Below are positions 1 to 64,000 of a stretch of 64,000 bases of DNA, in pieces. Under the pieces are notes generated by a model that saw only the letters and a list, made by a program, of their open reading frames with translations, was not told the origin of the DNA and made no database searches. Origin of the DNA: Lysobacteraceae bacterium (GTDB lineage: Bacteria > Pseudomonadota > Gammaproteobacteria > Xanthomonadales > Rhodanobacteraceae); the NCBI GenBank assembly GCA_021372495.1, contig JAJFUF010000005.1, positions 1-64,000 on the forward strand, read 5' to 3'. The translations under genes and the position numbers were made by a program. Within the stretch, counting starts at the first letter, position 1. Each line of letters starts with the position of its first letter.

Positions 1-234
1 GAAGGCGCGGCGCCCAACGCCGGCAGCGCCGCGCGCCCGTCGCCGCAGGCAGGTGCGCGCCCGGCGCCCGGCGCCGAGGAGCGCGGCGAGCGCCGTCGCC
101 GCGGCGGGCGCGAACGCCCGCGCGAAGAGCGCGCCGCCGCGCCGGCCGCCGCACCGGCGGGCACGGCCCCGGCGACGGCGTCGAAGAAGCCGGGCTTCCT
201 GCGCCGCCTGGGCGCGCTGTTCCGGCGCCGTTGA
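1..234 (+). CDS. C-terminal tail of an unidentified protein (5' end outside window)
   Basis: An open frame enters from the left edge and stops with TGA at 232-234, giving 77 visible codons. The visible part is low complexity: Ala/Pro/Gly/Arg runs with acidic-basic patches, ending in a basic tail with the motif KKPGFLRRLGALFRRR. Such tails follow the helicase core in some DEAD-box RNA helicases of this order (RhlB-type), which is a weak guess only because no catalytic domain is visible. Codon use is GC-rich like the neighbours. It could equally be the disordered end of any nucleic-acid-binding protein. Confidence 0.5.
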   Translation, partial: EGAAPNAGSAARPSPQAGARPAPGAEERGERRRRGGRERPREERAAAPAAAPAGTAPATASKKPGFLRRLGALFRRR

Positions 235-348
235 CGCGCGCCGCGTGACCCGCGGGGATGCCCGGGCCTGCCGCACGCGGCGCACCGCTTCGCCTTGCGG
301 CAGCGCCGCATCGTTCCCGCGCCTCGTCCCCCTGCACGGGGAGCAAGA

Positions 349-365
349 CCCTTGCGCAGCAAGGG
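349..365 (+). terminator. Small hairpin, possible terminator of the upstream gene
   Basis: CCCTTG at 349-354 pairs with CAAGGG at 360-365 around a 5-nt loop, in the 265-bp gap between the cut-off gene and ftsE. There is no T-run, so termination is uncertain. The rest of the gap is GC-rich. A TATGCT hexamer at 471-476 is the only -10-like candidate for ftsE. Confidence 0.3.
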
Positions 366-499
366 GCGGGAGCGGGGCGGCATGCCATCGCCCGTCCGCA
401 GCGCGGGCGGCGCTGCCGGTCGGGAGGCTTCCCGGGGCTGGCATGGCGGCGCGATCCCGCTATGCTCGCTGCGGTCGCCCGCACGCATGACGCCGTGAC

Positions 500-1177
500 G
501 TGATCCGCTTCGACCAGGTCAGCAAACGCTACGCCACCGGCCAGGAGGCGCTGTCGCAGCTCTCCTTCCACGTCCCCCCGGGCGAGATGGTGTTCGTCAC
601 CGGCCACTCCGGCGCCGGCAAGAGCACGCTGCTGAAGCTGCTGGCGCTGATCGAACGGCCCAGCCGCGGCGCGGTGACGCTGGACGGGCAGAACCTCGGC
701 ACGGTCCGCGCGCGCGGCGTCCCGCGCCTGCGGCGCAAGCTCGGCATGGTGTTCCAGGACCATCGCCTGCTGCTCGACCGCAGCGTGTTCGCCAATGTCG
801 AACTGCCGCTGGTGATCGCCGGCGTGCCGCCGGAGGAGCGCGCCAAGCGCGTGCGCGCCGCGCTGGACAAGGTCGGACTGCTCGCCTACGAAAAGCAGCC
901 GCCGGCGCTGCTCTCCACCGGCGAACAGCAGCGCGTCGGCATCGCCCGCGCGATCGTCGCCAAGCCGGCGCTGCTGATCGCCGACGAGCCGACCGGCAAC
1001 CTCGATCCGCAGCTGTCGGTGGAGATCATGCAACTGTTCGCCGATTTCCAGCAGGTTGGCACCACGGTGGTGATCGCCAGCCACGACCTGATGCTGATCA
1101 AGCGCATGAAGAAGCGCGTGATCGTGCTCGACCACGGCAAGCTGATCGCCGATCTTGCCGCCGCGGAGGTCGCGTGA
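500..1177 (+). CDS. ftsE: Cell-division ABC ATPase FtsE
   Basis: FtsE is the cytoplasmic ATPase of the FtsEX complex, which controls periplasmic amidases through EnvC-type activators during septation. The 225-residue protein is normal length for the family. Visible motifs are Walker A GHSGAGKS (35-42), Q-loop Q86, signature LSTGEQQ (139-145, a Thr replacing the usual Gly of LSGGEQQ), Walker B LLIADEP (158-164) and the switch His195. The start is GTG at 500, giving the typical FtsE N-terminus (IRFDQVSKRY). Its stop overlaps the ftsX GTG by 4 bp, indicating translational coupling. Confidence 0.96.
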   Translation: MIRFDQVSKRYATGQEALSQLSFHVPPGEMVFVTGHSGAGKSTLLKLLALIERPSRGAVTLDGQNLGTVRARGVPRLRRKLGMVFQDHRLLLDRSVFANVELPLVIAGVPPEERAKRVRAALDKVGLLAYEKQPPALLSTGEQQRVGIARAIVAKPALLIADEPTGNLDPQLSVEIMQLFADFQQVGTTVVIASHDLMLIKRMKKRVIVLDHGKLIADLAAAEVA

Positions 1178-2163
1178 GCGCGCGCCGCCGGGACGTCGCC
1201 GCCGCCGCGCGCGCCGAGCCTGCTGCGCGGCCGGCCTCGCGCGGGCGCCTGCGCGCCTGGCGCGAGCAGCACGCGTGGTGCTTCGCGGCCAGCGTGCGCC
1301 GGCTCGCCGAGCGCCCGCTGGGCACGCTGCTGACCGTCGCCGTGATGGGCTTCGCGCTGGCGCTGCCGTTGGCGTTCTACTTGCTGCTCGGCAACGTGCA
1401 GCGCCTCGGCGCCGCGCTGGGCGAAACCCAGGCGATCAGCGTGTTCCTCAAGGCCGACCGCGACGCGCAGGCCGCGCAGGCGCTCGCCGCGCGGCTGCGC
1501 GGGCGCGTCGACGTCGCCGCGGTGGCGCTGAAGACGCCGCAGCAGGGGCTGCAGGAACTGGCCGCGCTGGAAGGTTTCGCGCCGGCGCTGGACGCGCTCG
1601 GCAGCAACAACCCGCTGCCCTACGTGCTGCTGGTGGAGCCGCGGCCGGAGCTGGCGCGCGCCGCGGTGACGACCCTGGTCGAGACGCTGCGCACGCTTCC
1701 CGAGGCCGACCTGGTGCAGGATGACGGCGCCTGGCGCGAGCGCCTCGGCGCGCTGGTCGGCGTCGCGCGGCGCGCGGTGCAGCTGCTCGCCGTGCTGCTC
1801 GCGCTGGCGGCGCTGCTGGTGGTCGGCAATACCGTGCGCCTCGACATCCGCTCGCGCGCCGACGAGATCGCGGTGCTGCAACTGGTCGGCGCCAGCGCGG
1901 CGTTCGTGCGCCGCCCGTACCTGTACGAGGGGATCTGGTACGGGCTTTGCAGCGGAGCGTTCGCGGCGCTGCTGGTGCTGCTGCTGGAGCTGGCGCTGGC
2001 CGGGCCGGTGGCACGCCTCGCCGGCAGCTATGGCGGGCAGCTCAGCTTCGCCGGCATCGCGCTGCCGGTGCTGCTGATGGTGCCGCTGCTGGCGGCGGCG
2101 CTGGGCTGGCTCGGCGCGCGTTTGGCCAGCGCGCGCCACTTGGGCGCGACGCTGCCGCGCTAG
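1174..2163 (+). CDS. ftsX: Cell-division membrane protein FtsX
   Basis: FtsX is the membrane partner of FtsE in the divisome. The 329-residue protein has a basic Arg/Ala-rich cytoplasmic N-terminus, a first membrane segment near residues 50-70 and a large periplasmic loop. Three more hydrophobic segments follow: a LLAVLLALAALLVVGN stretch, one around the acidic YLYEGIWYG region and one at the C-terminus, matching the FtsX four-helix layout. It begins with GTG inside the last codons of ftsE (GTGA overlap), so both subunits come from one transcript. The gene order ftsE-ftsX upstream of rpoH is widespread in gammaproteobacteria. Confidence 0.94.
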   Translation: MSARRRDVAAAARAEPAARPASRGRLRAWREQHAWCFAASVRRLAERPLGTLLTVAVMGFALALPLAFYLLLGNVQRLGAALGETQAISVFLKADRDAQAAQALAARLRGRVDVAAVALKTPQQGLQELAALEGFAPALDALGSNNPLPYVLLVEPRPELARAAVTTLVETLRTLPEADLVQDDGAWRERLGALVGVARRAVQLLAVLLALAALLVVGNTVRLDIRSRADEIAVLQLVGASAAFVRRPYLYEGIWYGLCSGAFAALLVLLLELALAGPVARLAGSYGGQLSFAGIALPVLLMVPLLAAALGWLGARLASARHLGATLPR

Positions 2164-2242
2164 GGCAGTTGCGGACGCATCGGGGTAGGGTGGGCGGAGC
2201 GGGGTCTCGGTCGGTGTCGCCTGGGGCCCCGCGGGGAGCGGA

Positions 2243-3082
2243 ATGGAAACGGGAATCACGCGCCACGTCAGCAGCGAAGCGCCGCGGGTGATGGTGGTCG
2301 ACGGCTCCAAGGTGGCGCGCCGCCTGCTGCAGCAGGTGCTGGAGGCGCAGTTGCCGGGCGTCGAGGTCGTCGCCTGCGAGAGCGGCGCGGAAGCGCTGCG
2401 CCGGCTCGGCGACGGCGCCGTCAACCTGCTCACCACCGCGCTGCGCCTGCCCGACATGGACGGGCTGGTGCTCGCGCGGGAGATCCGCGAGCACGCCGCG
2501 CAGGCCTACATCCCGATTGTGGTGGTGTCCGGCGACGTCGAGGAGCGCCTGCACAACCGCACGCTGACCGACGACGTCACCGACTACTTCGACAAGTCGC
2601 TCGGCTTCGGCGCGCTGGCCGATTTCATCCGCGGCTACGTGCGCCCCGAGCGGCAGGCCCACGGCGAGGTCCTGTACGTCGAGGACAGCCGCGTGGTCGC
2701 GCTGGCGACGCGGCGCATGCTGGAGAAGCACGGCCTGACCGTGCTGCACGTGGTCAGCGTCGAGGACGCGCTGGCGCTGCTGGAAACCGCGCAGGCGCAG
2801 GGGCGCATCGGCGCCGACCTGGTGCTGACCGACGTCAACCTGAAGGGCGAGCTGACCGGCGGCGACCTGCTCGACCGCGTGCGCCACCGCTTCCACTACG
2901 GCAAGGGCCAACTGCCGGTGCTGGTGATGACCGGCGACGACAATCCCCGGAACCAGGCTGCGCTGCTCAAGGCCGGCGCCAACGACCTGGTGCAGAAGCC
3001 GATCGAGGAACAGTTGCTGATCACCAAGCTGCTGTTCCAGCTGCGCGTGTCGCAGCGCTTGCGCGCGACGGTGTCGGCGTGA
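2243..3082 (+). CDS. Two-receiver response regulator with a degenerate first receiver
   Basis: The 279-residue protein is two CheY-like receiver domains in tandem with no output domain. In domain 1 (about 14-130) the acidic pair is reduced (D20-G21) and the phospho-acceptor position, four residues before the LPDMDG proline, is Ala66, so it should not be phosphorylated. Domain 2 (about 141-275) keeps the acidic pair E147/D148, Asp197 and Lys252. A likely SD, GGGAGCG, lies just upstream. The stop overlaps the ung GTG by 4 bp, so the regulator and a DNA-repair enzyme are co-translated. The cognate kinase is not in this neighbourhood. The architecture resembles PleD without GGDEF; the function is unknown. 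Confidence 0.85.
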
Positions 3083-3804
3083 GCGAGGTCGGCAACGAAG
3101 CCGACGCGCGGCTGCGCCTGGAGCCCTCCTGGAAGGCGCGCCTCGGTCACTGGTTCGCGCGGCCGGAGATGCGCGCGCTGGGCGAGTTCCTGCGCGCCGA
3201 GAAACGCGCCGGCAAGACGATCTATCCGCCCGGTCCGCAGATCTTCGCCGCGTTCGACGCCACGCCGTTCGAGGCGGTGAAGGTGGTGATCCTCGGCCAG
3301 GATCCCTACCACGGCCCCGGCCAGGCGCACGGGTTGTGCTTCTCGGTGCCGCCGGGCGTGCCGCCGCCGCCGTCGCTGGAGAACATCTTCAAGGAGATCC
3401 AGCGCGACCTCGGCGTGCCGCGCCCGGACCACGGCTGCCTCACGCCGTGGGCGCATCGGGGCGTGCTGCTGCTGAACGCGGTGCTGACGGTCGAGCGCGG
3501 TCAGGCCGGCTCGCACCAGGGCAAGGGCTGGGAGGGCTTCACCGATGCCGCCATCGACTGCCTCAACCGCGAGCGCGAGGGGCTGGTGTTCATGCTCTGG
3601 GGCAGCTATGCCCAGGCCAAGGGGCGACTGATCGACAGCCGTCGCCACCTGGTGCTGAAGGCCCCCCATCCCTCGCCGCTGTCGGCCCACCGCGGCTTCC
3701 TGGGCTGCGGTCATTTTTCCAGCGCCAACCGCTACTTGCAGGAGCACGGCCAGGCTCCTATCGACTGGTCGCTGCCGCCCCGCGCCGCGCTCGTGGCCGC
3801 TTGA
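3079..3804 (+). CDS. ung: Uracil-DNA glycosylase
   Basis: Family 1 uracil-DNA glycosylase excises uracil from DNA as the first step of base excision repair. The 241-residue protein carries the water-activating loop GQDPYHG (73-79, catalytic Asp75) and the HPSPLS loop (197-202, catalytic His197). The start is GTG at 3079 within the GTGA overlap with the response regulator. The slightly long N-terminus before the conserved core is ordinary for this family. The stop codon overlaps the -35 hexamer of the rpoH promoter. Confidence 0.97.
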
Positions 3805-3831
3805 CGCATTTCCTGTACGGTGTGGTATAGT
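3801..3831 (+). promoter_or_regulatory. Probable housekeeping (sigma-70) promoter of rpoH
   Basis: TTGACG at 3801-3806 and TATAGT at 3826-3831 are separated by 19 bp, slightly longer than ideal. The site lies across the ung stop codon. It is the only AT-containing promoter-like site here and places transcription start upstream of the CIRCE operator. Confidence 0.6.
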
Positions 3832-3861
3832 TATCCGCGTCGCGGGAACTGCCCGCGATGA

Positions 3862-3888
3862 TTAGCACTCCAACTGTTCGAGTGCTAA
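3862..3888 (+). promoter_or_regulatory. Perfect CIRCE operator (HrcA-binding inverted repeat) upstream of rpoH
   Basis: TTAGCACTC (3862-3870), a 9-nt spacer, and GAGTGCTAA (3880-3888) match the CIRCE consensus TTAGCACTC-N9-GAGTGCTAA at all 18 arm positions. CIRCE is the operator of the heat-shock repressor HrcA. Here it lies about 30 nt downstream of the promoter -10 hexamer and about 27 nt before the rpoH ATG, in the 5' leader where bound HrcA would repress transcription. Confidence 0.93.
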
Positions 3889-3914
3889 ATTTCGGTCGTC
3901 AGGAGGTGCCACGC

Positions 3915-4772
3915 ATGTCCCAAGCCCTGGTCGCCAGCAATCTGCCGATTCCCAGCGTCGTCGGCAGCCTCGATGCCTACATCTCGGCCGTGCATCGCAT
4001 CCCGGTGCTGAGCCTCGAGGAAGAGCAGGAGCTCGCGCAGCGCTACCGTGGCGCGGAGGACCTCGCCGCCGCCAAGCAGCTGGTGCTCTCGCACCTGCGC
4101 TTCGTGGTGCACGTCGCGCGCGGCTACAACGGTTATGGCCTGCAGCTCGCCGACCTGATCCAGGAAGGCAACATCGGCCTGATGAAGGCGGTCAAGCGCT
4201 TCGATCCCGAGCAGGGCGTGCGCCTGGTGTCGTTCGCTGTGCACTGGATCCGCGCCGAGATGCACGAATTCATCCTGCGCAACTGGCGCATCGTCAAGGT
4301 CGCCACCACCAAGGCGCAGCGCAAGCTGTTCTTCAATTTGCGCAAGTCGAAGAAGCGCCTCGGCTGGATGAACGCCGAGGAGGTGCGCACGGTGGCGAAG
4401 GAACTCGGCGTGCCCGAGGCGACCGTGCTGGAGATGGAGGCGCGCCTCAACGGCCACGACATCGCCTTCGACGCGCCGGCCGACGCCGACGACGACGCGC
4501 GCCCCGCGCCGGTCGCGTACCTGGTCGAGCAGGGCGCCGACCCGTACGAGTCGGTAGCCGACGCGGACCAGGAAGAAAACCAGATCGAAACGCTGCAGCA
4601 GGCGCTGGGCAAGCTGGATGCGCGCGCGCGCGACATCGTGCAGCGCCGCTGGCTGGCCGAGGACAAGGCCACCCTGCAGGATCTGGCCGGCGAGTACGGC
4701 GTCTCCGCCGAGCGCATCCGCCAGATCGAGGCGAACGCGATGAAGAAGATGCGCGCGCTGTTCGTGGCCTGA
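3915..4772 (+). CDS. rpoH: Heat-shock sigma factor RpoH (sigma-32)
   Basis: RpoH directs RNA polymerase to heat-shock promoters. The 285-residue protein has region 2 core-binding and -10 recognition sequences (about 50-125), the diagnostic RpoH box QRKLFFNLR (135-143), and a C-terminal helix-turn-helix for -35 recognition. I chose ATG at 3915 because AGGAGGT sits 7 nt upstream and the protein then starts like other RpoH proteins. A longer frame opening at 3858 would run through the CIRCE operator. Having both a CIRCE site and its own sigma-32 function suggests joint HrcA/RpoH control of heat shock. Confidence 0.96.
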
Positions 4773-4796
4773 GCGCGACGACATCGATGACCCTGC

Positions 4797-4821
4797 CGAC
4801 GGCCCCTGCGTGGGGCCGTCG
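4797..4821 (+). terminator. Strong hairpin terminator between convergent rpoH and priA
   Basis: The 10-bp stem CGACGGCCCC (4797-4806) pairs with GGGGCCGTCG (4812-4821) around a 5-nt loop, 24 nt after the rpoH stop, followed by a short TTT. priA reads toward it from the other side, so it may stop transcription in both directions. Confidence 0.75.
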
Positions 4822-4916
4822 CCGTTTCCGGCTCGCCGTAGCGTGCGCTTCGCGCACGCGCGGTGTCGTCTCGTGCGCAGCGCGCACGCCACGTGGCGGT
4901 CCCGCGCTCCGCGCGC

Positions 4917-7097
<2,181 letters not shown>

Positions 7098-7512
7098 TCC
7101 CGGGATGCGGCGAGTGTAGCCGGGCCGCGCGTTGCGGCCCCGGCCGGCCCGCCGCCGCCTGCTGCGCAGCCCCCGCGCAAGCCGCGATAAGTGGCTGCCA
7201 GCGTGCATGAATCACATTTATCCACAAGAGCTGTGGATAAACCTGTGGGTGAACGGCGGATTAGCTCGCGCCAAGCCGCGCCACGGCGTGCGTCTGCACG
7301 ACTTGGCGAAGATTTAACCAACATCGAATATCAATGAGAAATCAATTGGATACGTCGTAGGCCCGGCGCAGGTTCCGGCCGGCCGGGCGGGCCGGCGGCG
7401 CCGACACCCGGCGGTTTTGATGCTGTGCACAACGCCCATCCGGGAAGCGGGCCGGAGCGGCGCGCGCCCGCCGCGCCGTGCGCGCCCGAGGCCTGCGGCG
7501 GCGCGGCGGCGA
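7098..7512. other. 415-bp intergenic region upstream of priA
   Basis: No convincing gene is seen. It contains composite element A (7218-7315, annotated separately) and an AT-rich patch at about 7311-7355, conspicuous against the GC-rich surroundings. After that it returns to GC-rich spacer up to the end of the DUF3667 gene. Short frames here on both strands lack family resemblance or ribosome-binding sites. Confidence 0.6.
7218..7315 (+). repeat. Composite element copy A: inverted DnaA-box-like pair plus TTGGCGAAGATTT
   Basis: TTATCCACA (7218-7226) and TGTGGATAA (7232-7240) form a perfect inverted pair with a 5-nt gap. Each 9-mer equals the DnaA-box consensus TTATNCACA. TTGGCGAAGATTT follows at 7303-7315. 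A second copy at 16782-16879 has exactly the same spacing although the sequence between the two conserved ends differs. It could be a DnaA-binding or titration site, a hairpin, or an sRNA-associated repeat. Confidence 0.7.
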
Positions 7513-8727
7513 TCAGGTCGTCGCCAGGCTGACGATGAATGCGGCGGCCAGGCCGAAGCTGATCAGCACCGTGTAGCACAGGCCGATCACGCCGTACTTC
7601 AGCACGGTCATGAACCAGCCCTGGCCGTAGACCCGCTTCTGCATCAGCAGCAGGTACAGGAACAGCCAGATCCAGGCCGCGACCGAGACCCAGCGCAGCG
7701 GCGTCATCAGCCAGGCCGCGTGCGCGTGCGCCCAGCCGCCGAGCAGGCCGAACAGGACCAGCAGCAGCATGGTGAGGAAGATGAACGCGTGGCTGTGCAG
7801 GGCCACGACCAGGTGCTCCATGTAGAGCCGGCGCTTGAACAGGTAGAACAGCTTCAGCATCACCGCGAACAGCGGCATCACCACGAACAGCGTCTGCGGC
7901 AGCACGTTCATCAGGCCGAGGATCACCGGCTTGGGGTCGTGCCGCATCTGCTTGACGTTCTGCAGCGCATGCGCGATCGCGTCGTTGAGGCGCTGGCTGG
8001 CGATGCTGGGCAGCCAGCCGATGCGGATCGGATTCTTCACCGCGTCCCAGGCCGGGCCGCCGCCGAAACTGATTTCGGGCAGCGTGTCCTCGCTGGGCCT
8101 GGCGGCCGTGGCCGCGGCGGGTTCGGGCGGCGGCGGCAGGCCCTTGGCCTTGGCGTCGGCGACGGCGCGCAGGTAGGCGCGCCGCCGCTCGGCCTGGTCG
8201 CGCACCTTCGCCTCCGCCTTGGCCAGCCCGGCGGCGGCGCCGGGCACGTTGCCGACCGTCTGCTGCGCCTCGCGCAGGCCACGCAGCGCGGCCTGCTCGT
8301 CGCGGTCGAGGTCCTCCAGGCTGGTTGCTTGCGCGATGCGGCTGCTGCCCGTGGCCGAGTCGCGGCCGTCCAGGCGGAGGCCGCCGCCGAGGTCGCTCGC
8401 GGCCAGCGTCCACTGGATCATCAGGAACGCGACGATGCTGAGGAAGAAATACAGGCGCACCGGGGTGACGTAGCGCTGGCGCCGCCCGGCGAAGTACTCG
8501 CGGGTCAGGAAGCCCGGGCGCAGCAGCAGCGGTCCCAGCGTGCGCAGGATGCGCGAATCGATGTTGAAGACCGTGTCGACCAGGTCGGCGAGCAGCCCGG
8601 ACAGCGGACGCACCATGCCGCGCACCGGTTGCCCGCAGGCGTAGCAGTACGGGCCGCTCAGCGGCGCGCCGCAGTTGGCGCAGCCGCGTGCGGGGGAAGT
8701 GGCGGGGGCTGGATTCGGCGTGTTCAT
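7513..8727 (-). CDS. DUF3667 family membrane protein with N-terminal zinc ribbon
   Basis: The 404-residue protein starts with an N-terminal CxxC-x(7)-CxxC zinc-ribbon-like motif (CANC...CYAC). A short conserved block (FNIDSRILRTLGPLLLRPG) follows, then a hydrophobic segment. A charged Ala-rich coiled region sits in the middle, and about four transmembrane helices lie at the C-terminus. This arrangement is typical of DUF3667 proteins, whose function is not established. ATG at 8727 overlaps the stop of the upstream epimerase gene by 4 bp (ATGA), so the two are translationally coupled. Confidence 0.8.
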   Translation of the reverse strand: MNTPNPAPATSPARGCANCGAPLSGPYCYACGQPVRGMVRPLSGLLADLVDTVFNIDSRILRTLGPLLLRPGFLTREYFAGRRQRYVTPVRLYFFLSIVAFLMIQWTLAASDLGGGLRLDGRDSATGSSRIAQATSLEDLDRDEQAALRGLREAQQTVGNVPGAAAGLAKAEAKVRDQAERRRAYLRAVADAKAKGLPPPPEPAAATAARPSEDTLPEISFGGGPAWDAVKNPIRIGWLPSIASQRLNDAIAHALQNVKQMRHDPKPVILGLMNVLPQTLFVVMPLFAVMLKLFYLFKRRLYMEHLVVALHSHAFIFLTMLLLVLFGLLGGWAHAHAAWLMTPLRWVSVAAWIWLFLYLLLMQKRVYGQGWFMTVLKYGVIGLCYTVLISFGLAAAFIVSLATT

Positions 8728-9716
8728 GGCGGATGCAGGAGGCCCTGGACGCGCAGCCAGGCGATGGTGTCGCGCACCAGCACCGGCAGCGGGGTGTGAT
8801 GGTAGCCGAGTGCGGCGATCGCCTTGCGGTCGTCGACCAGCATGCGCTGGCACGCCAGGGCGACGCCGTCGCGGCTGATTTGCGGCTCGCGTCCGCTGAC
8901 CAGGGCCAGCGCCTCGCCGAGGTGCGCGTACAGCATCAGCAGGCGGCGCGGCAGCGCGCGCTTCGGCGCCGGACGGCGCAGTTCGTGCGCGATCAGCCCG
9001 GCCAGTTCGAGGAAGCCGGCCTGCACGCCGCCGAGCAGGTAGCACTCGCCGTTGCCGCCGTACGCCGCGGCGGCGAGGTGCGCGCGCGCGACCGCGCGCA
9101 CGTCGGCGAAGCAGCCGCTGCCGGGCGGCACGCCGGGCAGCCGGCCCTGGTCGATCAGCAGCGCCAGCCGCGCCCAGTTGTGGCGGTCGCCGGGGCCGAG
9201 GATGTGCGACGGTTGCAGCACCACCGCCTCGATGTCGCCCTGGCCGGCGGCTTCCAGCACCAGCTTCTCGGCCAGCGCCTTGCTGCGCGCGTAGGCGATC
9301 GGTTCGCGCAGCGCGCCGCGCGGCAGCGCCTCGAAGATGGCCTGCTGCTCGACCGCGCCGTACACGGCGACGCTGGAGGTGTAGACGAAGCGCGCCACGC
9401 CGGCACGCCGCGCGATCTGCAGCAGCGTGCGCGTGCCGTCCACGTTGGTGCGCAGTTGGGCGGCGGCGCGGCGCCGCCAAAGCGTGGTGTCGGCGGCGAC
9501 GTGGAAGATCACGTCGGGCGCCGGGCGCAGCGCGGCGGCAAGCCGGGACGGGTCGCGCAGATCGCCCTCGACCACGTCCACGCCGCTGGCGCGCAGGCGC
9601 TCGATGCTGACCGGCGAGCGCGCCAGCGCGCGCACCGCGACGCCGGCCGCGTTCAGCGCGCGCAACACGTGCCCGCCGAGGAAACCGCCCGCACCGGTCA
9701 CGAACGCGCGCCGCAT
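8724..9716 (-). CDS. NAD-dependent epimerase/dehydratase (extended SDR)
   Basis: The 330-residue Rossmann-fold protein has the nucleotide-binding TGAGGFLG motif at residues 7-14, an aspartate-containing GDLRDP segment and the catalytic YxxxK (YARSK), typical of extended SDR sugar or steroid epimerases. ATG at 9716 is chosen because GGGAGGAG lies 5 nt upstream; the longer frame to 9800 adds a non-conserved leader. It resembles the dihydroflavonol-reductase/3-beta-HSD-like group, but the substrate cannot be told from sequence. It is co-transcribed with the DUF3667 gene, whose ATG overlaps its stop, and divergent from the MATE exporter. Confidence 0.85.
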   Translation of the reverse strand: MRRAFVTGAGGFLGGHVLRALNAAGVAVRALARSPVSIERLRASGVDVVEGDLRDPSRLAAALRPAPDVIFHVAADTTLWRRRAAAQLRTNVDGTRTLLQIARRAGVARFVYTSSVAVYGAVEQQAIFEALPRGALREPIAYARSKALAEKLVLEAAGQGDIEAVVLQPSHILGPGDRHNWARLALLIDQGRLPGVPPGSGCFADVRAVARAHLAAAAYGGNGECYLLGGVQAGFLELAGLIAHELRRPAPKRALPRRLLMLYAHLGEALALVSGREPQISRDGVALACQRMLVDDRKAIAALGYHHTPLPVLVRDTIAWLRVQGLLHPP

Positions 9717-9892
9717 CGTCTCCTCCCTTGGCATCTCCGGAACGCGCGTGCCCACCGCGCACGCGCGGGATGCGCGCTCCGTTGCGCACGCTTCCCGCAA
9801 CCTCCGGAACAGGCGTCGCGCCGGGCCTGCGCGCGACGGCCCCGCATCGTCGACGCGATGGCGCGGGCGGCCGCCGGACGGGTCCGGGCGAG

Positions 9893-9914
9893 TCGGATAC
9901 GCGACGGTATCCGA
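9893..9914. promoter_or_regulatory. Inverted repeat upstream of the MATE gene, candidate operator
   Basis: TCGGATAC (9893-9900) and GTATCCGA (9907-9914) are perfect 8-bp inverted arms around 6 nt, in the 284-bp divergent spacer between the epimerase and the MATE exporter. The symmetry and position suggest a repressor site. TTAGAAT at 9969-9975 is a possible -10 for the exporter. No adjacent regulator gene is present. Confidence 0.4.
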
Positions 9915-10000
9915 GCCAGGCCCCCTCGCGTCAAGGGGCGCGGGTCACCCGTGCGTTCGAGGGTTCCTTAGAATGGAGCGCCGCAACCGAACGAATCCGC

Positions 10001-11398
10001 ATGCCCATGCTACGTGTGGACCGCGCGCGCGCCGCGCGCGAGGTCGGCGCCACCGTGCGCCTCGCCCTGCCGCTGATCGCCGCGCAACTCGCCGCGGTCG
10101 GCATGAACGTGGTCGACGCGATGCTGTCCGGCCATCTCGGCGCGCACACCCAGGCGGCGGTGACCACCGGCGCCGGCGTGTGGTCGCTGGCGATCATCAC
10201 CGCGATCGGCACGATGATGGCGGTGCCGCCCTCGGTCGCGCAGCTCGACGGCGCCGGCCGCCGCCACGAGGTCGGCGCGCTGTTCCGCCAGGCGCTGTGG
10301 ATCGCCGCCGGCCTCGGCGTGCTGCTGTGGCTCGGCGTGCGCAGCGCGGCGCCGCTGCTGGACGTGATCGGCGTGGTGCCGACGCTGCGCGTCGACGTCG
10401 TCGCGTTCCTGCACGCGATCGGCTGGGGCGCGCCGGCGCTGGCCGCGTTCTTCGCGCTGCGCGGGCTGTCCGAGGGCCTGTCGCTGACGCGCCCGTCGAT
10501 GTACTTCAGCTTCGGCGGCCTGCTGGTACTGGCGCCGCTCGGCTACGTGCTGATGTACGGCAAGCTCGGCGTCGCGCCGATGGGCGCGCGCGGCAGCGGC
10601 ATCGCCACCGCGATCGTGCTGTGGCTGGAGATGCTCGGCTTCGCAACCTACGTGCTGCGCCATCGCAACTACCGCACGCTCGGCCTGCTCGAGCGCTTCG
10701 ACTGGCCGCGGCCGCGCGTGATCGGCGAATTGCTCGGCATCGGCCTGCCGATGGCGGTGACGCTGCTGATGGAAGGCGGCTTGTTCGTCGCCGTCGCGCT
10801 GGCGATCGCCACGCTCGGCGAGGCGGTGACCGCGGCGCACCAGATCGCGCTGAACGTGGCCACGGTCGCGTTCATGGTGCCGCTCGGGCTGGCGCTGGCG
10901 ATCACCGTGCGCGTCGGCCACGCGGTCGGCCGCGGCGACGGCGACGGCGTGCGCTACGCGGGCTACTGCGGCATCGCGCTGGCGCTGGCGGCGCAGTTCG
11001 TCTCCTGCGGCCTGATGCTCGGCGTGCCGCACGGCATCGCCGCGCTGTACACGCACGATGCGGGGGTGATCGCGCTGGCCACGCAGTTGCTGGTGCTGGC
11101 CGGCCTGTTCCAGTTCTCGGACGGCATCCAGGTGGCCTCCAACGGCGCGCTGCGCGGCCTCAAGGACACGCGCGTGCCGATGCTGATCACCGGCTTCGCC
11201 TACTGGGGCGTCGGCATGCCGGTGGGCGGGTGGCTGGCGTTCGGCGCCGGCTACGGCGCGCGCGGCATGTGGATGGGGCTGGTCGCCGGCCTGACCGTGG
11301 CCGCGCTGCTGCTGTTCGCGCGTTTCCGCCGGCTCGTGCACGGCGGGCGCTGGCGCGCGGCGCCCGCCGTGCCCGGCGATGCCTCCGAAGCCGCGTGA
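10001..11398 (+). CDS. MATE family multidrug/Na+ (or H+) antiporter
   Basis: The 465-residue integral membrane protein has about twelve hydrophobic helices in two similar halves, the layout of MATE exporters (NorM-like), which expel cationic drugs in exchange for Na+ or H+. The N-terminal region with LPLIAAQLAAVGMNVVDAMLSGHLG matches the conserved first helices of the family. I chose ATG at 10001; an upstream frame extends to 9728 but crosses the divergent promoter region. ATG at 10007 is an alternative. It is transcribed alone. Confidence 0.93.
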   Translation: MPMLRVDRARAAREVGATVRLALPLIAAQLAAVGMNVVDAMLSGHLGAHTQAAVTTGAGVWSLAIITAIGTMMAVPPSVAQLDGAGRRHEVGALFRQALWIAAGLGVLLWLGVRSAAPLLDVIGVVPTLRVDVVAFLHAIGWGAPALAAFFALRGLSEGLSLTRPSMYFSFGGLLVLAPLGYVLMYGKLGVAPMGARGSGIATAIVLWLEMLGFATYVLRHRNYRTLGLLERFDWPRPRVIGELLGIGLPMAVTLLMEGGLFVAVALAIATLGEAVTAAHQIALNVATVAFMVPLGLALAITVRVGHAVGRGDGDGVRYAGYCGIALALAAQFVSCGLMLGVPHGIAALYTHDAGVIALATQLLVLAGLFQFSDGIQVASNGALRGLKDTRVPMLITGFAYWGVGMPVGGWLAFGAGYGARGMWMGLVAGLTVAALLLFARFRRLVHGGRWRAAPAVPGDASEAA

Positions 11399-11431
11399 CG
11401 CCTGCGGCGCGAGCGGCTACGCTGAACGCCC

Positions 11432-11450
11432 GTCCGGATGAAGTCCGGAC
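11432..11450 (+). terminator. Hairpin after the MATE gene
   Basis: GTCCGG (11432-11437) pairs with CCGGAC (11445-11450) across a 7-nt loop, 33 nt past the MATE stop. It is a weak terminator candidate because no T-run follows. The remaining gap to sppA (to 11601) shows nothing else clear. Confidence 0.35.
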
Positions 11451-11601
11451 ACGTCCGAGGCCGGGCGGCAAGCCGCATCCCGCCCCTTCCTGAACGAAGG
11501 GGACGAATCTCCCGTGCAGCGGGGGGCGGCGGGATGCGCAAGCACGTCCGCGGCGCGGATCCCCACCTCCGTTCACGGGTTTCCCCAAGGAATCGTCGTC
11601 C

Positions 11602-13446
11602 ATGACGCAGCGCACCCCCAGCGGCTTCCTCGGCTTCCTGCGCGTGCTCTGGCGCGGCCTCGACTTCACCCGCCGCGCCGTGCTGAACCTGGTGTTCTTC
11701 GCGCTGCTGCTGGGCTTCCTGGCCGTGGCCATGCGCGGCGCGCCGCGCGTCGAGCCGAACAGCGCGCTGGTGCTGAAGCCGGAAGGCCAACTGGTCGAGC
11801 AGTACAGCATCGATCCCGTCGAACGCGCGCTGGCGCGGCTCGGCGGCGACACGCCGAAGCAGGTGCAGGTGCGCGACCTGGTCGGCGCGATCGATGCCGC
11901 CGCGCATGATCCGCGCATCGAGCGCATCCTGCTCGAACCGGACGCGCTGGGTGCCGGCGGCTTCGCCGCGCTGCGCGAGGTCGGCGCGGCGCTGGACCGC
12001 TTCCGCGCCGCCGGCAAGCCGGTGATCGCGTGGGCCGCCGGCTACACGCAGGGCCAGTACTACCTTGCCGCGCACGCCGATCGCGTGCTGCTCGATCCCG
12101 AAGGCGGCGTGCTGCTGCAGGGCCTGGCGAGCTACCGCAACTACTACCGCGAGCTGCTCGACCGGCTCGGCGTGAACGTGCACCTGTTCCGTGTCGGCGA
12201 GTTCAAGTCGGCGGCGGAGCCGTTCATCCTCGACCAGGCGTCGCCGGAAGCGAAGGAAGCGGACAGCTACTGGCTGGGCGGGCTGTGGGATACCTATCTC
12301 GACGAAGTCGCCGCGCAGCGCAAGCTCGATCCGGCCGCGCTGCGCACCGCGGTCGCGCAGCTGCCGCAGGAGATCGCCGCCGCGCAGGGCGACCTCGCCG
12401 CGCTGGCGCAGAAACTCAAGCTGGTCGACGGCCTGGCGACGCGCGCCGAGCTGGTCGCGATGCTGCGCAAGGCGGGCGCGCCGGACCGTGGCGGCCACGG
12501 CTTCCGCGGCGTCGCCCTGGACGACTACCTCGCCTCGATGCGCACGCAGGCGCTGGCGATCGGCAAGCCGCGCGTGGCGGTGGTGGTGGCGGAAGGCGAG
12601 ATCGTCGGCGGCAAGCAGCCGCCCGGCATGGTCGGCGGCGATTCCACCGCGGCGCTGCTGCGGCAGGCGCGCGAGGACCGCAACGTCAAGGCGGTCGTGC
12701 TGCGCGTCGACTCGCCGGGCGGCGAGGTCTACGCCGCCGAGCAGATCCGTCGCGAGGTCGCGCTGACCCGCGCCGCTGGCAAGCCGGTGGTCGTCTCGAT
12801 GGGCGACGTCGCCGCCAGCGGCGGCTACTGGATCGCGATGAATGCCGATCGCATCCTCGCCGAGCCGAACACGATCACCGGCTCGATCGGCATCTTCGGC
12901 CTGTTCTTCAACGTACCGGACACGCTGGCCAAGATCGGCGTGCACACCGACGGCGTCGGCACTTCGCCGTGGGCGGGCGCGTTCGACGTGCGCCGGCCGC
13001 TCGATCCCGCCGTGGGCCAGGTGATCCAGAGCGTGATCGACAAGGGTTACCGCGATTTCACCGGCCGGGTCGCGGCGGCGCGCGGCAAGAGCGTCGCGGC
13101 GATCGACGCGGTCGCGCGCGGCCGCGTGTGGACCGGCCGGCAGGCGCTGGAGCGCGGCCTGGTCGACCAGCTCGGCGGCCTCGCCGACGCGGTGCGCTTC
13201 GCCGCGCAGCAGGCGAAGCTCGGCGACGACTATGCGGTCGGCTACGTCGAGCGGCCGCTCAGTGCCTTCGACCGCTTCCTGCTCGATTTCAGCCAGAGCA
13301 CGCTGGTGGCGTGGGCGCACGCCGGCGGCATCGCGCTGCCCGGCTGGCTGGCCGAGGCGCCGCGGCTGGCGCCGGAACTGGCGCTGTTCCGCCACGCGCG
13401 CGCCGGCGTGCCGCAGGTCTACGCGTACTGCTTCTGCACGCCGTAG
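11602..13446 (+). CDS. sppA: Signal peptide peptidase SppA, long (67-kDa) form
   Basis: SppA is an inner-membrane serine/lysine protease that degrades cleaved signal peptides. The 614-residue protein has an N-terminal membrane anchor (about 27-45) and two tandem ClpP-like halves. The expected catalytic dyad is split between halves: Lys202 in VGEFKSAAEPF and Ser406 in DVAASGGYW, matching the E. coli arrangement. The following TGSIGIFG segment supports the second half. ATG at 11602 sits after AAGGAA. It stands alone, with a divergent lipoprotein gene beyond its 3' end. Confidence 0.95.
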   Translation: MTQRTPSGFLGFLRVLWRGLDFTRRAVLNLVFFALLLGFLAVAMRGAPRVEPNSALVLKPEGQLVEQYSIDPVERALARLGGDTPKQVQVRDLVGAIDAAAHDPRIERILLEPDALGAGGFAALREVGAALDRFRAAGKPVIAWAAGYTQGQYYLAAHADRVLLDPEGGVLLQGLASYRNYYRELLDRLGVNVHLFRVGEFKSAAEPFILDQASPEAKEADSYWLGGLWDTYLDEVAAQRKLDPAALRTAVAQLPQEIAAAQGDLAALAQKLKLVDGLATRAELVAMLRKAGAPDRGGHGFRGVALDDYLASMRTQALAIGKPRVAVVVAEGEIVGGKQPPGMVGGDSTAALLRQAREDRNVKAVVLRVDSPGGEVYAAEQIRREVALTRAAGKPVVVSMGDVAASGGYWIAMNADRILAEPNTITGSIGIFGLFFNVPDTLAKIGVHTDGVGTSPWAGAFDVRRPLDPAVGQVIQSVIDKGYRDFTGRVAAARGKSVAAIDAVARGRVWTGRQALERGLVDQLGGLADAVRFAAQQAKLGDDYAVGYVERPLSAFDRFLLDFSQSTLVAWAHAGGIALPGWLAEAPRLAPELALFRHARAGVPQVYAYCFCTP

Positions 13447-13560
13447 GGCGGAACCGGCGCAGCCGTTTCCGCCGCCGCGCGGCAAGCGCCCGGCTTTCCG
13501 CCATGGCGTGCGTGGTCGCGGCTGTACGCGGCGGAAGCGCCGCTGCGCGGCGATTCCGCC

Positions 13561-13785
13561 CTATTGCGACTGCTGGTCGATGGCGGCGTCGGTCTGCGCC
13601 TTCTGCTGGTCGACCTGCTGCTGGACCTGCCTGGCGCGGTCGCGCGCCTTCAGCGCGTCGTCGAACGGCGTGGCGACGCGCGCCGGCTTCGGCGCGTCCT
13701 GCGCGACCGGCTTCGGCGGGCGGTCGCAGGCGGCCAGCGCGAGCGCGGCCGACGCGAGTGCGGCGATGCTGACGGTGCGGAACAT
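13561..13785 (-). CDS. Small lipoprotein (74 aa)
   Basis: A short gene with a clear lipoprotein signal peptide: basic start, hydrophobic core and lipobox LAAC with Cys20. Mature residues are Pro/Lys-rich, then a Gln/Asp-rich helix (DQQKAQTDAAIDQQ) that could form a short coiled coil. GGGAGGTGG lies just upstream of ATG at 13785. It is convergent with sppA and divergent from the SDR gene. No family recognised; probably an envelope-attached small protein. Confidence 0.75.
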   Translation of the reverse strand: MFRTVSIAALASAALALAACDRPPKPVAQDAPKPARVATPFDDALKARDRARQVQQQVDQQKAQTDAAIDQQSQ

Positions 13786-13887
13786 GGGCCACCTCCCGCG
13801 CCGCAGTGTCGCGCGTCCGCCCGCGCCGCGCCAGCGCGACACGCGCTCGTGTAAGCTCGCCGCAGCTCGTGGACGCGGAGGCGGCGC

Positions 13888-14670
13888 ATGCACGCACAGA
13901 CGGATCGCTGGCGGCTGGACGGCCAGGTCGCGCTGGTCACCGGCGCGAGCAAGGGCATCGGGCTGGCCTGCGCGCGCGAACTCGCCGCGCTCGGCGCGGA
14001 CGTGCTGATGGTCGCACGCGACGAGGCGTACCTCGAGGCCGCGCGCGACGAGTTGGCCGAGGAATTCCCGCAGCGCGAGCTGCGCGCGTTCGGCGCCGAT
14101 CTCGCGCAGCAGGAAGCGCGCCTCGAGGTGTTCGACTGGATCGCCGACCTCGGCGTGCCGCTGTCGCTGCTGGTCAACAACGTCGGCGGCAACGTGCGCA
14201 AGCCGACGCTCGACTACGCCGAGCACGAATACCGCGCGCTGATCGAGACGAACCTGGTGTCCGCGTTCGAGATGTGCCGGCTCGCGCACCCGCACCTGGT
14301 GCAGCACGCGAACGCGGCGATCGTCAACGTCGGCTCGGTGTCCGGCGCGACGCACGTGCGCACCGGCTCGCCGTACGGCATGACCAAGGCCGCGCTGCAC
14401 CAGTTGACGCGCAACCTCGCCTGCGAATGGGCCGAGGACGGCATCCGCGTCAACGCGGTCGCGCCGTGGTACATCCGCACGCAGCGCACCGAGCCGACGC
14501 TCGCCGATGCCGACTATCTCGAGGAAGTGATCGAGCGCACGCCGATGCGCCGCATCGGCGAGCCGCACGAGGTCGCCGCGGCGGTCGCGTTCCTGTGCCT
14601 GCCGGCGTCGTCGTACGTCACCGGCGAGATCGTCGCCGTCGACGGCGGCTTCCTGCGCTACGGGTTCTGA
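13888..14670 (+). CDS. Short-chain dehydrogenase/reductase (tropinone-reductase-like)
   Basis: The 260-residue classical SDR has the cofactor motif TGASKGIG (about 18-25), NNVGG in place of NNAG, catalytic Ser in GSVSG, and YGMTK (Tyr and Lys, YxxxK), followed by the conserved RVNAVAPW segment and VDGG near the C-terminus. Layout and motifs resemble tropinone-reductase-like SDRs; the true substrate is unknown. A GGAGGCGG ribosome-binding site precedes ATG at 13888. It is the first rightward gene before the DNA-repair pair, with a short 73-bp gap. Confidence 0.88.
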
Positions 14671-14743
14671 CGCCCGTCGCGGTCCGCGCAACCATGGCCG
14701 GAAACGGCGAGTTCGATGGCGGATGCGCTGCTACCCTGCGCGC

Positions 14744-16210
14744 ATGCCCGACGCACATTGCCTGCCGCCGCATCTCGACGCCGCGACCTGCGAGCAGGCG
14801 CGGCTGACGCGCGATCCGCGCTTCGACGGCCTGTTCTTCACCGCCGTCACCTCGACGCGCATCTTCTGCCGCCCGGTGTGTCCGGCGCCGGCGCCGAAGC
14901 CGCGTCATGTCGTCTACTACCCGAGCGCCGCCGCCGCGGCCGCGGCCGGCTTCCGGCCCTGCCTGCGCTGCCGGCCGGAACTGGCGCCGGGCGCGTCCGC
15001 GTGGCGCGGCGGCGACGCGTTGGTGGCGAGCGCGCTGCGCCTGATCGAGGACGGCCTGCTCGACCGCGCGCCGGTCGCCGCGCTGGCCGCGCGCGTCGGC
15101 GTCGGCGAGCGCCACTTGCGCCGCCTGTTCACCGAACAGCTCGGTGCGGGCCCGCTCGCGGTCGCCGCGACGCGCCGCCTGCTTGCGGCGAAGAAGCTGC
15201 TGCACGAGACCGGCTTGCCGGTGGGCGCGATCGCGCACGCGGCCGGCTACGCCAGCCTGCGCCGCTTCAACGCCGCGTTTCGCGGCGCTTACGGCGTCGC
15301 GCCGCGCGAGCTGCGCCGCGGCCGCGCGCCGACAGCCGAGGAGGGCGAACTTTGCCTGCGTCTACCGTACCGGCCGCCGTACGATTTCGCCGGCCTGCTC
15401 GCGTTCTTCGCCCGCCGCGCGATCCCGGGCGTCGAGGTCGTCGACGCCGCGAGCTACCGGCGCGTGTTCATGCACGGCGGCGCGCCCGGCTGGTTCGAGG
15501 TCGGCGCGCCGGCCGACGCGCCGGCGCTGCTGCTGCGCGTGCATCACCCACAGCCGGCGGCGCTGCTCGGCGTGGCGGCGCGCGTGCGGCGCATGTTCGA
15601 CCTCGACGCCGACGCCGCCGCGATCGCCGCGCGCCTCGGCGCCAGCCGCGCGCTGCGCCCGCTGCTGCGCCGCCATCCCGGCGTGCGCGTGCCCGGCTGC
15701 TGGGACGGCTTCGAGATCGCGGTGCGCGCGGTGCTCGGCCAGCAGGTCAGCGTGGCGGCCGCGCGCACGCTGGCGGCGCGGCTGGTCGAGCGTTACGGCG
15801 CGCGGCTGGACGCGGACGCCGCGCCCGGCCTGCGCGCGCTGTTCCCGTCGCCGGCCGTGCTCGCCGACGCCGACCTGACTGCGCTCGGCGTGACGCGCGC
15901 GCGCGCCGACGCCATCCGCACCCTGGCGCGCGCCGTGGAAGAAGGACGCGTCGGTTTCCGCGCCGAGCAGGGCCTGCCCGCATTCGTCGAGGCGTGGAGC
16001 GCGCTGCCCGGCATCGGCGCCTGGACCGCGCACTACGTCGCGCTGCGCGCGCTCGGCCACCCCGACGCGTTCCCGGCGGCCGACCTGGTGCTGCGCAAGG
16101 TCGCCGGCGGCGGCGCGCCGTTGACGACGCGCGCGCTGGAGGCGCTGGCGCAGGACTGGCGGCCGTGGCGCGCCTACGCCACCATGTTGCTCTGGCGCGG
16201 CGCGGGATGA
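14744..16210 (+). CDS. alkA: Ada-type regulator fused to AlkA 3-methyladenine-DNA glycosylase
   Basis: A single 488-residue protein joins three repair parts. Residues 1-90 form an Ada-type methylphosphotriester acceptor domain with four zinc cysteines (FCRPVC and CLRC). About 95-190 is an AraC-type DNA-binding domain. About 195-310 and 315-485 form the AlkA N-domain and the HhH-GPD glycosylase, with helix-hairpin-helix LPGIGAWTA and the catalytic Asp near 447 (FPAADL). Methylation of the acceptor cysteine should switch it into an activator, as in the Ada response. I chose ATG at 14744 rather than the upstream ATG at 14723. It overlaps ogt by 4 bp. Confidence 0.93.
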   Translation: MPDAHCLPPHLDAATCEQARLTRDPRFDGLFFTAVTSTRIFCRPVCPAPAPKPRHVVYYPSAAAAAAAGFRPCLRCRPELAPGASAWRGGDALVASALRLIEDGLLDRAPVAALAARVGVGERHLRRLFTEQLGAGPLAVAATRRLLAAKKLLHETGLPVGAIAHAAGYASLRRFNAAFRGAYGVAPRELRRGRAPTAEEGELCLRLPYRPPYDFAGLLAFFARRAIPGVEVVDAASYRRVFMHGGAPGWFEVGAPADAPALLLRVHHPQPAALLGVAARVRRMFDLDADAAAIAARLGASRALRPLLRRHPGVRVPGCWDGFEIAVRAVLGQQVSVAAARTLAARLVERYGARLDADAAPGLRALFPSPAVLADADLTALGVTRARADAIRTLARAVEEGRVGFRAEQGLPAFVEAWSALPGIGAWTAHYVALRALGHPDAFPAADLVLRKVAGGGAPLTTRALEALAQDWRPWRAYATMLLWRGAG

Positions 16211-16722
16211 GCGCGACGATGTATTTCGATTATTGCGGGACGCCGATCGGGCCGCTGCTGCTGGCGGCGGACGCGACCGGCGCGCTGACCCACCTCGACC
16301 TGCCGCACGAGCGGCGCCCGACGACGCCGCAGCCGGACTGGCGCCGCGCACCCGAACGCTTCGACGCCGCGCGGCGCCAGCTCGAAGCGTATTTCGCCGG
16401 CACGCTGACCGCGTTCGACCTGCCGCTGGGCCCGCGCGGCACCGCGTTCCAGCGGCAGGTGTGGGCGGCGCTGTGCGAAGTGCCGTACGGCACCACCGCC
16501 AGCTACGCCGAGATCGCGCGCCGCATCGGCCGCCCGGCCGCGGTGCGCGCGGTCGGCGCGGCGAACGGCGCCAACCCGATCGGCATCATCGTGCCCTGCC
16601 ATCGCGTGATCGGCAGCAACGGCAGCCTGACCGGCTACGGCGGCGGCCTGCCGATGAAGCGCTACCTGCTCGAGCACGAGCGCCGCCACGCGCCGCCGCC
16701 GCGGCTCGTGCTGCAGGGGTAG
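16207..16722 (+). CDS. ogt: Methylated-DNA--protein-cysteine methyltransferase (O6-methylguanine)
   Basis: The 171-residue suicide enzyme transfers alkyl groups from O6-methylguanine to its own cysteine. The active-site loop IVPCHRVIG is intact, preceded by the RAVGAANGANP helix of the DNA-binding HTH and GTAFQRQVW at the start of the C-domain. ATG at 16207 overlaps the alkA stop (ATGA), so glycosylase/regulator and methyltransferase are made together, a compact adaptive-response operon. It lacks an Ada domain because the partner gene carries it. Confidence 0.95.
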   Translation: MSATMYFDYCGTPIGPLLLAADATGALTHLDLPHERRPTTPQPDWRRAPERFDAARRQLEAYFAGTLTAFDLPLGPRGTAFQRQVWAALCEVPYGTTASYAEIARRIGRPAAVRAVGAANGANPIGIIVPCHRVIGSNGSLTGYGGGLPMKRYLLEHERRHAPPPRLVLQG

Positions 16723-16781
16723 TTCGCCGGCGCGCACGGTGTCAAGTCACGGCCGAAGTCAAGATGCAACGGCGCGCGCGG

Positions 16782-16879
16782 TTGTCCACAGCGCCTGTGG
16801 ACAACTCATGGGAAAACGCTGTGCATGATCGCGTGCACGCCTTGTCGCGGCAGCGTTTCCAGCACTTTGGCGAAAATTT
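16782..16879 (+). repeat. Composite element copy B: inverted DnaA-box-like pair plus TTGGCGAAAATTT
   Basis: TTGTCCACA (16782-16790) and TGTGGACAA (16796-16804) are a perfect inverted pair with the same 5-nt gap as copy A. TTGGCGAAAATTT follows at 16867-16879. The distance from the first box to TTGGCGAA is 85 nt in both copies. It lies between convergent ogt and the DUF4124 gene, so it is not in a promoter position for either gene. Confidence 0.7.
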
Positions 16880-16914
16880 GATCGCTGCCCCGACGGGCGC
16901 GCCGCGGCCCGGCC

Positions 16915-17550
16915 TCAGCAGGCGTCGAGCTGCGCGCGCAGCTCCGCCTCGCGGCGCTCCAGCGGCGGCCTGTCGCTGGGGAAGGCGGTGCGCAACGCGC
17001 GGTGGTTGGCGTCGTAGCGGCGCTGCACCTCGGCGCAGATCTCCGTGCGCGTGGCCGGCCGGCAGGCGTCCTGCACCCAGGTGTAGCCGCCGGCGAGGCG
17101 GTCGTGCACGACCGGCGGGTGGCGGTTCGCCTCCGGCGCGGACGGCTGCACCATCGCGCCGAGCCCGCGTCCGGGAATGCCGAGCACGCCGAGCGGGACG
17201 AGGTACGGCGCCGGCTCGGGCGTGGCGCTGAGGTAGGTCTTGCCGGGATCGCTGGCCTGCGCGCAGACGTACAGTTGCGGCAGCGTCGCGGCCACAGGGC
17301 GCGGTGCTGCGTCGGCCGTCGCGGCCGCGGCGCGGGGCGCCGCGACCGGCGCGGGCACGGATGCCGTCGCGCTGCCTGCGCCGTCCTCCAACCGCAGCGC
17401 CTGCTGGCGCTGGCCCGATGCGCACGGCCGGTCCTGGTAGGCGACGCGTCCCCGCGCGTCGGTGCAGCGGTAGGCCTGCTGCGCGCGCGCGGCGGTGCCG
17501 AGCGATGCCAGCACGAGCAGGGCCAGGCAGGCGCGCAACGCACGACGCAT
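16915..17550 (-). CDS. Secreted DUF4124 domain protein
   Basis: The 211-residue protein has a typical Sec signal peptide (basic start, Leu/Ala core, cleavage after ARA) followed by a DUF4124-like module with the pattern AYRCTDARGRVAYQDRPC, two cysteines that probably pair. A Pro/Ala-rich linker leads to a second Cys-containing region ending in DAC. DUF4124 proteins are periplasmic or secreted and of unknown role. A longer frame to 17802 reads through non-conserved sequence, so I start at ATG 17550. It converges on ogt and is divergent from ltaE. Confidence 0.8.
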   Translation of the reverse strand: MRRALRACLALLVLASLGTAARAQQAYRCTDARGRVAYQDRPCASGQRQQALRLEDGAGSATASVPAPVAAPRAAAATADAAPRPVAATLPQLYVCAQASDPGKTYLSATPEPAPYLVPLGVLGIPGRGLGAMVQPSAPEANRHPPVVHDRLAGGYTWVQDACRPATRTEICAEVQRRYDANHRALRTAFPSDRPPLERREAELRAQLDAC

Positions 17551-17644
17551 GACGATCTCCGCGACCGGCGCATTGTACGTCCGGCCCTTGCGCGCGGCGC
17601 GCGCGCAGGGCGATGCTTGCGCGTCACGCCGCCGGAAACGCGCC

Positions 17645-18685
17645 ATGTCCGCACGCATCATCGACCTGTTCAGCGACACCAAGACCCGCCCGACCGCGGC
17701 GATGCGCGCGGCGATGGCTGCGGCCGAGGTCGGCGACGAGCGTGCCGGCGAGGATCCGACCGTCAACGCGCTGGCCGAGCGCTGCGCCGCGCTGCTCGGC
17801 AAGGAGGCCGCGGTCTACCTGCCGTCCGGCACGATGTGCAACGAGATCGCGCTGGCGGCGCACTGCCGGCCCGGCGACGAGGTGCTGTGCGACGCCACCG
17901 CGCACATCGTCGGCTTCGAGGGCGGCGGCCCGGCCGCGCTGGCCGGCGTGATGCTGAACCCGATCGCCGGCAGCCGCGGCATCTTCGACGCGCCGCAGCT
18001 CGCGGCGAAGCTGCGCGTGGACAACCCGCAGGCGCCGCGCCAGCGCCTGGTCGAGGTCGAGCAGACCGCCAACCTCGGCGGCGGCGCGGTGTGGCCGCTG
18101 GCGACGCTGCGCGCGGTCGCGGAGACGGCGCATGCGGCCGGCCTCGCCACCCACATGGACGGCGCGCGCCTGTTCAACGCGGTGGTCGCTTCCGGCGTGC
18201 CCGCGGCGGAGTACGCGCGCGGTTTCGACAGCGTCTGGGTCGATTTCAGCAAAGGCCTGGGCACGCCCGGCGGCGCGGTGCTGGCCGGCTCGCGCGCGTT
18301 CGTCGCCGAGGCGCGGCGCTGGCAGTTCCGCATCGGCGGCGCGATGCGCCAGAGCGGCATCATCGCGGCGGCCTGCCTGTACGCGCTCGATCATCACGTC
18401 GAGCGCCTGGCCGCGGATCACGCCCACGCGCGCCGGCTGGCGGAGGGCGTGGCGGCGCTGCCCGGCGTGGCGATCGACCCGGCGACGGTGCAAACCAACC
18501 TGGTCTACTTCGAGATCACCGACCCGCGCTTCGACACCGCCACGCTGGCCGCGGCCACGCTCGCGCGCGGCGTGCGCCTGTGCCCGATGGGCCCGCGGCT
18601 GATGCGCGCGGTGACCCATCTCGACGTGAGCGCACAGGACATCGAAAGCGCGCTGCAGGTGCTGGGCGACGCGCTGCGCGGCTGA
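17645..18685 (+). CDS. ltaE: Low-specificity L-threonine aldolase
   Basis: A PLP-dependent fold-type I enzyme that cleaves L-threonine or L-allo-threonine to glycine and acetaldehyde. The 346-residue protein carries the DFSDTKTRP-like N-terminal motif (LFSDTKTRP), the cofactor-binding MDGAR (171-175, Asp172) and Schiff-base Lys203 in DFSKGLG. I chose ATG at 17645 because the preceding in-frame extension is signal-free, Ala/Arg-rich sequence. It is convergent with the DegV gene, with stops only about 27 bp apart. Confidence 0.95.
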   Translation: MSARIIDLFSDTKTRPTAAMRAAMAAAEVGDERAGEDPTVNALAERCAALLGKEAAVYLPSGTMCNEIALAAHCRPGDEVLCDATAHIVGFEGGGPAALAGVMLNPIAGSRGIFDAPQLAAKLRVDNPQAPRQRLVEVEQTANLGGGAVWPLATLRAVAETAHAAGLATHMDGARLFNAVVASGVPAAEYARGFDSVWVDFSKGLGTPGGAVLAGSRAFVAEARRWQFRIGGAMRQSGIIAAACLYALDHHVERLAADHAHARRLAEGVAALPGVAIDPATVQTNLVYFEITDPRFDTATLAAATLARGVRLCPMGPRLMRAVTHLDVSAQDIESALQVLGDALRG

Positions 18686-18711
18686 GGCGGCATGCGCGGC
18701 CGCCGCGGCGT

Positions 18712-19656
18712 TCAGAACGCCGGCGTGTGTTCCGGCGCGGCGAAGCCGAGCGCGAGCGCGCCGGCGCCGAGGTTGACCATGCCGGTGATGCTCATCGGGC
18801 TGGCGAAGGCCTCGACGCCGGCCTCGGCGCAGACCTGCATCAGGCCGGCGTAGCCGGGCAGCGCCTCCAGCTCGGCGAGGTCGCCGCCGTAGCTGAGGCA
18901 CAGCGTCGGCGTCAGCAGGCCGGCGCGCACGCGCTCGGCGGCATAGCCGAGCAGCTTCTCGGCGGCGTGTTCGAAGCCGCGCAGCTTGGCCACCGGGCGC
19001 GTCTCGCCGCGGTAGCAGTGCAGCAGCGGCTTGACGTCGAGCGCGGTGCCGAGCGCCGCGCTGACCCAGCTGACGCTGCGGTCGCCCTTCTTCTGCGCGC
19101 GCGCCCGCACGTAGTAGAGGTCGCGCGGGATCACGTAGCCGTAGGTGTTCTGCGCGAGGTATTCCAGCCGCTCGCGGATCTTGGCCGGGCTCTCGCCGGT
19201 TTCGGCCATGCGCACGGCCTCCACCGCGGTGACGCCTTGCGCGGCGAACAGGTTCTGCGTGTCGATCACGCGCAGCAGGAACGGCCCGGTGACGTTGGCC
19301 GCCGCGCGCGCCGCCTTGTAGTCCTTCAGGATGGCGAAGCTGGCCTGGGTGGCGTTGGCGAAGATCGGGCTGCGCGTCGAGGTGACGGTCAGGCAGAACA
19401 CGAAGTCGTGCTCGAGCACGAGGCGCGAGAGGAACACCTCGCGGATCTGCTCGACGCTGTACGGCGCGGTTTCGGCGTCGTGGCCGCGTTCGGCCACGCG
19501 TTCGCTGAGGAAGCGCGCGGTTTCGGCGGGGTCGCGGGTGTCGCTGAGGGTCTGGCCGTCGACCTGGATCGTGATCGGCAGGATGCCGATGCGGCGGTTC
19601 TCGAAGAATGCTGCAGGCAGATCGCAGGTGGAATCCACCACGACACCGATGCGCAT
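18712..19656 (-). CDS. DegV family fatty-acid-binding protein
   Basis: A 314-residue protein of the DegV fold. The N-terminal block VVVDSTCDLP and the second conserved motif TVTSTRSPIFANA (lipid-contacting Ser/Thr) are both present. DegV/FakB-like proteins bind a fatty acid in a deep pocket; Gram-positive members work with the FakA kinase. No kinase domain is nearby, so the role here is undefined. ATG at 19656 is preferred over the TTG at 19662 because GGGGAGGG lies 7 nt upstream. Confidence 0.88.
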   Translation of the reverse strand: MRIGVVVDSTCDLPAAFFENRRIGILPITIQVDGQTLSDTRDPAETARFLSERVAERGHDAETAPYSVEQIREVFLSRLVLEHDFVFCLTVTSTRSPIFANATQASFAILKDYKAARAAANVTGPFLLRVIDTQNLFAAQGVTAVEAVRMAETGESPAKIRERLEYLAQNTYGYVIPRDLYYVRARAQKKGDRSVSWVSAALGTALDVKPLLHCYRGETRPVAKLRGFEHAAEKLLGYAAERVRAGLLTPTLCLSYGGDLAELEALPGYAGLMQVCAEAGVEAFASPMSITGMVNLGAGALALGFAAPEHTPAF

Positions 19657-19774
19657 GGCCAAGCCCTCCCCGGGTTTCCGTGACGCCCGCCTGGAAATCT
19701 AGCATGGCGCGTGCCGGTGCCTGCCAACGGCGTCGCATCGATGCGAATGTTCACATCGCCGCGGCGAGGCGCGC

Positions 19775-20404
19775 TCAGCGCGGGCGTTCGGTGCCGACCG
19801 GCAGCGCGGCGAGGCGGCGGTAGGCTTCGGCATCGAACCGCTGCGGACGCGCCAGCCAGTCCTCCAGCATCGGCGTCGCGTCGTTGCCCCAGAACAGCGT
19901 GTCGCCGATGCGCACGGTCGGCACGCCGTACACGCCGGCGGCGATCGCCTCGTCGGTATTGGCGCGCAGCGCGGCCTTGACCGCCGGGTCGGCGATCGCG
20001 GCGCCGACGTCGGCGATGCCCAGCGTGCGCCCGGGCACGGCGAGCTGCGCGGCCGTCTCGCCGGCGCGCCCGTGTTTCCAGAAGTGATCGAAGATCGACG
20101 CGACCGCATCCCAGCCGCCGCCGGCGGCGATGCACAGGCGCAGCGCGGCCAGCGGGTTGAACGGATGCGCCGGCGGGAACGCGAGCGGCAGTCCCGCACG
20201 TTCGGCCTGCCATTGCACGAAACGGTAGGTGAAGGCGCGTTTCGACGCGATCTCCGCCGGCCCCAGCGTGCCGTTGGCTTTCAGCACCGCGCCGAACACG
20301 ATCGGCACGGGCTCGATCGCGAGGCGCGCGCGCAGCGTCCCGAGCCGCGCCAGTTGCAGGTAGGAGAACGGCGAGACGAAATCGAAATACCAGCGGGCCT
20401 GCAT
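19775..20404 (-). CDS. 2-hydroxychromene-2-carboxylate isomerase-like protein (DsbA fold)
   Basis: The 209-residue thioredoxin-fold protein has the family N-terminus with FDFVSPFSYL, where Ser replaces the DsbA active cysteine, and the C-terminal GVYGVPTVRIGDTLFWGND motif. The prototype isomerase (NahD) acts in naphthalene catabolism and depends on glutathione, but homologues occur in many bacteria without that pathway. No aromatic-degradation genes flank it, so the reaction here is unproven. ATG at 20404 fits the family; the longer frame to 20551 covers the divergent spacer. Confidence 0.86.
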   Translation of the reverse strand: MQARWYFDFVSPFSYLQLARLGTLRARLAIEPVPIVFGAVLKANGTLGPAEIASKRAFTYRFVQWQAERAGLPLAFPPAHPFNPLAALRLCIAAGGGWDAVASIFDHFWKHGRAGETAAQLAVPGRTLGIADVGAAIADPAVKAALRANTDEAIAAGVYGVPTVRIGDTLFWGNDATPMLEDWLARPQRFDAEAYRRLAALPVGTERPR

Positions 20405-20532
20405 CGGAATCGCTCCACGGGCTGCGGCGGCGGCCGCGCGCGGTCGCCGCGGGATGGTGCCCGACGGCGGCGTATGGCTATGCTGCGCACTCCCCGGCGA
20501 AGGCATAGTATCCCCGCGAGCGGGGGGCAACG

Positions 20533-22248
20533 ATGGGCAATCCGTTGACACGGCGATTCGCGGTGGCGGCCCTGATGCTGTTGGCCGCGACCGCGCGCGC
20601 GGCGCCCGCGCCGCCGCTGCAGGTCGCGGCCCTGCCCGCCGACGCGGGCGCGCTGCCGGCGGCGGCCGTCGTCGCGGGAGCCTATGCCGACGCCTTCCGC
20701 CCGCAGGCGCACGCGCTGCTGCGCGGCGCCGACCAGCATGCGGTCTGGTATCGCGTGCAGCTCGGCGCCGACTGGTCGGCCGCCAGCGCGCCGCTGCTGG
20801 TCGTGTCCGGCGCGGTGCGCACCGGGCTGGTCGCGTACCTGCCGCCGGATTACGCGCCGCGCGCGGTGACGCCGTACGACGCCGGCCTCGATCCGCGCTT
20901 CTCGCGCCACGCGCTGGTGTTCGAACTGCCGCGCGACCTGCGCGCGGGGCAGCCGGTCTACCTGGCCGTCGGCGCGCCGGCGCAGAGCCAGCCGCTGCAC
21001 GTACGCGTCGCCGACTACGACAGTTACCAGGCCGAGGATCTCGACCACGTGCGCATCAGCGCGGCGATCTCCAGCGCGCAGGGCGCGATGCTGGCGGTGA
21101 TCCTGTGTTTCTGGATCGTGCTGCGCGACCGCGTGTTCCTGTACTTCCTCGGCTACGCCGGCTTCCAGGTGATCTACCAGATGGCGGTGTCCGGCGAGCT
21201 GTACGCGCTGCCCGGCGCCGGCGTGCTGGCGCCGCTCGGCTACCACCCCGGGCAGTTCGCCGCGCTGCTGTCCGCGCTGCTGTCGATCAACTTCATCGTC
21301 GACTTCGCCGACTTGCGCCGCAGCGTGCCGTGGATGGCGCGGCTGCTCGACTGGGCGCGCTGGCCGTACGCCGCGCTGGCAGTGGCGCTGTGGCTGCCGC
21401 CGCTGAAACCGGATGCGTGGCTGCCGAATAGCGCCAACGCGCTGCTCGCGGCCAGCGCGCTGCTGGTGCTGCTGGCGGCGTGGCGCGCGTGGCGCCGCGG
21501 CAACCGCCAGGCCGGCTTCTTCCTGATCTCGTGGCTGCCGCTGCTGGCGCTGACCGTGCTGCGCGTGCTGCAACTGATCATCGGCCTGCCGCTGCCGGCG
21601 TGGCTGGCCTACGGTTTCCCGTTCAGCATGGCCTATGCGGCGGTGGTGATCACCGTCGGCCTGGCCGACCGCACCCTGCAGGCGCGGCGCGAGCGCGACC
21701 AGGCGCACCGCCTGGCCGAGTTCGATCCGCTCACCGGCGCGCTCAACCGGCGTGCGGTGCTGACCCGCCTGCGCGTGGCCTACGCCGACGCGCGCCAGTC
21801 GCGGCGCCCGCTCGGGCTGCTGTTCCTCGACCTCGACCACTTCAAGCGCATCAACGACAGCCACGGCCACGCCGCCGGCGACGACTGCCTGATCGCGGTG
21901 GCCGGCGCGATCCAGGCGGAATTGCGCGAACTCGACTGGCTGGGCCGCTACGGCGGCGAGGAATTCCTGGTGGTGCTGCCGGACGCGGCCGCGCTGAATG
22001 CGCGCATCGTCGCCGAGCGCATCCGCCTGCGCGCCACCGAGCTGCGCGTGGCCGCCGCCGACGAGGAACTGCGCCTGACGGTGAGCATCGGCATCGCCCT
22101 GCTCGACAACGCCACGCCGACGCCGGAGGCGCTGATCGAACACGCCGACATCGCGCTGTACCGTGCCAAGGCGCAGGGCCGCAACCGCGTCGTGCAGTAC
22201 CTGCCCGGCGAATTGATCGACGCCGCGACGCTGGCGCGACAGGGTTGA
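20533..22248 (+). CDS. Membrane-bound diguanylate cyclase (7TMR-DISM-like sensor plus GGDEF)
   Basis: A 571-residue sensor enzyme. After a signal peptide (about 1-23) comes a periplasmic sensor of about 150 residues (7TMR-DISMED2-like). About seven membrane helices (about 180-390) follow, then a GGDEF domain. The catalytic motif is RYGGEEF (GGEEF 474-478), and RxxD (RELD, 465-468) lies exactly 5 residues upstream, an intact allosteric inhibition site. FDPLTGALNRR opens the domain. It should make c-di-GMP from GTP, with product inhibition. GGGGGG precedes ATG at 20533. Confidence 0.93.
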   Translation: MGNPLTRRFAVAALMLLAATARAAPAPPLQVAALPADAGALPAAAVVAGAYADAFRPQAHALLRGADQHAVWYRVQLGADWSAASAPLLVVSGAVRTGLVAYLPPDYAPRAVTPYDAGLDPRFSRHALVFELPRDLRAGQPVYLAVGAPAQSQPLHVRVADYDSYQAEDLDHVRISAAISSAQGAMLAVILCFWIVLRDRVFLYFLGYAGFQVIYQMAVSGELYALPGAGVLAPLGYHPGQFAALLSALLSINFIVDFADLRRSVPWMARLLDWARWPYAALAVALWLPPLKPDAWLPNSANALLAASALLVLLAAWRAWRRGNRQAGFFLISWLPLLALTVLRVLQLIIGLPLPAWLAYGFPFSMAYAAVVITVGLADRTLQARRERDQAHRLAEFDPLTGALNRRAVLTRLRVAYADARQSRRPLGLLFLDLDHFKRINDSHGHAAGDDCLIAVAGAIQAELRELDWLGRYGGEEFLVVLPDAAALNARIVAERIRLRATELRVAAADEELRLTVSIGIALLDNATPTPEALIEHADIALYRAKAQGRNRVVQYLPGELIDAATLARQG

Positions 22249-22297
22249 GCGGGAGGCGAGGGGCGCCGCGCGTCAAGGCGCAGACGACGAAGCGCAA

Positions 22298-22356
22298 GCC
22301 GTCCTGCGGACGGCCTCCTCACCCCAACCCTCTCCCCGCCGGGGGGAGGGAGACAA
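22298..22356 (+). repeat. GC-rich palindromic repeat (CTCACCCC...CTCTCCCC/GGGGGAGGGAGACAAG family)
   Basis: GCCGTCCTGCGGACGGC (22298-22314), itself a palindrome, is followed by CTCACCCCAACCCTCTCCCC and GGGGGGAGGGAGACAAG. The same GCCGTCCTGCGGACG prefix occurs at 61946-61960, and the CCCTCTCCCC/GGGGAGAGGG core at 41029-41254 and 61861-62140. It sits between convergent cyclase and fadE genes, where a hairpin could terminate both. Confidence 0.65.
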
Positions 22357-22431
22357 GCCTGCGGCTTCGCTTCCTCACGCAGCGCCTGCGGCTTCCCGAT
22401 CCGCTCCCGCTTGCCCGCTCCCACGCCGACG

Positions 22432-24852
22432 CTAACGCAACTGCCGATACACCTCCGGCGCGAACGCGTCGACCTGCACCACCACGTCGCGGGCGTCGCG
22501 CGCGTCGTTCAACTGCTCGTACTCGGCGGCGCTGATCACGCCCGCCTCCAGGCCGAGGTCGTCGAGCATGTGCCCGGGCGCGCGCTCCAGCCGGCCCTCG
22601 CGCACCGCGTCGCGCAGCTTGGTCTCGATCGGCAGCGCGCGCACCGCCTTGGCCAGCGCGGCTTCGAGCTGGCCGAGGCCGACCTCGTCCGGCGGCGGCA
22701 CGAAGATGTCCTCGGTGAGGTGCAGGCGCGCCTCGCGGTCTTCCAGGATCGCGCGCGCGGCGCGCCGGCCGAGTTTGTCCGAGGGCGGGCGGAAGCGCGC
22801 GCCCAGCGGGAACACGATGCGGCGCGCCAGCCACGCCGCCGGCCGCGACGGCAGGTTGTCGAGCACGCCGCGCAGCGCTTCCTGCACGCGGTACAGGCAC
22901 AGCGCGACACCCCAGCGCGCGAGGTCGTAGTTGGAGGCGATCTTCGGCTCGTCGTGGTAGCGCTTCAGCGCGGCCGAGGCGAGGTAGAGGTACGCCAGCG
23001 CGTCGGCGAGGCGGCCGGACAGCTTCTCGCGCCGCTTCAGCGCGCCGCCCAGCGTGCCCATCGCCAGGTCGGAGACGAACGCGAACGCCGAGGACAGGCG
23101 CGTGAGGTGCTGGTAGAAGCGGCCGAGATCCGGCGTCGCCGGCTTCGGCGCCAACCGGCTGCCGGTCAGTCCCAGCAGCCAGGCGCGCAGCGCGCGGGTG
23201 AACACGAAACCGACGTGGCCGAAGATCGCGCGGTCGAAGCGCTTGAGGTCGCGCGCGGCGACCGCCTCGATCTCGTGCTGCACGAACGGATGGCAGCGGA
23301 TCGCGCCCTGGCCGTAGACGATCATCGAACGGGTGAGGATGTTGGCGCCCTCGACGGTGATGCCGATCGGCACCGCCATCCACATGCGCGACAGGCTGTT
23401 GCGCGGGCCGCGCTGGATCGCCGCGCCGGCGCGGATGTCCATCGCGTCCGACACCACCTGGCGCATGCCTTCGGTGAGGTAGGCCTTGGCGATCGAGCCC
23501 AGCACCGCCGGCTTCTCGCCGGCGTCCAGCGCGCCGCAGGTCAGCGTGCGCGTCGCGCTCATCAGGTAGGTCAGGCCGGCGATGCGCGCCAGCGGCTCCT
23601 CGATGCCTTCGAAGCGGCCGATCGGCGTGTCGAACTGCTCGCGCACGGTGGCGTAGGCCCCGCAGATGCGCGTCGACATCTGTGCCGCGCCGACGGCCAG
23701 CGCCGGCAGCGAGATCGAGCGGCCGGCGGCCAGCGATTCCATCAGCATGCGCCAGCCGTGGCCGATGCCGCTCCTCTCGCCGATGATCGCGTCCAGCGGC
23801 ACGAACACGTCGCGGCCGACGATCGGCCCGTTCTGGAACGGCACGCCCATCGGGTCGTGGCGCTGGCCGATCTCGATGCCCGGCAGGTCGTGCGGGATCA
23901 GCGCGCAGGTGATGCCGAGATCCTCCTTGTCGCCGAGCAGGCCGTGCGGGTCCTTCATGCGGAAGGCGAGGCCGATCAGCGTCGCCACCGGCGCCAGCGT
24001 GATGTAGCGCTTGTGCCAGTTGAGGCGGATGCCGAGCACCTGCCGGCCTTCCCATTCGCCGCGCTCGACCACGCCCTCGGACTGCGTGGCGGCGGCGTCG
24101 GAGCCCGCCTCGGGACCGGTCAGCGCGAAGCAGGGGATTTCCTCGCCGCGGGCGAGGCGCGGCAGGTAGCGATCCTTCTGCGCCTCGGTGCCGTAGTGCA
24201 GCAGCAGTTCGGCCGGGCCCAGCGAGTTCGGCACCATCACCGTGACCGCGGCGGTGATCGAGCGGCTGGCGATGCGCGTGACCACGCGCGAGTGGCCGAT
24301 CTCGGAGAACTCCAGCCCGCCGTAGCGCTGCGGGACGATCATGCCGAAGAAGCGCTCGCGCTTGAGCAGTTCCCACACGTCGGCGGGCAGGTCGCGGTCC
24401 TGCTCGACCTGCCAGTCGTCGAGGCGGCGGCACAGCTCCGCCACCGGGCCGTCCAGGAACGCCTGCTCGCGCTCGCCGAGCGGCTTGCAGCGGAAATCCA
24501 GCAGCTTCTGCCAGCGCGGCGCGCCGGAGAACAGCTCGGCGTCCCACCACACCGTGCCGGCCTCCAGCGCGATGCGCTCGGTCTCGCCGAGCCGCGGCAG
24601 CACGCGCGCCATCAGCTTCATCAGCATGCCGGACACCAGCACGCGGCGCAGCGGTGCGAAGCCGGCCAGCAGGGCGACGGCCAGGAACGCGACGGCGGTG
24701 GCGTGGAACAGCAGCGGCGAGGCGACGCCGCGCTCCAGCCAGGTCAGCAGCAGTACGCCGGCCGCGACCACCCAGGCGGCGTAGCCGCGGCCGAGGAAGC
24801 CGAGCGCGAGCAGGGCGACGAGCGCGAGGACGATACCGGTGAAGAGCAGCAT
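22432..24852 (-). CDS. fadE: Acyl-CoA dehydrogenase FadE (membrane-anchored, long form)
   Basis: FadE catalyses the first oxidation of fatty-acid beta-oxidation. The 806-residue protein is the long gammaproteobacterial type: two N-terminal hydrophobic segments (about 2-75), then an acyl-CoA dehydrogenase core with conserved FALTGPEAGSDA and WHKRYITLAP FAD/substrate motifs, and a DUF1974-like C-terminal extension. AAGGAGAGG lies upstream of ATG at 24852. It converges with the cyclase gene and diverges from the AMP nucleosidase. It may feed acetyl-CoA metabolism; no other fad genes are seen here. Confidence 0.95.
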   Translation of the reverse strand: MLLFTGIVLALVALLALGFLGRGYAAWVVAAGVLLLTWLERGVASPLLFHATAVAFLAVALLAGFAPLRRVLVSGMLMKLMARVLPRLGETERIALEAGTVWWDAELFSGAPRWQKLLDFRCKPLGEREQAFLDGPVAELCRRLDDWQVEQDRDLPADVWELLKRERFFGMIVPQRYGGLEFSEIGHSRVVTRIASRSITAAVTVMVPNSLGPAELLLHYGTEAQKDRYLPRLARGEEIPCFALTGPEAGSDAAATQSEGVVERGEWEGRQVLGIRLNWHKRYITLAPVATLIGLAFRMKDPHGLLGDKEDLGITCALIPHDLPGIEIGQRHDPMGVPFQNGPIVGRDVFVPLDAIIGERSGIGHGWRMLMESLAAGRSISLPALAVGAAQMSTRICGAYATVREQFDTPIGRFEGIEEPLARIAGLTYLMSATRTLTCGALDAGEKPAVLGSIAKAYLTEGMRQVVSDAMDIRAGAAIQRGPRNSLSRMWMAVPIGITVEGANILTRSMIVYGQGAIRCHPFVQHEIEAVAARDLKRFDRAIFGHVGFVFTRALRAWLLGLTGSRLAPKPATPDLGRFYQHLTRLSSAFAFVSDLAMGTLGGALKRREKLSGRLADALAYLYLASAALKRYHDEPKIASNYDLARWGVALCLYRVQEALRGVLDNLPSRPAAWLARRIVFPLGARFRPPSDKLGRRAARAILEDREARLHLTEDIFVPPPDEVGLGQLEAALAKAVRALPIETKLRDAVREGRLERAPGHMLDDLGLEAGVISAAEYEQLNDARDARDVVVQVDAFAPEVYRQLR

Positions 24853-25024
24853 GGTTCCTCTCCTTGGCGCGGGGGCCGCCCCATTGTGCCCGGCCGCGAT
24901 GGATGCCGCACCGGCCGTGCGGTTCCGGTTACACTGGCGGCGCAATCAGCGCATGGATTCCGCCGGCGCGGCGTCGCCGGTCACGCGTCCGCGGCCGCGC
25001 GGGCGCCCGATTCGCGTCGTGCCC

Positions 25025-25816
25025 ATGAAAGACAAGCACGAGATCGTCAGCAACTGGCTGCCGCGCTACACCGGCACGCCGCCGGAAGGCTTCGGCCAGC
25101 ACGTCCTGCTCACCAACTTCGGCAACTACGTCGAGCTGTTCGCGCAATGGCACGACGTCGAGGTGCGCGGCCGCGACCGGCCGATGCCGAACGCGACCGC
25201 CGACGGCATCACCATGATCCACTACGGCATGGGCAGCCCCAATGCCGCCACGGTGATGGACCTGCTCGGCGCGGTCGCGCCGAAGGCCTGCCTGTTCCTC
25301 GGCAAGTGCGGCGGCCTGAAGAGGAAGAACAAGCTCGGCGACCTGATCCTGCCGATCGCCGCGATCCGCGGCGAAGGCACCAGCAACGACTACCTGCCGC
25401 CGGAAGTGCCGGCGTTGCCCGCGTTCCAGCTGCAGCGCGCGGTTTCGACCATGATCCGCGACCTCGGCCACGACTACTGGACCGGCACGGTGTTCACCAC
25501 CAATCGCCGCGTGTGGGAGCACGACGAGGCGTTCAAGGACTACCTGCGGCGCACGCGCTGCATGGCGATCGACATGGAGACCGCGACGATCTTCGCCGCC
25601 GGCTTCGCCAACGAGATCCCGTGCGGCGCGCTGCTGCTGGTGTCCGACCAGCCGATGATCCCGGAAGGCGTCAAGACCGAGGCCAGCGACCGCGAGGTCA
25701 CCACGCATTTCGTCGAGGCGCACATCAAGATCGGCATCGAAGCGCTGAAGCTGGTGCGCCGGCGCGGGCGCAGCGTCAAGCACCTGCGCTTCGAGGAGGA
25801 TCTCGAGGCGGATTGA
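25025..25816 (+). CDS. Short AMP nucleosidase (nucleoside-phosphorylase fold)
   Basis: The 263-residue protein belongs to the PNP/UDP family, with LGKCGGLKRKNKLGDLILP (phosphate/ribose loop) and IDMETATIFAAG (the Met-Glu sugar site). It matches the C-terminal catalytic half of AMP nucleosidase (Amn), which splits AMP into adenine and ribose 5-phosphate. The usual N-terminal regulatory AMN domain (full length about 480 residues) is missing, as in other short proteins annotated as Amn. A TACACT at 24930-24935 could be a -10. ATG at 25025 is the natural start. Divergent from fadE. Confidence 0.8.
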   Translation: MKDKHEIVSNWLPRYTGTPPEGFGQHVLLTNFGNYVELFAQWHDVEVRGRDRPMPNATADGITMIHYGMGSPNAATVMDLLGAVAPKACLFLGKCGGLKRKNKLGDLILPIAAIRGEGTSNDYLPPEVPALPAFQLQRAVSTMIRDLGHDYWTGTVFTTNRRVWEHDEAFKDYLRRTRCMAIDMETATIFAAGFANEIPCGALLLVSDQPMIPEGVKTEASDREVTTHFVEAHIKIGIEALKLVRRRGRSVKHLRFEEDLEAD

Positions 25817-25883
25817 CCGGGAATGCAGCAGGCCGCCGTCGCCGCGCGCGCGGCGGCGGACGGCGCGACAGGGGGAAGGGGAC

Positions 25884-26189
25884 ATGAAGCGATGGTTCAC
25901 GACGGCCGCGCTTGGCGCCGTCATCGCCGGCTGCGCCAGCGCGCCGCCGCAGGATCTCGGCACCGTGATCGATGCCGATGCGGCAACGGTGAACGCCTGC
26001 CGCTACCTCGGTGAAGTGAGCGGCACGCCGCGCTGGACCGGCGGCGCGGCCTCGCTTGCCGACCAGCACGCCCGCCAGCAAGCGCGCGCGCAGGCCGCCA
26101 GGCTCAGCGCCACCCACATCGTCTGGACCGGCGTCTACAACACTTCGACACTTTCGGTGCGCGGCAAGGCGTACCGTTGTCCCGACTGA
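25884..26189 (+). CDS. DUF4156-like lipoprotein (101 aa)
   Basis: The signal peptide with lipobox VIAGC puts the lipidated Cys at about residue 17. The mature protein has NACRYLGEVSG, a middle Ala/Gln helix rich in Arg, and ends with RGKAYRCP. The two cysteines after the lipobox could pair. It resembles DUF4156 (YjeI-like) small envelope lipoproteins; function unknown. AGGGGA upstream of ATG at 25884 is the ribosome-binding site. The gene follows the AMP nucleosidase by 67 bp on the same strand. Confidence 0.75.
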   Translation: MKRWFTTAALGAVIAGCASAPPQDLGTVIDADAATVNACRYLGEVSGTPRWTGGAASLADQHARQQARAQAARLSATHIVWTGVYNTSTLSVRGKAYRCPD

Positions 26190-26210
26190 TTCAGGGCGGC
26201 GTTGCCCGCG

Positions 26211-26345
26211 GAGTGCGTTGGGTTTCGCTCCCCTCAACGCAACCTACGCGGACCGCATTCCCTGAGTGCCGCTCGGGTCGCAGGGTGGGATTGGGCCCGC
26301 CTCACCCATGGCGGGGCGATGCGAGGGTGGGCTGAAGCCCACCCT
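26211..26345. repeat. Two GC-rich REP-like palindromes downstream of the DUF4156 gene
   Basis: First, GCGTTGGG...CTCAACGC around 26214-26245 forms an inverted pair. Second, AGGGTGGGCT (26324-26333) and AGCCCACCCT (26336-26345) form a perfect 10-bp stem with a 2-nt loop. The AGGGTGGGC motif recurs at 46676-46695 and 63350-63356, so this is a dispersed family. No gene in the 234-bp gap. Confidence 0.6.
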
Positions 26346-26368
26346 ACGCGATTACCCGTTTATGCTTT

Positions 26369-26422
26369 TCCCGAGTCCCGAGTCCCGAGTCCCGAGTCCC
26401 GAGTCCCGAGTCCCGAGTCCCG
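26369..26422. repeat. Tandem 7-bp repeat TCCCGAG, seven full copies plus partial
   Basis: Seven uninterrupted copies of TCCCGAG run from 26369 to 26417, plus TCCCG to 26422. It ends one nucleotide before the stop codon (26424) of the Grx4-rhodanese gene on the minus strand, so it lies in that gene's 3' flank. A similar GGGAGTCGGG-like run is seen at about 61806-61818. Copy number may vary between strains. Confidence 0.9.
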
Positions 26423-26423
26423 C

Positions 26424-27350
26424 TCAGTAGCGCGGCACCGAAGGATCGATCTGCACCGACCACGCGTCGATGCCGCCCTCGACGTTGTAGACCTCGTCGA
26501 AGCCGTGCGCGGCGAAGCGCTCGGCGATGGCGCGGCTGGAGTTGCCGTGGTGGCAGATGAACGCCAGCGCGGTGTCCTTGGGCAGCGCGGCCAGCGCGTC
26601 GTAGCCTTCCTCTTCGAGGATGCGCACGCCGGCGGCCGGGAACGGCGCGATCGCGCGCGCCGGCGCCGGGCGCACGTCGACCAGGGTGATGCTGCGCGCG
26701 TTCAGGCGGCGCTGCAGCTCGGCGACCTCCATCGGCTTCACGCCGCCGGCGCCGGGGAAGCTGAGCGACAGGCCGGCGCCCTGCATCGTCTCCACCCAGT
26801 CGATCTTGATGCCGCGCGCGCGCTGCGCGCTGCCCGGGTCGAAGTGCACCTCGATGCCGTTGGCGACCGCCACGATGTCGTGTTCCCCGGCCGGCGCGAG
26901 CTGGAAGCCGGCGCTGTGGTCGGGGCCGATCTCGAGGTGCAGCGCCAGGCCGCCCGCATCGGCCACGCCGGCGCGGATCGCCGCGGCGGCCGCGTCGGTG
27001 ATGATGATCTCCGGCGGCGTGCGGTCCGGCGCGGCCGCGCCGAACAGCGCGTGCAGCTCGCCGCTGGCGTACATCGCGCGCACGATGTCGGCGCCGCCGA
27101 CCAGCTCGCCCCCGACGTACAGTTGCGGGATCGTCGGCCAGTTGCCGAATACCTTGATGCCCTCGCGCAGCTCCGGGTCGGCCAGCACGTCGACCGTGTG
27201 GTATTCCGGCAGCACCTCGTTCAGCACGTTGGCGGCGGCGGCGGAGAAGCCGCACTGCGGCTGGAAGCGCGTGCCCTTCATGAACAGCACGACCTGGTGG
27301 TCCTTGAGCAGCGTCTCGATGCGGGCGCGGGTGGCGGAGTCGAGGGACAT
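26424..27350 (-). CDS. Monothiol glutaredoxin (Grx4) fused to an IscA-like domain and a rhodanese
   Basis: One 308-residue protein has three modules. The first is Grx4-type monothiol glutaredoxin (1-105, active CGFS at 33-36), a family that carries [2Fe-2S] clusters. The second is an IscA/HesB-like fold (113-200, with a conserved TIDWV-like GIKIDWVETMQG segment). The third is a rhodanese (205-305, active loop CHHGNSS, Cys266), a sulfur-transfer module. The IscA-like domain has none of its three normal cluster cysteines; the whole protein has only Cys33 and Cys266. This suggests a cytosolic Fe-S delivery or sulfur-relay protein in which the middle domain is structural. ATG at 27350. A tandem repeat follows the stop. 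Confidence 0.9.
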   Translation of the reverse strand: MSLDSATRARIETLLKDHQVVLFMKGTRFQPQCGFSAAAANVLNEVLPEYHTVDVLADPELREGIKVFGNWPTIPQLYVGGELVGGADIVRAMYASGELHALFGAAAPDRTPPEIIITDAAAAAIRAGVADAGGLALHLEIGPDHSAGFQLAPAGEHDIVAVANGIEVHFDPGSAQRARGIKIDWVETMQGAGLSLSFPGAGGVKPMEVAELQRRLNARSITLVDVRPAPARAIAPFPAAGVRILEEEGYDALAALPKDTALAFICHHGNSSRAIAERFAAHGFDEVYNVEGGIDAWSVQIDPSVPRY

Positions 27351-27440
27351 GGCGGCATCCGGGGAAGGGAAGCCGCCATTCTACCGCGCGCCCGGCGCCG
27401 CCGGCCGCGCCGGGCGCGCCTTCGCGCCGCCGGCGCCCGG

Positions 27441-28067
27441 TCAGCGCGGCCGGGCGAGCGCCGCGCGCGCGGCCGGCAGGATGCGCTGCGTCCAGCGCGC
27501 GTACTGCGCGGCGGACGGGTGCAGGCCGTCCTCGGCCAGCATGTCGGGCGCATCGCCGCGCTCGCGCGAGAGGTCGGTGACGTCGACCCAGCGCGCGCCG
27601 CGCGCTTCCGCTTCCTCGCGGTTGACCGCGTTGAAGGCGTCGATGGCAGCGGCGACGGCCGCGGCGTCGCGGCCCTGCGCGCGCGCGAACGGCGTCATGC
27701 CCCAGTCCGGGATCGACACCACGACCGTGCGCCGCGGCTCGCCGCCGGCCAGCGCGAGCGCGCGCTCGAGCAGCGCGCGGAATTCGCCGCGGTAGTCGTC
27801 GAGCCCGCGGCCGCGGTACTGGTTGTTGACGCCGATCAGCAGCGTGACCAGCGCGTACGGCGGCGCGAACGTCGCGGCGTCCATCGCCGCGGCCAGCTCG
27901 TCGGTGGTCCAGCCGGTGACGGCGACGATCCGCGGATCGGCGACGGCGATGCCTTCCGCGCGCAGGCGCGCGGCGAGCTGCGCGGGCCAGCGGCCGGACG
28001 GCGCGACGCCCTCGCCGATGGTGTAGGAATCGCCGAGGGCGAGGAAGCGCGGCGGTGCGGACGGCAT
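27441..28067 (-). CDS. SGNH/GDSL family hydrolase
   Basis: A 208-residue alpha/beta lipase or esterase of the SGNH superfamily. The family blocks are visible: GDSYTIGEG (nucleophile Ser), GVNNQYRG (block III Asn), and DGLHPS (catalytic Asp and His). There is no signal peptide, so it should be cytoplasmic. It could be a lysophospholipase or esterase; the substrate is not evident. ATG at 28067 is the first start in a short frame. Downstream and same-strand of the aminotransferase gene with a 168-bp gap. Confidence 0.85.
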   Translation of the reverse strand: MPSAPPRFLALGDSYTIGEGVAPSGRWPAQLAARLRAEGIAVADPRIVAVTGWTTDELAAAMDAATFAPPYALVTLLIGVNNQYRGRGLDDYRGEFRALLERALALAGGEPRRTVVVSIPDWGMTPFARAQGRDAAAVAAAIDAFNAVNREEAEARGARWVDVTDLSRERGDAPDMLAEDGLHPSAAQYARWTQRILPAARAALARPR

Positions 28068-28235
28068 GGTGGCTCCTGTGTTTCGCGCGGCGTTGCGTCA
28101 TCGCGGCCGAAGCCGCTCCCCCGGCAAGGCCGCTTTCGCCGATCGGCACGACGCGTGTCCGCGCGTGGGCGGTTTCGGCCCGGATTCCCGACACGCCGCA
28201 CGTCGAGGCGGAAGCGGGATCGCGATGTTGCGATT

Positions 28236-29483
28236 TCAGGCGACGGCGGCGCGGCGCGCGCCCGCGTCCGCCATGCGCGCCAGCACGCGCTCGATGCGCA
28301 CGAACACCTCGGCGATCTCGTGCGGCTGCGGCAGCAGGGTCAGGCGCAGGTGCCGGCTGGCGGCGAGGTTGAAGCTGGAGCCCGGCACCAGCAGCACGCT
28401 TTCCTCTTCCAGCAGGCGCAGCGCGAACGCGGCGTCGTCGAAGGCCGGCAGCGCGTCGGCGCGCACCGCGGGAAACGCGTACAGCGCGCCCCGCGGCGCG
28501 ACCAGTTCGAGGAAGCGGCTGGCGGCGACGCCGTCCAGCGCCGCGCGCCGCGCCGCGTGCAGGCGCCCGCCGGGCGCGGTCAGCGCGCCGATCGTGTCCG
28601 GACCTTGCAGCGCCGGGCGCACCGCCCACTGCGCCGGCGCGTTCGCGCACAGGCGCAGCGCGGCCAGCAGGCGCAGCGCATCGTGCAGCGCGGCCACGCG
28701 CGCACCCGCCCCGGACAGCGTCGTCCAGCCGACCCGGTAGCCGCAGGCGCGGTGCACCTTCGACAACCCGCCGAAGCTGAGGCAGGGCAGCTCGCCGGCC
28801 AGCGGCGCCAGCGGCGCGAACGTCGCGCCGTCGTAGAGGATGCCGTCGTAGATCTCGTCGGCGAGCAGCAGCAGGCCGCGGCGCGCGGCGACTTCGACGA
28901 TGCGCGCGAGCAGCGCGCGCGGGTAGACCGCGCCGGTCGGGTTGTTGGGGTTGATCAGCACCAGCGCGCGCGTGCGCGGCGTGACCAGTGCCTCGATCTC
29001 GTCCGCATCCGGCAGGTGGCCGCGCGCGGCGGGGCAGGCGTAGTAGCGCGGGTGGCCGCCGTTGAGGAGCGTCGCCGCGCTCCACAGCGGGTAGTCGGGG
29101 CTGGGCAGCAGCACCTCGTCGCCGGGCTCCAGCAGCGCGCGCAGCGCCAGGTCGATCAGCTCGCTGACGCCGTTGCCGACGAACACGCGCTCGACGTCGG
29201 CGCCGGCGACGCCGCGCGCGCGCTGCTGCGCGGCGATCGCCTCGCGCGCTTCCTCCAGCCCCATCTCGTGGCCGTAGCCTTCGCTGTCGGCGAGGCGCGC
29301 GGCGACCGCCGCGGCGAGGTGCGGCGGCGTGCGCAAACCGAACCGTGCCGGGTTGCCGATGTTGAGCTTGAGGATCGCGCGGCCCTGCGCCTCGAGCTCG
29401 CGCGCGCGCAGCGCCAGCGCGCCGCGGATCTCGTAGCGCACTTCGGCGAGGCGCGTGCTGGGGGTGATGGGATGACCGTCCAT
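28236..29483 (-). CDS. PLP-dependent aminotransferase, alanine-type (AlaA/AlaC-like)
   Basis: The 415-residue class I aminotransferase has the NPNNPTG motif (178-184), the Asp-containing DEIYDGI segment and the Schiff-base lysine Lys242 in SFGGLSKVHR. The N-terminus (RLAEVRYEIRG) and overall layout match alanine aminotransferases that move amino groups between alanine and 2-oxoglutarate. Aspartate-type activity cannot be excluded. ATG at 29483 is upstream of a normal N-terminus. It is the first gene of a leftward pair with the SGNH hydrolase and lies at the left edge of the flagellar block. Confidence 0.9.
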   Translation of the reverse strand: MDGHPITPSTRLAEVRYEIRGALALRARELEAQGRAILKLNIGNPARFGLRTPPHLAAAVAARLADSEGYGHEMGLEEAREAIAAQQRARGVAGADVERVFVGNGVSELIDLALRALLEPGDEVLLPSPDYPLWSAATLLNGGHPRYYACPAARGHLPDADEIEALVTPRTRALVLINPNNPTGAVYPRALLARIVEVAARRGLLLLADEIYDGILYDGATFAPLAPLAGELPCLSFGGLSKVHRACGYRVGWTTLSGAGARVAALHDALRLLAALRLCANAPAQWAVRPALQGPDTIGALTAPGGRLHAARRAALDGVAASRFLELVAPRGALYAFPAVRADALPAFDDAAFALRLLEEESVLLVPGSSFNLAASRHLRLTLLPQPHEIAEVFVRIERVLARMADAGARRAAVA

Positions 29484-29598
29484 GCCGGCTCCAGGCGAAA
29501 CGCCGCGATGCTAGCAGAGGCGTTCGCCCGCGCGGGGGCGCCGCGCGGGCAGGACGCGGCGCCGCGACGGGCAGCGCATGCAGGCGCGCCGGCGCGCC

Positions 29599-30867
29599 TC
29601 AGGCCGCCGCGGCCTGCGCGCCGGCGAAGCTGTAGACCTGCTCGGCCCAGTCGATCGCCGACAGGTAGGCGTTGGCCAGGCGCTCGGCGTGCGCGCCGGC
29701 GTCGGCGAGGCGGTCCCATTCGGCGCGCTCGCAGGCCAGCGCCTCGTCCAGCAGCGGCGCGAACGGACCCTCGCCGCGCTGCACCGCCGCGCGCACTTCC
29801 TCGGGCAGCGGCAGTTTCTCGAGCAGCGTGTCCATCGGTGCGTTCATCAGCGCGTCCAGCAGCGAGAACAGGCCGACCGTGAAGGCCATTTCCTGGCGCT
29901 CGCGCGGCATGCGCGCGGCGAGCTGCTCGCACATGCGCGCGCGCACCAGCGCGGTCTTCAGCAGCTCCGCCGGGCGGTCCTCCAGGCCGGCCAGCGCCAG
30001 CATGCGCACCCAGCCGCGCACGCGGCCGAGGCCGAGGTAGACGATCGCGTGCAGGATCGACTTCACCTTGATCGGCAGCGCGAAGTAGGCCGAGTTGACC
30101 AGGCGCAGCAGCTTGTAGCTGAGCACGGCGTCGTTGCGGATCACCGCGTCCAGCTCGTCCGGGCCGGTGTCGGGGTTCTCGATCGCCGCCAGCAGGCGCA
30201 TCACGTTCAGGCGGTTCTCGCCGAAGGTGGCCTCGGCGACGTTCTCCGGGCGCAGCAGGTAGTAGCCCTGGAAATAGTCGAAGCCGAGCGCGAGGCAGCG
30301 CTCGTACTGCTCGCGCGTCTGCACCTTCTCGGCGACCAGCTTGAGCGGGTAGCGGCGCAGCCGCTGCACCATCGCCGCCAGGCCGTCCGCGTCGTGGGCC
30401 AGCACGTCCAGCTTGACCAGTTGCGCCAGCCCCAGCAGCGCCTCGACCTCGGCGCCGCCGTCGCCGAAGGTGAAGTCGTCCAGCGCGATGGTGTAGCCGC
30501 GCCCGGCCAGCGTGCGCACCGCCTCGATCAGCTCGGCGTCGAGCTTCTCGCCTTCGAGGATCTCCAGCCCGACCTGCTTGCCGGAACTCGGCAGGTGCTG
30601 GTGGTTGAGCAGCAGGTTGCGGGTCAGGTTGACGAAGGCGAGGCTGTCGCCGACCAGCCGCTTGATGCCGAAGTCGACGAACGCATGCAGCAGCACGCGC
30701 GCGGTCGCGGCGTCGCGATTGGTGATGCGCGCCTGCTGGTCGTCGGCCTGCGCGCGGAACAGCAGCTCGTAGCCGAACAGCCGCTGCTCACGGTCGAGGA
30801 TCGGCTGGCGCGCGACCAGCATGGCGGGCGCGGCGGGCGTGGCGGTGGCGGCGTTCGGTTGCGGCAT
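29599..30867 (-). CDS. EAL-HDOD protein with a degenerate EAL domain
   Basis: The 422-residue protein has an EAL domain (about 15-205) followed by HDOD (about 210-410), the YuxH-type layout. The EAL signature is changed to GYELLFR (E34-L35-L36) and the DDFGTG loop is DDFTFG, so c-di-GMP hydrolysis is unlikely. It probably binds ligand or partner. HDOD modules act in signalling. It is the last gene of the leftward flagellar cluster, 24 bp after the PilZ brake gene, which suggests a role in flagellar c-di-GMP signalling. Confidence 0.88.
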   Translation of the reverse strand: MPQPNAATATPAAPAMLVARQPILDREQRLFGYELLFRAQADDQQARITNRDAATARVLLHAFVDFGIKRLVGDSLAFVNLTRNLLLNHQHLPSSGKQVGLEILEGEKLDAELIEAVRTLAGRGYTIALDDFTFGDGGAEVEALLGLAQLVKLDVLAHDADGLAAMVQRLRRYPLKLVAEKVQTREQYERCLALGFDYFQGYYLLRPENVAEATFGENRLNVMRLLAAIENPDTGPDELDAVIRNDAVLSYKLLRLVNSAYFALPIKVKSILHAIVYLGLGRVRGWVRMLALAGLEDRPAELLKTALVRARMCEQLAARMPRERQEMAFTVGLFSLLDALMNAPMDTLLEKLPLPEEVRAAVQRGEGPFAPLLDEALACERAEWDRLADAGAHAERLANAYLSAIDWAEQVYSFAGAQAAAA

Positions 30868-30891
30868 GGCGGCGATCTTCCGTGGCGGAAT

Positions 30892-31581
30892 TCATGGTGG
30901 GGCCTGGCGGCGCGCGCGCAGCAGGCGGCGTTGCAGCAACGCGGTGAAGCGGCCGACCAGGCGCTGCTGCTCGTGGCTGAGCCCGGCGAAGCTGCCGCCG
31001 ATGCTGCACGCGCCCGGCATCGCCGGATCGGTGCGCACGCTGCGGATCTCCAGCATCGCTTCCAGCACGCCGACCGGCAGCTCGATGGTGCAGCGCAGGC
31101 AGTCGCCGGGCGTGGGCGCGTCGGCGGCGCGCATGCGCAGCGCGACGCCTTCGGTCGAGATGTCGACCAGGCTGGCGGCACGCTGCGCCGCCGCTTCGTC
31201 GGCGTGCAGTTGCGCGCCGATCACGTAGGCGGCGGGCACGCGCGTGCGGTAGGCGCGGCGGCGCTGGCGATAGTCGAGTTCGCGCGGCAGCGCGAGGCGG
31301 TATGCGGCGGCGGCGGCATCGACCGCGTCGATGCGGGTGCGGAAGCGCAGCTCGATGCCGCCCAATCGGGTCGCCACGTGCAGCGCCAGGCCCGGCACCG
31401 CGCGCCGGTGGCCGGCGGCGGGGTACAGCGCGTCGGCGATCAGTTGCCCGCGCTCGCGGTCGAGGCCCAGCAGCAGGCTGCCGTAGGGCGCGCCGGCTTC
31501 CGGAAGGAACACCGACAACGGCGTGCGTTCGGCGATGAGCCTCATGAGCAGCGCCTGGATCTCGTGGCCGGCGGTAATCAC
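30892..31581 (-). CDS. ycgR: YcgR-type flagellar brake with PilZ domain
   Basis: The 229-residue protein has an N-terminal YcgR_2-like barrel (about 1-105) and a C-terminal PilZ domain (110-225) with both c-di-GMP motifs, RRRAYRTR and DISTEG (D/NxSxxG). In the family, c-di-GMP-bound YcgR slows the motor. The start is a GTG at 31581 that gives the conserved beginning; there is no strong SD. It follows flgN by 30 bp and precedes the EAL-HDOD gene, linking c-di-GMP to flagellar output in one transcript. Confidence 0.86.
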   Translation of the reverse strand: MITAGHEIQALLMRLIAERTPLSVFLPEAGAPYGSLLLGLDRERGQLIADALYPAAGHRRAVPGLALHVATRLGGIELRFRTRIDAVDAAAAAYRLALPRELDYRQRRRAYRTRVPAAYVIGAQLHADEAAAQRAASLVDISTEGVALRMRAADAPTPGDCLRCTIELPVGVLEAMLEIRSVRTDPAMPGACSIGGSFAGLSHEQQRLVGRFTALLQRRLLRARRQAPP

Positions 31582-31611
31582 GTTCGGCGGCGTCCGTACG
31601 GCCCGGCCGCG

Positions 31612-32088
31612 TCAGGCCTTGGCGATGGAGTGCGGCCTCCGCGCGACGGCGCCGGCGCCGCGCGGGCCGTACAGGCCGGCGTCGGCGGATTCGCCGGTCA
31701 GCAGGTGCAGCGCCTGGCGCACCTGGCGCAGCTTGACGTCCACCACCGCGCCGTTGTTCTGGTTCAGCTCGCGGCAGCGCGCCAGCAGCGCCAGCGCCTG
31801 CTGCCAGCGCGCCAGCGTGGCCGGATCGCGGGCCAGCCCGCTCTGCATCGCGGCCAGGCCGAAGCCGCCGCTGATCTGCGCGGCGAGGTGCACGCGTTCG
31901 GCCTCGAGCATTTCGAGCTGGCGCACGTGGGCGTCCTTGGCCGCGCCGGCCGCGTCCAGCGCGGCGTCGTCGCCGGCGAGCAACGCGTCGCGCTCGCACT
32001 CGAGCTCGGCGAGCAGCCGCTCGGCGGTGCTGGCGATCTCGCCGACCACCAGCGCAAGCGTGCGCGTCAGCTCGTCGGACAGGTCCAT
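31612..32088 (-). CDS. flgN: Flagellar export chaperone FlgN
   Basis: A helical 158-residue protein directly after flgM, one base after its stop (TGA G ATG). FlgN is the cytosolic chaperone of the hook-junction proteins FlgK and FlgL, also encoded in this window. Visible features are long helices with Gln/Ala, NQNNGAVVDVKL near the C-terminus (conserved FlgN type) and no membrane segment. A longer frame to 32223 adds 45 Trp/Pro-rich residues that overlap flgM, so I start at ATG 32088. Confidence 0.9.
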   Translation of the reverse strand: MDLSDELTRTLALVVGEIASTAERLLAELECERDALLAGDDAALDAAGAAKDAHVRQLEMLEAERVHLAAQISGGFGLAAMQSGLARDPATLARWQQALALLARCRELNQNNGAVVDVKLRQVRQALHLLTGESADAGLYGPRGAGAVARRPHSIAKA

Positions 32089-32089
32089 C

Positions 32090-32401
32090 TCAGGACTTCC
32101 CGCCGATCTGGCGCTCCAGCGCCAGCAGCTTGTCGGCGATGCGGCTCGAATCGGCCTGGTAGCCGCCGTCGGCCAGCGCCTGGCGCAGGCGTTCGACGCG
32201 TGCGGCGTCCACCGGCGCGGCATCCGCGCGGGGCCGTTCGGCCTGGTGCAGGGCGCGCGCCGAGTCGGTCAACTGCACGCTGTCGGCGCCGGGCCGGGCG
32301 GCGTCCGTGCCGGCGGCGGAACCCGCGGCGGCGTTGCCGCCGAGGCGGCCGTCGCGCGGCTGCGGCTGCAGGGGCAGCCGTGGGGCAATCTTGTTGTCCA
32401 T
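32090..32401 (-). CDS. flgM: Anti-sigma-28 factor FlgM
   Basis: The 103-residue FlgM holds sigma-28 (FliA) inactive until hook completion, when FlgM is exported. It has an Arg/Pro-rich disordered N-half and a helical C-half with the conserved run VERLRQALADGGYQADSSRIADKLLALE that binds sigma-28. ATG at 32401 is preferred over the upstream ATG at 32437 because the latter lies inside the FliA-type promoter region. It is 1 bp from flgN. Its own FliA promoter at 32441-32467 provides negative feedback. Confidence 0.92.
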   Translation of the reverse strand: MDNKIAPRLPLQPQPRDGRLGGNAAAGSAAGTDAARPGADSVQLTDSARALHQAERPRADAAPVDAARVERLRQALADGGYQADSSRIADKLLALERQIGGKS

Positions 32402-32440
32402 GCGAATGGGCCTTCCGCCAGTTTCAACCTGTTGCACGAT

Positions 32441-32467
32441 GTATCGGCCTGCCGCGGGAAAACTTTA
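32441..32467 (-). promoter_or_regulatory. FliA (sigma-28) promoter of flgM-flgN-ycgR
   Basis: On the minus strand TAAAGTTT, an 11-nt spacer and GCCGATAC match the sigma-28 pattern TAAAGTTT-N11-GCCGATAA in 15 of 16 core positions. It lies between flgA and flgM with flgM ATG 40 nt downstream. It allows a second, late flgM transcript independent of flgA. Confidence 0.9.
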
Positions 32468-32486
32468 GGGCCCGCCGCACGCCCCC

Positions 32487-33191
32487 TCAGGGCAGCGCCG
32501 CGACCGTGCCGGCCGCCTGCACCACGCCCTGCACGATGCGTCCGGAGCCGGCGTTGCGCACGCGCACCTGCGCGCCTTCGCCGCCGTTCTCCAGCGCGGT
32601 TCCGCTGCTGCGCACCGCCAGCGCGCCGGCGCCGGCCAGCAGGGTGACCTGGTCGCCGCGACGCACCAGCGTCGGCGCGGCCAGCGCGGCCGGGCTCAGC
32701 ACCGCCCCGGCGCGCAGCGGCCGCAGCAATTGACGTCCGGCCAGCGCGGCCGGATCGGTAAGGTAGCCGTAGCCGAGCTGCGCGACGTCGCGCTGTTCGG
32801 CGCGCACGTCCGCGGCGGCGACGGTTTCGCCGCGCGCCAGCGCGCGCGCGCCGACCAGCACTTCGCGATAGACGTGCACCTCGACCGGCACGAACAGCCG
32901 CCATGCGCGCGGTCCCGGGCAGCGCACCGCGACGCTGGCGCGCGTGCCGGCGATGCGGTCGCCCGGCAGCTCGGCCTGCAGCGGCGCGGCGCAGGCGGCC
33001 AGGCGCAGGCGCGCGTCCAGCGCGGCGGCGCGCACGACGACGCGGCCGCCGGCGGGCGCGACATGCGCGCGCACGTAGGCTTCCGCCGCGCGCTGCAGGC
33101 TGTCCAGCGGCTGGATGCCGTCGGCGGCCTGCGCCGCGACGGCGCCCGCCGCGAGCGGCAGCGCCAGCGCGAGGCGGCCGCACAGGTTCAC
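32487..33191 (-). CDS. flgA: Flagellar P-ring assembly chaperone FlgA
   Basis: FlgA is the periplasmic chaperone for FlgI P-ring assembly. The 234-residue protein has a Sec signal peptide ([16 protein letters not shown]) and the conserved SAF-like C-terminal region ([19 protein letters not shown]). The start is GTG at 33191 overlapping the MCP stop by 4 bp (GTGA). FlgI itself is encoded at 41302. The gene is co-transcribed with the upstream MCP and followed by the flgM promoter. Confidence 0.92.
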
Positions 33192-34525
33192 GCCGCCGCT
33201 CCCGCGGCCAGCGTGGCCAGGCTCTGGCTGATGCGTTCGAGGTCGCCGTCGAGTTCGTGCAGCGCGCCGCGCGCCTCGCCGGCGCGGCCGTCGGCGATCA
33301 GGCCGGCCAGCTCCGCGCTGCGCGTGGCGTAGCGGCGGCCGGCGTCGGCCAGCGTTTCCAGCGCGGGATGCGGCCCGCGCGCGCGCGCCAGCCGCTCGAT
33401 CCAGCGCGCGATCTGCTGGCCGGGCTGGTCGGTTTCCAGCCAGCGCAGATCGAGCGTGTCGGGGTCCTGCGCGGCCAGCTCCAGCGCATAGCGCAGGCCC
33501 TGGCTGGCTTCGCGGATCGCGTGGCTGACGGTGGCGGCGTCGGCGGCGCCGTCCGCGCCGAGCCGCGCGACGTTGAGACGGTGCGCCAGCAGCGCGCTGC
33601 GGATCAGCGCCTCGGCCTGGCGGCGCGCCTCGTCGAGCCGGCGCGCCAGCGCGCCCAGGGATTCCGCCGCGCCCTCGGCATGCCGGCGCACGCCGTCCGC
33701 GGCATCGGCGGCGGCGGCCATCCGCGCCGCGCCGTCGGCGGACGCGGCGCCGGCCTCGGTCAGCGCGGCGGCGGCTTCGGCGGCGGTCGCGCCGGCCTGG
33801 TCGAGCCGGCGCAGGCCGTCGTCGACGGCCTGGTCGAGCTGGCCGGAGAATTCGCTCATGGTGGTGGTGACCGCCTCGATCTCGGCAGTCGCCTGCGCGG
33901 TCTTCTCGGCGAGTTGCTTGACCTCGTCGGCGACCACGGCGAAGCCGCGCCCGGCGTCGCCGGCGCGCGCCGCCTCGATCGCCGCGTTCAGCGCGACCAG
34001 GTTGGTCTGGTGCGCGATCTCCTGCACGCTGGCGGTGAGCCGGCGGATCTCGCCGGAGAAATCGGCGAACTGCGCGTGCGCCTGGCTCATGCCGGACAGC
34101 GCGCTGCGCAGCAGGCGATGCTGGCCGTCCAGGCCGGACACCGCTTCGGCGCCGCGCGCGATGCCGGTGCGCACGCGCGCGCCGGCGGCGTCGGCCTCGC
34201 GCGCACCGGCGGCGATGCCGGCGGCGGCGGCCGTCAAATTGCCGACGCCCTGGCGGCAGCCGTCGAAGCCCGCGCCCAGTTCGCCCAGCTCGCGCGCCAG
34301 CACGCGCGCGCCGTTCAGCGCGATGCCCTGTTGTTCCAGCGCACGCGCGCCATGCAGCACGGCCGTGCCCGCCTGCGGCGCGCCTTCCGCCAGCGCGGCC
34401 AGCGCCGGCGCCAGCGCGCGCGCGGCGGCCGGATGGCGTCGCGTCAGCGCGGCGAGGCGCTCGCGATCGCCGGCGGCGGCAGCGGCGGCGAGGGCGTGGA
34501 CGTGCTGGCTGAACAGGAGGGTCAT
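33188..34525 (-). CDS. Soluble methyl-accepting chemotaxis protein
   Basis: A 445-residue MCP with no clear membrane segment, so it is probably cytoplasmic. The hairpin tip that contacts CheA/CheW (about 168-210, with [20 protein letters not shown] and [18 protein letters not shown]) is canonical. A C-terminal helical extension (about 320-440) vaguely resembles the CZB zinc-sensing domain but lacks its His and Cys ligands, and this is uncertain. The start ATG at 34525 is chosen because a FliA promoter ends about 35 nt upstream; the longer frame reads through it. It overlaps flgA by 4 bp, an unusual pairing. Confidence 0.87.
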
Positions 34526-34559
34526 CGGTGCGCTCGTGATGGCAGGGGGTTCGGCATAC

Positions 34560-34586
34560 AGATCGCGCCGAAGCGTCGAAACTTGA
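34560..34586 (-). promoter_or_regulatory. FliA (sigma-28) promoter of the MCP-flgA transcript
   Basis: On the minus strand TCAAGTTT, an 11-nt spacer and CGCGATCT: the -35 equals that of the fliC promoter and the -10 keeps CGAT. The MCP ATG lies 35 nt downstream of its 3' end. Together with the cheV promoter it fills the 244-bp divergent spacer. Confidence 0.75.
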
Positions 34587-34719
34587 GGAAGCAAGACGTG
34601 TGCCATTGGGGATGGAGTGGGGAGCGGGGGTGGAGAATGGAAACGGCGCGTCGCAAATCGATGGCATGCGTGGCGAAGGACGCGACGGGCGCATCTGCGT
34701 TGTCCCACGCCGGCCTCCC

Positions 34720-34747
34720 TCAAGCTCCCGCCCCGCCGCGCCGATAA
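34720..34747 (+). promoter_or_regulatory. FliA (sigma-28) promoter of cheV
   Basis: TCAAGCTC, a 12-nt spacer and GCCGATAA. The -10 element is a perfect sigma-28 match; the spacer is one base longer than in the flgM and fliC promoters. The cheV start lies 22 nt downstream. Confidence 0.7.
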
Positions 34748-34769
34748 CCGTGCATCCGCCACGGAACGC

Positions 34770-35711
34770 ATGCGAATGGCCACTGCCCTGCTGGACAGCG
34801 TCGACCGCTTCACCCGCCTCGCCGGGCACAACCGCACGGCGATGCTGCTGTTCCGCCTCGACGGCGGCTCGCGCTTCGCGATCAACGTGTTCAAGGTGCG
34901 CGAGGTGTTGCGCTGCCCGCCGCTGGCACGCCTGCCGACCATGCACGAGCTGGTCGCCGGCGCGGTCGACTACCGCGGGCGCACGCTGCCGGTGATCGAC
35001 CTGATCCGCGCGATGAACTATCCGCCGCTGCAGGATCCGGCCGAGGCGCACCTGATCGTCAGCGAGTTCAGCCGCTCGGTGCAGGCGTTCCTGGTACGCG
35101 ACGTCGAGCGCATCGTGCACTGCGACGGCGCCGACATGGAGACGCCGGGCCACGGCCTCGGCTACGGCGCGCGGGTCAGCGCGGTGACGCGCATCGACGG
35201 TGCACTGGTGGCGGTGGTCGACGTCGAGCAGATCCTCGCCGAGGTCAACGGCGCGCAGGCCGAGGTGTCGTCGCGGTTGCGCAACGCCGCGCAGCGCGCC
35301 GAGGCGCAGCCGCGGCGCGTGCTGGTGGCCGACGACTCCGCGGTCGCGCGCCGCCAGTTGGTCGAGGTGCTGAAGCAGATGGAGATCGAGTGCGTGGTCG
35401 CGCACGACGGCCGCGAGGCGCTGGCGATGCTGCGCGAGCAGGCCGCGCTTGCGCCCGAGGAACGCGTCGCGCTGGTGATTTCCGACATCGAGATGCCGGC
35501 GCTGGACGGCTACGCGCTGACCCGCGCGATCCGCGAGGACGCCGCGCTGGCGCCGCTGAAGGTGGTGCTGCACTCCTCGCTGAGCGGCGGCTTCAACGAG
35601 GCGATGGTGCGCGACGTCGGCGCCGACCGCTTCGTCGCCAAGTTCCAGCCCGACCTGCTGGCCGCGAGCGTGCTGGAGCTGCTGGCGCAGGTGCGCGCGC
35701 AGCGGGGCTGA
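34770..35711 (+). CDS. cheV: Chemotaxis coupling protein CheV (CheW plus receiver)
   Basis: CheV couples receptors to CheA. The 313-residue protein has an N-terminal CheW domain (about 25-165) followed by a receiver (about 180-310) with acidic pair DD (188-189), phospho-acceptor Asp239 in [11 protein letters not shown], and a conserved Lys near VAKF. ATG at 34770 or 34776 is likely; the frame to 34617 covers the promoter region. A sigma-28 promoter is immediately upstream, so it is a late flagellar-class gene. It precedes flgB but flgB has its own sigma-54 site. Confidence 0.92.
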
Positions 35712-35856
35712 TCCGCGGGTATTCGCCGGCGCGACGGTTTTCCGTCGCCGCCGCGGTCGCGGCCTGCCGCCGGCACCGGCAAGAACTTGCCGCATGTCGC
35801 GCATCGCCTTGCGCGGCGCGGCCTGCAGCCCGCGTCGCCGCTACCTGCGGACGCAG

Positions 35857-35872
35857 TGGCACGCTCCTTGCT
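35857..35872 (+). promoter_or_regulatory. Sigma-54 promoter of the flgB operon
   Basis: TGGCACG-CTCC-TTGCT: GG at 35858-35859 and GC at 35870-35871 separated by 10 nt, a near-consensus sigma-54 site (TGGCACG-N4-TTGCW). It lies 37 nt before flgB and drives the rod/hook operon. Confidence 0.92.
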
Positions 35873-35909
35873 GCCGGCAGCCCGTCGATCCCACGAACGG
35901 GAGCGGGCG

Positions 35910-36320
35910 ATGAGCAACGGCAACGATCCACTATTCGGCATCCACACGCAGGCCTTGAGCCTGTGGCAGCGGCGCGCGGAAGTGCTCGCGTCGAACCTGG
36001 CCAATGCCGACACGCCGGGCTACCTCGCGCGCGACGTCGATTTCCGCAGCGCGCTGGCGGCGCAGTCCGGCGATGCGGCCGGCGACGTGCGCCTGGCGCT
36101 CACCGAACCCGGCCACCCTGCCGCGGCCGGCAGCGATCCCGCCACCGGCGCCGCGCTGAAGTACCGCGTGCCGCTGCAGCCGTCGATGGACGGCAACACC
36201 GTCGATCCGCAGATGGAGCAGGCCGCGTACGCCGAAAACAGCGTGCGCTACCAGGCCAGCCTCACCTTCATCACCGCGCAGATCCGCATGCTGCGCACCG
36301 CCATCACCGGAGGTGGCTGA
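35910..36320 (+). CDS. flgB: Flagellar rod protein FlgB
   Basis: FlgB is a proximal rod subunit above the MS ring. The 136-residue protein contains the rod/hook motif SNLANADTPGYLARDVDF in its N-terminal third, and the conserved C-terminal helix. ATG at 35910 follows GGGAGCGGG. It is the first gene of the rod/hook operon; flgC starts 2 bp after its stop. Confidence 0.96.
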   Translation: MSNGNDPLFGIHTQALSLWQRRAEVLASNLANADTPGYLARDVDFRSALAAQSGDAAGDVRLALTEPGHPAAAGSDPATGAALKYRVPLQPSMDGNTVDPQMEQAAYAENSVRYQASLTFITAQIRMLRTAITGGG

Positions 36321-36322
36321 GC

Positions 36323-36736
36323 ATGTCCCTGTTCCGCATCTTCGACACCGCCGCCAGCGGCATGGCCGCGCAGTCGGTGCGCCTCAACACCACCGCGTCC
36401 AACCTGGCCAACGCCGACAGCGTCGGCTCCAGCCCGGACACGGTCTACCGCGCGCGCGAGCCGGTGTTCGCGGCGATCCAGCGCGGCCTCGGCCGCGACG
36501 CCGAGGCGAGCGGCGTGCGCGTGCTCGGCGTCACCGAGAGCCAGGCGCCGGTCGGCAGCCGCTACGAGCCGGGCAATCCGCTGGCCGACGCCGACGGCAA
36601 GGTCTACACGCCGAACGTCAACCCGGTCGACGAGCTGGTCAACATGATTTCCGCCTCGCGCGCCTACCAGAACGACGTCGAGGTGATGAACAACGCCAAG
36701 CAACTGGCGCTGAAAACCCTCGACCTCGGCAAGTGA
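36323..36736 (+). CDS. flgC: Flagellar rod protein FlgC
   Basis: FlgC is a proximal rod subunit. The 137-residue protein carries the N-terminal LNTTASNLANADSVGS motif and the C-terminal NPVDELVNMISASRAYQNDVEVMN helix shared by rod/hook proteins. It begins 2 bp after flgB, on a GGAGGTGG site overlapping the flgB end, and is followed by flgD with an 11-bp gap. Confidence 0.96.
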   Translation: MSLFRIFDTAASGMAAQSVRLNTTASNLANADSVGSSPDTVYRAREPVFAAIQRGLGRDAEASGVRVLGVTESQAPVGSRYEPGNPLADADGKVYTPNVNPVDELVNMISASRAYQNDVEVMNNAKQLALKTLDLGK

Positions 36737-36746
36737 GGAAGTCCAC

Positions 36747-37415
36747 GTGACCGACATGAACGCGATCGGCAACTCGCTCAACACGGCGATGGCGACATCG
36801 TCCGGCTCGGGTTCGCGCGACCAGCTCGGACAGAGCGATTTCCTCAAGCTGATGATCGAGCAGTTCCGCAACCAGGATCCGACCAAGCCGATGGAGAGCG
36901 GCGAGTTCATGAGCCAGCTCGCGCAGTTCAGCACGGTATCGGGCATCCAGGGCCTGCAGACCTCGTTCAACGCGCTGGCGGCGTCGCTGCAGGCCGACCA
37001 GGCGCTGCGCGCGGCCGACCTGGTCGGGCACCGCGTGATGGTGCCCGGCAGCACCGCCAACCTCGCTGCCGGCGGCACGGTCGGCGGCGGCGTCGACGTG
37101 CAGGCCGGCGGCACGGTAGTGGTGAAGATCACCGACGCCAGCGGCCAGCTCGTGCGCAGCCTGAACCTCGGCGAGCGGCCGGCGGGCCTCGCCCAATTCG
37201 CCTGGGACGGCAAGGCCGACGATGGCACGCCGATGCCCGCCGGCAACTACGCGGTGTCGGCGCAGGTGTGGAGCGGCGGCGCGTCGCAGGCGGCCGGCAC
37301 CTACGTGGTCGGCGCGGTTTCCGGGGTCAGCGTCGGCGCCACCGGCGCCGCGCCGACCCTGCAGGTGGACGGCGTCGGCGCGACCACGCTGGACCAGGTC
37401 AAACAGATCATGTGA
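36747..37415 (+). CDS. flgD: Flagellar hook cap FlgD
   Basis: FlgD caps the growing hook and directs FlgE assembly. The 222-residue protein has the conserved N-terminal FLKLMIEQFRNQDPTKPMES sequence, then a Gly/Asp-rich Tudor/FnIII-like body (FAWDGKADDGTPMPAG). The start is GTG at 36747 after GAGGAA; ATG at 36756 is an alternative. Belongs to the same operon as flgB and flgC. Confidence 0.95.
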   Translation: MTDMNAIGNSLNTAMATSSGSGSRDQLGQSDFLKLMIEQFRNQDPTKPMESGEFMSQLAQFSTVSGIQGLQTSFNALAASLQADQALRAADLVGHRVMVPGSTANLAAGGTVGGGVDVQAGGTVVVKITDASGQLVRSLNLGERPAGLAQFAWDGKADDGTPMPAGNYAVSAQVWSGGASQAAGTYVVGAVSGVSVGATGAAPTLQVDGVGATTLDQVKQIM

Positions 37416-37433
37416 TCCCAAGGGGGAGCAGTC

Positions 37434-38654
37434 ATGCCGTTCAACGTTTCGCTCAGCGGCCTCAATGCGGCAGCGTCCGATCTCGAGGTCACTTCCAACA
37501 ACATCGCCAACGTCAACACCACCGGCTTCAAGCAGTCGCGCGCCGAATTCGCCGACCTGTTCTCGGTGTCGTCGCAGGACGTCAGCACCACCGCAATCGG
37601 CAACGGTGTGCGCGTCGCCGCGGTGTCGCAGCAGTTCGGCCAGGGCAACATCGAGTACACCAACAACAGCCTCGACCTCGCGCTCAGCGGCAAGGGCTTC
37701 TTCACCGTGCGCAGCGGCTCCGGCCTCGCCTACACGCGCGCCGGCGCGTTCAGCCCCGACCGCAACGGCTACGTGGTGAATCCGCAGGGCGAACGCCTGC
37801 AGGTGTACCCGCCGACCGCCTCCGGCGGCTTCGACATCAGCGCGCTGACCGACCTGCAGTTGATCACCTCGCAGAGCGCGCCGAAGGCCTCGACCAACGC
37901 GCAGCTGCAGCTCAACCTGCCGGCCGACGCCACGCCGCCGGTCACGGCGCCGTTCGACCCGACCGATCCGACCAGCTTCAACCAGTCCACCGCGTTCACC
38001 GTGTACGACTCGCTGGGCGCGACCCACACCGGCACGCTGTACTTCGTCAAGAACGCGGCGGTCAACACCTGGGACACGTATCTCTACCTCGACGGCAATG
38101 CCGCCGGCCCATCGCAGCAGGTGGTGTTCAGCCAGAACGGCGCGCTGCAGTCGCCGGCCGGCGGCAAGCTGGCGTTCCCGCCGCAGGTGGTGAACGCCGG
38201 CGCGCAGCCGCTGGCGCTGACCCTCGACTTCGGCAGCGCCACGCAGTACGGCAACGCCTTCTCGGTGACCGGCATCCAGCAGGACGGCTACGCCACCGGC
38301 CGCCTCAGCGGCATCGAGGTCGGCGCCGACGGCGTGGTCTCGGCGCGCTTCTCCAACGGCCAGTCGAGCGCGCTCGGCCAGGTCGCGCTGGCGACGTTCG
38401 CCGACCCGCAGGCGCTGCAGCAGCTCGGCAACACCAGTTGGGGCGAGACCTTCCAGTCCGGCCAGGCGGTGCGCGGCACCGCCGGCAGCGGCAACCTCGG
38501 CGAGATCCAGTCGGGCGCGCTGGAAGCGTCCAACGTCGACCTCACCGCCGAGCTGGTCAACATGATCAAGGCGCAGCGCAACTACCAGGCGAACGCGCAG
38601 ATGATCTCCACCGACGACAAGATCACCCAGACGGTGATCAACATCCACAACTGA
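37434..38654 (+). CDS. flgE: Flagellar hook protein FlgE
   Basis: FlgE polymerises into the hook, the universal joint of the flagellum. The 406-residue protein has the N-terminal [19 protein letters not shown] signature, a variable middle, and the C-terminal EASNVDLTAELVNMIKAQRNYQANAQ helix. GGGGGAGC precedes ATG at 37434. It shares the flagellar rod/hook fold with the neighbouring flgF and flgG genes. Confidence 0.96.
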   Translation: MPFNVSLSGLNAAASDLEVTSNNIANVNTTGFKQSRAEFADLFSVSSQDVSTTAIGNGVRVAAVSQQFGQGNIEYTNNSLDLALSGKGFFTVRSGSGLAYTRAGAFSPDRNGYVVNPQGERLQVYPPTASGGFDISALTDLQLITSQSAPKASTNAQLQLNLPADATPPVTAPFDPTDPTSFNQSTAFTVYDSLGATHTGTLYFVKNAAVNTWDTYLYLDGNAAGPSQQVVFSQNGALQSPAGGKLAFPPQVVNAGAQPLALTLDFGSATQYGNAFSVTGIQQDGYATGRLSGIEVGADGVVSARFSNGQSSALGQVALATFADPQALQQLGNTSWGETFQSGQAVRGTAGSGNLGEIQSGALEASNVDLTAELVNMIKAQRNYQANAQMISTDDKITQTVINIHN

Positions 38655-38670
38655 GCGGGGGGACTGACGC

Positions 38671-39411
38671 ATGGACCGCTCGCTGTACGTGGCGATGACC
38701 GGCGCGACGCAGACCATGCGCGCGCAGGCCGAGGTGGCGCACAACCTCGCCAACGCCAACACCGCCGGCTTCAAGGCCGAGCTGTCGGCGTTCCGCAGCG
38801 TGCCGGTGCTGGGCGACGGCGAGCGTTCGCGCATCAACGCGGTCGCGCAGGGCACCGGCTGGGATCTCTCCGCCGGTCCTCAGGTCGCCACCGGCCGCGA
38901 CCTCGACGTCGCCGTGCAGGGCCAAGGCTGGATCGCCGTGCAGGCGGCGGACGGCGGCGAAGGCTATACGCGCGCCGGCAGCCTGCAGGTCGGCGCCGAC
39001 GGCCTGCTGACCACCGCCACCGGCCAGCCGGTGCTGGGCGACGGCGGCCCGATCTCGGTGCCGCCGTACACGCAGCTCACCATCGGCAACGACGGCACGG
39101 TGTCGGTGGTGCCGCAGGGGCAGGGTCCGGCCACGCTGGCCGTGGTCGGCCGCATCAAGCTGGTGAACCCGGAGCCGGCGCAGCTCGCCAAGGGCGGCGA
39201 CGGCCTGATGCGCCTCGCCGGCGACGGCACGGCGCCGGCCGATGCCGGCGTGCGCCTCGCCTCGGGCGTGATCGAGTCCAGCAACGTCAACCCGTCGGAG
39301 CAACTGGTGCGCATGATCGAGCTGGCGCGCCAGTTCGAGATGCAGGTGCGCGGCATCCGCAGCGCCGACGACAACGCCCGCGCGGCCACGCAACTGCTGC
39401 AGGCGACCTGA
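38671..39411 (+). CDS. flgF: Flagellar proximal rod protein FlgF
   Basis: FlgF is a rod subunit. The 246-residue protein has an N-terminal HNLANANTAGFKAELSAFRS signature and a C-terminal SSNVNPSEQLVRMIELARQFE helix. Length is ordinary for FlgF and shorter than FlgE. ATG at 38671 follows GGGGGG. Same operon, 16 bp after flgE. Confidence 0.95.
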   Translation: MDRSLYVAMTGATQTMRAQAEVAHNLANANTAGFKAELSAFRSVPVLGDGERSRINAVAQGTGWDLSAGPQVATGRDLDVAVQGQGWIAVQAADGGEGYTRAGSLQVGADGLLTTATGQPVLGDGGPISVPPYTQLTIGNDGTVSVVPQGQGPATLAVVGRIKLVNPEPAQLAKGGDGLMRLAGDGTAPADAGVRLASGVIESSNVNPSEQLVRMIELARQFEMQVRGIRSADDNARAATQLLQAT

Positions 39412-39463
39412 TCCCTTTCATGCACGTGCGCGCCGGTGAACCCGGCGCGAGGAGCGAACGACG

Positions 39464-40249
39464 ATGTTCTCAGCCCTGTGGATCGCCAAGACCGGCCTCG
39501 ACGCGCAGCAGACGCGCATGGCGGTCACTTCCAACAACCTGGCCAACGTCAACACCACCGGCTTCAAGCGTTCGCGCGCGGAGTTCGAGGACCTGCTGTA
39601 CCAGGACGTGCGCCAGGCCGGCGGGCAGACCTCCGAGCAGACGCAGTCGCCGTCCGGGCTGATGCTCGGCACCGGCGTGCGCGTGGTCGGCACCGAGAAG
39701 CTGTTCACCCAGGGCAACCTGGTGCAGACCGGCAATTCGCTGGACGTGGCGATCCAGGGCCGCGGCTTCCTGCAGGTGCAGATGCCCGACGGCAGCGTCG
39801 CCTACAGCCGCGACGGTTCGCTGCACCTCGATGCGCAGGGCCAGATCGTCACCGCCGAAGGCTATCCGCTGCAGCCGTCGATCACCCTGCCGACCAACGC
39901 GCAGAGCATCACCATCGGCGCCGACGGCACCGTCACCGCGCAGGTGCCGGGGCAGGCCGCGCCGATCCAGGTCGGCACGCTGCAGCTCGCCGACTTCGCC
40001 AACCCCGCCGGCCTCGAGCCGCGCGGGCAGAACCTGTACGTCGAGACCGCTTCCAGCGGCACGCCGCAGACCGGCACCCCGGGTTTGAACGGCCTCGGCA
40101 CGCTGGCGCAGGGCTCGCTGGAGACCTCCAACGTCAACGTGGTCGAGGAGCTGGTCAACATGATCGAGACGCAGCGCGCCTACGAGATGAACTCGAAGGC
40201 GATCTCGGCCAGCGACCAGATGCTGCAGTTCATCAACCAGCACACGTGA
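39464..40249 (+). CDS. flgG: Flagellar distal rod protein FlgG
   Basis: FlgG forms the distal rod (drive shaft). The 261-residue protein has [20 protein letters not shown] and a C-terminal [28 protein letters not shown] helix. The 52-bp gap after flgF includes GAGGAGCGAACG just before ATG at 39464. Followed by the L-ring gene flgH. Confidence 0.96.
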
Positions 40250-40262
40250 GGGGGCGCGGCCG

Positions 40263-40973
40263 ATGAAAGCGCAGGGCGAGAGGCGGACCGCGGGGGCACA
40301 CGGCTTGGCGCGCGCGTGCGCGCTGGTGGCGTGCGCCGCGCTGGCCGGCTGCATGAGCGCGCCGCCGCGCGCCGACACGTCGTACGCGCCGACCATGCCG
40401 GAACCGGCGGTGGCCGCCGCCGCGCCGGCGGACGGCGCGATCTGGCACGACGCGCAGAACATGGAACTGTTCAGCGACCCCAAGGCGCACCGCGCCGGCG
40501 ACATCCTCACCATCGTGCTGGTGGAGAACACCCAGGCCAGCAAGAAGGCCAGCACCACCACCAGCAAGAAGGACAAGACCGATCTCGCCGCGCCGACCAT
40601 CCTCGGCAGCGTCGCCTCGCTGCACGGCAAGGCCGCGTCGATCGGCCTCGACGGCGAGCGCGCCTTCGACGGCTCCGGCTCCAGCAGCCAGAGCAACCAG
40701 TTGAGTGGCGAGATCACCGTCACCGTGGCGCAGCGTCTCGCCAACGGCAATTTGCTGGTGCGCGGCGAGAAGTGGCTGACCATCAACCAGGGACAGGAAC
40801 TGGTGCGCATCGCCGGCATCGTGCGCCCGCAGGACATCGGCCCGGACAACACCGTGCCGTCCACGCGCGTCGCCGACGCGCGCATCGCCTACACCGGCAA
40901 GGGCACGCTGGCCGACGCCAACAGCAAGGGCTGGCTGTCGCGCTTCTTCAGCTCGAAGTGGATGCCGTTCTGA
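40263..40973 (+). CDS. flgH: Flagellar L-ring lipoprotein FlgH
   Basis: FlgH forms the outer-membrane L-ring. The 236-residue protein has a lipoprotein signal with lipobox ALAGC (Cys near residue 30) and conserved HRAGDILTIVLVENTQASKKAST and GEKWLTINQGQELVRIAGIVRP blocks. The stop at 40973 is followed by a 328-bp gap rather than flgI, so the operon is physically interrupted here. Confidence 0.95.
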   Translation: MKAQGERRTAGAHGLARACALVACAALAGCMSAPPRADTSYAPTMPEPAVAAAAPADGAIWHDAQNMELFSDPKAHRAGDILTIVLVENTQASKKASTTTSKKDKTDLAAPTILGSVASLHGKAASIGLDGERAFDGSGSSSQSNQLSGEITVTVAQRLANGNLLVRGEKWLTINQGQELVRIAGIVRPQDIGPDNTVPSTRVADARIAYTGKGTLADANSKGWLSRFFSSKWMPF

Positions 40974-41028
40974 TGCGCGCGCGGGCCGGCCGGATTGCGG
41001 CACGCAGCGCGCCCCGTGACGGCGCGTC

Positions 41029-41254
41029 TTTTCCCCTCTCTCCGGCGGGGAGCGGGCAGGGTGAGGGGGACGGACGCGCAGCGTCCGTGCTTCCCGCGCT
41101 CGATGCGCAGGATACGAACCGATGAGCACGGCTACTCGCGATGGAATGAATGTTCGAGGCGCGCGCGCTGGGCGCGTCCCCCTCACCCCGGCCCTCTCCC
41201 CGGGGGGGAGAGGGAGACAGGATTCGCTTTCCCCGCTGGGGAGAGGGAGACAAG
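41029..41254. repeat. Cluster of CCCTCTCCC/GGGGAGAGGG palindromic repeats between flgH and flgI
   Basis: The 328-bp gap 40974-41301 holds at least three related units: 41029-41070 (CCCCTCTC...GGGTGAGGGGGAC, one orientation), 41174-41220 (CCCCTCACCCC...GGGGGAGAGGGAGAC, the opposite orientation), and a partial copy at 41229-41254. Unit pairs in opposite orientation could form large hairpins. No gene is evident in the gap. Sister copies: 22298-22356 and 61861-62140. Confidence 0.75.
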
Positions 41255-41301
41255 AGCCGGCGCGCGCAGGACACCCGCGCTTCGCCCACGTCGGGCGCCG
41301 C

Positions 41302-42420
41302 ATGCGCGCATTCGGCGCCGCACTCGGCATGTTGGCGGCGGCCGCGCTGCTGGCCTGCTTCGCCGCGCCGCTGCACGCCGAACGCGTGCGCGACCTGGCC
41401 CAGGTGGCCGGCGTGCGCGGCAACCAGTTGATCGGCTACGGCCTGGTGGTCGGCCTCGACGGCAGCGGCGACCAGACCAGCCAGGCGCCGTTCACCACGC
41501 AGAGCCTGGAGAACATGCTGCAGCAGTTCGGCATCACCGTGCCGGACAACGTGCGCCCGCAGTTGCGCAACGTCGCCGCGGTGACGGTCACCGCCGAACT
41601 GCCGCCGTTCGCCAAGCCCGGGCAGGCGGTCGACGTGGTGGTGGCCTCGATCGGCAACGCCAAGAGCCTGCGCGGCGGCGCGCTGCTGATGACGCCGCTG
41701 CGCGGCGCCGACGGTCAGGTGTACGCGGTCGCGCAGGGCAACCTGGTGATCGGCGGCATCAGCGCGCAGGGCAAGAGCGGCTCCAGCGTGCAGGTGAACA
41801 TTTCCAACAGCGGGCGCATCCCCAACGGCGCCACCGTCGAACGCGCGGTGCCGAACGGCTTTGCCGCCGGCGGACCGCTGGTGCTGAACCTGAACACGCC
41901 CGACTTCACCACCGCCGCGCGCATGGTGCAGGCGATCAACGGCACCTTCGGCGCCGGCACCGCGCAAGCGCTGGACGCGACCTCGGTCGCGGTGCAGGCG
42001 CCGGCCGATGCCTCGCAGCGCGTCGCCTTCCTCGGCGCGCTGCAGGATCTCGACGTGCAGCCGGCGGCGGCCTCGGCGCGCGTGGTGATCAACTCGCGCA
42101 CCGGCACCGTGGTGATCGGCTCCGACGTGCGCGTGTCGCCGGCGGCGGTCGCGCACGGCGCAATCGAGGTCAGCATCGGCGAGCAGCCCTACGTCAGCCA
42201 GCCGGCGCCGTTCAGCGGCGGGCAGACCGCGACGGTGCCGCAGTCCAGCGTGCAGGTCACCGAGCACGGCGGGCACATGTTCAAGTTCGCGCCGGGGGTC
42301 AGCCTCGACGACATCGTGCGCGCGGTGAACCAGGTCGGCGCCGCGCCGAGCGACCTCGTCGCGATCCTGCAGGCGCTGAAGGAAGCCGGCGCGCTGCACG
42401 CGCAGCTGGTGGTGATCTGA
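41302..42420 (+). CDS. flgI: Flagellar P-ring protein FlgI
   Basis: FlgI builds the periplasmic P-ring around the rod. With ATG at 41302 the 372-residue protein has a Sec signal peptide (about 1-26, AAPLHA) and the conserved [25 protein letters not shown] start of the mature part. An in-frame extension to 41122 covers the repeat cluster and is rejected. FlgA (33191) is its periplasmic chaperone. It sits just upstream of flgJ. Confidence 0.95.
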
Positions 42421-42427
42421 GGCGGCC

Positions 42428-43423
42428 ATGGCAGTCGATGCGCGCGGCCTCGGCACCTATACCGACTTCGCCGGCCTCGACCGGCTGAAGGCGGCCGCGA
42501 AGCGCAACGACAGCGGTGCGCTGGCGAAGACCGCGCAGCAGTTCGAGGCGCTGTTCACGCAGATGCTGCTCAAGTCGATGCGCGAGGCCAGCCCCGGCGA
42601 CGGCCTGTTCGACAGCGAGCAGACCCGCGCCTACCAGCAGATGTTCGACCAGCAGCTCGCCGTGTCGCTGTCGAACAGCGGCCACGGCCTCGGCATCGCC
42701 GCGATGCTGATGCGCCAGCTCGGCGGTGCGGCGGCGCCCGCGCCGGACGGCGCATCCGCGCTCTCCGGCGCGCTGCGCGGCGTGCCGAGCGCCGCGCCGG
42801 CCGCGCTCGACGCCGCCGCCGCCGACCAGCTCGGCGTGCTGATGGAGCGGACTGGCGGCGCGCTCGGCGACTTCGCCGCGCGCGCGCAGAAGTTCGCCGG
42901 GCGCTGGCTGCCGAGCGGGCCGAAGGAATTCGTGCAGGCGCTGGCGCCGTACGCGCAGGCGGCATCGAAGCAGCTCGGCGTGTCCGCGCGCGCGCTGCTG
43001 GCGCAGGCCGCGCTGGAAACCGGCTGGGGCAAGCACATGCCGCAGCACGCCGACGGCAGCGCCAGCTTCAACCTGTTCGGCATCAAGGCCGGCGACGGCT
43101 GGGACGGGTCGCGGGTGAACGTGCCGACGCTGGAATTCGAGGACGGCGTCGCGGTGCGCCGGCAGGACAGCTTCCGCGCCTACGCCTCGCCGGCCGAGGC
43201 GTTCGCCGACTACACGCGCCTGCTCGGCCGCAGCCCGCGCTACGCCGCGGCACTCGGCCGCGGCGACGACGTCGCCGGCTTCGCGCAGGCGCTGCAGTCC
43301 GCCGGCTACGCCACCGACCCCGCCTACGCGGCCAAGCTGCGCGCGATCGCGCACAGCGCACAGATGGACGAAGCGCTGGCGGCGCTCAAGGAATCCGCCG
43401 CGCTGCCGCCAACCCGAGGGTGA
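42428..43423 (+). CDS. flgJ: Flagellar rod-assembly muramidase FlgJ
   Basis: FlgJ caps the rod and digests peptidoglycan. The 331-residue protein has an N-terminal rod-binding domain (about 1-100: AKTAQQFEALFTQMLLKSMREA) and a C-terminal glucosaminidase domain (about 165-320) with catalytic-type Glu197 in AQAALETGWG. The fused muramidase is retained. ATG at 42428 is 7 bp after flgI. Followed by flgK. Confidence 0.95.
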   Translation: MAVDARGLGTYTDFAGLDRLKAAAKRNDSGALAKTAQQFEALFTQMLLKSMREASPGDGLFDSEQTRAYQQMFDQQLAVSLSNSGHGLGIAAMLMRQLGGAAAPAPDGASALSGALRGVPSAAPAALDAAAADQLGVLMERTGGALGDFAARAQKFAGRWLPSGPKEFVQALAPYAQAASKQLGVSARALLAQAALETGWGKHMPQHADGSASFNLFGIKAGDGWDGSRVNVPTLEFEDGVAVRRQDSFRAYASPAEAFADYTRLLGRSPRYAAALGRGDDVAGFAQALQSAGYATDPAYAAKLRAIAHSAQMDEALAALKESAALPPTRG

Positions 43424-43462
43424 TGCGCGTGCACGCCCCGACCGCCAGGAGTGCCCCCCGCC

Positions 43463-45343
43463 ATGGCTGACATGCTTTCCACCGGCATTTCCGGCCTGCT
43501 GTCGTCGCAGATCGCGCTGGATACCACCAGCCACAACATCGCCAACGTCAACACCGACGGCTACAGCCGCCAGCGCGCCGATTTCGTCGCGCGGCCGGCG
43601 CAGCAGACCGGGCCGTTCTACGTCGGCCAGGGCACCACGGTGCAATCGGTGCAGCGGCTGTACGACCAGTACCTCACCGATCAGGTGCGCGGCGCGACCT
43701 CGGGGCAGAGCCGGTTCGGCACCTTCGGCGAACTGGCCGGCCGCGTCGACAACCTGCTGGCCGACCAGACCGCCGGCCTGCAGCCCGCGCTGGATGCGTT
43801 CTACGGCGCGATCCAGGACCTCGCCAACTATCCGGCCGACTCGCCGACGCGGCAGGCGCTGCTGGGCCAGGCCAACGCGTTGACCGCGCGTTTCCACGGC
43901 CTCGCCGCGCAGTTCGACCAGCTCGACCAGGAAACCAGCAAGCGCATCGGCGCCACGGTCGGCGAGATCAACGGCCTCGGCCGGGCGATCGCCCGGCTCA
44001 ACGACCAGGTCCAGGCGGCGAAGAGCACCGGTGCCACGCCCAACGACCTGCTCGACCAGCGCGACGCGCTGGTCAAGCAGCTCGCCGCCGACGTCGGCGT
44101 CAGCGTGGTGCCGCAGGACGACGACACGATCAACGTATTCGTCGGCAACGGCCAGCCGCTGGTGCTGGGCAACCAGGCCTCGACGCTGGGCGTGGTCGGC
44201 AACGCCTACGATCCGACCCGCGCCGAGGTCACCTCCGGCACGCCGCCGGTGGTGATCACCGGCCAGCTCAGCGGCGGCACGCTGGGCGGACTGGTCGACT
44301 TCCGCACGCAGATGCTCGACCCCACGCGCAACCAGCTCGGCCGCAGCGCGACCGCGCTGGCGCAGGCATTCAACGCCCAGCACCGCGCCGGCATGGACGC
44401 GAACGGCCAGATGGGCGGCGATTTCTTCAGCCTCGGCGCGCCCACGGTGCTGCGCAACAGCAACAACACGGGCGGCGCGAGCGTCACCGCCGCGGTCGCC
44501 GACGTGTCCGGGCTGACCGCTTCCGATTACGTGCTGAGCTACGACGGCAGCGCGTGGTCGCTGCGCCGCAGCGACGGCACCGCCGTCGCCATGACCGGCA
44601 GCGGCACCGCCGCCGATCCGTTCCTCGCCGACGGCCTGAGCCTGCAGGTCGGCGGCGCCGCCAGCGCCGGCGACCGCTTCATGATCCAGCCGACGCGCGG
44701 CGCCGCCGGCAGCCTCGCGGTGGCGATCACCGATCCGGGCGCGGTCGCCGCGGCGGTGCCGGTGCGCGCCTCGGCGGCGGCCTCCAACACCGGCAGCGCC
44801 ACGCTCGGCGCGCCGAGCGTGACCGACGCCACCGATCCGAACTTGCAGACGACGGCGACGATCACCTTCGCCTCGGCCACCACCTATCAGATCAACGGCG
44901 GCGCCGTGCTGACGCTGCCCGCCAGCGGCACGATCGGCGCGAACGGCTGGAGCGTCACCCTGACCGGCACGCCGGCGGCGGGCGATACCTTCACGGTCGC
45001 CGCCAACAGCGGCGGCGTCGGCGACAACGGCAACGCGCTGGCGCTGGGCAACCTCGCCGACGCCGGCGTGCTCGACGGCGGCAACACCAGCGTCGGCGCC
45101 GCCTACGGGCAACTGGTCGCGCAGGTCGGCAGCGTCACCGCGCAGGCCAAGACCGGGCTGAACGCGCAGACCGGCCTGCTCAACCAGGCGACGCAGGCGC
45201 AGTCGAACGTGTCCGGCGTCAACCTCGACGAGGAGGCGTCCAACCTGGTGCGCTACCAGCAGTCCTACCAGGCCTCGGCGCGCGTGATCGCGGTGGCCGA
45301 CAGCCTGTTCCAGACGCTGCTCGGCGCAGTGAGCGGGAGTTGA
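43463..45343 (+). CDS. flgK: Hook-filament junction protein FlgK (HAP1)
   Basis: FlgK joins hook and filament. The 626-residue protein is somewhat longer than the Salmonella protein (about 550) because of a larger Gly/Ala/Thr-rich middle with beta-rich insertions. It starts with SSQIALDTTSHNIANVNTDGYSRQ and ends with the conserved SGVNLDEEASNLVRYQQSYQASARVI helix. ATG at 43463; GTG at 43451 is another in-frame possibility. Exported with FlgN help. Followed 2 bp later by flgL. Confidence 0.94.
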   Translation: MADMLSTGISGLLSSQIALDTTSHNIANVNTDGYSRQRADFVARPAQQTGPFYVGQGTTVQSVQRLYDQYLTDQVRGATSGQSRFGTFGELAGRVDNLLADQTAGLQPALDAFYGAIQDLANYPADSPTRQALLGQANALTARFHGLAAQFDQLDQETSKRIGATVGEINGLGRAIARLNDQVQAAKSTGATPNDLLDQRDALVKQLAADVGVSVVPQDDDTINVFVGNGQPLVLGNQASTLGVVGNAYDPTRAEVTSGTPPVVITGQLSGGTLGGLVDFRTQMLDPTRNQLGRSATALAQAFNAQHRAGMDANGQMGGDFFSLGAPTVLRNSNNTGGASVTAAVADVSGLTASDYVLSYDGSAWSLRRSDGTAVAMTGSGTAADPFLADGLSLQVGGAASAGDRFMIQPTRGAAGSLAVAITDPGAVAAAVPVRASAAASNTGSATLGAPSVTDATDPNLQTTATITFASATTYQINGGAVLTLPASGTIGANGWSVTLTGTPAAGDTFTVAANSGGVGDNGNALALGNLADAGVLDGGNTSVGAAYGQLVAQVGSVTAQAKTGLNAQTGLLNQATQAQSNVSGVNLDEEASNLVRYQQSYQASARVIAVADSLFQTLLGAVSGS

Positions 45344-45345
45344 CG

Positions 45346-46545
45346 ATGCGCATTTCGACCACGTGGATGCAGCAGCAGGCGGTCAACTCGATGCTCGACC
45401 GCCAGGTCGATCTCGCCGCCACCCAGCAGCAGGTCGCCACCGGCAAGCGCATCCTCGCGCCGTCCGACGATCCGGCCGGCAGCGCGCGCGCGCTCGACCT
45501 CGCGCACTTCGACGCCACCAACACGCAGTACACGCGCAACATCGACGCCGCCAGCGGCCGGCTGGCGATGGAGGAGCAGGCGCTGGCCGCGGCCGGCGAC
45601 GTGCTGCAGCGCGTGCGCGATCTCGCCATCCAGGGCAACAACGCCACGCAGACCAACGAGACGCGCCACGACATCGCGCTGGAACTGCGCCAGCGCCTCG
45701 ACCAGATGGTGCAGATCGCCAACAGCCGCGACGCCAACGGCGAATACCTGTTCGCCGGCAACGCGACGCGCACGCAGCCGTTCGTGCAGTCGCCGGCGGG
45801 CGTCGCCTACGCCGGCGACCAGGGCCAGCGCCGCGTCGCCACCGCGCCCGGCGAAACCACCGCCACCGGCGACCCGGGCTCCGACGTGTTCCAGTTGGTC
45901 CCCACCGGCAACGGCACGTTCGCGGTCGCAGCCGCGGCCGGCAACGCCGGCACCGCGGTGGTCGGCGCCACCCAGGTCAGCGACATCAGCGCATGGGACG
46001 GCGGCACCTACAGCATCCAGTTCACCGCGCCCGATACGTGGCAGGTGCTCGACGGCGGCGGCGCGACGGTCGCCAGCGGCAGTTACGCCGGCAACGGCAC
46101 GATCGCGTTCAAGGGCGTGCAGGTCGCGATCTCCGGCACGCCCGCGGCCGGCGACAGCTTCCAGGTCGCGCCCAGCGCCACGCGCGACGTGTTCGCCACC
46201 CTCCGCGATCTCGCCGACGCGCTGGACACGCCGGTCGCCAACGACCACGACCGCGCCGCGCTCAACGAGCGCGTCAACCGCGCGCTGGAAAACCTCGACC
46301 AGGCCAGCGGGCGCGCGGTCGAGGTGCGCGCGCGCGTCGGCGCGCGCATGAACGCGCTGGACCAGCAGAAGACCGTCAACGCCGGCGTCGGCGTGCAGGT
46401 GAAGGCGACGCTGTCCGGCATCCAGGACCTCGATTACGCCAGCGCGGTCAGCAAGCTCAACCTGCAACTGCTCGGCCTGCAGGCCTCGCAGCAGGCCTTC
46501 GTCAAGGTGCAGGGCCTGTCGCTGTTCGACTACCTGCGCAACTGA
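45346..46545 (+). CDS. flgL: Hook-filament junction protein FlgL (HAP3)
   Basis: FlgL is the outer junction protein between FlgK and the filament. The 399-residue protein has flagellin-like N-terminal helices (RISTTWMQQQAVNSMLDRQ) and a C-terminal helix (ASAVSKLNLQLLGLQASQQAFVKVQGLSLFDYL). ATG at 45346 is 2 bp after the flgK stop. It is the last gene before the long spacer ahead of fliC. Confidence 0.94.
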   Translation: MRISTTWMQQQAVNSMLDRQVDLAATQQQVATGKRILAPSDDPAGSARALDLAHFDATNTQYTRNIDAASGRLAMEEQALAAAGDVLQRVRDLAIQGNNATQTNETRHDIALELRQRLDQMVQIANSRDANGEYLFAGNATRTQPFVQSPAGVAYAGDQGQRRVATAPGETTATGDPGSDVFQLVPTGNGTFAVAAAAGNAGTAVVGATQVSDISAWDGGTYSIQFTAPDTWQVLDGGGATVASGSYAGNGTIAFKGVQVAISGTPAAGDSFQVAPSATRDVFATLRDLADALDTPVANDHDRAALNERVNRALENLDQASGRAVEVRARVGARMNALDQQKTVNAGVGVQVKATLSGIQDLDYASAVSKLNLQLLGLQASQQAFVKVQGLSLFDYLRN

Positions 46546-46595
46546 ATCCGCCGCGCCGGCGCGCGAGGTTTCGACGAGGGCCGAAAGGAAAGCCC

Positions 46596-46782
46596 TTGGA
46601 CGCGGATCAACGCCGATGAGTGCGGATGGAGCGCCATTCCGATCCGCGTCGATCCGCGTCCAGAAAATGCTCCGTAGGGTGGGCCTTGGCCCACCATTCG
46701 CTGCACATCGGTCCGAATGACGGCTCGCCCAGAGCCTTTGGACGCGGATCAACGCGGATGGAGCGCCATTCCGATCCGCGTC
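46596..46782. repeat. Direct repeat GGACGCGGATCAACG...GATCCGCGTC upstream of fliC, plus an AGGGTGGGC hairpin
   Basis: Copy 1 (46596-46650) and copy 2 (46738-46782) share TTGGACGCGGATCAACG, then GGATGGAGCGCC, ATTCC and GATCCGCGTC; copy 2 lacks about 10 bp of the middle. Each copy is itself inverted-repeat-like (GACGCGGAT versus ATCCGCGTC). Between them TAGGGTGGGCC (46675-46685) pairs with GGCCCACC-like sequence (about 46688-46695). Related AGGGTGGGC palindromes occur at 26324 and 63350. Confidence 0.7.
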
Positions 46783-47013
46783 TCTCCGCGCTCATCCGTG
46801 CCGGGCCCGCGGGATGCGGTGAGCGCAGCGAACCGCATCGTTGCGCATGCCGCACGCGTGCGGCGACGCGGCCCGTCGCATTCGTGGCATCCGCTGCCTC
46901 CCGCGGTCCGCGAGCGCCATGGCCGCCGCTCGGCGCCCCGGCCCCTGGCACACGCCCCGTGTCGAAAACCGGGAACCACGCCGCATTTTTTTTCGCGTCG
47001 ACGCGCGCCCGCG

Positions 47014-47040
47014 CTCAAGTTTCCCCGGCCGGGGCCGATC
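47014..47040 (+). promoter_or_regulatory. FliA (sigma-28) promoter of fliC
   Basis: TCAAGTTT, an 11-nt spacer and GCCGATCC. It differs from the consensus TAAAGTTT-N11-GCCGATAA mainly in the second -35 base and the last two -10 bases. It lies 101 nt upstream of the fliC ATG, leaving a long 5' leader. Confidence 0.9.
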
Positions 47041-47141
47041 CAGACTCCGAGGCGGGCGACGGTTCCATACGGAATGGCGCCGCCGGTATGCGAACCAAGC
47101 CGGTGCGATACCGGCACACTGATTCCGTCAGGAGAATTCAG

Positions 47142-48575
47142 ATGTCTGCGATCATCAACACCAACATCATGTCGCTGAACGCGCAGCGCAACCTGTCGTC
47201 CTCGCAGGATGCCCTGTCGACCTCGCTCGAGCGCCTGTCGTCCGGCCTGCGCATCAACAGCGCCAAGGACGACGCCGCCGGCCTCGCCATCGCCACCCGC
47301 TTCACCACCCAGATCAACGGCCTCAACCAGGCCGTGCGCAACGCCAACGACGGCGTGTCGCTGGCGCAGACCGCCGAGTCGGCGCTGTCCGAGCTGACCA
47401 ACAACCTGCAGCGCATCCGCGAGCTGGCCGTGCAGTCCGCCAACGGCACCAACTCCTCGGCCGACCGCGCCGCGCTGGACCAGGAAGTGCAGCAGCGCAT
47501 CGCCGAAATCGACCGCATCACCAAGCAGACCACGTTCAACGGCCTGCACGTGCTCGACGGCACCTTCGGCAACGCCAACTTCCAGGTCGGCGCCAACGTC
47601 GGCGACACCATCGGCATCAACCTGAGCACCGGCGTCGGCGCCTCGCAGATCGGCCAGATCGCCAAGGGCACCGGCAGCGCGGTCGACAGCAACGCGCTGG
47701 CCGCCAGCGACCTGACCATCCAGATCGGCAGCGGCACGGCGGTTAGCGTCGGCGCGTCTTCGGCCGGTTCCAGCGCGGGCCAGGATGCGGACAGCGCCTA
47801 CGCCAAGGTGGCGGCGATCAACGCCGCCGGTGTGGCCGGCCTGACCGCGACCGCCAGCAACTCGGTGAGCGGCGCGTTCACCGCGCTCTCGACCGGTGCC
47901 GGCCAGACCTACAGCCTGAAGATCAACGGCGTCGACATCTACGCCGCTGCGGACATCTCCGCCACGGCGCCCACCGGCGACGATGTCGCCGCGCAGATCA
48001 ACCTGCACTCCAGCGAGACCGGCGTCAGCGCCACCTTCGACGGCACCAACATGAAGCTGAGCACGGCCGACGGCCGCAACATCACCGCCAAGGAAACCCT
48101 CGGCGGCGGTGCCACCGGCGGTATCGACGACGCCGTCGCCAGCGCGGCGGGCGTGACCACGCGCGGCGCGGTCACCCTGTCGGCCAGCCAGAACATCACC
48201 ATGAGCGCCACCGGCGCGACGCGCCTCGGCTTCGCCTCGACCTCGATCGCGGTCGACACGCAGACGCTGTCCTCGGTGAACGTGTCGACGGTGGCCAACG
48301 CCAACGACGCCATCAACCGCGTCGACTCCGCGCTGGCCTCGGTCAGCGGCCTGCGCAGCTCGCTGGGCGCCATCCAGAACCGCTTCCAGTCGACCATCGC
48401 CAACCTGACCGCGGTCTCGCAGAACCTGTCGGCCTCGCGCTCGCGCATTCAGGACGCGGACTTCGCGGCCGAAACGGCGAACATGAGCCGCGCGCAGATC
48501 CTGCAGCAGGCCGGCGTCTCGGTGCTGGCGCAGGCCAACGCGCAGCCGCAGACGGTGCTGAAGCTGCTGGGCTGA
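47142..48575 (+). CDS. fliC: Flagellin FliC
   Basis: The filament subunit. The 477-residue flagellin has the conserved N-terminal D0/D1 helices (IINTNIMSLNAQRNLSSSQ and SGLRINSAKDDAAGLAIA) and the C-terminal D0/D1 (SRIQDADFAAETANMSRAQILQQAG). The variable middle is Gly/Ala/Thr/Ser-rich. ATG at 47142 follows AGGAGAATTCAG. Only one flagellin gene lies in this window. A strong hairpin terminator follows. Confidence 0.97.
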   Translation: MSAIINTNIMSLNAQRNLSSSQDALSTSLERLSSGLRINSAKDDAAGLAIATRFTTQINGLNQAVRNANDGVSLAQTAESALSELTNNLQRIRELAVQSANGTNSSADRAALDQEVQQRIAEIDRITKQTTFNGLHVLDGTFGNANFQVGANVGDTIGINLSTGVGASQIGQIAKGTGSAVDSNALAASDLTIQIGSGTAVSVGASSAGSSAGQDADSAYAKVAAINAAGVAGLTATASNSVSGAFTALSTGAGQTYSLKINGVDIYAAADISATAPTGDDVAAQINLHSSETGVSATFDGTNMKLSTADGRNITAKETLGGGATGGIDDAVASAAGVTTRGAVTLSASQNITMSATGATRLGFASTSIAVDTQTLSSVNVSTVANANDAINRVDSALASVSGLRSSLGAIQNRFQSTIANLTAVSQNLSASRSRIQDADFAAETANMSRAQILQQAGVSVLAQANAQPQTVLKLLG

Positions 48576-48607
48576 TCCCGGCGAACGCCGCGGCGACGCG
48601 GCAGGGA

Positions 48608-48636
48608 GGTCCGGGCGGACGCACTCCGCCCGGACC
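48608..48636 (+). terminator. Strong GC hairpin terminator of fliC
   Basis: GGTCCGGGCGG (48608-48618) and CCGCCCGGACC (48626-48636) are perfect 11-bp arms with a 7-nt loop, 32 nt after the fliC stop. Confidence 0.8.
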
Positions 48637-48651
48637 GTCGCGGCAGGCGGC

Positions 48652-48667
48652 CGGCACGATCGTGCCG
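48652..48667. promoter_or_regulatory. 16-bp perfect palindrome upstream of the fliD sigma-54 promoter
   Basis: CGGCACGATCGTGCCG is fully self-complementary. It lies about 65-80 nt upstream of the sigma-54 -24 element of fliD, a common distance for activator (FleQ- or FleR-like) sites. It could instead be part of the fliC terminator region. Confidence 0.4.
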
Positions 48668-48731
48668 CCGGCCGGCAAGACGATGCGGCGCGCCGCCGCC
48701 GCGACCCGCGCCGATCCGCGCTCGCGCGTGT

Positions 48732-48747
48732 TGGTACGCAACTTGCT
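48732..48747 (+). promoter_or_regulatory. Sigma-54 promoter of fliD
   Basis: TGGTACG-CAAC-TTGCT with GG at 48733-48734 and GC at 48745-48746, 10 nt apart. It lies 59 nt before fliD and drives fliD, fliS and probably the fliT-like gene. Confidence 0.85.
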
Positions 48748-48806
48748 CGACGCGCTGGGTCCGCCGCGCGCGACGCGCGGCCGGCACATTCGGAAGAGGG
48801 CACGGC

Positions 48807-50195
48807 ATGGCCAGCATCAGCTCACCCGGCATCGGCTCCAACCTCGACGTCAACGGCCTGGTCACCCAGCTGATCGCCGCCGACAAGCAGCCGCTGCAGG
48901 ACCAGATCGACAGCCAGCGCAGCCGCGTGCAGACGCAGCTATCGGCGGTCGGCACGCTGAAGTCGCTGCTGGCGTCGATGCAGGGCACGCTGTCGACGCT
49001 GGCCGACGGCAGCGTGTTCGGCAAGCGTCTCGCCACCTCGGCCGACACGTCGATCTATACCGCCAGCGCCGACGCCACCGCGGCGCCCGGCAGCTACGAC
49101 ATCGAAGTGGTCAACCTGGCCGCGGCGCAGAAGCTGCAGTCGGGCCCCTACGCCGACAGCAGCACCGCGGTCGGCACCGGCACGCTGACCCTGGCGGTCG
49201 GCGGCAGCACGCTGGCGCTGAACATCGACAGCACCAACAACACCCTCGCCGGCATCCGCGACGCGATCAACAAAGCCAGCGGCAACCCGGGCGTCAGCGC
49301 CACCATCGTCACCGGCAGCGACGGCGCGCACCTGATGCTGACCGCGACCAAGACCGGCGTCGCCAACGCCTTCACCGTCACCGCCAGCGGCGGCGACGGC
49401 GGGCTAGCCGCGCTCGGCTACGACCCGGGCAACGGCGTCAACAATCTGGCGGTGGTCACCGCGGCGAAGGACGCCAGCGTCAAGGTCGACGGCCTCGCCG
49501 TGAGCAGCGCCAGCAACACCGTGACCGGCGCGATCGACGGCGTGACGCTGAACCTGGCCAGCGCCGATGCCGGCAACACGCACACGCTCACCGTCGCCCA
49601 GGACACCGGGGCGATCACCACCGCCATCAACGCCTTCGTCGCCAGCTACAACGGCTACGTCGCCGCCGCCAAGCAGCTCACCGCATACGATTCGACGACG
49701 GGCCAGTCGGGCGCGCTGCTCGGCGATTCGACCCTGCTCGGCATCTCCAGCCAGTTGAGCCAGCGCCTCGGCGCGGTGGTCGGCGGCAGCGGCGACACCT
49801 ACCGCGCGCTCGGCGACATCGGCATCAGCTTCCAGACCGACGGCACGCTGCAGGTCGACAGCAGCAAGCTGGGCGCCGCGCTGACCGCGAATCCGAGCCA
49901 GGTGGCCGCGCTGTTCTCCGGCAGCAACGGCTACGGCACCTCGCTGAACAGCCTGTTCGACGGCTACCTCGACAGCAACGGCGTGCTCGACAGCCGCACG
50001 CAGAGCCTGAACAGCCAGTCCAAGGATCTCGACGACCAGCAGACGACGCTGGACGCGCGCATGAGCGCGCAGGAGGCGATGTACCGCGCGCAGTTCACCG
50101 CGCTGGACACGCTGCTCAGCAGCATGAAGACCACCAGCAGCTTCCTGACCCAGCAGCTCGCCAACATGCCGCTGCCGGGCCAGTCGGGCAAGTAG
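48807..50195 (+). CDS. fliD: Flagellar filament cap FliD (HAP2)
   Basis: FliD caps the filament and promotes flagellin assembly. The 462-residue protein has the conserved N-terminal SSPGIGSNLDVNGLVTQLIAADKQPL and a C-terminal coiled coil (SQSKDLDDQQTTLDARMSAQEAMYRAQFTALDTLLSSM) typical of FliD. ATG at 48807. First gene of the fliDST set with a sigma-54 promoter. Confidence 0.95.
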   Translation: MASISSPGIGSNLDVNGLVTQLIAADKQPLQDQIDSQRSRVQTQLSAVGTLKSLLASMQGTLSTLADGSVFGKRLATSADTSIYTASADATAAPGSYDIEVVNLAAAQKLQSGPYADSSTAVGTGTLTLAVGGSTLALNIDSTNNTLAGIRDAINKASGNPGVSATIVTGSDGAHLMLTATKTGVANAFTVTASGGDGGLAALGYDPGNGVNNLAVVTAAKDASVKVDGLAVSSASNTVTGAIDGVTLNLASADAGNTHTLTVAQDTGAITTAINAFVASYNGYVAAAKQLTAYDSTTGQSGALLGDSTLLGISSQLSQRLGAVVGGSGDTYRALGDIGISFQTDGTLQVDSSKLGAALTANPSQVAALFSGSNGYGTSLNSLFDGYLDSNGVLDSRTQSLNSQSKDLDDQQTTLDARMSAQEAMYRAQFTALDTLLSSMKTTSSFLTQQLANMPLPGQSGK

Positions 50196-50230
50196 GCGCG
50201 CGTGCGCGTCCGCAGCGAGGAACCATCGCC

Positions 50231-50662
50231 ATGGCATTTCCCCACGGCTCCAGCGCCATCGCCCAGTACCGCCAGGTGAGCACCCGCGGCGGCGTCGAGC
50301 AGGCCGACCCGCACCGGTTGACCGCGATGCTGATGGCCGGCGCGCTGGAGCGCGTCACCGCCGCGTCCGGCCACATGCGGCGCGGCGAGATCGCGCAGAA
50401 GGGCGAGAACATCTCGCGCGCGATCGCGATCGTGGAAGGCCTGCGCGGCAGCCTCGATTTCGAGGCCGGCGGCGCGCTCGCCGGCAACCTCGACGCGCTG
50501 TACGAATACATGGGCCGGCGCCTGCTGCAGGCCAACGTCGCCGACGATGCGGAGATGCTGGACGAGGTCGCCGGCCTGCTGCGCGAGATCAAGGGCGCGT
50601 GGGACGCGATCCGGCCCGAGGCGCTGGCGCTGCGTCCCGGTGCGGCGGGGCGCGGCGGATGA
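50231..50662 (+). CDS. fliS: Flagellin export chaperone FliS
   Basis: FliS binds flagellin in the cytosol and holds it for export. The 143-residue helical protein has ADPHRLTAMLMAGALERV and the conserved ENISRAIAIVEGLRGSLDFEAGGALAGNLDALYEYMGRRLL. ATG at 50231 is 35 bp after fliD with GAGGAACCATC just before. The next gene overlaps its stop by 4 bp. Confidence 0.94.
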   Translation: MAFPHGSSAIAQYRQVSTRGGVEQADPHRLTAMLMAGALERVTAASGHMRRGEIAQKGENISRAIAIVEGLRGSLDFEAGGALAGNLDALYEYMGRRLLQANVADDAEMLDEVAGLLREIKGAWDAIRPEALALRPGAAGRGG

Positions 50663-50967
50663 GCGCGGACGCGCTGCGCGATCTCGAAACCGGGCTGCGG
50701 CTCAGCCGCGCGATGCTGGCGCTGGCGCGCGGCGGCGACTGGGCGCGCGTCGCCGAGCTGCAGGCCGAGCGCGCGCCGCTGCTGCAGCGCGACGGTACGT
50801 TGCCTGCCGCGGCCGTGCCGCTGTTGCGCGAGCTGCTGGCGGTGAATGCCGAGCTCGATGCCTGCGCGACCGCCGCGCGCGACGCCGCGGCGCACGCCTG
50901 GGACGCCACCCGCCACGGCCACCAGGGCGCCGATGCCTACCTCGACGCGGCGCGCGGCGGGCCATAA
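50659..50967 (+). CDS. fliT: FliT-like flagellar chaperone
   Basis: A 102-residue all-helical, Ala/Arg-rich protein that directly overlaps fliS (ATGA). This position and size match FliT, which binds FliD. Sequence similarity is weak, as is usual for FliT in this order, so the call rests mainly on context. A longer frame starting at 50599 includes the fliS end and is rejected. Confidence 0.75.
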   Translation: MSADALRDLETGLRLSRAMLALARGGDWARVAELQAERAPLLQRDGTLPAAAVPLLRELLAVNAELDACATAARDAAAHAWDATRHGHQGADAYLDAARGGP

Positions 50968-51028
50968 GCGCCCGGCGGTTGCGGCGGCTCCGCTAGCATA
51001 GGCTTCAGCCCGACCACCGGGAGCCGGC

Positions 51029-51604
51029 ATGAACTCCGATGTGCTGCAGCGGTTCGAAGAACACGTCGCCTACGAGGGCGATCTGCCGTTCGCCTGGACG
51101 CCGCTGCCGCAGCCGCCCGGCGAGGCCGAACTGGCGCGCTGCTTCGAAAGCAGCCTGACCGTGCTCGGCGTCGCCGCCGCGCGCGACGAGCGCCACCGCG
51201 CCGAGAACGCCGAGGACGGCGTGCCGCCGCCGGAGCTGGCGTGGATCGACGCCAAGCTCAACCTGCTGCTGGAACTGGTCGGCACGCTGCTGGCGCGCGA
51301 GCGCGCGCTGCCGCCGGCCCGCGCGGTGCGCCTGAACGCCTACGGCATCGCCTGGGAGGACGCCGCCGCGGCGCCCGCGCCGGGCACGCACGGCATCGTC
51401 GCGCTGCATCTCGATGCCTGTCCCGCCGTGCCGCTGCGCCTGCCCGGGCGGGTCGCCGCGCTGGTGCCGGGCGACCCGCGTCGCGTCGTGCTGTTCCGGG
51501 AACTGCCGGCGCCGCTGCAGGAAGCGATCGAGCGGTTGGTGTTCCGCGACCATCGGCGCCGCGTCGCCGGCGCGCGCCAGGCCGCGCGCGTCGACGCGTC
51601 GTAG
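51029..51604 (+). CDS. PilZ-type c-di-GMP receptor, atypical (tetramer-type) family
   Basis: The 191-residue protein has a long helical insert (about 75-100: ELAWIDAKLNLLLELVGTLLARERAL) followed by a beta-rich region (AVRLNAYGIAW, VALHLDACPAVPLRLPG). This fits atypical PilZ receptors, such as those of Xanthomonas that tetramerise through helices. The usual RxxxR and NxSxxG motifs are not obvious, so c-di-GMP binding is uncertain. It lies between fliT and the 520-bp spacer before fleQ. Confidence 0.6.
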   Translation: MNSDVLQRFEEHVAYEGDLPFAWTPLPQPPGEAELARCFESSLTVLGVAAARDERHRAENAEDGVPPPELAWIDAKLNLLLELVGTLLARERALPPARAVRLNAYGIAWEDAAAAPAPGTHGIVALHLDACPAVPLRLPGRVAALVPGDPRRVVLFRELPAPLQEAIERLVFRDHRRRVAGARQAARVDAS

Positions 51605-52124
51605 CGCCCGTTTGCCGCGCGCGCGGCGGTTGCACCTGCCGGCGCCGGCCCGCGATGTCCGCGCGGCCGCGGCCCGCTGATCGGAAAGTGCGCAAACCGA
51701 GAACTGCCGCACAACGGCAGGCCGCATGACGTTGCGCGACATGCGCCGAAGGTGGGGGCGCAAAATGCCAACGGCGTCACACCGACTTCACAGTTGTTTG
51801 ACGAGGCCATCTGGCTTTGCGGTGTTGCGTGGATAAGCTGCAAGCGTCCGTTCCCGCCACCGCACGACATCACGCACGCCATGTTCGCCGTCTCCGCCAG
51901 CATCCGCACACCCGCGCCGCGCAAGCGAATGGTCGGGGCGGTGCGCGTGGCGGACGCGGCGTGCGCGGGCGTCGCGAGGGGCGCGTGGACGGACTATTCC
52001 GGGCATCCCGCCGCACGGCGCCGGTCGAGCGCGCGGCGGCAGGATGTCCTGATCCGGAGCGCGGTTTGGCGCCGCCGCTTGCGCGCCGCCGCCGTTCCGC
52101 ATTGCCACAGGGGGCAAGAGGATC
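51605..52124. other. 520-bp intergenic region upstream of fleQ
   Basis: No gene is supported. A small hairpin CTGCCG/CGGCAG (51704-51720) could end the PilZ transcript. An AT-richer stretch (about 51770-51840) includes TTTGACG and GATAAG, a likely fleQ promoter zone without a clean consensus. In Xanthomonas this neighbourhood holds an rpoN paralogue; none is present here. Confidence 0.5.
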
Positions 52125-53522
<1,398 letters not shown>

Positions 53523-53576
53523 CGCGGCCGCATGACGGCGGCCGCAACTGCCTGAGACACCGGGGCTTTCGACAAT

Positions 53577-53592
53577 TGGCACGATCGTTGCG
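53577..53592 (+). promoter_or_regulatory. Sigma-54 promoter of fleS-fleR
   Basis: TGGCACG-ATCG-TTGCG with GG at 53578-53579 and GC at 53590-53591, 10 nt apart. It lies 36 nt before fleS, in the gap after fleQ, suggesting that FleQ activates the next regulators. Confidence 0.9.
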
Positions 53593-53627
53593 ATGACGCT
53601 CCGGGGAGGCAGATCCCCGGAGCGCGC

Positions 53628-54832
53628 ATGAAAGCCAGTGCCAGACAGCGGGCCAGCGAACTCGAACAGGCTTTCGCCCTGTTCAACGACACCTCGCGCT
53701 TTCTCGCCGAGTCCTACCGCGAGCTGGAACAGCAGGTCGCCCTGCTGGGCGCGCAGCTCGCCGCCGCCGACGCGGCGCGGCAGCGCGAGTTCGCCGCCAG
53801 GGAGCGCCTCGCCGAACGCATGCAGGGCCTGCTCGAGGTCCTGCCCGGCGGCGTGGTGGTGCTCGACGACGACGACCGCGTGCAGGACTGCAACGCCGGC
53901 GCGCACGAGCTGTTCGACGAGCCGCTGCTCGGCCAGCCGTGGGCGGCGGTCGGCGCGCGCGCGTTCGGCGCCGACAGCGACGGCGGCACGCTGCGCCTCG
54001 CCGACGGCCGCAGCCTGGCGATGTCGACGCGCCGCCTGTCCGACGGCGGCCACGTGCTGCTGTTCACCGACGTCACCGAGGCGCGAACGCTGCAGGCGCG
54101 GCTGGAGCGCCACGAGCGGCTGTCGGCGATGGGCGAGATGAGCGCGCGCCTCGCGCACCAGTTGCGCACGCCGCTGGCGGCGGCGGTGCTGTACGCATCG
54201 CGCCTCGCCGAAGGCGGACTGAACGCGGCCATTGCGCAGCGGCTCGGCGAGAAGATCCAGGCGCGGCTGCACCATCTCGAGCGGCTGATCGCCGACATGC
54301 TTGCGTTCGCGCGCGGCGACGGCGCCGACGCCGGCGCCGAGCGCATCGAAGTGGCGGCGCTGCTCGCCGCGATCGCGCGGGCCGCCGAGCCGCAGCGCGG
54401 CCCCGCCGCGCGCCTCGAATGCGACGACCGCAGCGGCGGCGCCGTGCTGCGCGGCCAGCGCGAGCTGCTGGCCAGCGCGCTGACCAACCTCGCGGTCAAC
54501 GGCCTGCAGGCCGCCGGCGCCGGCGGCTGCGTGCGCATCGACGCCGAGCGCATCGGCGGGCGCGTGCGCATCGGCATCCGCGACGACGGCCCCGGCATCG
54601 CGCCGGAGCTGGCCGAGCGCATCTTCGAACCGTTCTTCACCACCCGCAGCGGCGGCACCGGCCTCGGCCTGGCCGTGGCGCGCGCGGTGGTCGCCGCGCA
54701 CGGCGGCGAGATCGCCGTGCAGGCCGAGCCCGGCGCCGGCGCACTCTTCGTGGTGTCGCTGCCCGAGGCGGACGCCGGCCGCGCGCTGCGCGGCGGCGAG
54801 CGCGCGATGCACAACGAAAGGAGCCCGGTGCC

Positions 54833-54836
<4 letters not shown>
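53628..54836 (+). CDS. fleS: Flagellar sensor histidine kinase FleS
   Basis: FleS is the soluble kinase of the FleSR pair. The 402-residue protein has a helical N-terminus with a coiled coil, a PAS-like region (about 65-155), a HisKA with AHQLRTPLAAA (His177), and an ATPase domain with N-box NLAVNGLQA, DDGPGI and GTGLGLAVA. No membrane segment is visible, so it is cytosolic. The stop overlaps the fleR GTG by 4 bp. In the pseudomonad model FleS monitors rod/hook assembly to switch on late genes. Confidence 0.92.
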
Positions 54837-56179
<1,343 letters not shown>

Positions 56180-56219
56180 GAAACGCCGGATTGCCGGCGC
56201 TTTGCGAAGGACGCGAGCG

Positions 56220-56558
56220 ATGAGCCAGATCGACATCAACGGCCTGCTGACGCAGATGCGCGGCCTCGCCGCGCAGGCCGGCGGGCCGTTCGCCGCCGCC
56301 GGTGCGGCGAACGTCGAGGCGCCGGCGGCGGGGCGTCAGGATTTCGGCGCGCTGCTGAAGCAGGCGGTCGGCGGCGTGGAGGAAACCCAGCGCAGCGCCG
56401 GCCAGCTCGCCACCGCGTTCGAGCGCGGCGACCCGCGCGCCGATCTCGGCCAGGTGATGGTCGCGCTGCAGAAGGCCGACCTCTCGTTCCGCACCATGAC
56501 CGAGGTGCGCAACAAGCTGGTCGACGCCTACAAAGACATCATGAACATGCCGGTGTGA
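56220..56558 (+). CDS. fliE: Flagellar MS-ring/rod junction protein FliE
   Basis: FliE links the MS ring to the rod. The 112-residue protein has the conserved C-terminal end (MTEVRNKLVDAYKDIMNMPV) and a preceding helix (LGQVMVALQKADLSFRT). ATG at 56220. First gene of the fliE-J-K operon, with a sigma-54 promoter upstream inside fleR. Confidence 0.95.
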   Translation: MSQIDINGLLTQMRGLAAQAGGPFAAAGAANVEAPAAGRQDFGALLKQAVGGVEETQRSAGQLATAFERGDPRADLGQVMVALQKADLSFRTMTEVRNKLVDAYKDIMNMPV

Positions 56559-56589
56559 GCGCCCTGCGCCGACCTGAGCCGACGCCGCC

Positions 56590-58269
56590 ATGACCGATCT
56601 CGCCGCCGCCAGCAACGCCATCCCGCAGCGCGCCGCCGCGCGCCTCAACCTCGCGCAGTTCCCCGGCGCGCGCCAGCTGCTGCTGCTGGTCGGCATCGCC
56701 GCGGCGGTCGCCGTCGGCGTGGCCATCGTGCTGTGGTCGCGCGCGCCGAGCTACGCGCTGCTGTACGCCAACCTCGACGACAAGGACGCCGCGCAGGTGG
56801 TGCAGGCGCTGCAGGCCGCCGGCGAGCCGTACCAGCTCGGCGGCAGCGGCGGGTCGGTGTTCGTGCCGTCCGCCGACATCGCCTCGCTGCGCCTGAAGCT
56901 GGCCGCGCAGGGCCTGCCGCGCGGCAGCGCCGGCAGCAGCGCCGCCGCCGGCGCCGACTCGCCGTTCGGCATGAGCGACTTCGCCGAGAAGGCGCGCTAC
57001 CAGCAGGGCCTGGAGAGCGACCTCGCCAGCACCATCGCCAGCCTGCAGTCGGTGAAGAACGCGCGCGTGCACCTCGCGCTGCCGAAGGCGTCGGCGTTCA
57101 TCCGCGAACGCCGCCCGGCCAGCGCCTCGGTGGTGGTCTCGCTGTACCCCGGGCGCCGGCTCGATCCCTCGCAGGTCGGCGCGATCGTGCATCTGGTCGC
57201 CTCCAGCGTGCCCGACCTCGACCCGCGCCAGGTCTCGGTGATCGACCAGCAGGGCCAACTGCTCACCACCGGCGACGGCGGCGCGGCCGACGTCGCCGAC
57301 AGCCGCTTCCGCCTGATGCAGAGCGTCGAGGACGCCTACGCGGCGCGCGTCGAGGAGCTGCTGACGCCGCTGGTCGGCGCCGGCCGCGTGCGCGCGCAGG
57401 TGGTCGCCGACATGGACTTCACCGAAACCGAGAAGACCAGCGAGACCTACGATCACGACAAGCCGGCGCTGCGCAGCGAGCAGGTCAGCAGCGAGCAGCG
57501 CCGCGACGGCACCGCCGGCGCGCAGGGCATCCCCGGCGCGCTGAGCAACCAGCCGCCGTCGACGCCGGCGCAGCCGACCGCGGCCAATCCGGCCGCCGCC
57601 AAGCCGGCCGCCGGCGAAGCGCAGACCGCGGCGGCGGCGCCCGGCGAAAGCTCCAGCGCAGCCACGCGCAACTACGAACTCGACCGCACCATCAGCCACA
57701 CGCGCGCGCCGGTCGGCGCGATCCGCCGGCTCAGCGTCGCGGTGGTGGTGGACAACAAGCAGGTCACCGATGCCGAGGGCGCCAGCAAGAGCGAGCCGCT
57801 CGGCAAGGCCGAGCTGGCGCAGATGAACGAGCTGGTCAAGAACGCGGTCGGCTTCGACGCCGCGCGCGGCGACAGCGTCAGCGTGGTCAACGTGCCGTTC
57901 CACAGCGATCCCGCCGCGGACCTGCCGGGCACGCCGATCCTGGACCGGCCCGGCGTGCGCGACGTGATCAAGCAGGGCCTCGGCGCGCTGGTGCTGCTGG
58001 TGCTGATGTTCGGCGTGCTGCGCCCGCTGTTCCGCAGCCTGGTCGGGCCGTCCGCGCCGCGCCGCGCCGGCGCGGCGGCGGCGCTGCCCGCGGCGGCCGG
58101 CGCCGACGAGCCGGCGCCGGACCGGCTCAGCCTGGGCGCGGCCACGCCGGCTGCGCAGGCGCAGTTGGACTACGACCAGAAAGTGACGCTGGCCAAGCGC
58201 ATGGTCAGCCAGGACCCGAAGCAGGTGGCGCAAGTGGTGAAGAGCTGGGTGGCCGAGGATGGCGGCTGA
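56590..58269 (+). CDS. fliF: Flagellar MS-ring protein FliF
   Basis: FliF makes the inner-membrane MS ring. The 559-residue protein has two membrane helices (about 29-50 and 462-483) and a periplasmic ring-building middle (the YscJ-like [26 protein letters not shown]). It has a cytoplasmic C-tail that binds FliG. A long Ala/Pro/Gly-rich insert (about 305-360) is unusual in composition. ATG at 56590; its end overlaps fliG by 11 bp. Confidence 0.96.
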   Translation: MTDLAAASNAIPQRAAARLNLAQFPGARQLLLLVGIAAAVAVGVAIVLWSRAPSYALLYANLDDKDAAQVVQALQAAGEPYQLGGSGGSVFVPSADIASLRLKLAAQGLPRGSAGSSAAAGADSPFGMSDFAEKARYQQGLESDLASTIASLQSVKNARVHLALPKASAFIRERRPASASVVVSLYPGRRLDPSQVGAIVHLVASSVPDLDPRQVSVIDQQGQLLTTGDGGAADVADSRFRLMQSVEDAYAARVEELLTPLVGAGRVRAQVVADMDFTETEKTSETYDHDKPALRSEQVSSEQRRDGTAGAQGIPGALSNQPPSTPAQPTAANPAAAKPAAGEAQTAAAAPGESSSAATRNYELDRTISHTRAPVGAIRRLSVAVVVDNKQVTDAEGASKSEPLGKAELAQMNELVKNAVGFDAARGDSVSVVNVPFHSDPAADLPGTPILDRPGVRDVIKQGLGALVLLVLMFGVLRPLFRSLVGPSAPRRAGAAAALPAAAGADEPAPDRLSLGAATPAAQAQLDYDQKVTLAKRMVSQDPKQVAQVVKSWVAEDGG

Positions 58270-59272
58270 TCATCTGAGCAAGCTCAACGGCGCGCAGCGT
58301 GCGGCGGTGCTGCTGCTGACGCTGGGCGAGCAGGACGCGGTCGAGGTGCTGAAGCACCTCGGCGCGCGCGACGTACAGAACGTCGGTACCGCGATGGCGG
58401 CGCTGAAGAACGTCTCGCGCGAGCAGGCCGACGCCGTGCTCGACAACTTCACCCGCACCGTCGAGCAGCAGACCTCGATCGGCGTCGGCACCGAGGAATA
58501 CATCCGCAAGATCCTGGTCAACGCGCTCGGCGAGGACAAGGCCTCCAGCCTGATCGACCGCATCCTGCTCGGGCGCAGCACCAAGGGCCTGGAATCGCTG
58601 AAGTGGATGGAGAGCCGCGCGGTGGCCGAGATGATCGGCCAGGAGCATCCGCAGATCGTCGCCATCGTGCTCGCGCACCTCGACGCCGACCAGGCGGCGG
58701 AGGTGCTCAACTTCCTGCCGCAGCGCGTGCGCGCCGACGTGGTCATGCGCATCGCCACCCTCGACGGCATCCAGCCGCACGCGCTGCACGAGCTGGACGA
58801 GATCATGGAGAAGCAGTTCTCCGGCAACACCACCAAGTTCAAGTCCTCGACCGTGGGCGGGCACAAGGCCGCGGCCAACATCCTCAACGCGATGGAGACT
58901 GCGCGCGAGAACGAGCTGATGGAGGTGATCAACAAGGTCGACGCCAACCTCGGCCAGCGCATCCAGGAGCTGATGTTCGTGTTCGACGACCTCGCCGCGC
59001 TGGACGACCGCAGCATGCAGACGCTGCTGCGCGATATCTCCACCGAGCGCCTGGTGATCGCGCTGAAGGGTAGCGAGCCGGGCGTGCGCGAGAAGATCTT
59101 CGCCAACATGTCCAAGCGCGCCGCCGACATGCTGCGCGACGACCTCGAGGTGAAGGGCCCGGTCAAGCTGAGCGAGGTCGATGCCGCGCAGAAGGAGATC
59201 CTCGCGGTGGCGCGGCGGCTGGCCGATGCCGGCCAGATCAGCCTCGGCGGCGGCGGCGAAGACTATGTGTAA
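58259..59272 (+). CDS. fliG: Flagellar motor switch protein FliG
   Basis: FliG is the rotor protein that couples stator force to rotation. The 337-residue protein has FliG N-, middle and C-domains: [42 protein letters not shown] (EHPQ motif), and the charged helix of the C-domain ([21 protein letters not shown], plus [14 protein letters not shown]). ATG at 58259 overlaps the FliF stop. Precedes fliH. Confidence 0.97.
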
Positions 59273-59323
59273 GCGGCGCCGCGCCGAACGCGCCGCGGCG
59301 CGGGCGACCGCGGGCGCGGTGCC

Positions 59324-59968
59324 ATGAGCGTCGGCGGCGTGCTGTCCGGCGAGCAGGTCGACGCGGCGCGGCTGTGGGAGCTGCCCGAGGTGGGCCGGGC
59401 GCGCGCGCAGGCGCCGCAGACCCTGCGCAAGCTGGAGAGCATCGAGGAGGAAGCGCGCGCGGAAGGCTACGCGCGCGGCCTCGAGGAAGGCCGCGCCGTC
59501 GCGCGCCGCGAGCAGGAGGCGCGCGTGCGCGAATTGGAGGCGCTGCTGGACGGCCTGGCGCCCGCGTTCGCGCACCTCGACGAGGCGGCCGAGCGCGAGC
59601 TGAGCCAACTGGCGATAGCGATCGCGCGCCAACTGGTGCGGCGCGAGCTGCGCCAGCACCCGGACGAGGTGATCGGCGTGGTGCGCGCGGCGCTGGCCGC
59701 GCTGCCGTCGACGACCCGGCACGTGCGCGTGCACCTGCATCCCGACGACGCGCGCCTGGTGCGCGAGCACCTGGCCGCGCCGGAGAGCGGGCGCGCCTGG
59801 GAGATCGTCGAGGATCCGCTGCTGACCCGCGGCGGCTGCCGCGCGGTCGACGAGGCTTCGCGCGTCGACGCGCGCATCGAGACGCGCCTCGGCGCGGTGA
59901 TCGGCGCGGTGCTGGGCGAAGGCCGCAGCGGCGACCTCGAAGCCGCCGCGCCGGAGACGGACGCGTGA
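59324..59968 (+). CDS. fliH: Flagellar export regulator FliH
   Basis: FliH controls the FliI ATPase. The 214-residue, strongly helical protein has the conserved G-rich repeat region ([21 protein letters not shown]) and the C-terminal FliH/YscL-like domain. ATG at 59324, and the stop overlaps fliI by 4 bp. Fits the usual fliH-I-J order. Confidence 0.92.
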
Positions 59969-61344
59969 GCGCCCGCCTGGCCCGCCTGCAGGACGCGCGC
60001 GCGGCGCGGCTGCGCGAACGCCTCGCGCTGCGCCGCGAGGCGGCCGAGCGGCCGCGGCCGCTGCTCGCCGAGGGCGTGCTGCGCCGCGTGGTCGGCCTGA
60101 CCTTGGAGGCGGTCGGCTGCGAGGCGCCGCTGGGCGGGCGCTGTCTGGTCGACGGCGCCGACGGCGCGCGCATCGAAACCGAGGTGGTCGGCTTCGCCGG
60201 CGACCGGCTGTTCCTGATGCCGACCGGCGAGATGCACGGCATCCTGCCGAACGCGCGCGTGACGCCCTGCGACGCGGCCTCCGAAGTGCCGGTCGGCGAC
60301 GCGCTGCTCGGCCGCGTGATCGACGCCGGCGGCACGCCGCTGGACGGTCGCGGCCCGCTGCGTTGCAGCGAGCACGCGCGCCTGAACGGCGCGCCGATCA
60401 ACCCGATGGCGCGCCATCCGATCGACGAGCCGCTGGACGTCGGCGTGCGCGCGATCAACGCGCTGCTGACCGTCGGCCGCGGCCAGCGCATGGGCCTGTT
60501 CGCCGGCTCCGGCGTCGGCAAGTCGACCCTGCTCGGCATGATGACGCGCTTCACCGACGCCGACGTGATCGTGGTCGGCCTGATCGGCGAGCGCGGCCGC
60601 GAGGTGAAGGAATTCGTCGATCACATCCTCGGCGTCGCCGGCCGCCGCCGCGCGGTGGTGGTGGCCGCGCCCGCCGACAGCCCGCCGCTCAGCCGCCTGC
60701 GCGGCGCGCAGCTCGCCACCGCGATCGCCGAGCATTTCCGCGACCGCGGCCTGAAGGTGCTGCTGCTGATGGATTCGCTGACCCGCTTCGCCCAGGCGCA
60801 GCGCGAGATCGCGCTGGCGATCGGCGAGCCGCCGGCGACGAAGGGTTATCCGCCCAGCGTGTTCGCGCGCCTGCCGGCGCTGGTCGAGCGCGCCGGCAAC
60901 GGCGCCGACGGCGGCGGTTCGATCACCGCGTTCTACACCGTGCTGACCGAAGGCGACGACTACCGCCACGACCCGATCGCCGACGCCGCGCGCGCCATCC
61001 TCGACGGCCACATCGTGCTGGCGCGCGACCTCGCCGAGGCCGGCCACTATCCGGCGATCGACATCGAGGCCTCGATCAGCCGCGTGATGCCGGCGGTGGT
61101 GGCCAAGCCGCACCTCGACGCCGCGCGGCGCTTCCGCCAGGTCTATTCGGCGTACCGCCAGCAGCGCGACCTGATCGCGGTCGGCGCCTACCAGAAGGGC
61201 AGCGATCCGCGCGTCGACGAGGCGATCGCGCTGTGGCCGCAGTTGAGCGCGTTCCTGCAGCAGGACGTCGACGAGCCGACCGCGCTCGACGACGCCATCG
61301 CCGCGCTCGGCGCGGCGGTCGATGCCGGCGGGGCCGCCGCGTGA
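59965..61344 (+). CDS. fliI: Flagellar export ATPase FliI
   Basis: FliI is the F1-beta-like ATPase of the export apparatus. The 459-residue protein has Walker [10 protein letters not shown] (180-188), [24 protein letters not shown] (Walker B and neighbouring DSLTR), and the conserved C-terminal block. The start is GTG at 59965 (GTGA overlap with fliH). It shares overlaps with both fliH and fliJ, suggesting balanced expression. Confidence 0.97.
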
Positions 61345-61781
61345 GCCGGCGCACCGACAGCATGGGCAAGGCCGCCGAGCTGGCCGGCGAGCGTGCCGGC
61401 AGCGCCGGCCGCCGCCTCGCCGAGCAGCAGCAGTTGCTGGCCAGCGGCGAGGCCCAGTTGAAGGAACTCGAATGCTTCCGCGACGAGTACGCCGGCACCA
61501 TGCACGGCGGCGTCGACGTGCGCCAGTTGCTCAACCACCGCCAGTTCCTGCAGCGCCTCAACGAGGCGATCGAACACCAGCGCAGCGTGGTGCAGCGCCA
61601 GCGCGAGGCGCTGGAGCAGGAACGCATCCGCTGGCTGGCCGCGCGCAGCCGCGCCAAGGCGCTGGACAGCGTCGCGCAGCGCTTCCAGGACGCCGACCGG
61701 CGCGCCGACGAGCGCAGCGAACAGGCCCAGGCCGACGAGCGCACGCAGCGCCCGCCGGCGAAGCCTTGGTCGGAGGGGTGA
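61341..61781 (+). CDS. fliJ: Flagellar export protein FliJ
   Basis: A 146-residue, long antiparallel coiled-coil protein with heptads rich in Gln/Arg/Glu, typical of FliJ, which stimulates FliI and escorts chaperones. Start GTG at 61341 (GTGA overlap with fliI). Followed by a 467-bp gap, so fliK is separated from fliJ. Confidence 0.88.
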
Positions 61782-62248
61782 GGGAAGACGTGCGGAGTAG
61801 GAAATCGGGAGTCGGGGGGTTGGAAGCTGGAAGCCGGAAGCGGGGTGGTGTGCCCGGGCTTTTCCCTCTTCCCAACGGGGGAGGGTCAGGGTGAGGGGGA
61901 CGCGCGCGAAGCGCGCGCGGCTGCATCTGCGCAGCACGGGAAGCGGCCGTCCTGCGGACGACACCCCCTCGTCCCGACCCCGTTGGGGAGAGGGGGACAC
62001 GAAGGACTGCACGAGGCTTCCGTTGATCCGGCACTGCGCAACCGTTCCTGCGGAGAGGGAGAGAGATCGCGTCGTCACGCGCCGCAAGGGATTCTTCCTC
62101 TCCCTGGCGGCGAGAGGTTGGAGAGGAGGACGCGCGCGGCGCGTGCTTTGCGACCGCGTCGGGAGATCGAACCGGGGTGGGTGTCGCATCCCCGGCATTC
62201 TTGGCACGGAAGCTGCTGTCGTCACCTCGAACCCATCGGTAGATCGCC
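61782..62248. other. 467-bp intergenic region between fliJ and fliK
   Basis: No gene is supported. It is filled with the repeat family annotated at 61806-62140. After that comes a stretch with no identified promoter up to fliK. The gap interrupts an otherwise close-packed operon. Confidence 0.7.
61806..62140. repeat. Cluster of GC-rich palindromic repeats between fliJ and fliK
   Basis: Units include GGGAGTCGGGGGG (about 61808-61820), CCCTCTT...GGGAGGGTCAGGGTGAGGGGGAC (61864-61900), GCCGTCCTGCGGACG (61946-61960), CCCCCTCGTCCCGACCCCGTTGGGGAGAGGGGGAC (61964-61998), and TCCTCTCCC...GGAGAGGAGGAC (62096-62130). They share CCCTCTCCC/GGGGAGAGGG cores with 22298-22356 and 41029-41254, in mixed orientation. 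Confidence 0.75.
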
Positions 62249-63316
62249 ATGCCTGCCTTGACGCCCGCCATTCCCGTCGCGCCCGCGCCGAACGCCGCCG
62301 GTACGCCTGCCGGCGCTGCCGACGACGGTACGGCCGGCGCGCGTTCCGGCTTCGGCCTGCTGCTGGCGGCGGCGAGCGATGCGCGCGCCACGCCTGCGGG
62401 CGCGCCGGATGACGCCGCCGCGCCGCCGCCGGCGGAGGGCGCCGCGGCGTCCACGATCGACCCGGCCAGCGATTCGCAGCAGGGCGCGCTCGCCGCCGCG
62501 CTGATGGCGATGCTGCTGGGCGGCGCGGCGCCTGCCGCGATGGCACCGCCGCCCACCGCGGGCGGCAAGACCACGCCGGCCGCCGGCCGCGCCCTGCCGG
62601 CGCTTGCCGCCGCGGGCGCGACCGCGTCCGGTTCCGCCGCCGCTGCCGCTACCGACGCCGCACAAACACCGGCCGCGCCGGCGGCGGCGTCCGCGGCGCG
62701 GGCGAAGGACGCATCGGGCGACGCCGCATCCGTGGCGGCGGCGACGCGCGCGGCCCGCGCCGACGCGCCGCCCGCGGCGGAACCGCCGCGGCACGACGAT
62801 GCGCCGTCGGCGCAGGCGTTCGCCTCGACGCTCGCCGCGCACACCGGCACGGCGGCGCCCGCGTCGGCGGCACCTGCGCTGCCGCACGCGCTGGTGCTGG
62901 CGCAGCCCGCCGGCACGCCGGCGTGGAACCACGGCCTCGGCGAGCACGTGGTCTGGCTGGCCGGACAGGACGTGCAGCAGGCGCGCATCCGCCTGCATCC
63001 GCAGGATCTCGGCGAGGTCGAAGTGCACGTGCGCGTCGAGCACGCGCGCGTCGACGTCGCCTTCGCCGTGCAGCACCCGGGCGCGGCGCAGGCGGTGCAG
63101 GAAGCGCTGACGCAGCTCGGCGCGCTGCTCGGCCAGCACGGCCTCGCGCTCGGCCAGGCCTCGGTATCGCAGCGCGACGCGCAGCAGTCCGGCGGCCAGC
63201 CGCGCGATGCGCGCGCGCAGCGCGGCGCGGACGCGGTCGACGGCGTCGATGCGCCGGCCGCGGCTTCCGCGCGCGGCGTGCACCTCGGCACCGGCCTGAT
63301 CGACGACTTCGCCTGA
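62249..63316 (+). CDS. fliK: Flagellar hook-length control protein FliK
   Basis: FliK measures the hook and switches export specificity. The 355-residue protein has an Ala/Pro-rich, low-complexity N-half and the conserved C-terminal FliK domain with ARIRLHPQDLGEVEVHVRVEHARVDVAFAVQHP. ATG at 62249 fits. Export substrate. It is separated from fliJ by the repeat cluster. Confidence 0.93.
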   Translation: MPALTPAIPVAPAPNAAGTPAGAADDGTAGARSGFGLLLAAASDARATPAGAPDDAAAPPPAEGAAASTIDPASDSQQGALAAALMAMLLGGAAPAAMAPPPTAGGKTTPAAGRALPALAAAGATASGSAAAAATDAAQTPAAPAAASAARAKDASGDAASVAAATRAARADAPPAAEPPRHDDAPSAQAFASTLAAHTGTAAPASAAPALPHALVLAQPAGTPAWNHGLGEHVVWLAGQDVQQARIRLHPQDLGEVEVHVRVEHARVDVAFAVQHPGAAQAVQEALTQLGALLGQHGLALGQASVSQRDAQQSGGQPRDARAQRGADAVDGVDAPAAASARGVHLGTGLIDDFA

Positions 63317-63359
63317 GGCCCGCGCCCTGCGCCCGCGCGTAGGGTGGGGCGCGTGCCAG

Positions 63360-63435
63360 GTCGCCTGCACGCAGGCTCCTGCCACAAAGCACAGGCTCCT
63401 GCGGCGCGGGCTGCAGGAGCCCGCGTGCAGGCGAC
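63360..63435. repeat. Inverted repeat with 23-bp arms between fliK and fliL
   Basis: The arm at 63360-63382 (starting GTCGCCTGCACGCAGGCTCC) pairs with the arm at 63413-63435 with one mismatch around a 30-nt core. An AGGGTGGGGCGCG motif lies just before it. It resembles TGCAGGAGC-type REP sequences common in this order. No gene in the 342-bp gap 63317-63658. Confidence 0.8.
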
Positions 63436-63593
63436 CGCGACCGGCACCGGCGCGCATCGCGCTGAAACCCCGTTCCGCGCCCGAAAAATCTTCCGTCGCG
63501 CACCCGCGCGCGCGCCGTCAAATTTCCGACTGCGGCGCGCGGCGTCGTCGCCAACACGTTGAAGCCACGCGGCAAATCCGTGGCGAAATCGCG

Positions 63594-63609
63594 TGGCATG
63601 CCGCTTGCT
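63594..63609 (+). promoter_or_regulatory. Sigma-54 promoter of fliL
   Basis: TGGCATG-CCGC-TTGCT with GG at 63595-63596 and GC at 63607-63608, 10 nt apart. It lies 50 nt before fliL and starts a new flagellar operon. Confidence 0.9.
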
Positions 63610-63658
63610 TCGATGGCGGTGCGGACGCGTTGTCCGCGCGTATCGCAGCGAGGAAGCA

Positions 63659-64000
63659 ATGAGCGCAGTCGAGGACACCGTCGAAGTCGCCGCCGAGGCG
63701 GAAGCGCCGCCGCCGAAGCGCGGCAAGCTGCTGCTGATCGTCGCGCTCGGCGTGCTGCTGCTGGCGGGTGCCGGAACCGGCGCCTGGTTCATGTTCGGGC
63801 GCGCGCCGGCGGCCGCCAAGGGCAAGGCGGCGCAGGCGAAGGTCGCCGCCGAGCCGCAGTACCTCGCGCTGGATCCGCCGTTCATCGTCAACTTCCGCGA
63901 CGACGAGGCGCTGCGCTTCCTGCAGGTGGGCATCGAGGTGATGGCGCGCGACAAGGCGACGCTGGACGCGCTGAAGGCGGAGGATCCGGTCGCGCGCAAC
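63659..64000 (+). CDS. fliL: Flagellar basal-body protein FliL (3' end outside window)
   Basis: The first 114 codons are visible. They include a short acidic N-terminus, a single membrane helix (about 24-46, LLLIVALGVLLLAGAGTGAWFMF) and the start of the periplasmic domain (LALDPPFIVNF and RFLQVGIEVM). FliL associates with the stator and supports torque. ATG at 63659, preceded by GAGGAAGC. The gene continues past 64000. Confidence 0.93.
   Translation, partial: MSAVEDTVEVAAEAEAPPPKRGKLLLIVALGVLLLAGAGTGAWFMFGRAPAAAKGKAAQAKVAAEPQYLALDPPFIVNFRDDEALRFLQVGIEVMARDKATLDALKAEDPVARN

Follow-up and report, generated by a model that had tools for sequence, protein, structure and literature searches.

A CIRCE operator overlapping a sigma-E-type promoter motif before rpoH suggests joint control of the sigma-32 gene by HrcA and sigma-E

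Is the sigma-32 gene itself under the control of HrcA in bacteria that possess this repressor, and if so, through which promoter? The sigma-32 system has been taught from Escherichia coli, in which rpoH is controlled mostly post-transcriptionally and HrcA is absent. The question is raised by the rpoH leader of a Lysobacteraceae bacterium, which carries an inverted repeat identical to CIRCE, the HrcA operator. We analyzed a 64-kb stretch of contig JAJFUF010000005.1 (here called the window), the whole genome to which it belongs (2.97 Mb in 47 contigs), and the rpoH leaders of other bacteria. The locus contains the following features:

3079 to 3804, + strand: ung, uracil-DNA glycosylase, the upstream neighbor of rpoH
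3862 to 3888, no strand assigned: CIRCE operator, perfect consensus, with arms at 3862-3870 and 3880-3888 and spacer CAACTGTTC; kept in relatives
3901 to 3906, + strand: Shine-Dalgarno sequence AGGAGG of rpoH
3915 to 4772, + strand: rpoH, sigma-32, 285 amino acids (TIGR02392, rpoH_proteo)

The rpoH product matches TIGR02392 with 415 bits (cut-off, 323), and the nearest named locus is that of Dyella flagellata, whose RpoH is 83% identical; similarity points to Rhodanobacteraceae as the probable family. The gene order, ftsE-ftsX-double receiver protein-ung-rpoH, is close to the ftsEX-rpoH order usual in the class. The protein with two receiver domains, encoded at 2243-3082 between ftsX and ung, has no close named family in NCBIfam.

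The operator, TTAGCACTC-CAACTGTTC-GAGTGCTAA, shows no mismatch to the CIRCE consensus TTAGCACTC-N9-GAGTGCTAA. It lies between the stop of ung (3804) and rpoH, ending 26 bp upstream of the rpoH ATG (3915), and is the sole match with three or fewer mismatches within the window. Dinucleotide shuffles of the window gave no CIRCE at this threshold in any of 100 trials, so that the perfect CIRCE reported in a sequence-only reading of this DNA stands far above chance.

That reading had proposed to look for hrcA and for other CIRCE sites in the genome, and both are present. An intact hrcA (TIGR00331, 319.6 bits, cut-off 197.2; PF01628 also matched) is the first gene of an hrcA-grpE-dnaK-dnaJ operon, and a genome-wide search allowing up to three mismatches yielded two CIRCE sites, one in the rpoH leader and the other at G000:C5:87212, 43 bp upstream of the groES ATG. 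The accompanying premise that CIRCE normally sits on groESL and dnaK operons thus holds here for groES, but not for the hrcA-grpE-dnaK-dnaJ operon, where no CIRCE with three or fewer mismatches was found.

We found the operator to be well conserved when the rpoH upstream regions of relatives were compared, as the sequence-only reading had also suggested. An rpoH gene was present in all 40 relatives searched. Within the order, 27 of 30 leaders (this genome included) have CIRCE with at most two mismatches, a count made up of 24/25 members of the window's own family, L007 being the exception, and 3/5 from other families. The two arms are nearly fixed among relatives, and perfect in most family members; the nine bases between them vary, as do the flanks.

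Beyond the order, we sampled 149 genomes of the GTDB class Gammaproteobacteria (beta included), approximately one per family, and could read 129 rpoH leaders. CIRCE with two or fewer mismatches precedes rpoH in 87 of the 99 hrcA-positive genomes (the other 12 lack it at this threshold) versus 4 of the 30 hrcA-negative ones (Fisher p ~4e-14), a statistic that concerns association with the rpoH leader rather than function and that counts genomes of related, hence incompletely independent, families. Absence of hrcA from a draft genome may reflect an assembly gap; G315 and G448 belong to one genus, yet of these two only G448 has hrcA. Perfect rpoH CIRCE sites occur, for example, in Dyella, Pandoraea, Nitrosomonas, Methylocaldum, and Pseudoalteromonas, and the rpoH loci of enterics and Vibrio are without CIRCE. 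The link between HrcA and rpoH, which had appeared unusual from this sequence alone, is therefore what most hrcA-positive genomes of the class show. Given the contrast between hrcA-positive and hrcA-negative genomes, rpoH-CIRCE is an ordinary feature of the hrcA-bearing members and is probably ancestral in them. Since the genome harbors hrcA and a groES CIRCE, and since the rpoH CIRCE is kept in relatives and tracks hrcA, control of rpoH by HrcA is the likely reading of the site.

In other classes of the phylum, none of 40 rpoH leaders, one of them from family f165, contained CIRCE with three or fewer mismatches. Eight genomes of f165 (L346 to L353), which lie outside the class, have CIRCE 21 to 89 bp upstream of rpoH.

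The promoter that the operator would control is indicated by a second conserved signal, which extends into CIRCE itself:

3845 to 3851, + strand: sigma-E-type -35 element GGAACTG (GGAACTT in the consensus), separated from the -10 element by 17 bp; a block of columns conserved when 96 class leaders are aligned, absent at groES CIRCE
3869 to 3873, + strand: sigma-E-type -10 element TCCAA; its TC closes CIRCE arm 1, and its last A falls on the third base of the spacer

The sigma-E promoter consensus is GGAACTT-N16-TCNNA. The copy in the window, GGAACTG-N17-TCCAA, is the only such match in the 64 kb; with six of seven -35 bases and a spacing of 17 instead of 16, it would be a promoter slightly off consensus. 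When 96 class leaders were aligned on CIRCE, GGAACTT stood out at positions -16 to -10, as did T-N-A over the first three spacer bases, and no position further upstream, to -36, was conserved. The resulting class consensus, GGAACTT-N16-TCTNA, whose TC coincides with the two final bases of CIRCE arm 1, fits the sigma-E consensus fully. The Dyella flagellata leader (L035) combines a sigma-E motif with a perfect CIRCE. GAAC is found at the expected -35 place in 64/96 class leaders and 26/27 order leaders, versus 0/52 groES CIRCE sites, which served as a control. Likewise, A occupies spacer position 3 in 74/96 class and 23/27 order leaders, versus 6/52 groES CIRCE sites (p 5e-15, class sample). 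These elements are also linked, as a promoter predicts; in the class sample the A is present in 59 of 64 leaders with the -35 element and in 15 of 32 without it (p 2e-6). Even among hrcA-negative leaders, 7/30 have a sigma-E-like motif (e.g., GGAACTTTTCCGCAGGCTTGCAGTCTTA in L178), versus 0.8 expected from shuffles. The genome encodes an rpoE orthologue (C21:109733; 325 bits, cut-off 236), and because the same kind of motif, GAGAACTT-N16-TCTCA (AGAACTT-N16-TCTCA), precedes this gene, sigma-E is expected to read such sites here.

We therefore favor, at a probability of roughly 0.78, an arrangement in which an HrcA operator lies over the -10 element and start of a sigma-E (RpoE)-dependent rpoH promoter, so that full output would need both active sigma-E and the loss of HrcA. 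What the analysis establishes is that a conserved operator and a conserved sigma-E motif stand here in register with each other, that the operator co-occurs with hrcA, and that the genome has hrcA, rpoE, and a CIRCE at groES. From these sequence features we predict that HrcA binds, that sigma-E is used, where transcription starts, and that two signals act together. With the -10 element at 3869-3873, transcription would start near 3878-3882, inside CIRCE, and bound HrcA would therefore cover both the -10 element and the start. When GroESL is in surplus, HrcA would be folded and bind CIRCE, occupying the sigma-E promoter from approximately -10 to +10; it would also stand in the path of transcripts from a weaker sigma-70-like promoter upstream. 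Heat or misfolding would titrate the chaperonin and release HrcA, envelope stress would raise sigma-E, and rpoH would then be transcribed. In Caulobacter, HrcA activity does depend on GroEL (PMC8119881).

Several observations call for restraint. CIRCE with up to two mismatches is missing in L007 and in 12 of the 99 hrcA-positive class genomes, the window's sigma-E match is slightly off consensus, and in a third of the class leaders that have CIRCE, GAAC is not where it would be expected. In Stenotrophomonas maltophilia, 10 min at 42°C left the rpoH transcript unchanged and raised rpoE 5.9-fold, and sigma-E is required for growth at 40°C (PMC6479208); these data, compared here by transcript alone, warn that strong heat induction of rpoH should not be taken for granted in the order.

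The sequence-only reading had placed a sigma-70-like promoter just upstream of CIRCE and took it to support repression at the transcript start:

3801 to 3831, + strand: weak candidate sigma-70-type promoter, by direct reading; TTGACG (3801-3806), 19 bp, and TGG-TATAGT (extended -10, 3823-3831)

This claim survives in part. TTGACG and TATAGT with an extended -10 TG do exist, but the site is weak and lies ~30 bp upstream of CIRCE, and the conserved signal that overlaps CIRCE is of the sigma-E type. If transcription nevertheless started at the sigma-70-type site, HrcA would repress rpoH as a roadblock, and GGAACT/TCCAA would be unused by sigma-E in this bacterium. The extended -10 (TGGTATAGT), a better sigma-70-like site (T[GTC]GAC-N16-18-TACNAT) in this region of 13 other family genomes, and the fact that the window's sigma-E match departs from consensus in one base and, by 1 bp, in spacing all speak for such a roadblock. 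We nonetheless consider it unlikely, as the sigma-70-like site of this genome has a 19-bp spacing and was missed by a strict sigma-70 scan, which found no promoter between 3600 and 4000, and as the sigma-E motif keeps its register with CIRCE class-wide and is absent at groES CIRCE.

The same upstream promoter would be needed if the inverted repeat acted chiefly at the RNA level, forming a hairpin or thermosensor at the 5' end of the rpoH message, since a transcript from the predicted sigma-E start, inside the repeat, would be without the left arm. A 9-bp stem is possible in the longer transcript. The leader from the predicted sigma-E start, however, shows no more folding than shuffled sequences do (z -0.22), it matches no Rfam family at the cut-off, and the presence of the repeat tracks hrcA, as a protein operator predicts; we rejected a thermosensor or known leader RNA on the fold and the Rfam search, and regard a role in RNA as highly improbable overall. 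Least probable, by a small step, is that CIRCE at rpoH is a relic devoid of present function. Some hrcA-negative genomes do keep CIRCE-like sites (L206, with one mismatch; L170, with three), but this genome has an intact hrcA, and both here and in most family members perfect arms have persisted next to diverged spacers and flanks.

How does the proposed HrcA- and sigma-E-dependent promoter compare with known systems? In E. coli, sigma-E transcribes rpoH from P3, so that a sigma-E-type promoter is found on rpoH there as here; E. coli, however, has neither hrcA nor CIRCE, whereas here operator and promoter are merged. At groESL in Bacillus and Caulobacter, the operator sequence is identical, and the repressor is presumably the same, with GroEL-dependent activity. 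The CIRCE described here differs in that it targets a sigma factor gene and overlaps a sigma-E-type -10 element; the -35 element of this motif is missing at all 52 groES CIRCE sites of our control. The same wiring has been predicted for Geobacter sulfurreducens, in which a perfect CIRCE was placed at -51 from the rpoH start (2004; PMC545781, Table 8). This was a single deltaproteobacterial prediction with no promoter overlap reported, while the arrangement found here recurs across the class Gammaproteobacteria and goes with a sigma-E-type promoter motif. The G. sulfurreducens prediction is the only rpoH-CIRCE that we found in the open literature searched, and the same search found no description of CIRCE overlapping a sigma-E promoter, which is weak evidence of absence. 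The distribution of rpoH-CIRCE may be partly known already; Permina and Gelfand (2003) may list such sites in these groups.

For the class as a whole, we lean slightly towards a composite rpoH element in most HrcA-bearing Gammaproteobacteria (beta included), in which an HrcA half-site also contributes bases to the -10 element of sigma-E. The composite would be an old two-signal gate joining the cytoplasmic response of HrcA/GroEL, the envelope response of sigma-E, and that of sigma-32, and enterics and others would have lost HrcA and kept the sigma-E promoter. If so, most HrcA-bearing Gamma- and Betaproteobacteria place sigma-32 under both HrcA and sigma-E, and E. coli represents a reduced version of this control. 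In another family of the order, L030 and L036 (Xanthomonas pisi) retain GGAACTT-N-TCCAA with an apparently decayed CIRCE (five mismatches in L036), which suggests that HrcA control was lost and the sigma-E-type promoter kept.

Other conserved elements were seen around these operators. A dyad, TGTAC-N6-GTACA, is kept in most family members at ~30 bp or more before CIRCE (e.g., L008, L012, L016, L021, L023, L025, and L035); it overlies a sigma-70-like promoter (e.g., TGGACA-N17-TACNAT), and its copy in the window, at 3814-3829, reads TGTAC-GGTGTG-GTATA. In the groES leaders of the class sample (L277 to L305), CTATTA often directly precedes CIRCE, a promoter register unlike that of rpoH. The eight f165 rpoH leaders are without a sigma-E-type motif, and in five of them a common block, with TTTTAATCATTAAA or a close variant at its end, directly precedes CIRCE. 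The rpoH leader L211 (genome G310) contains tandem CIRCE-like sites, TTAGCAGTC...GAGTGCTAA being followed directly by a perfect CIRCE.
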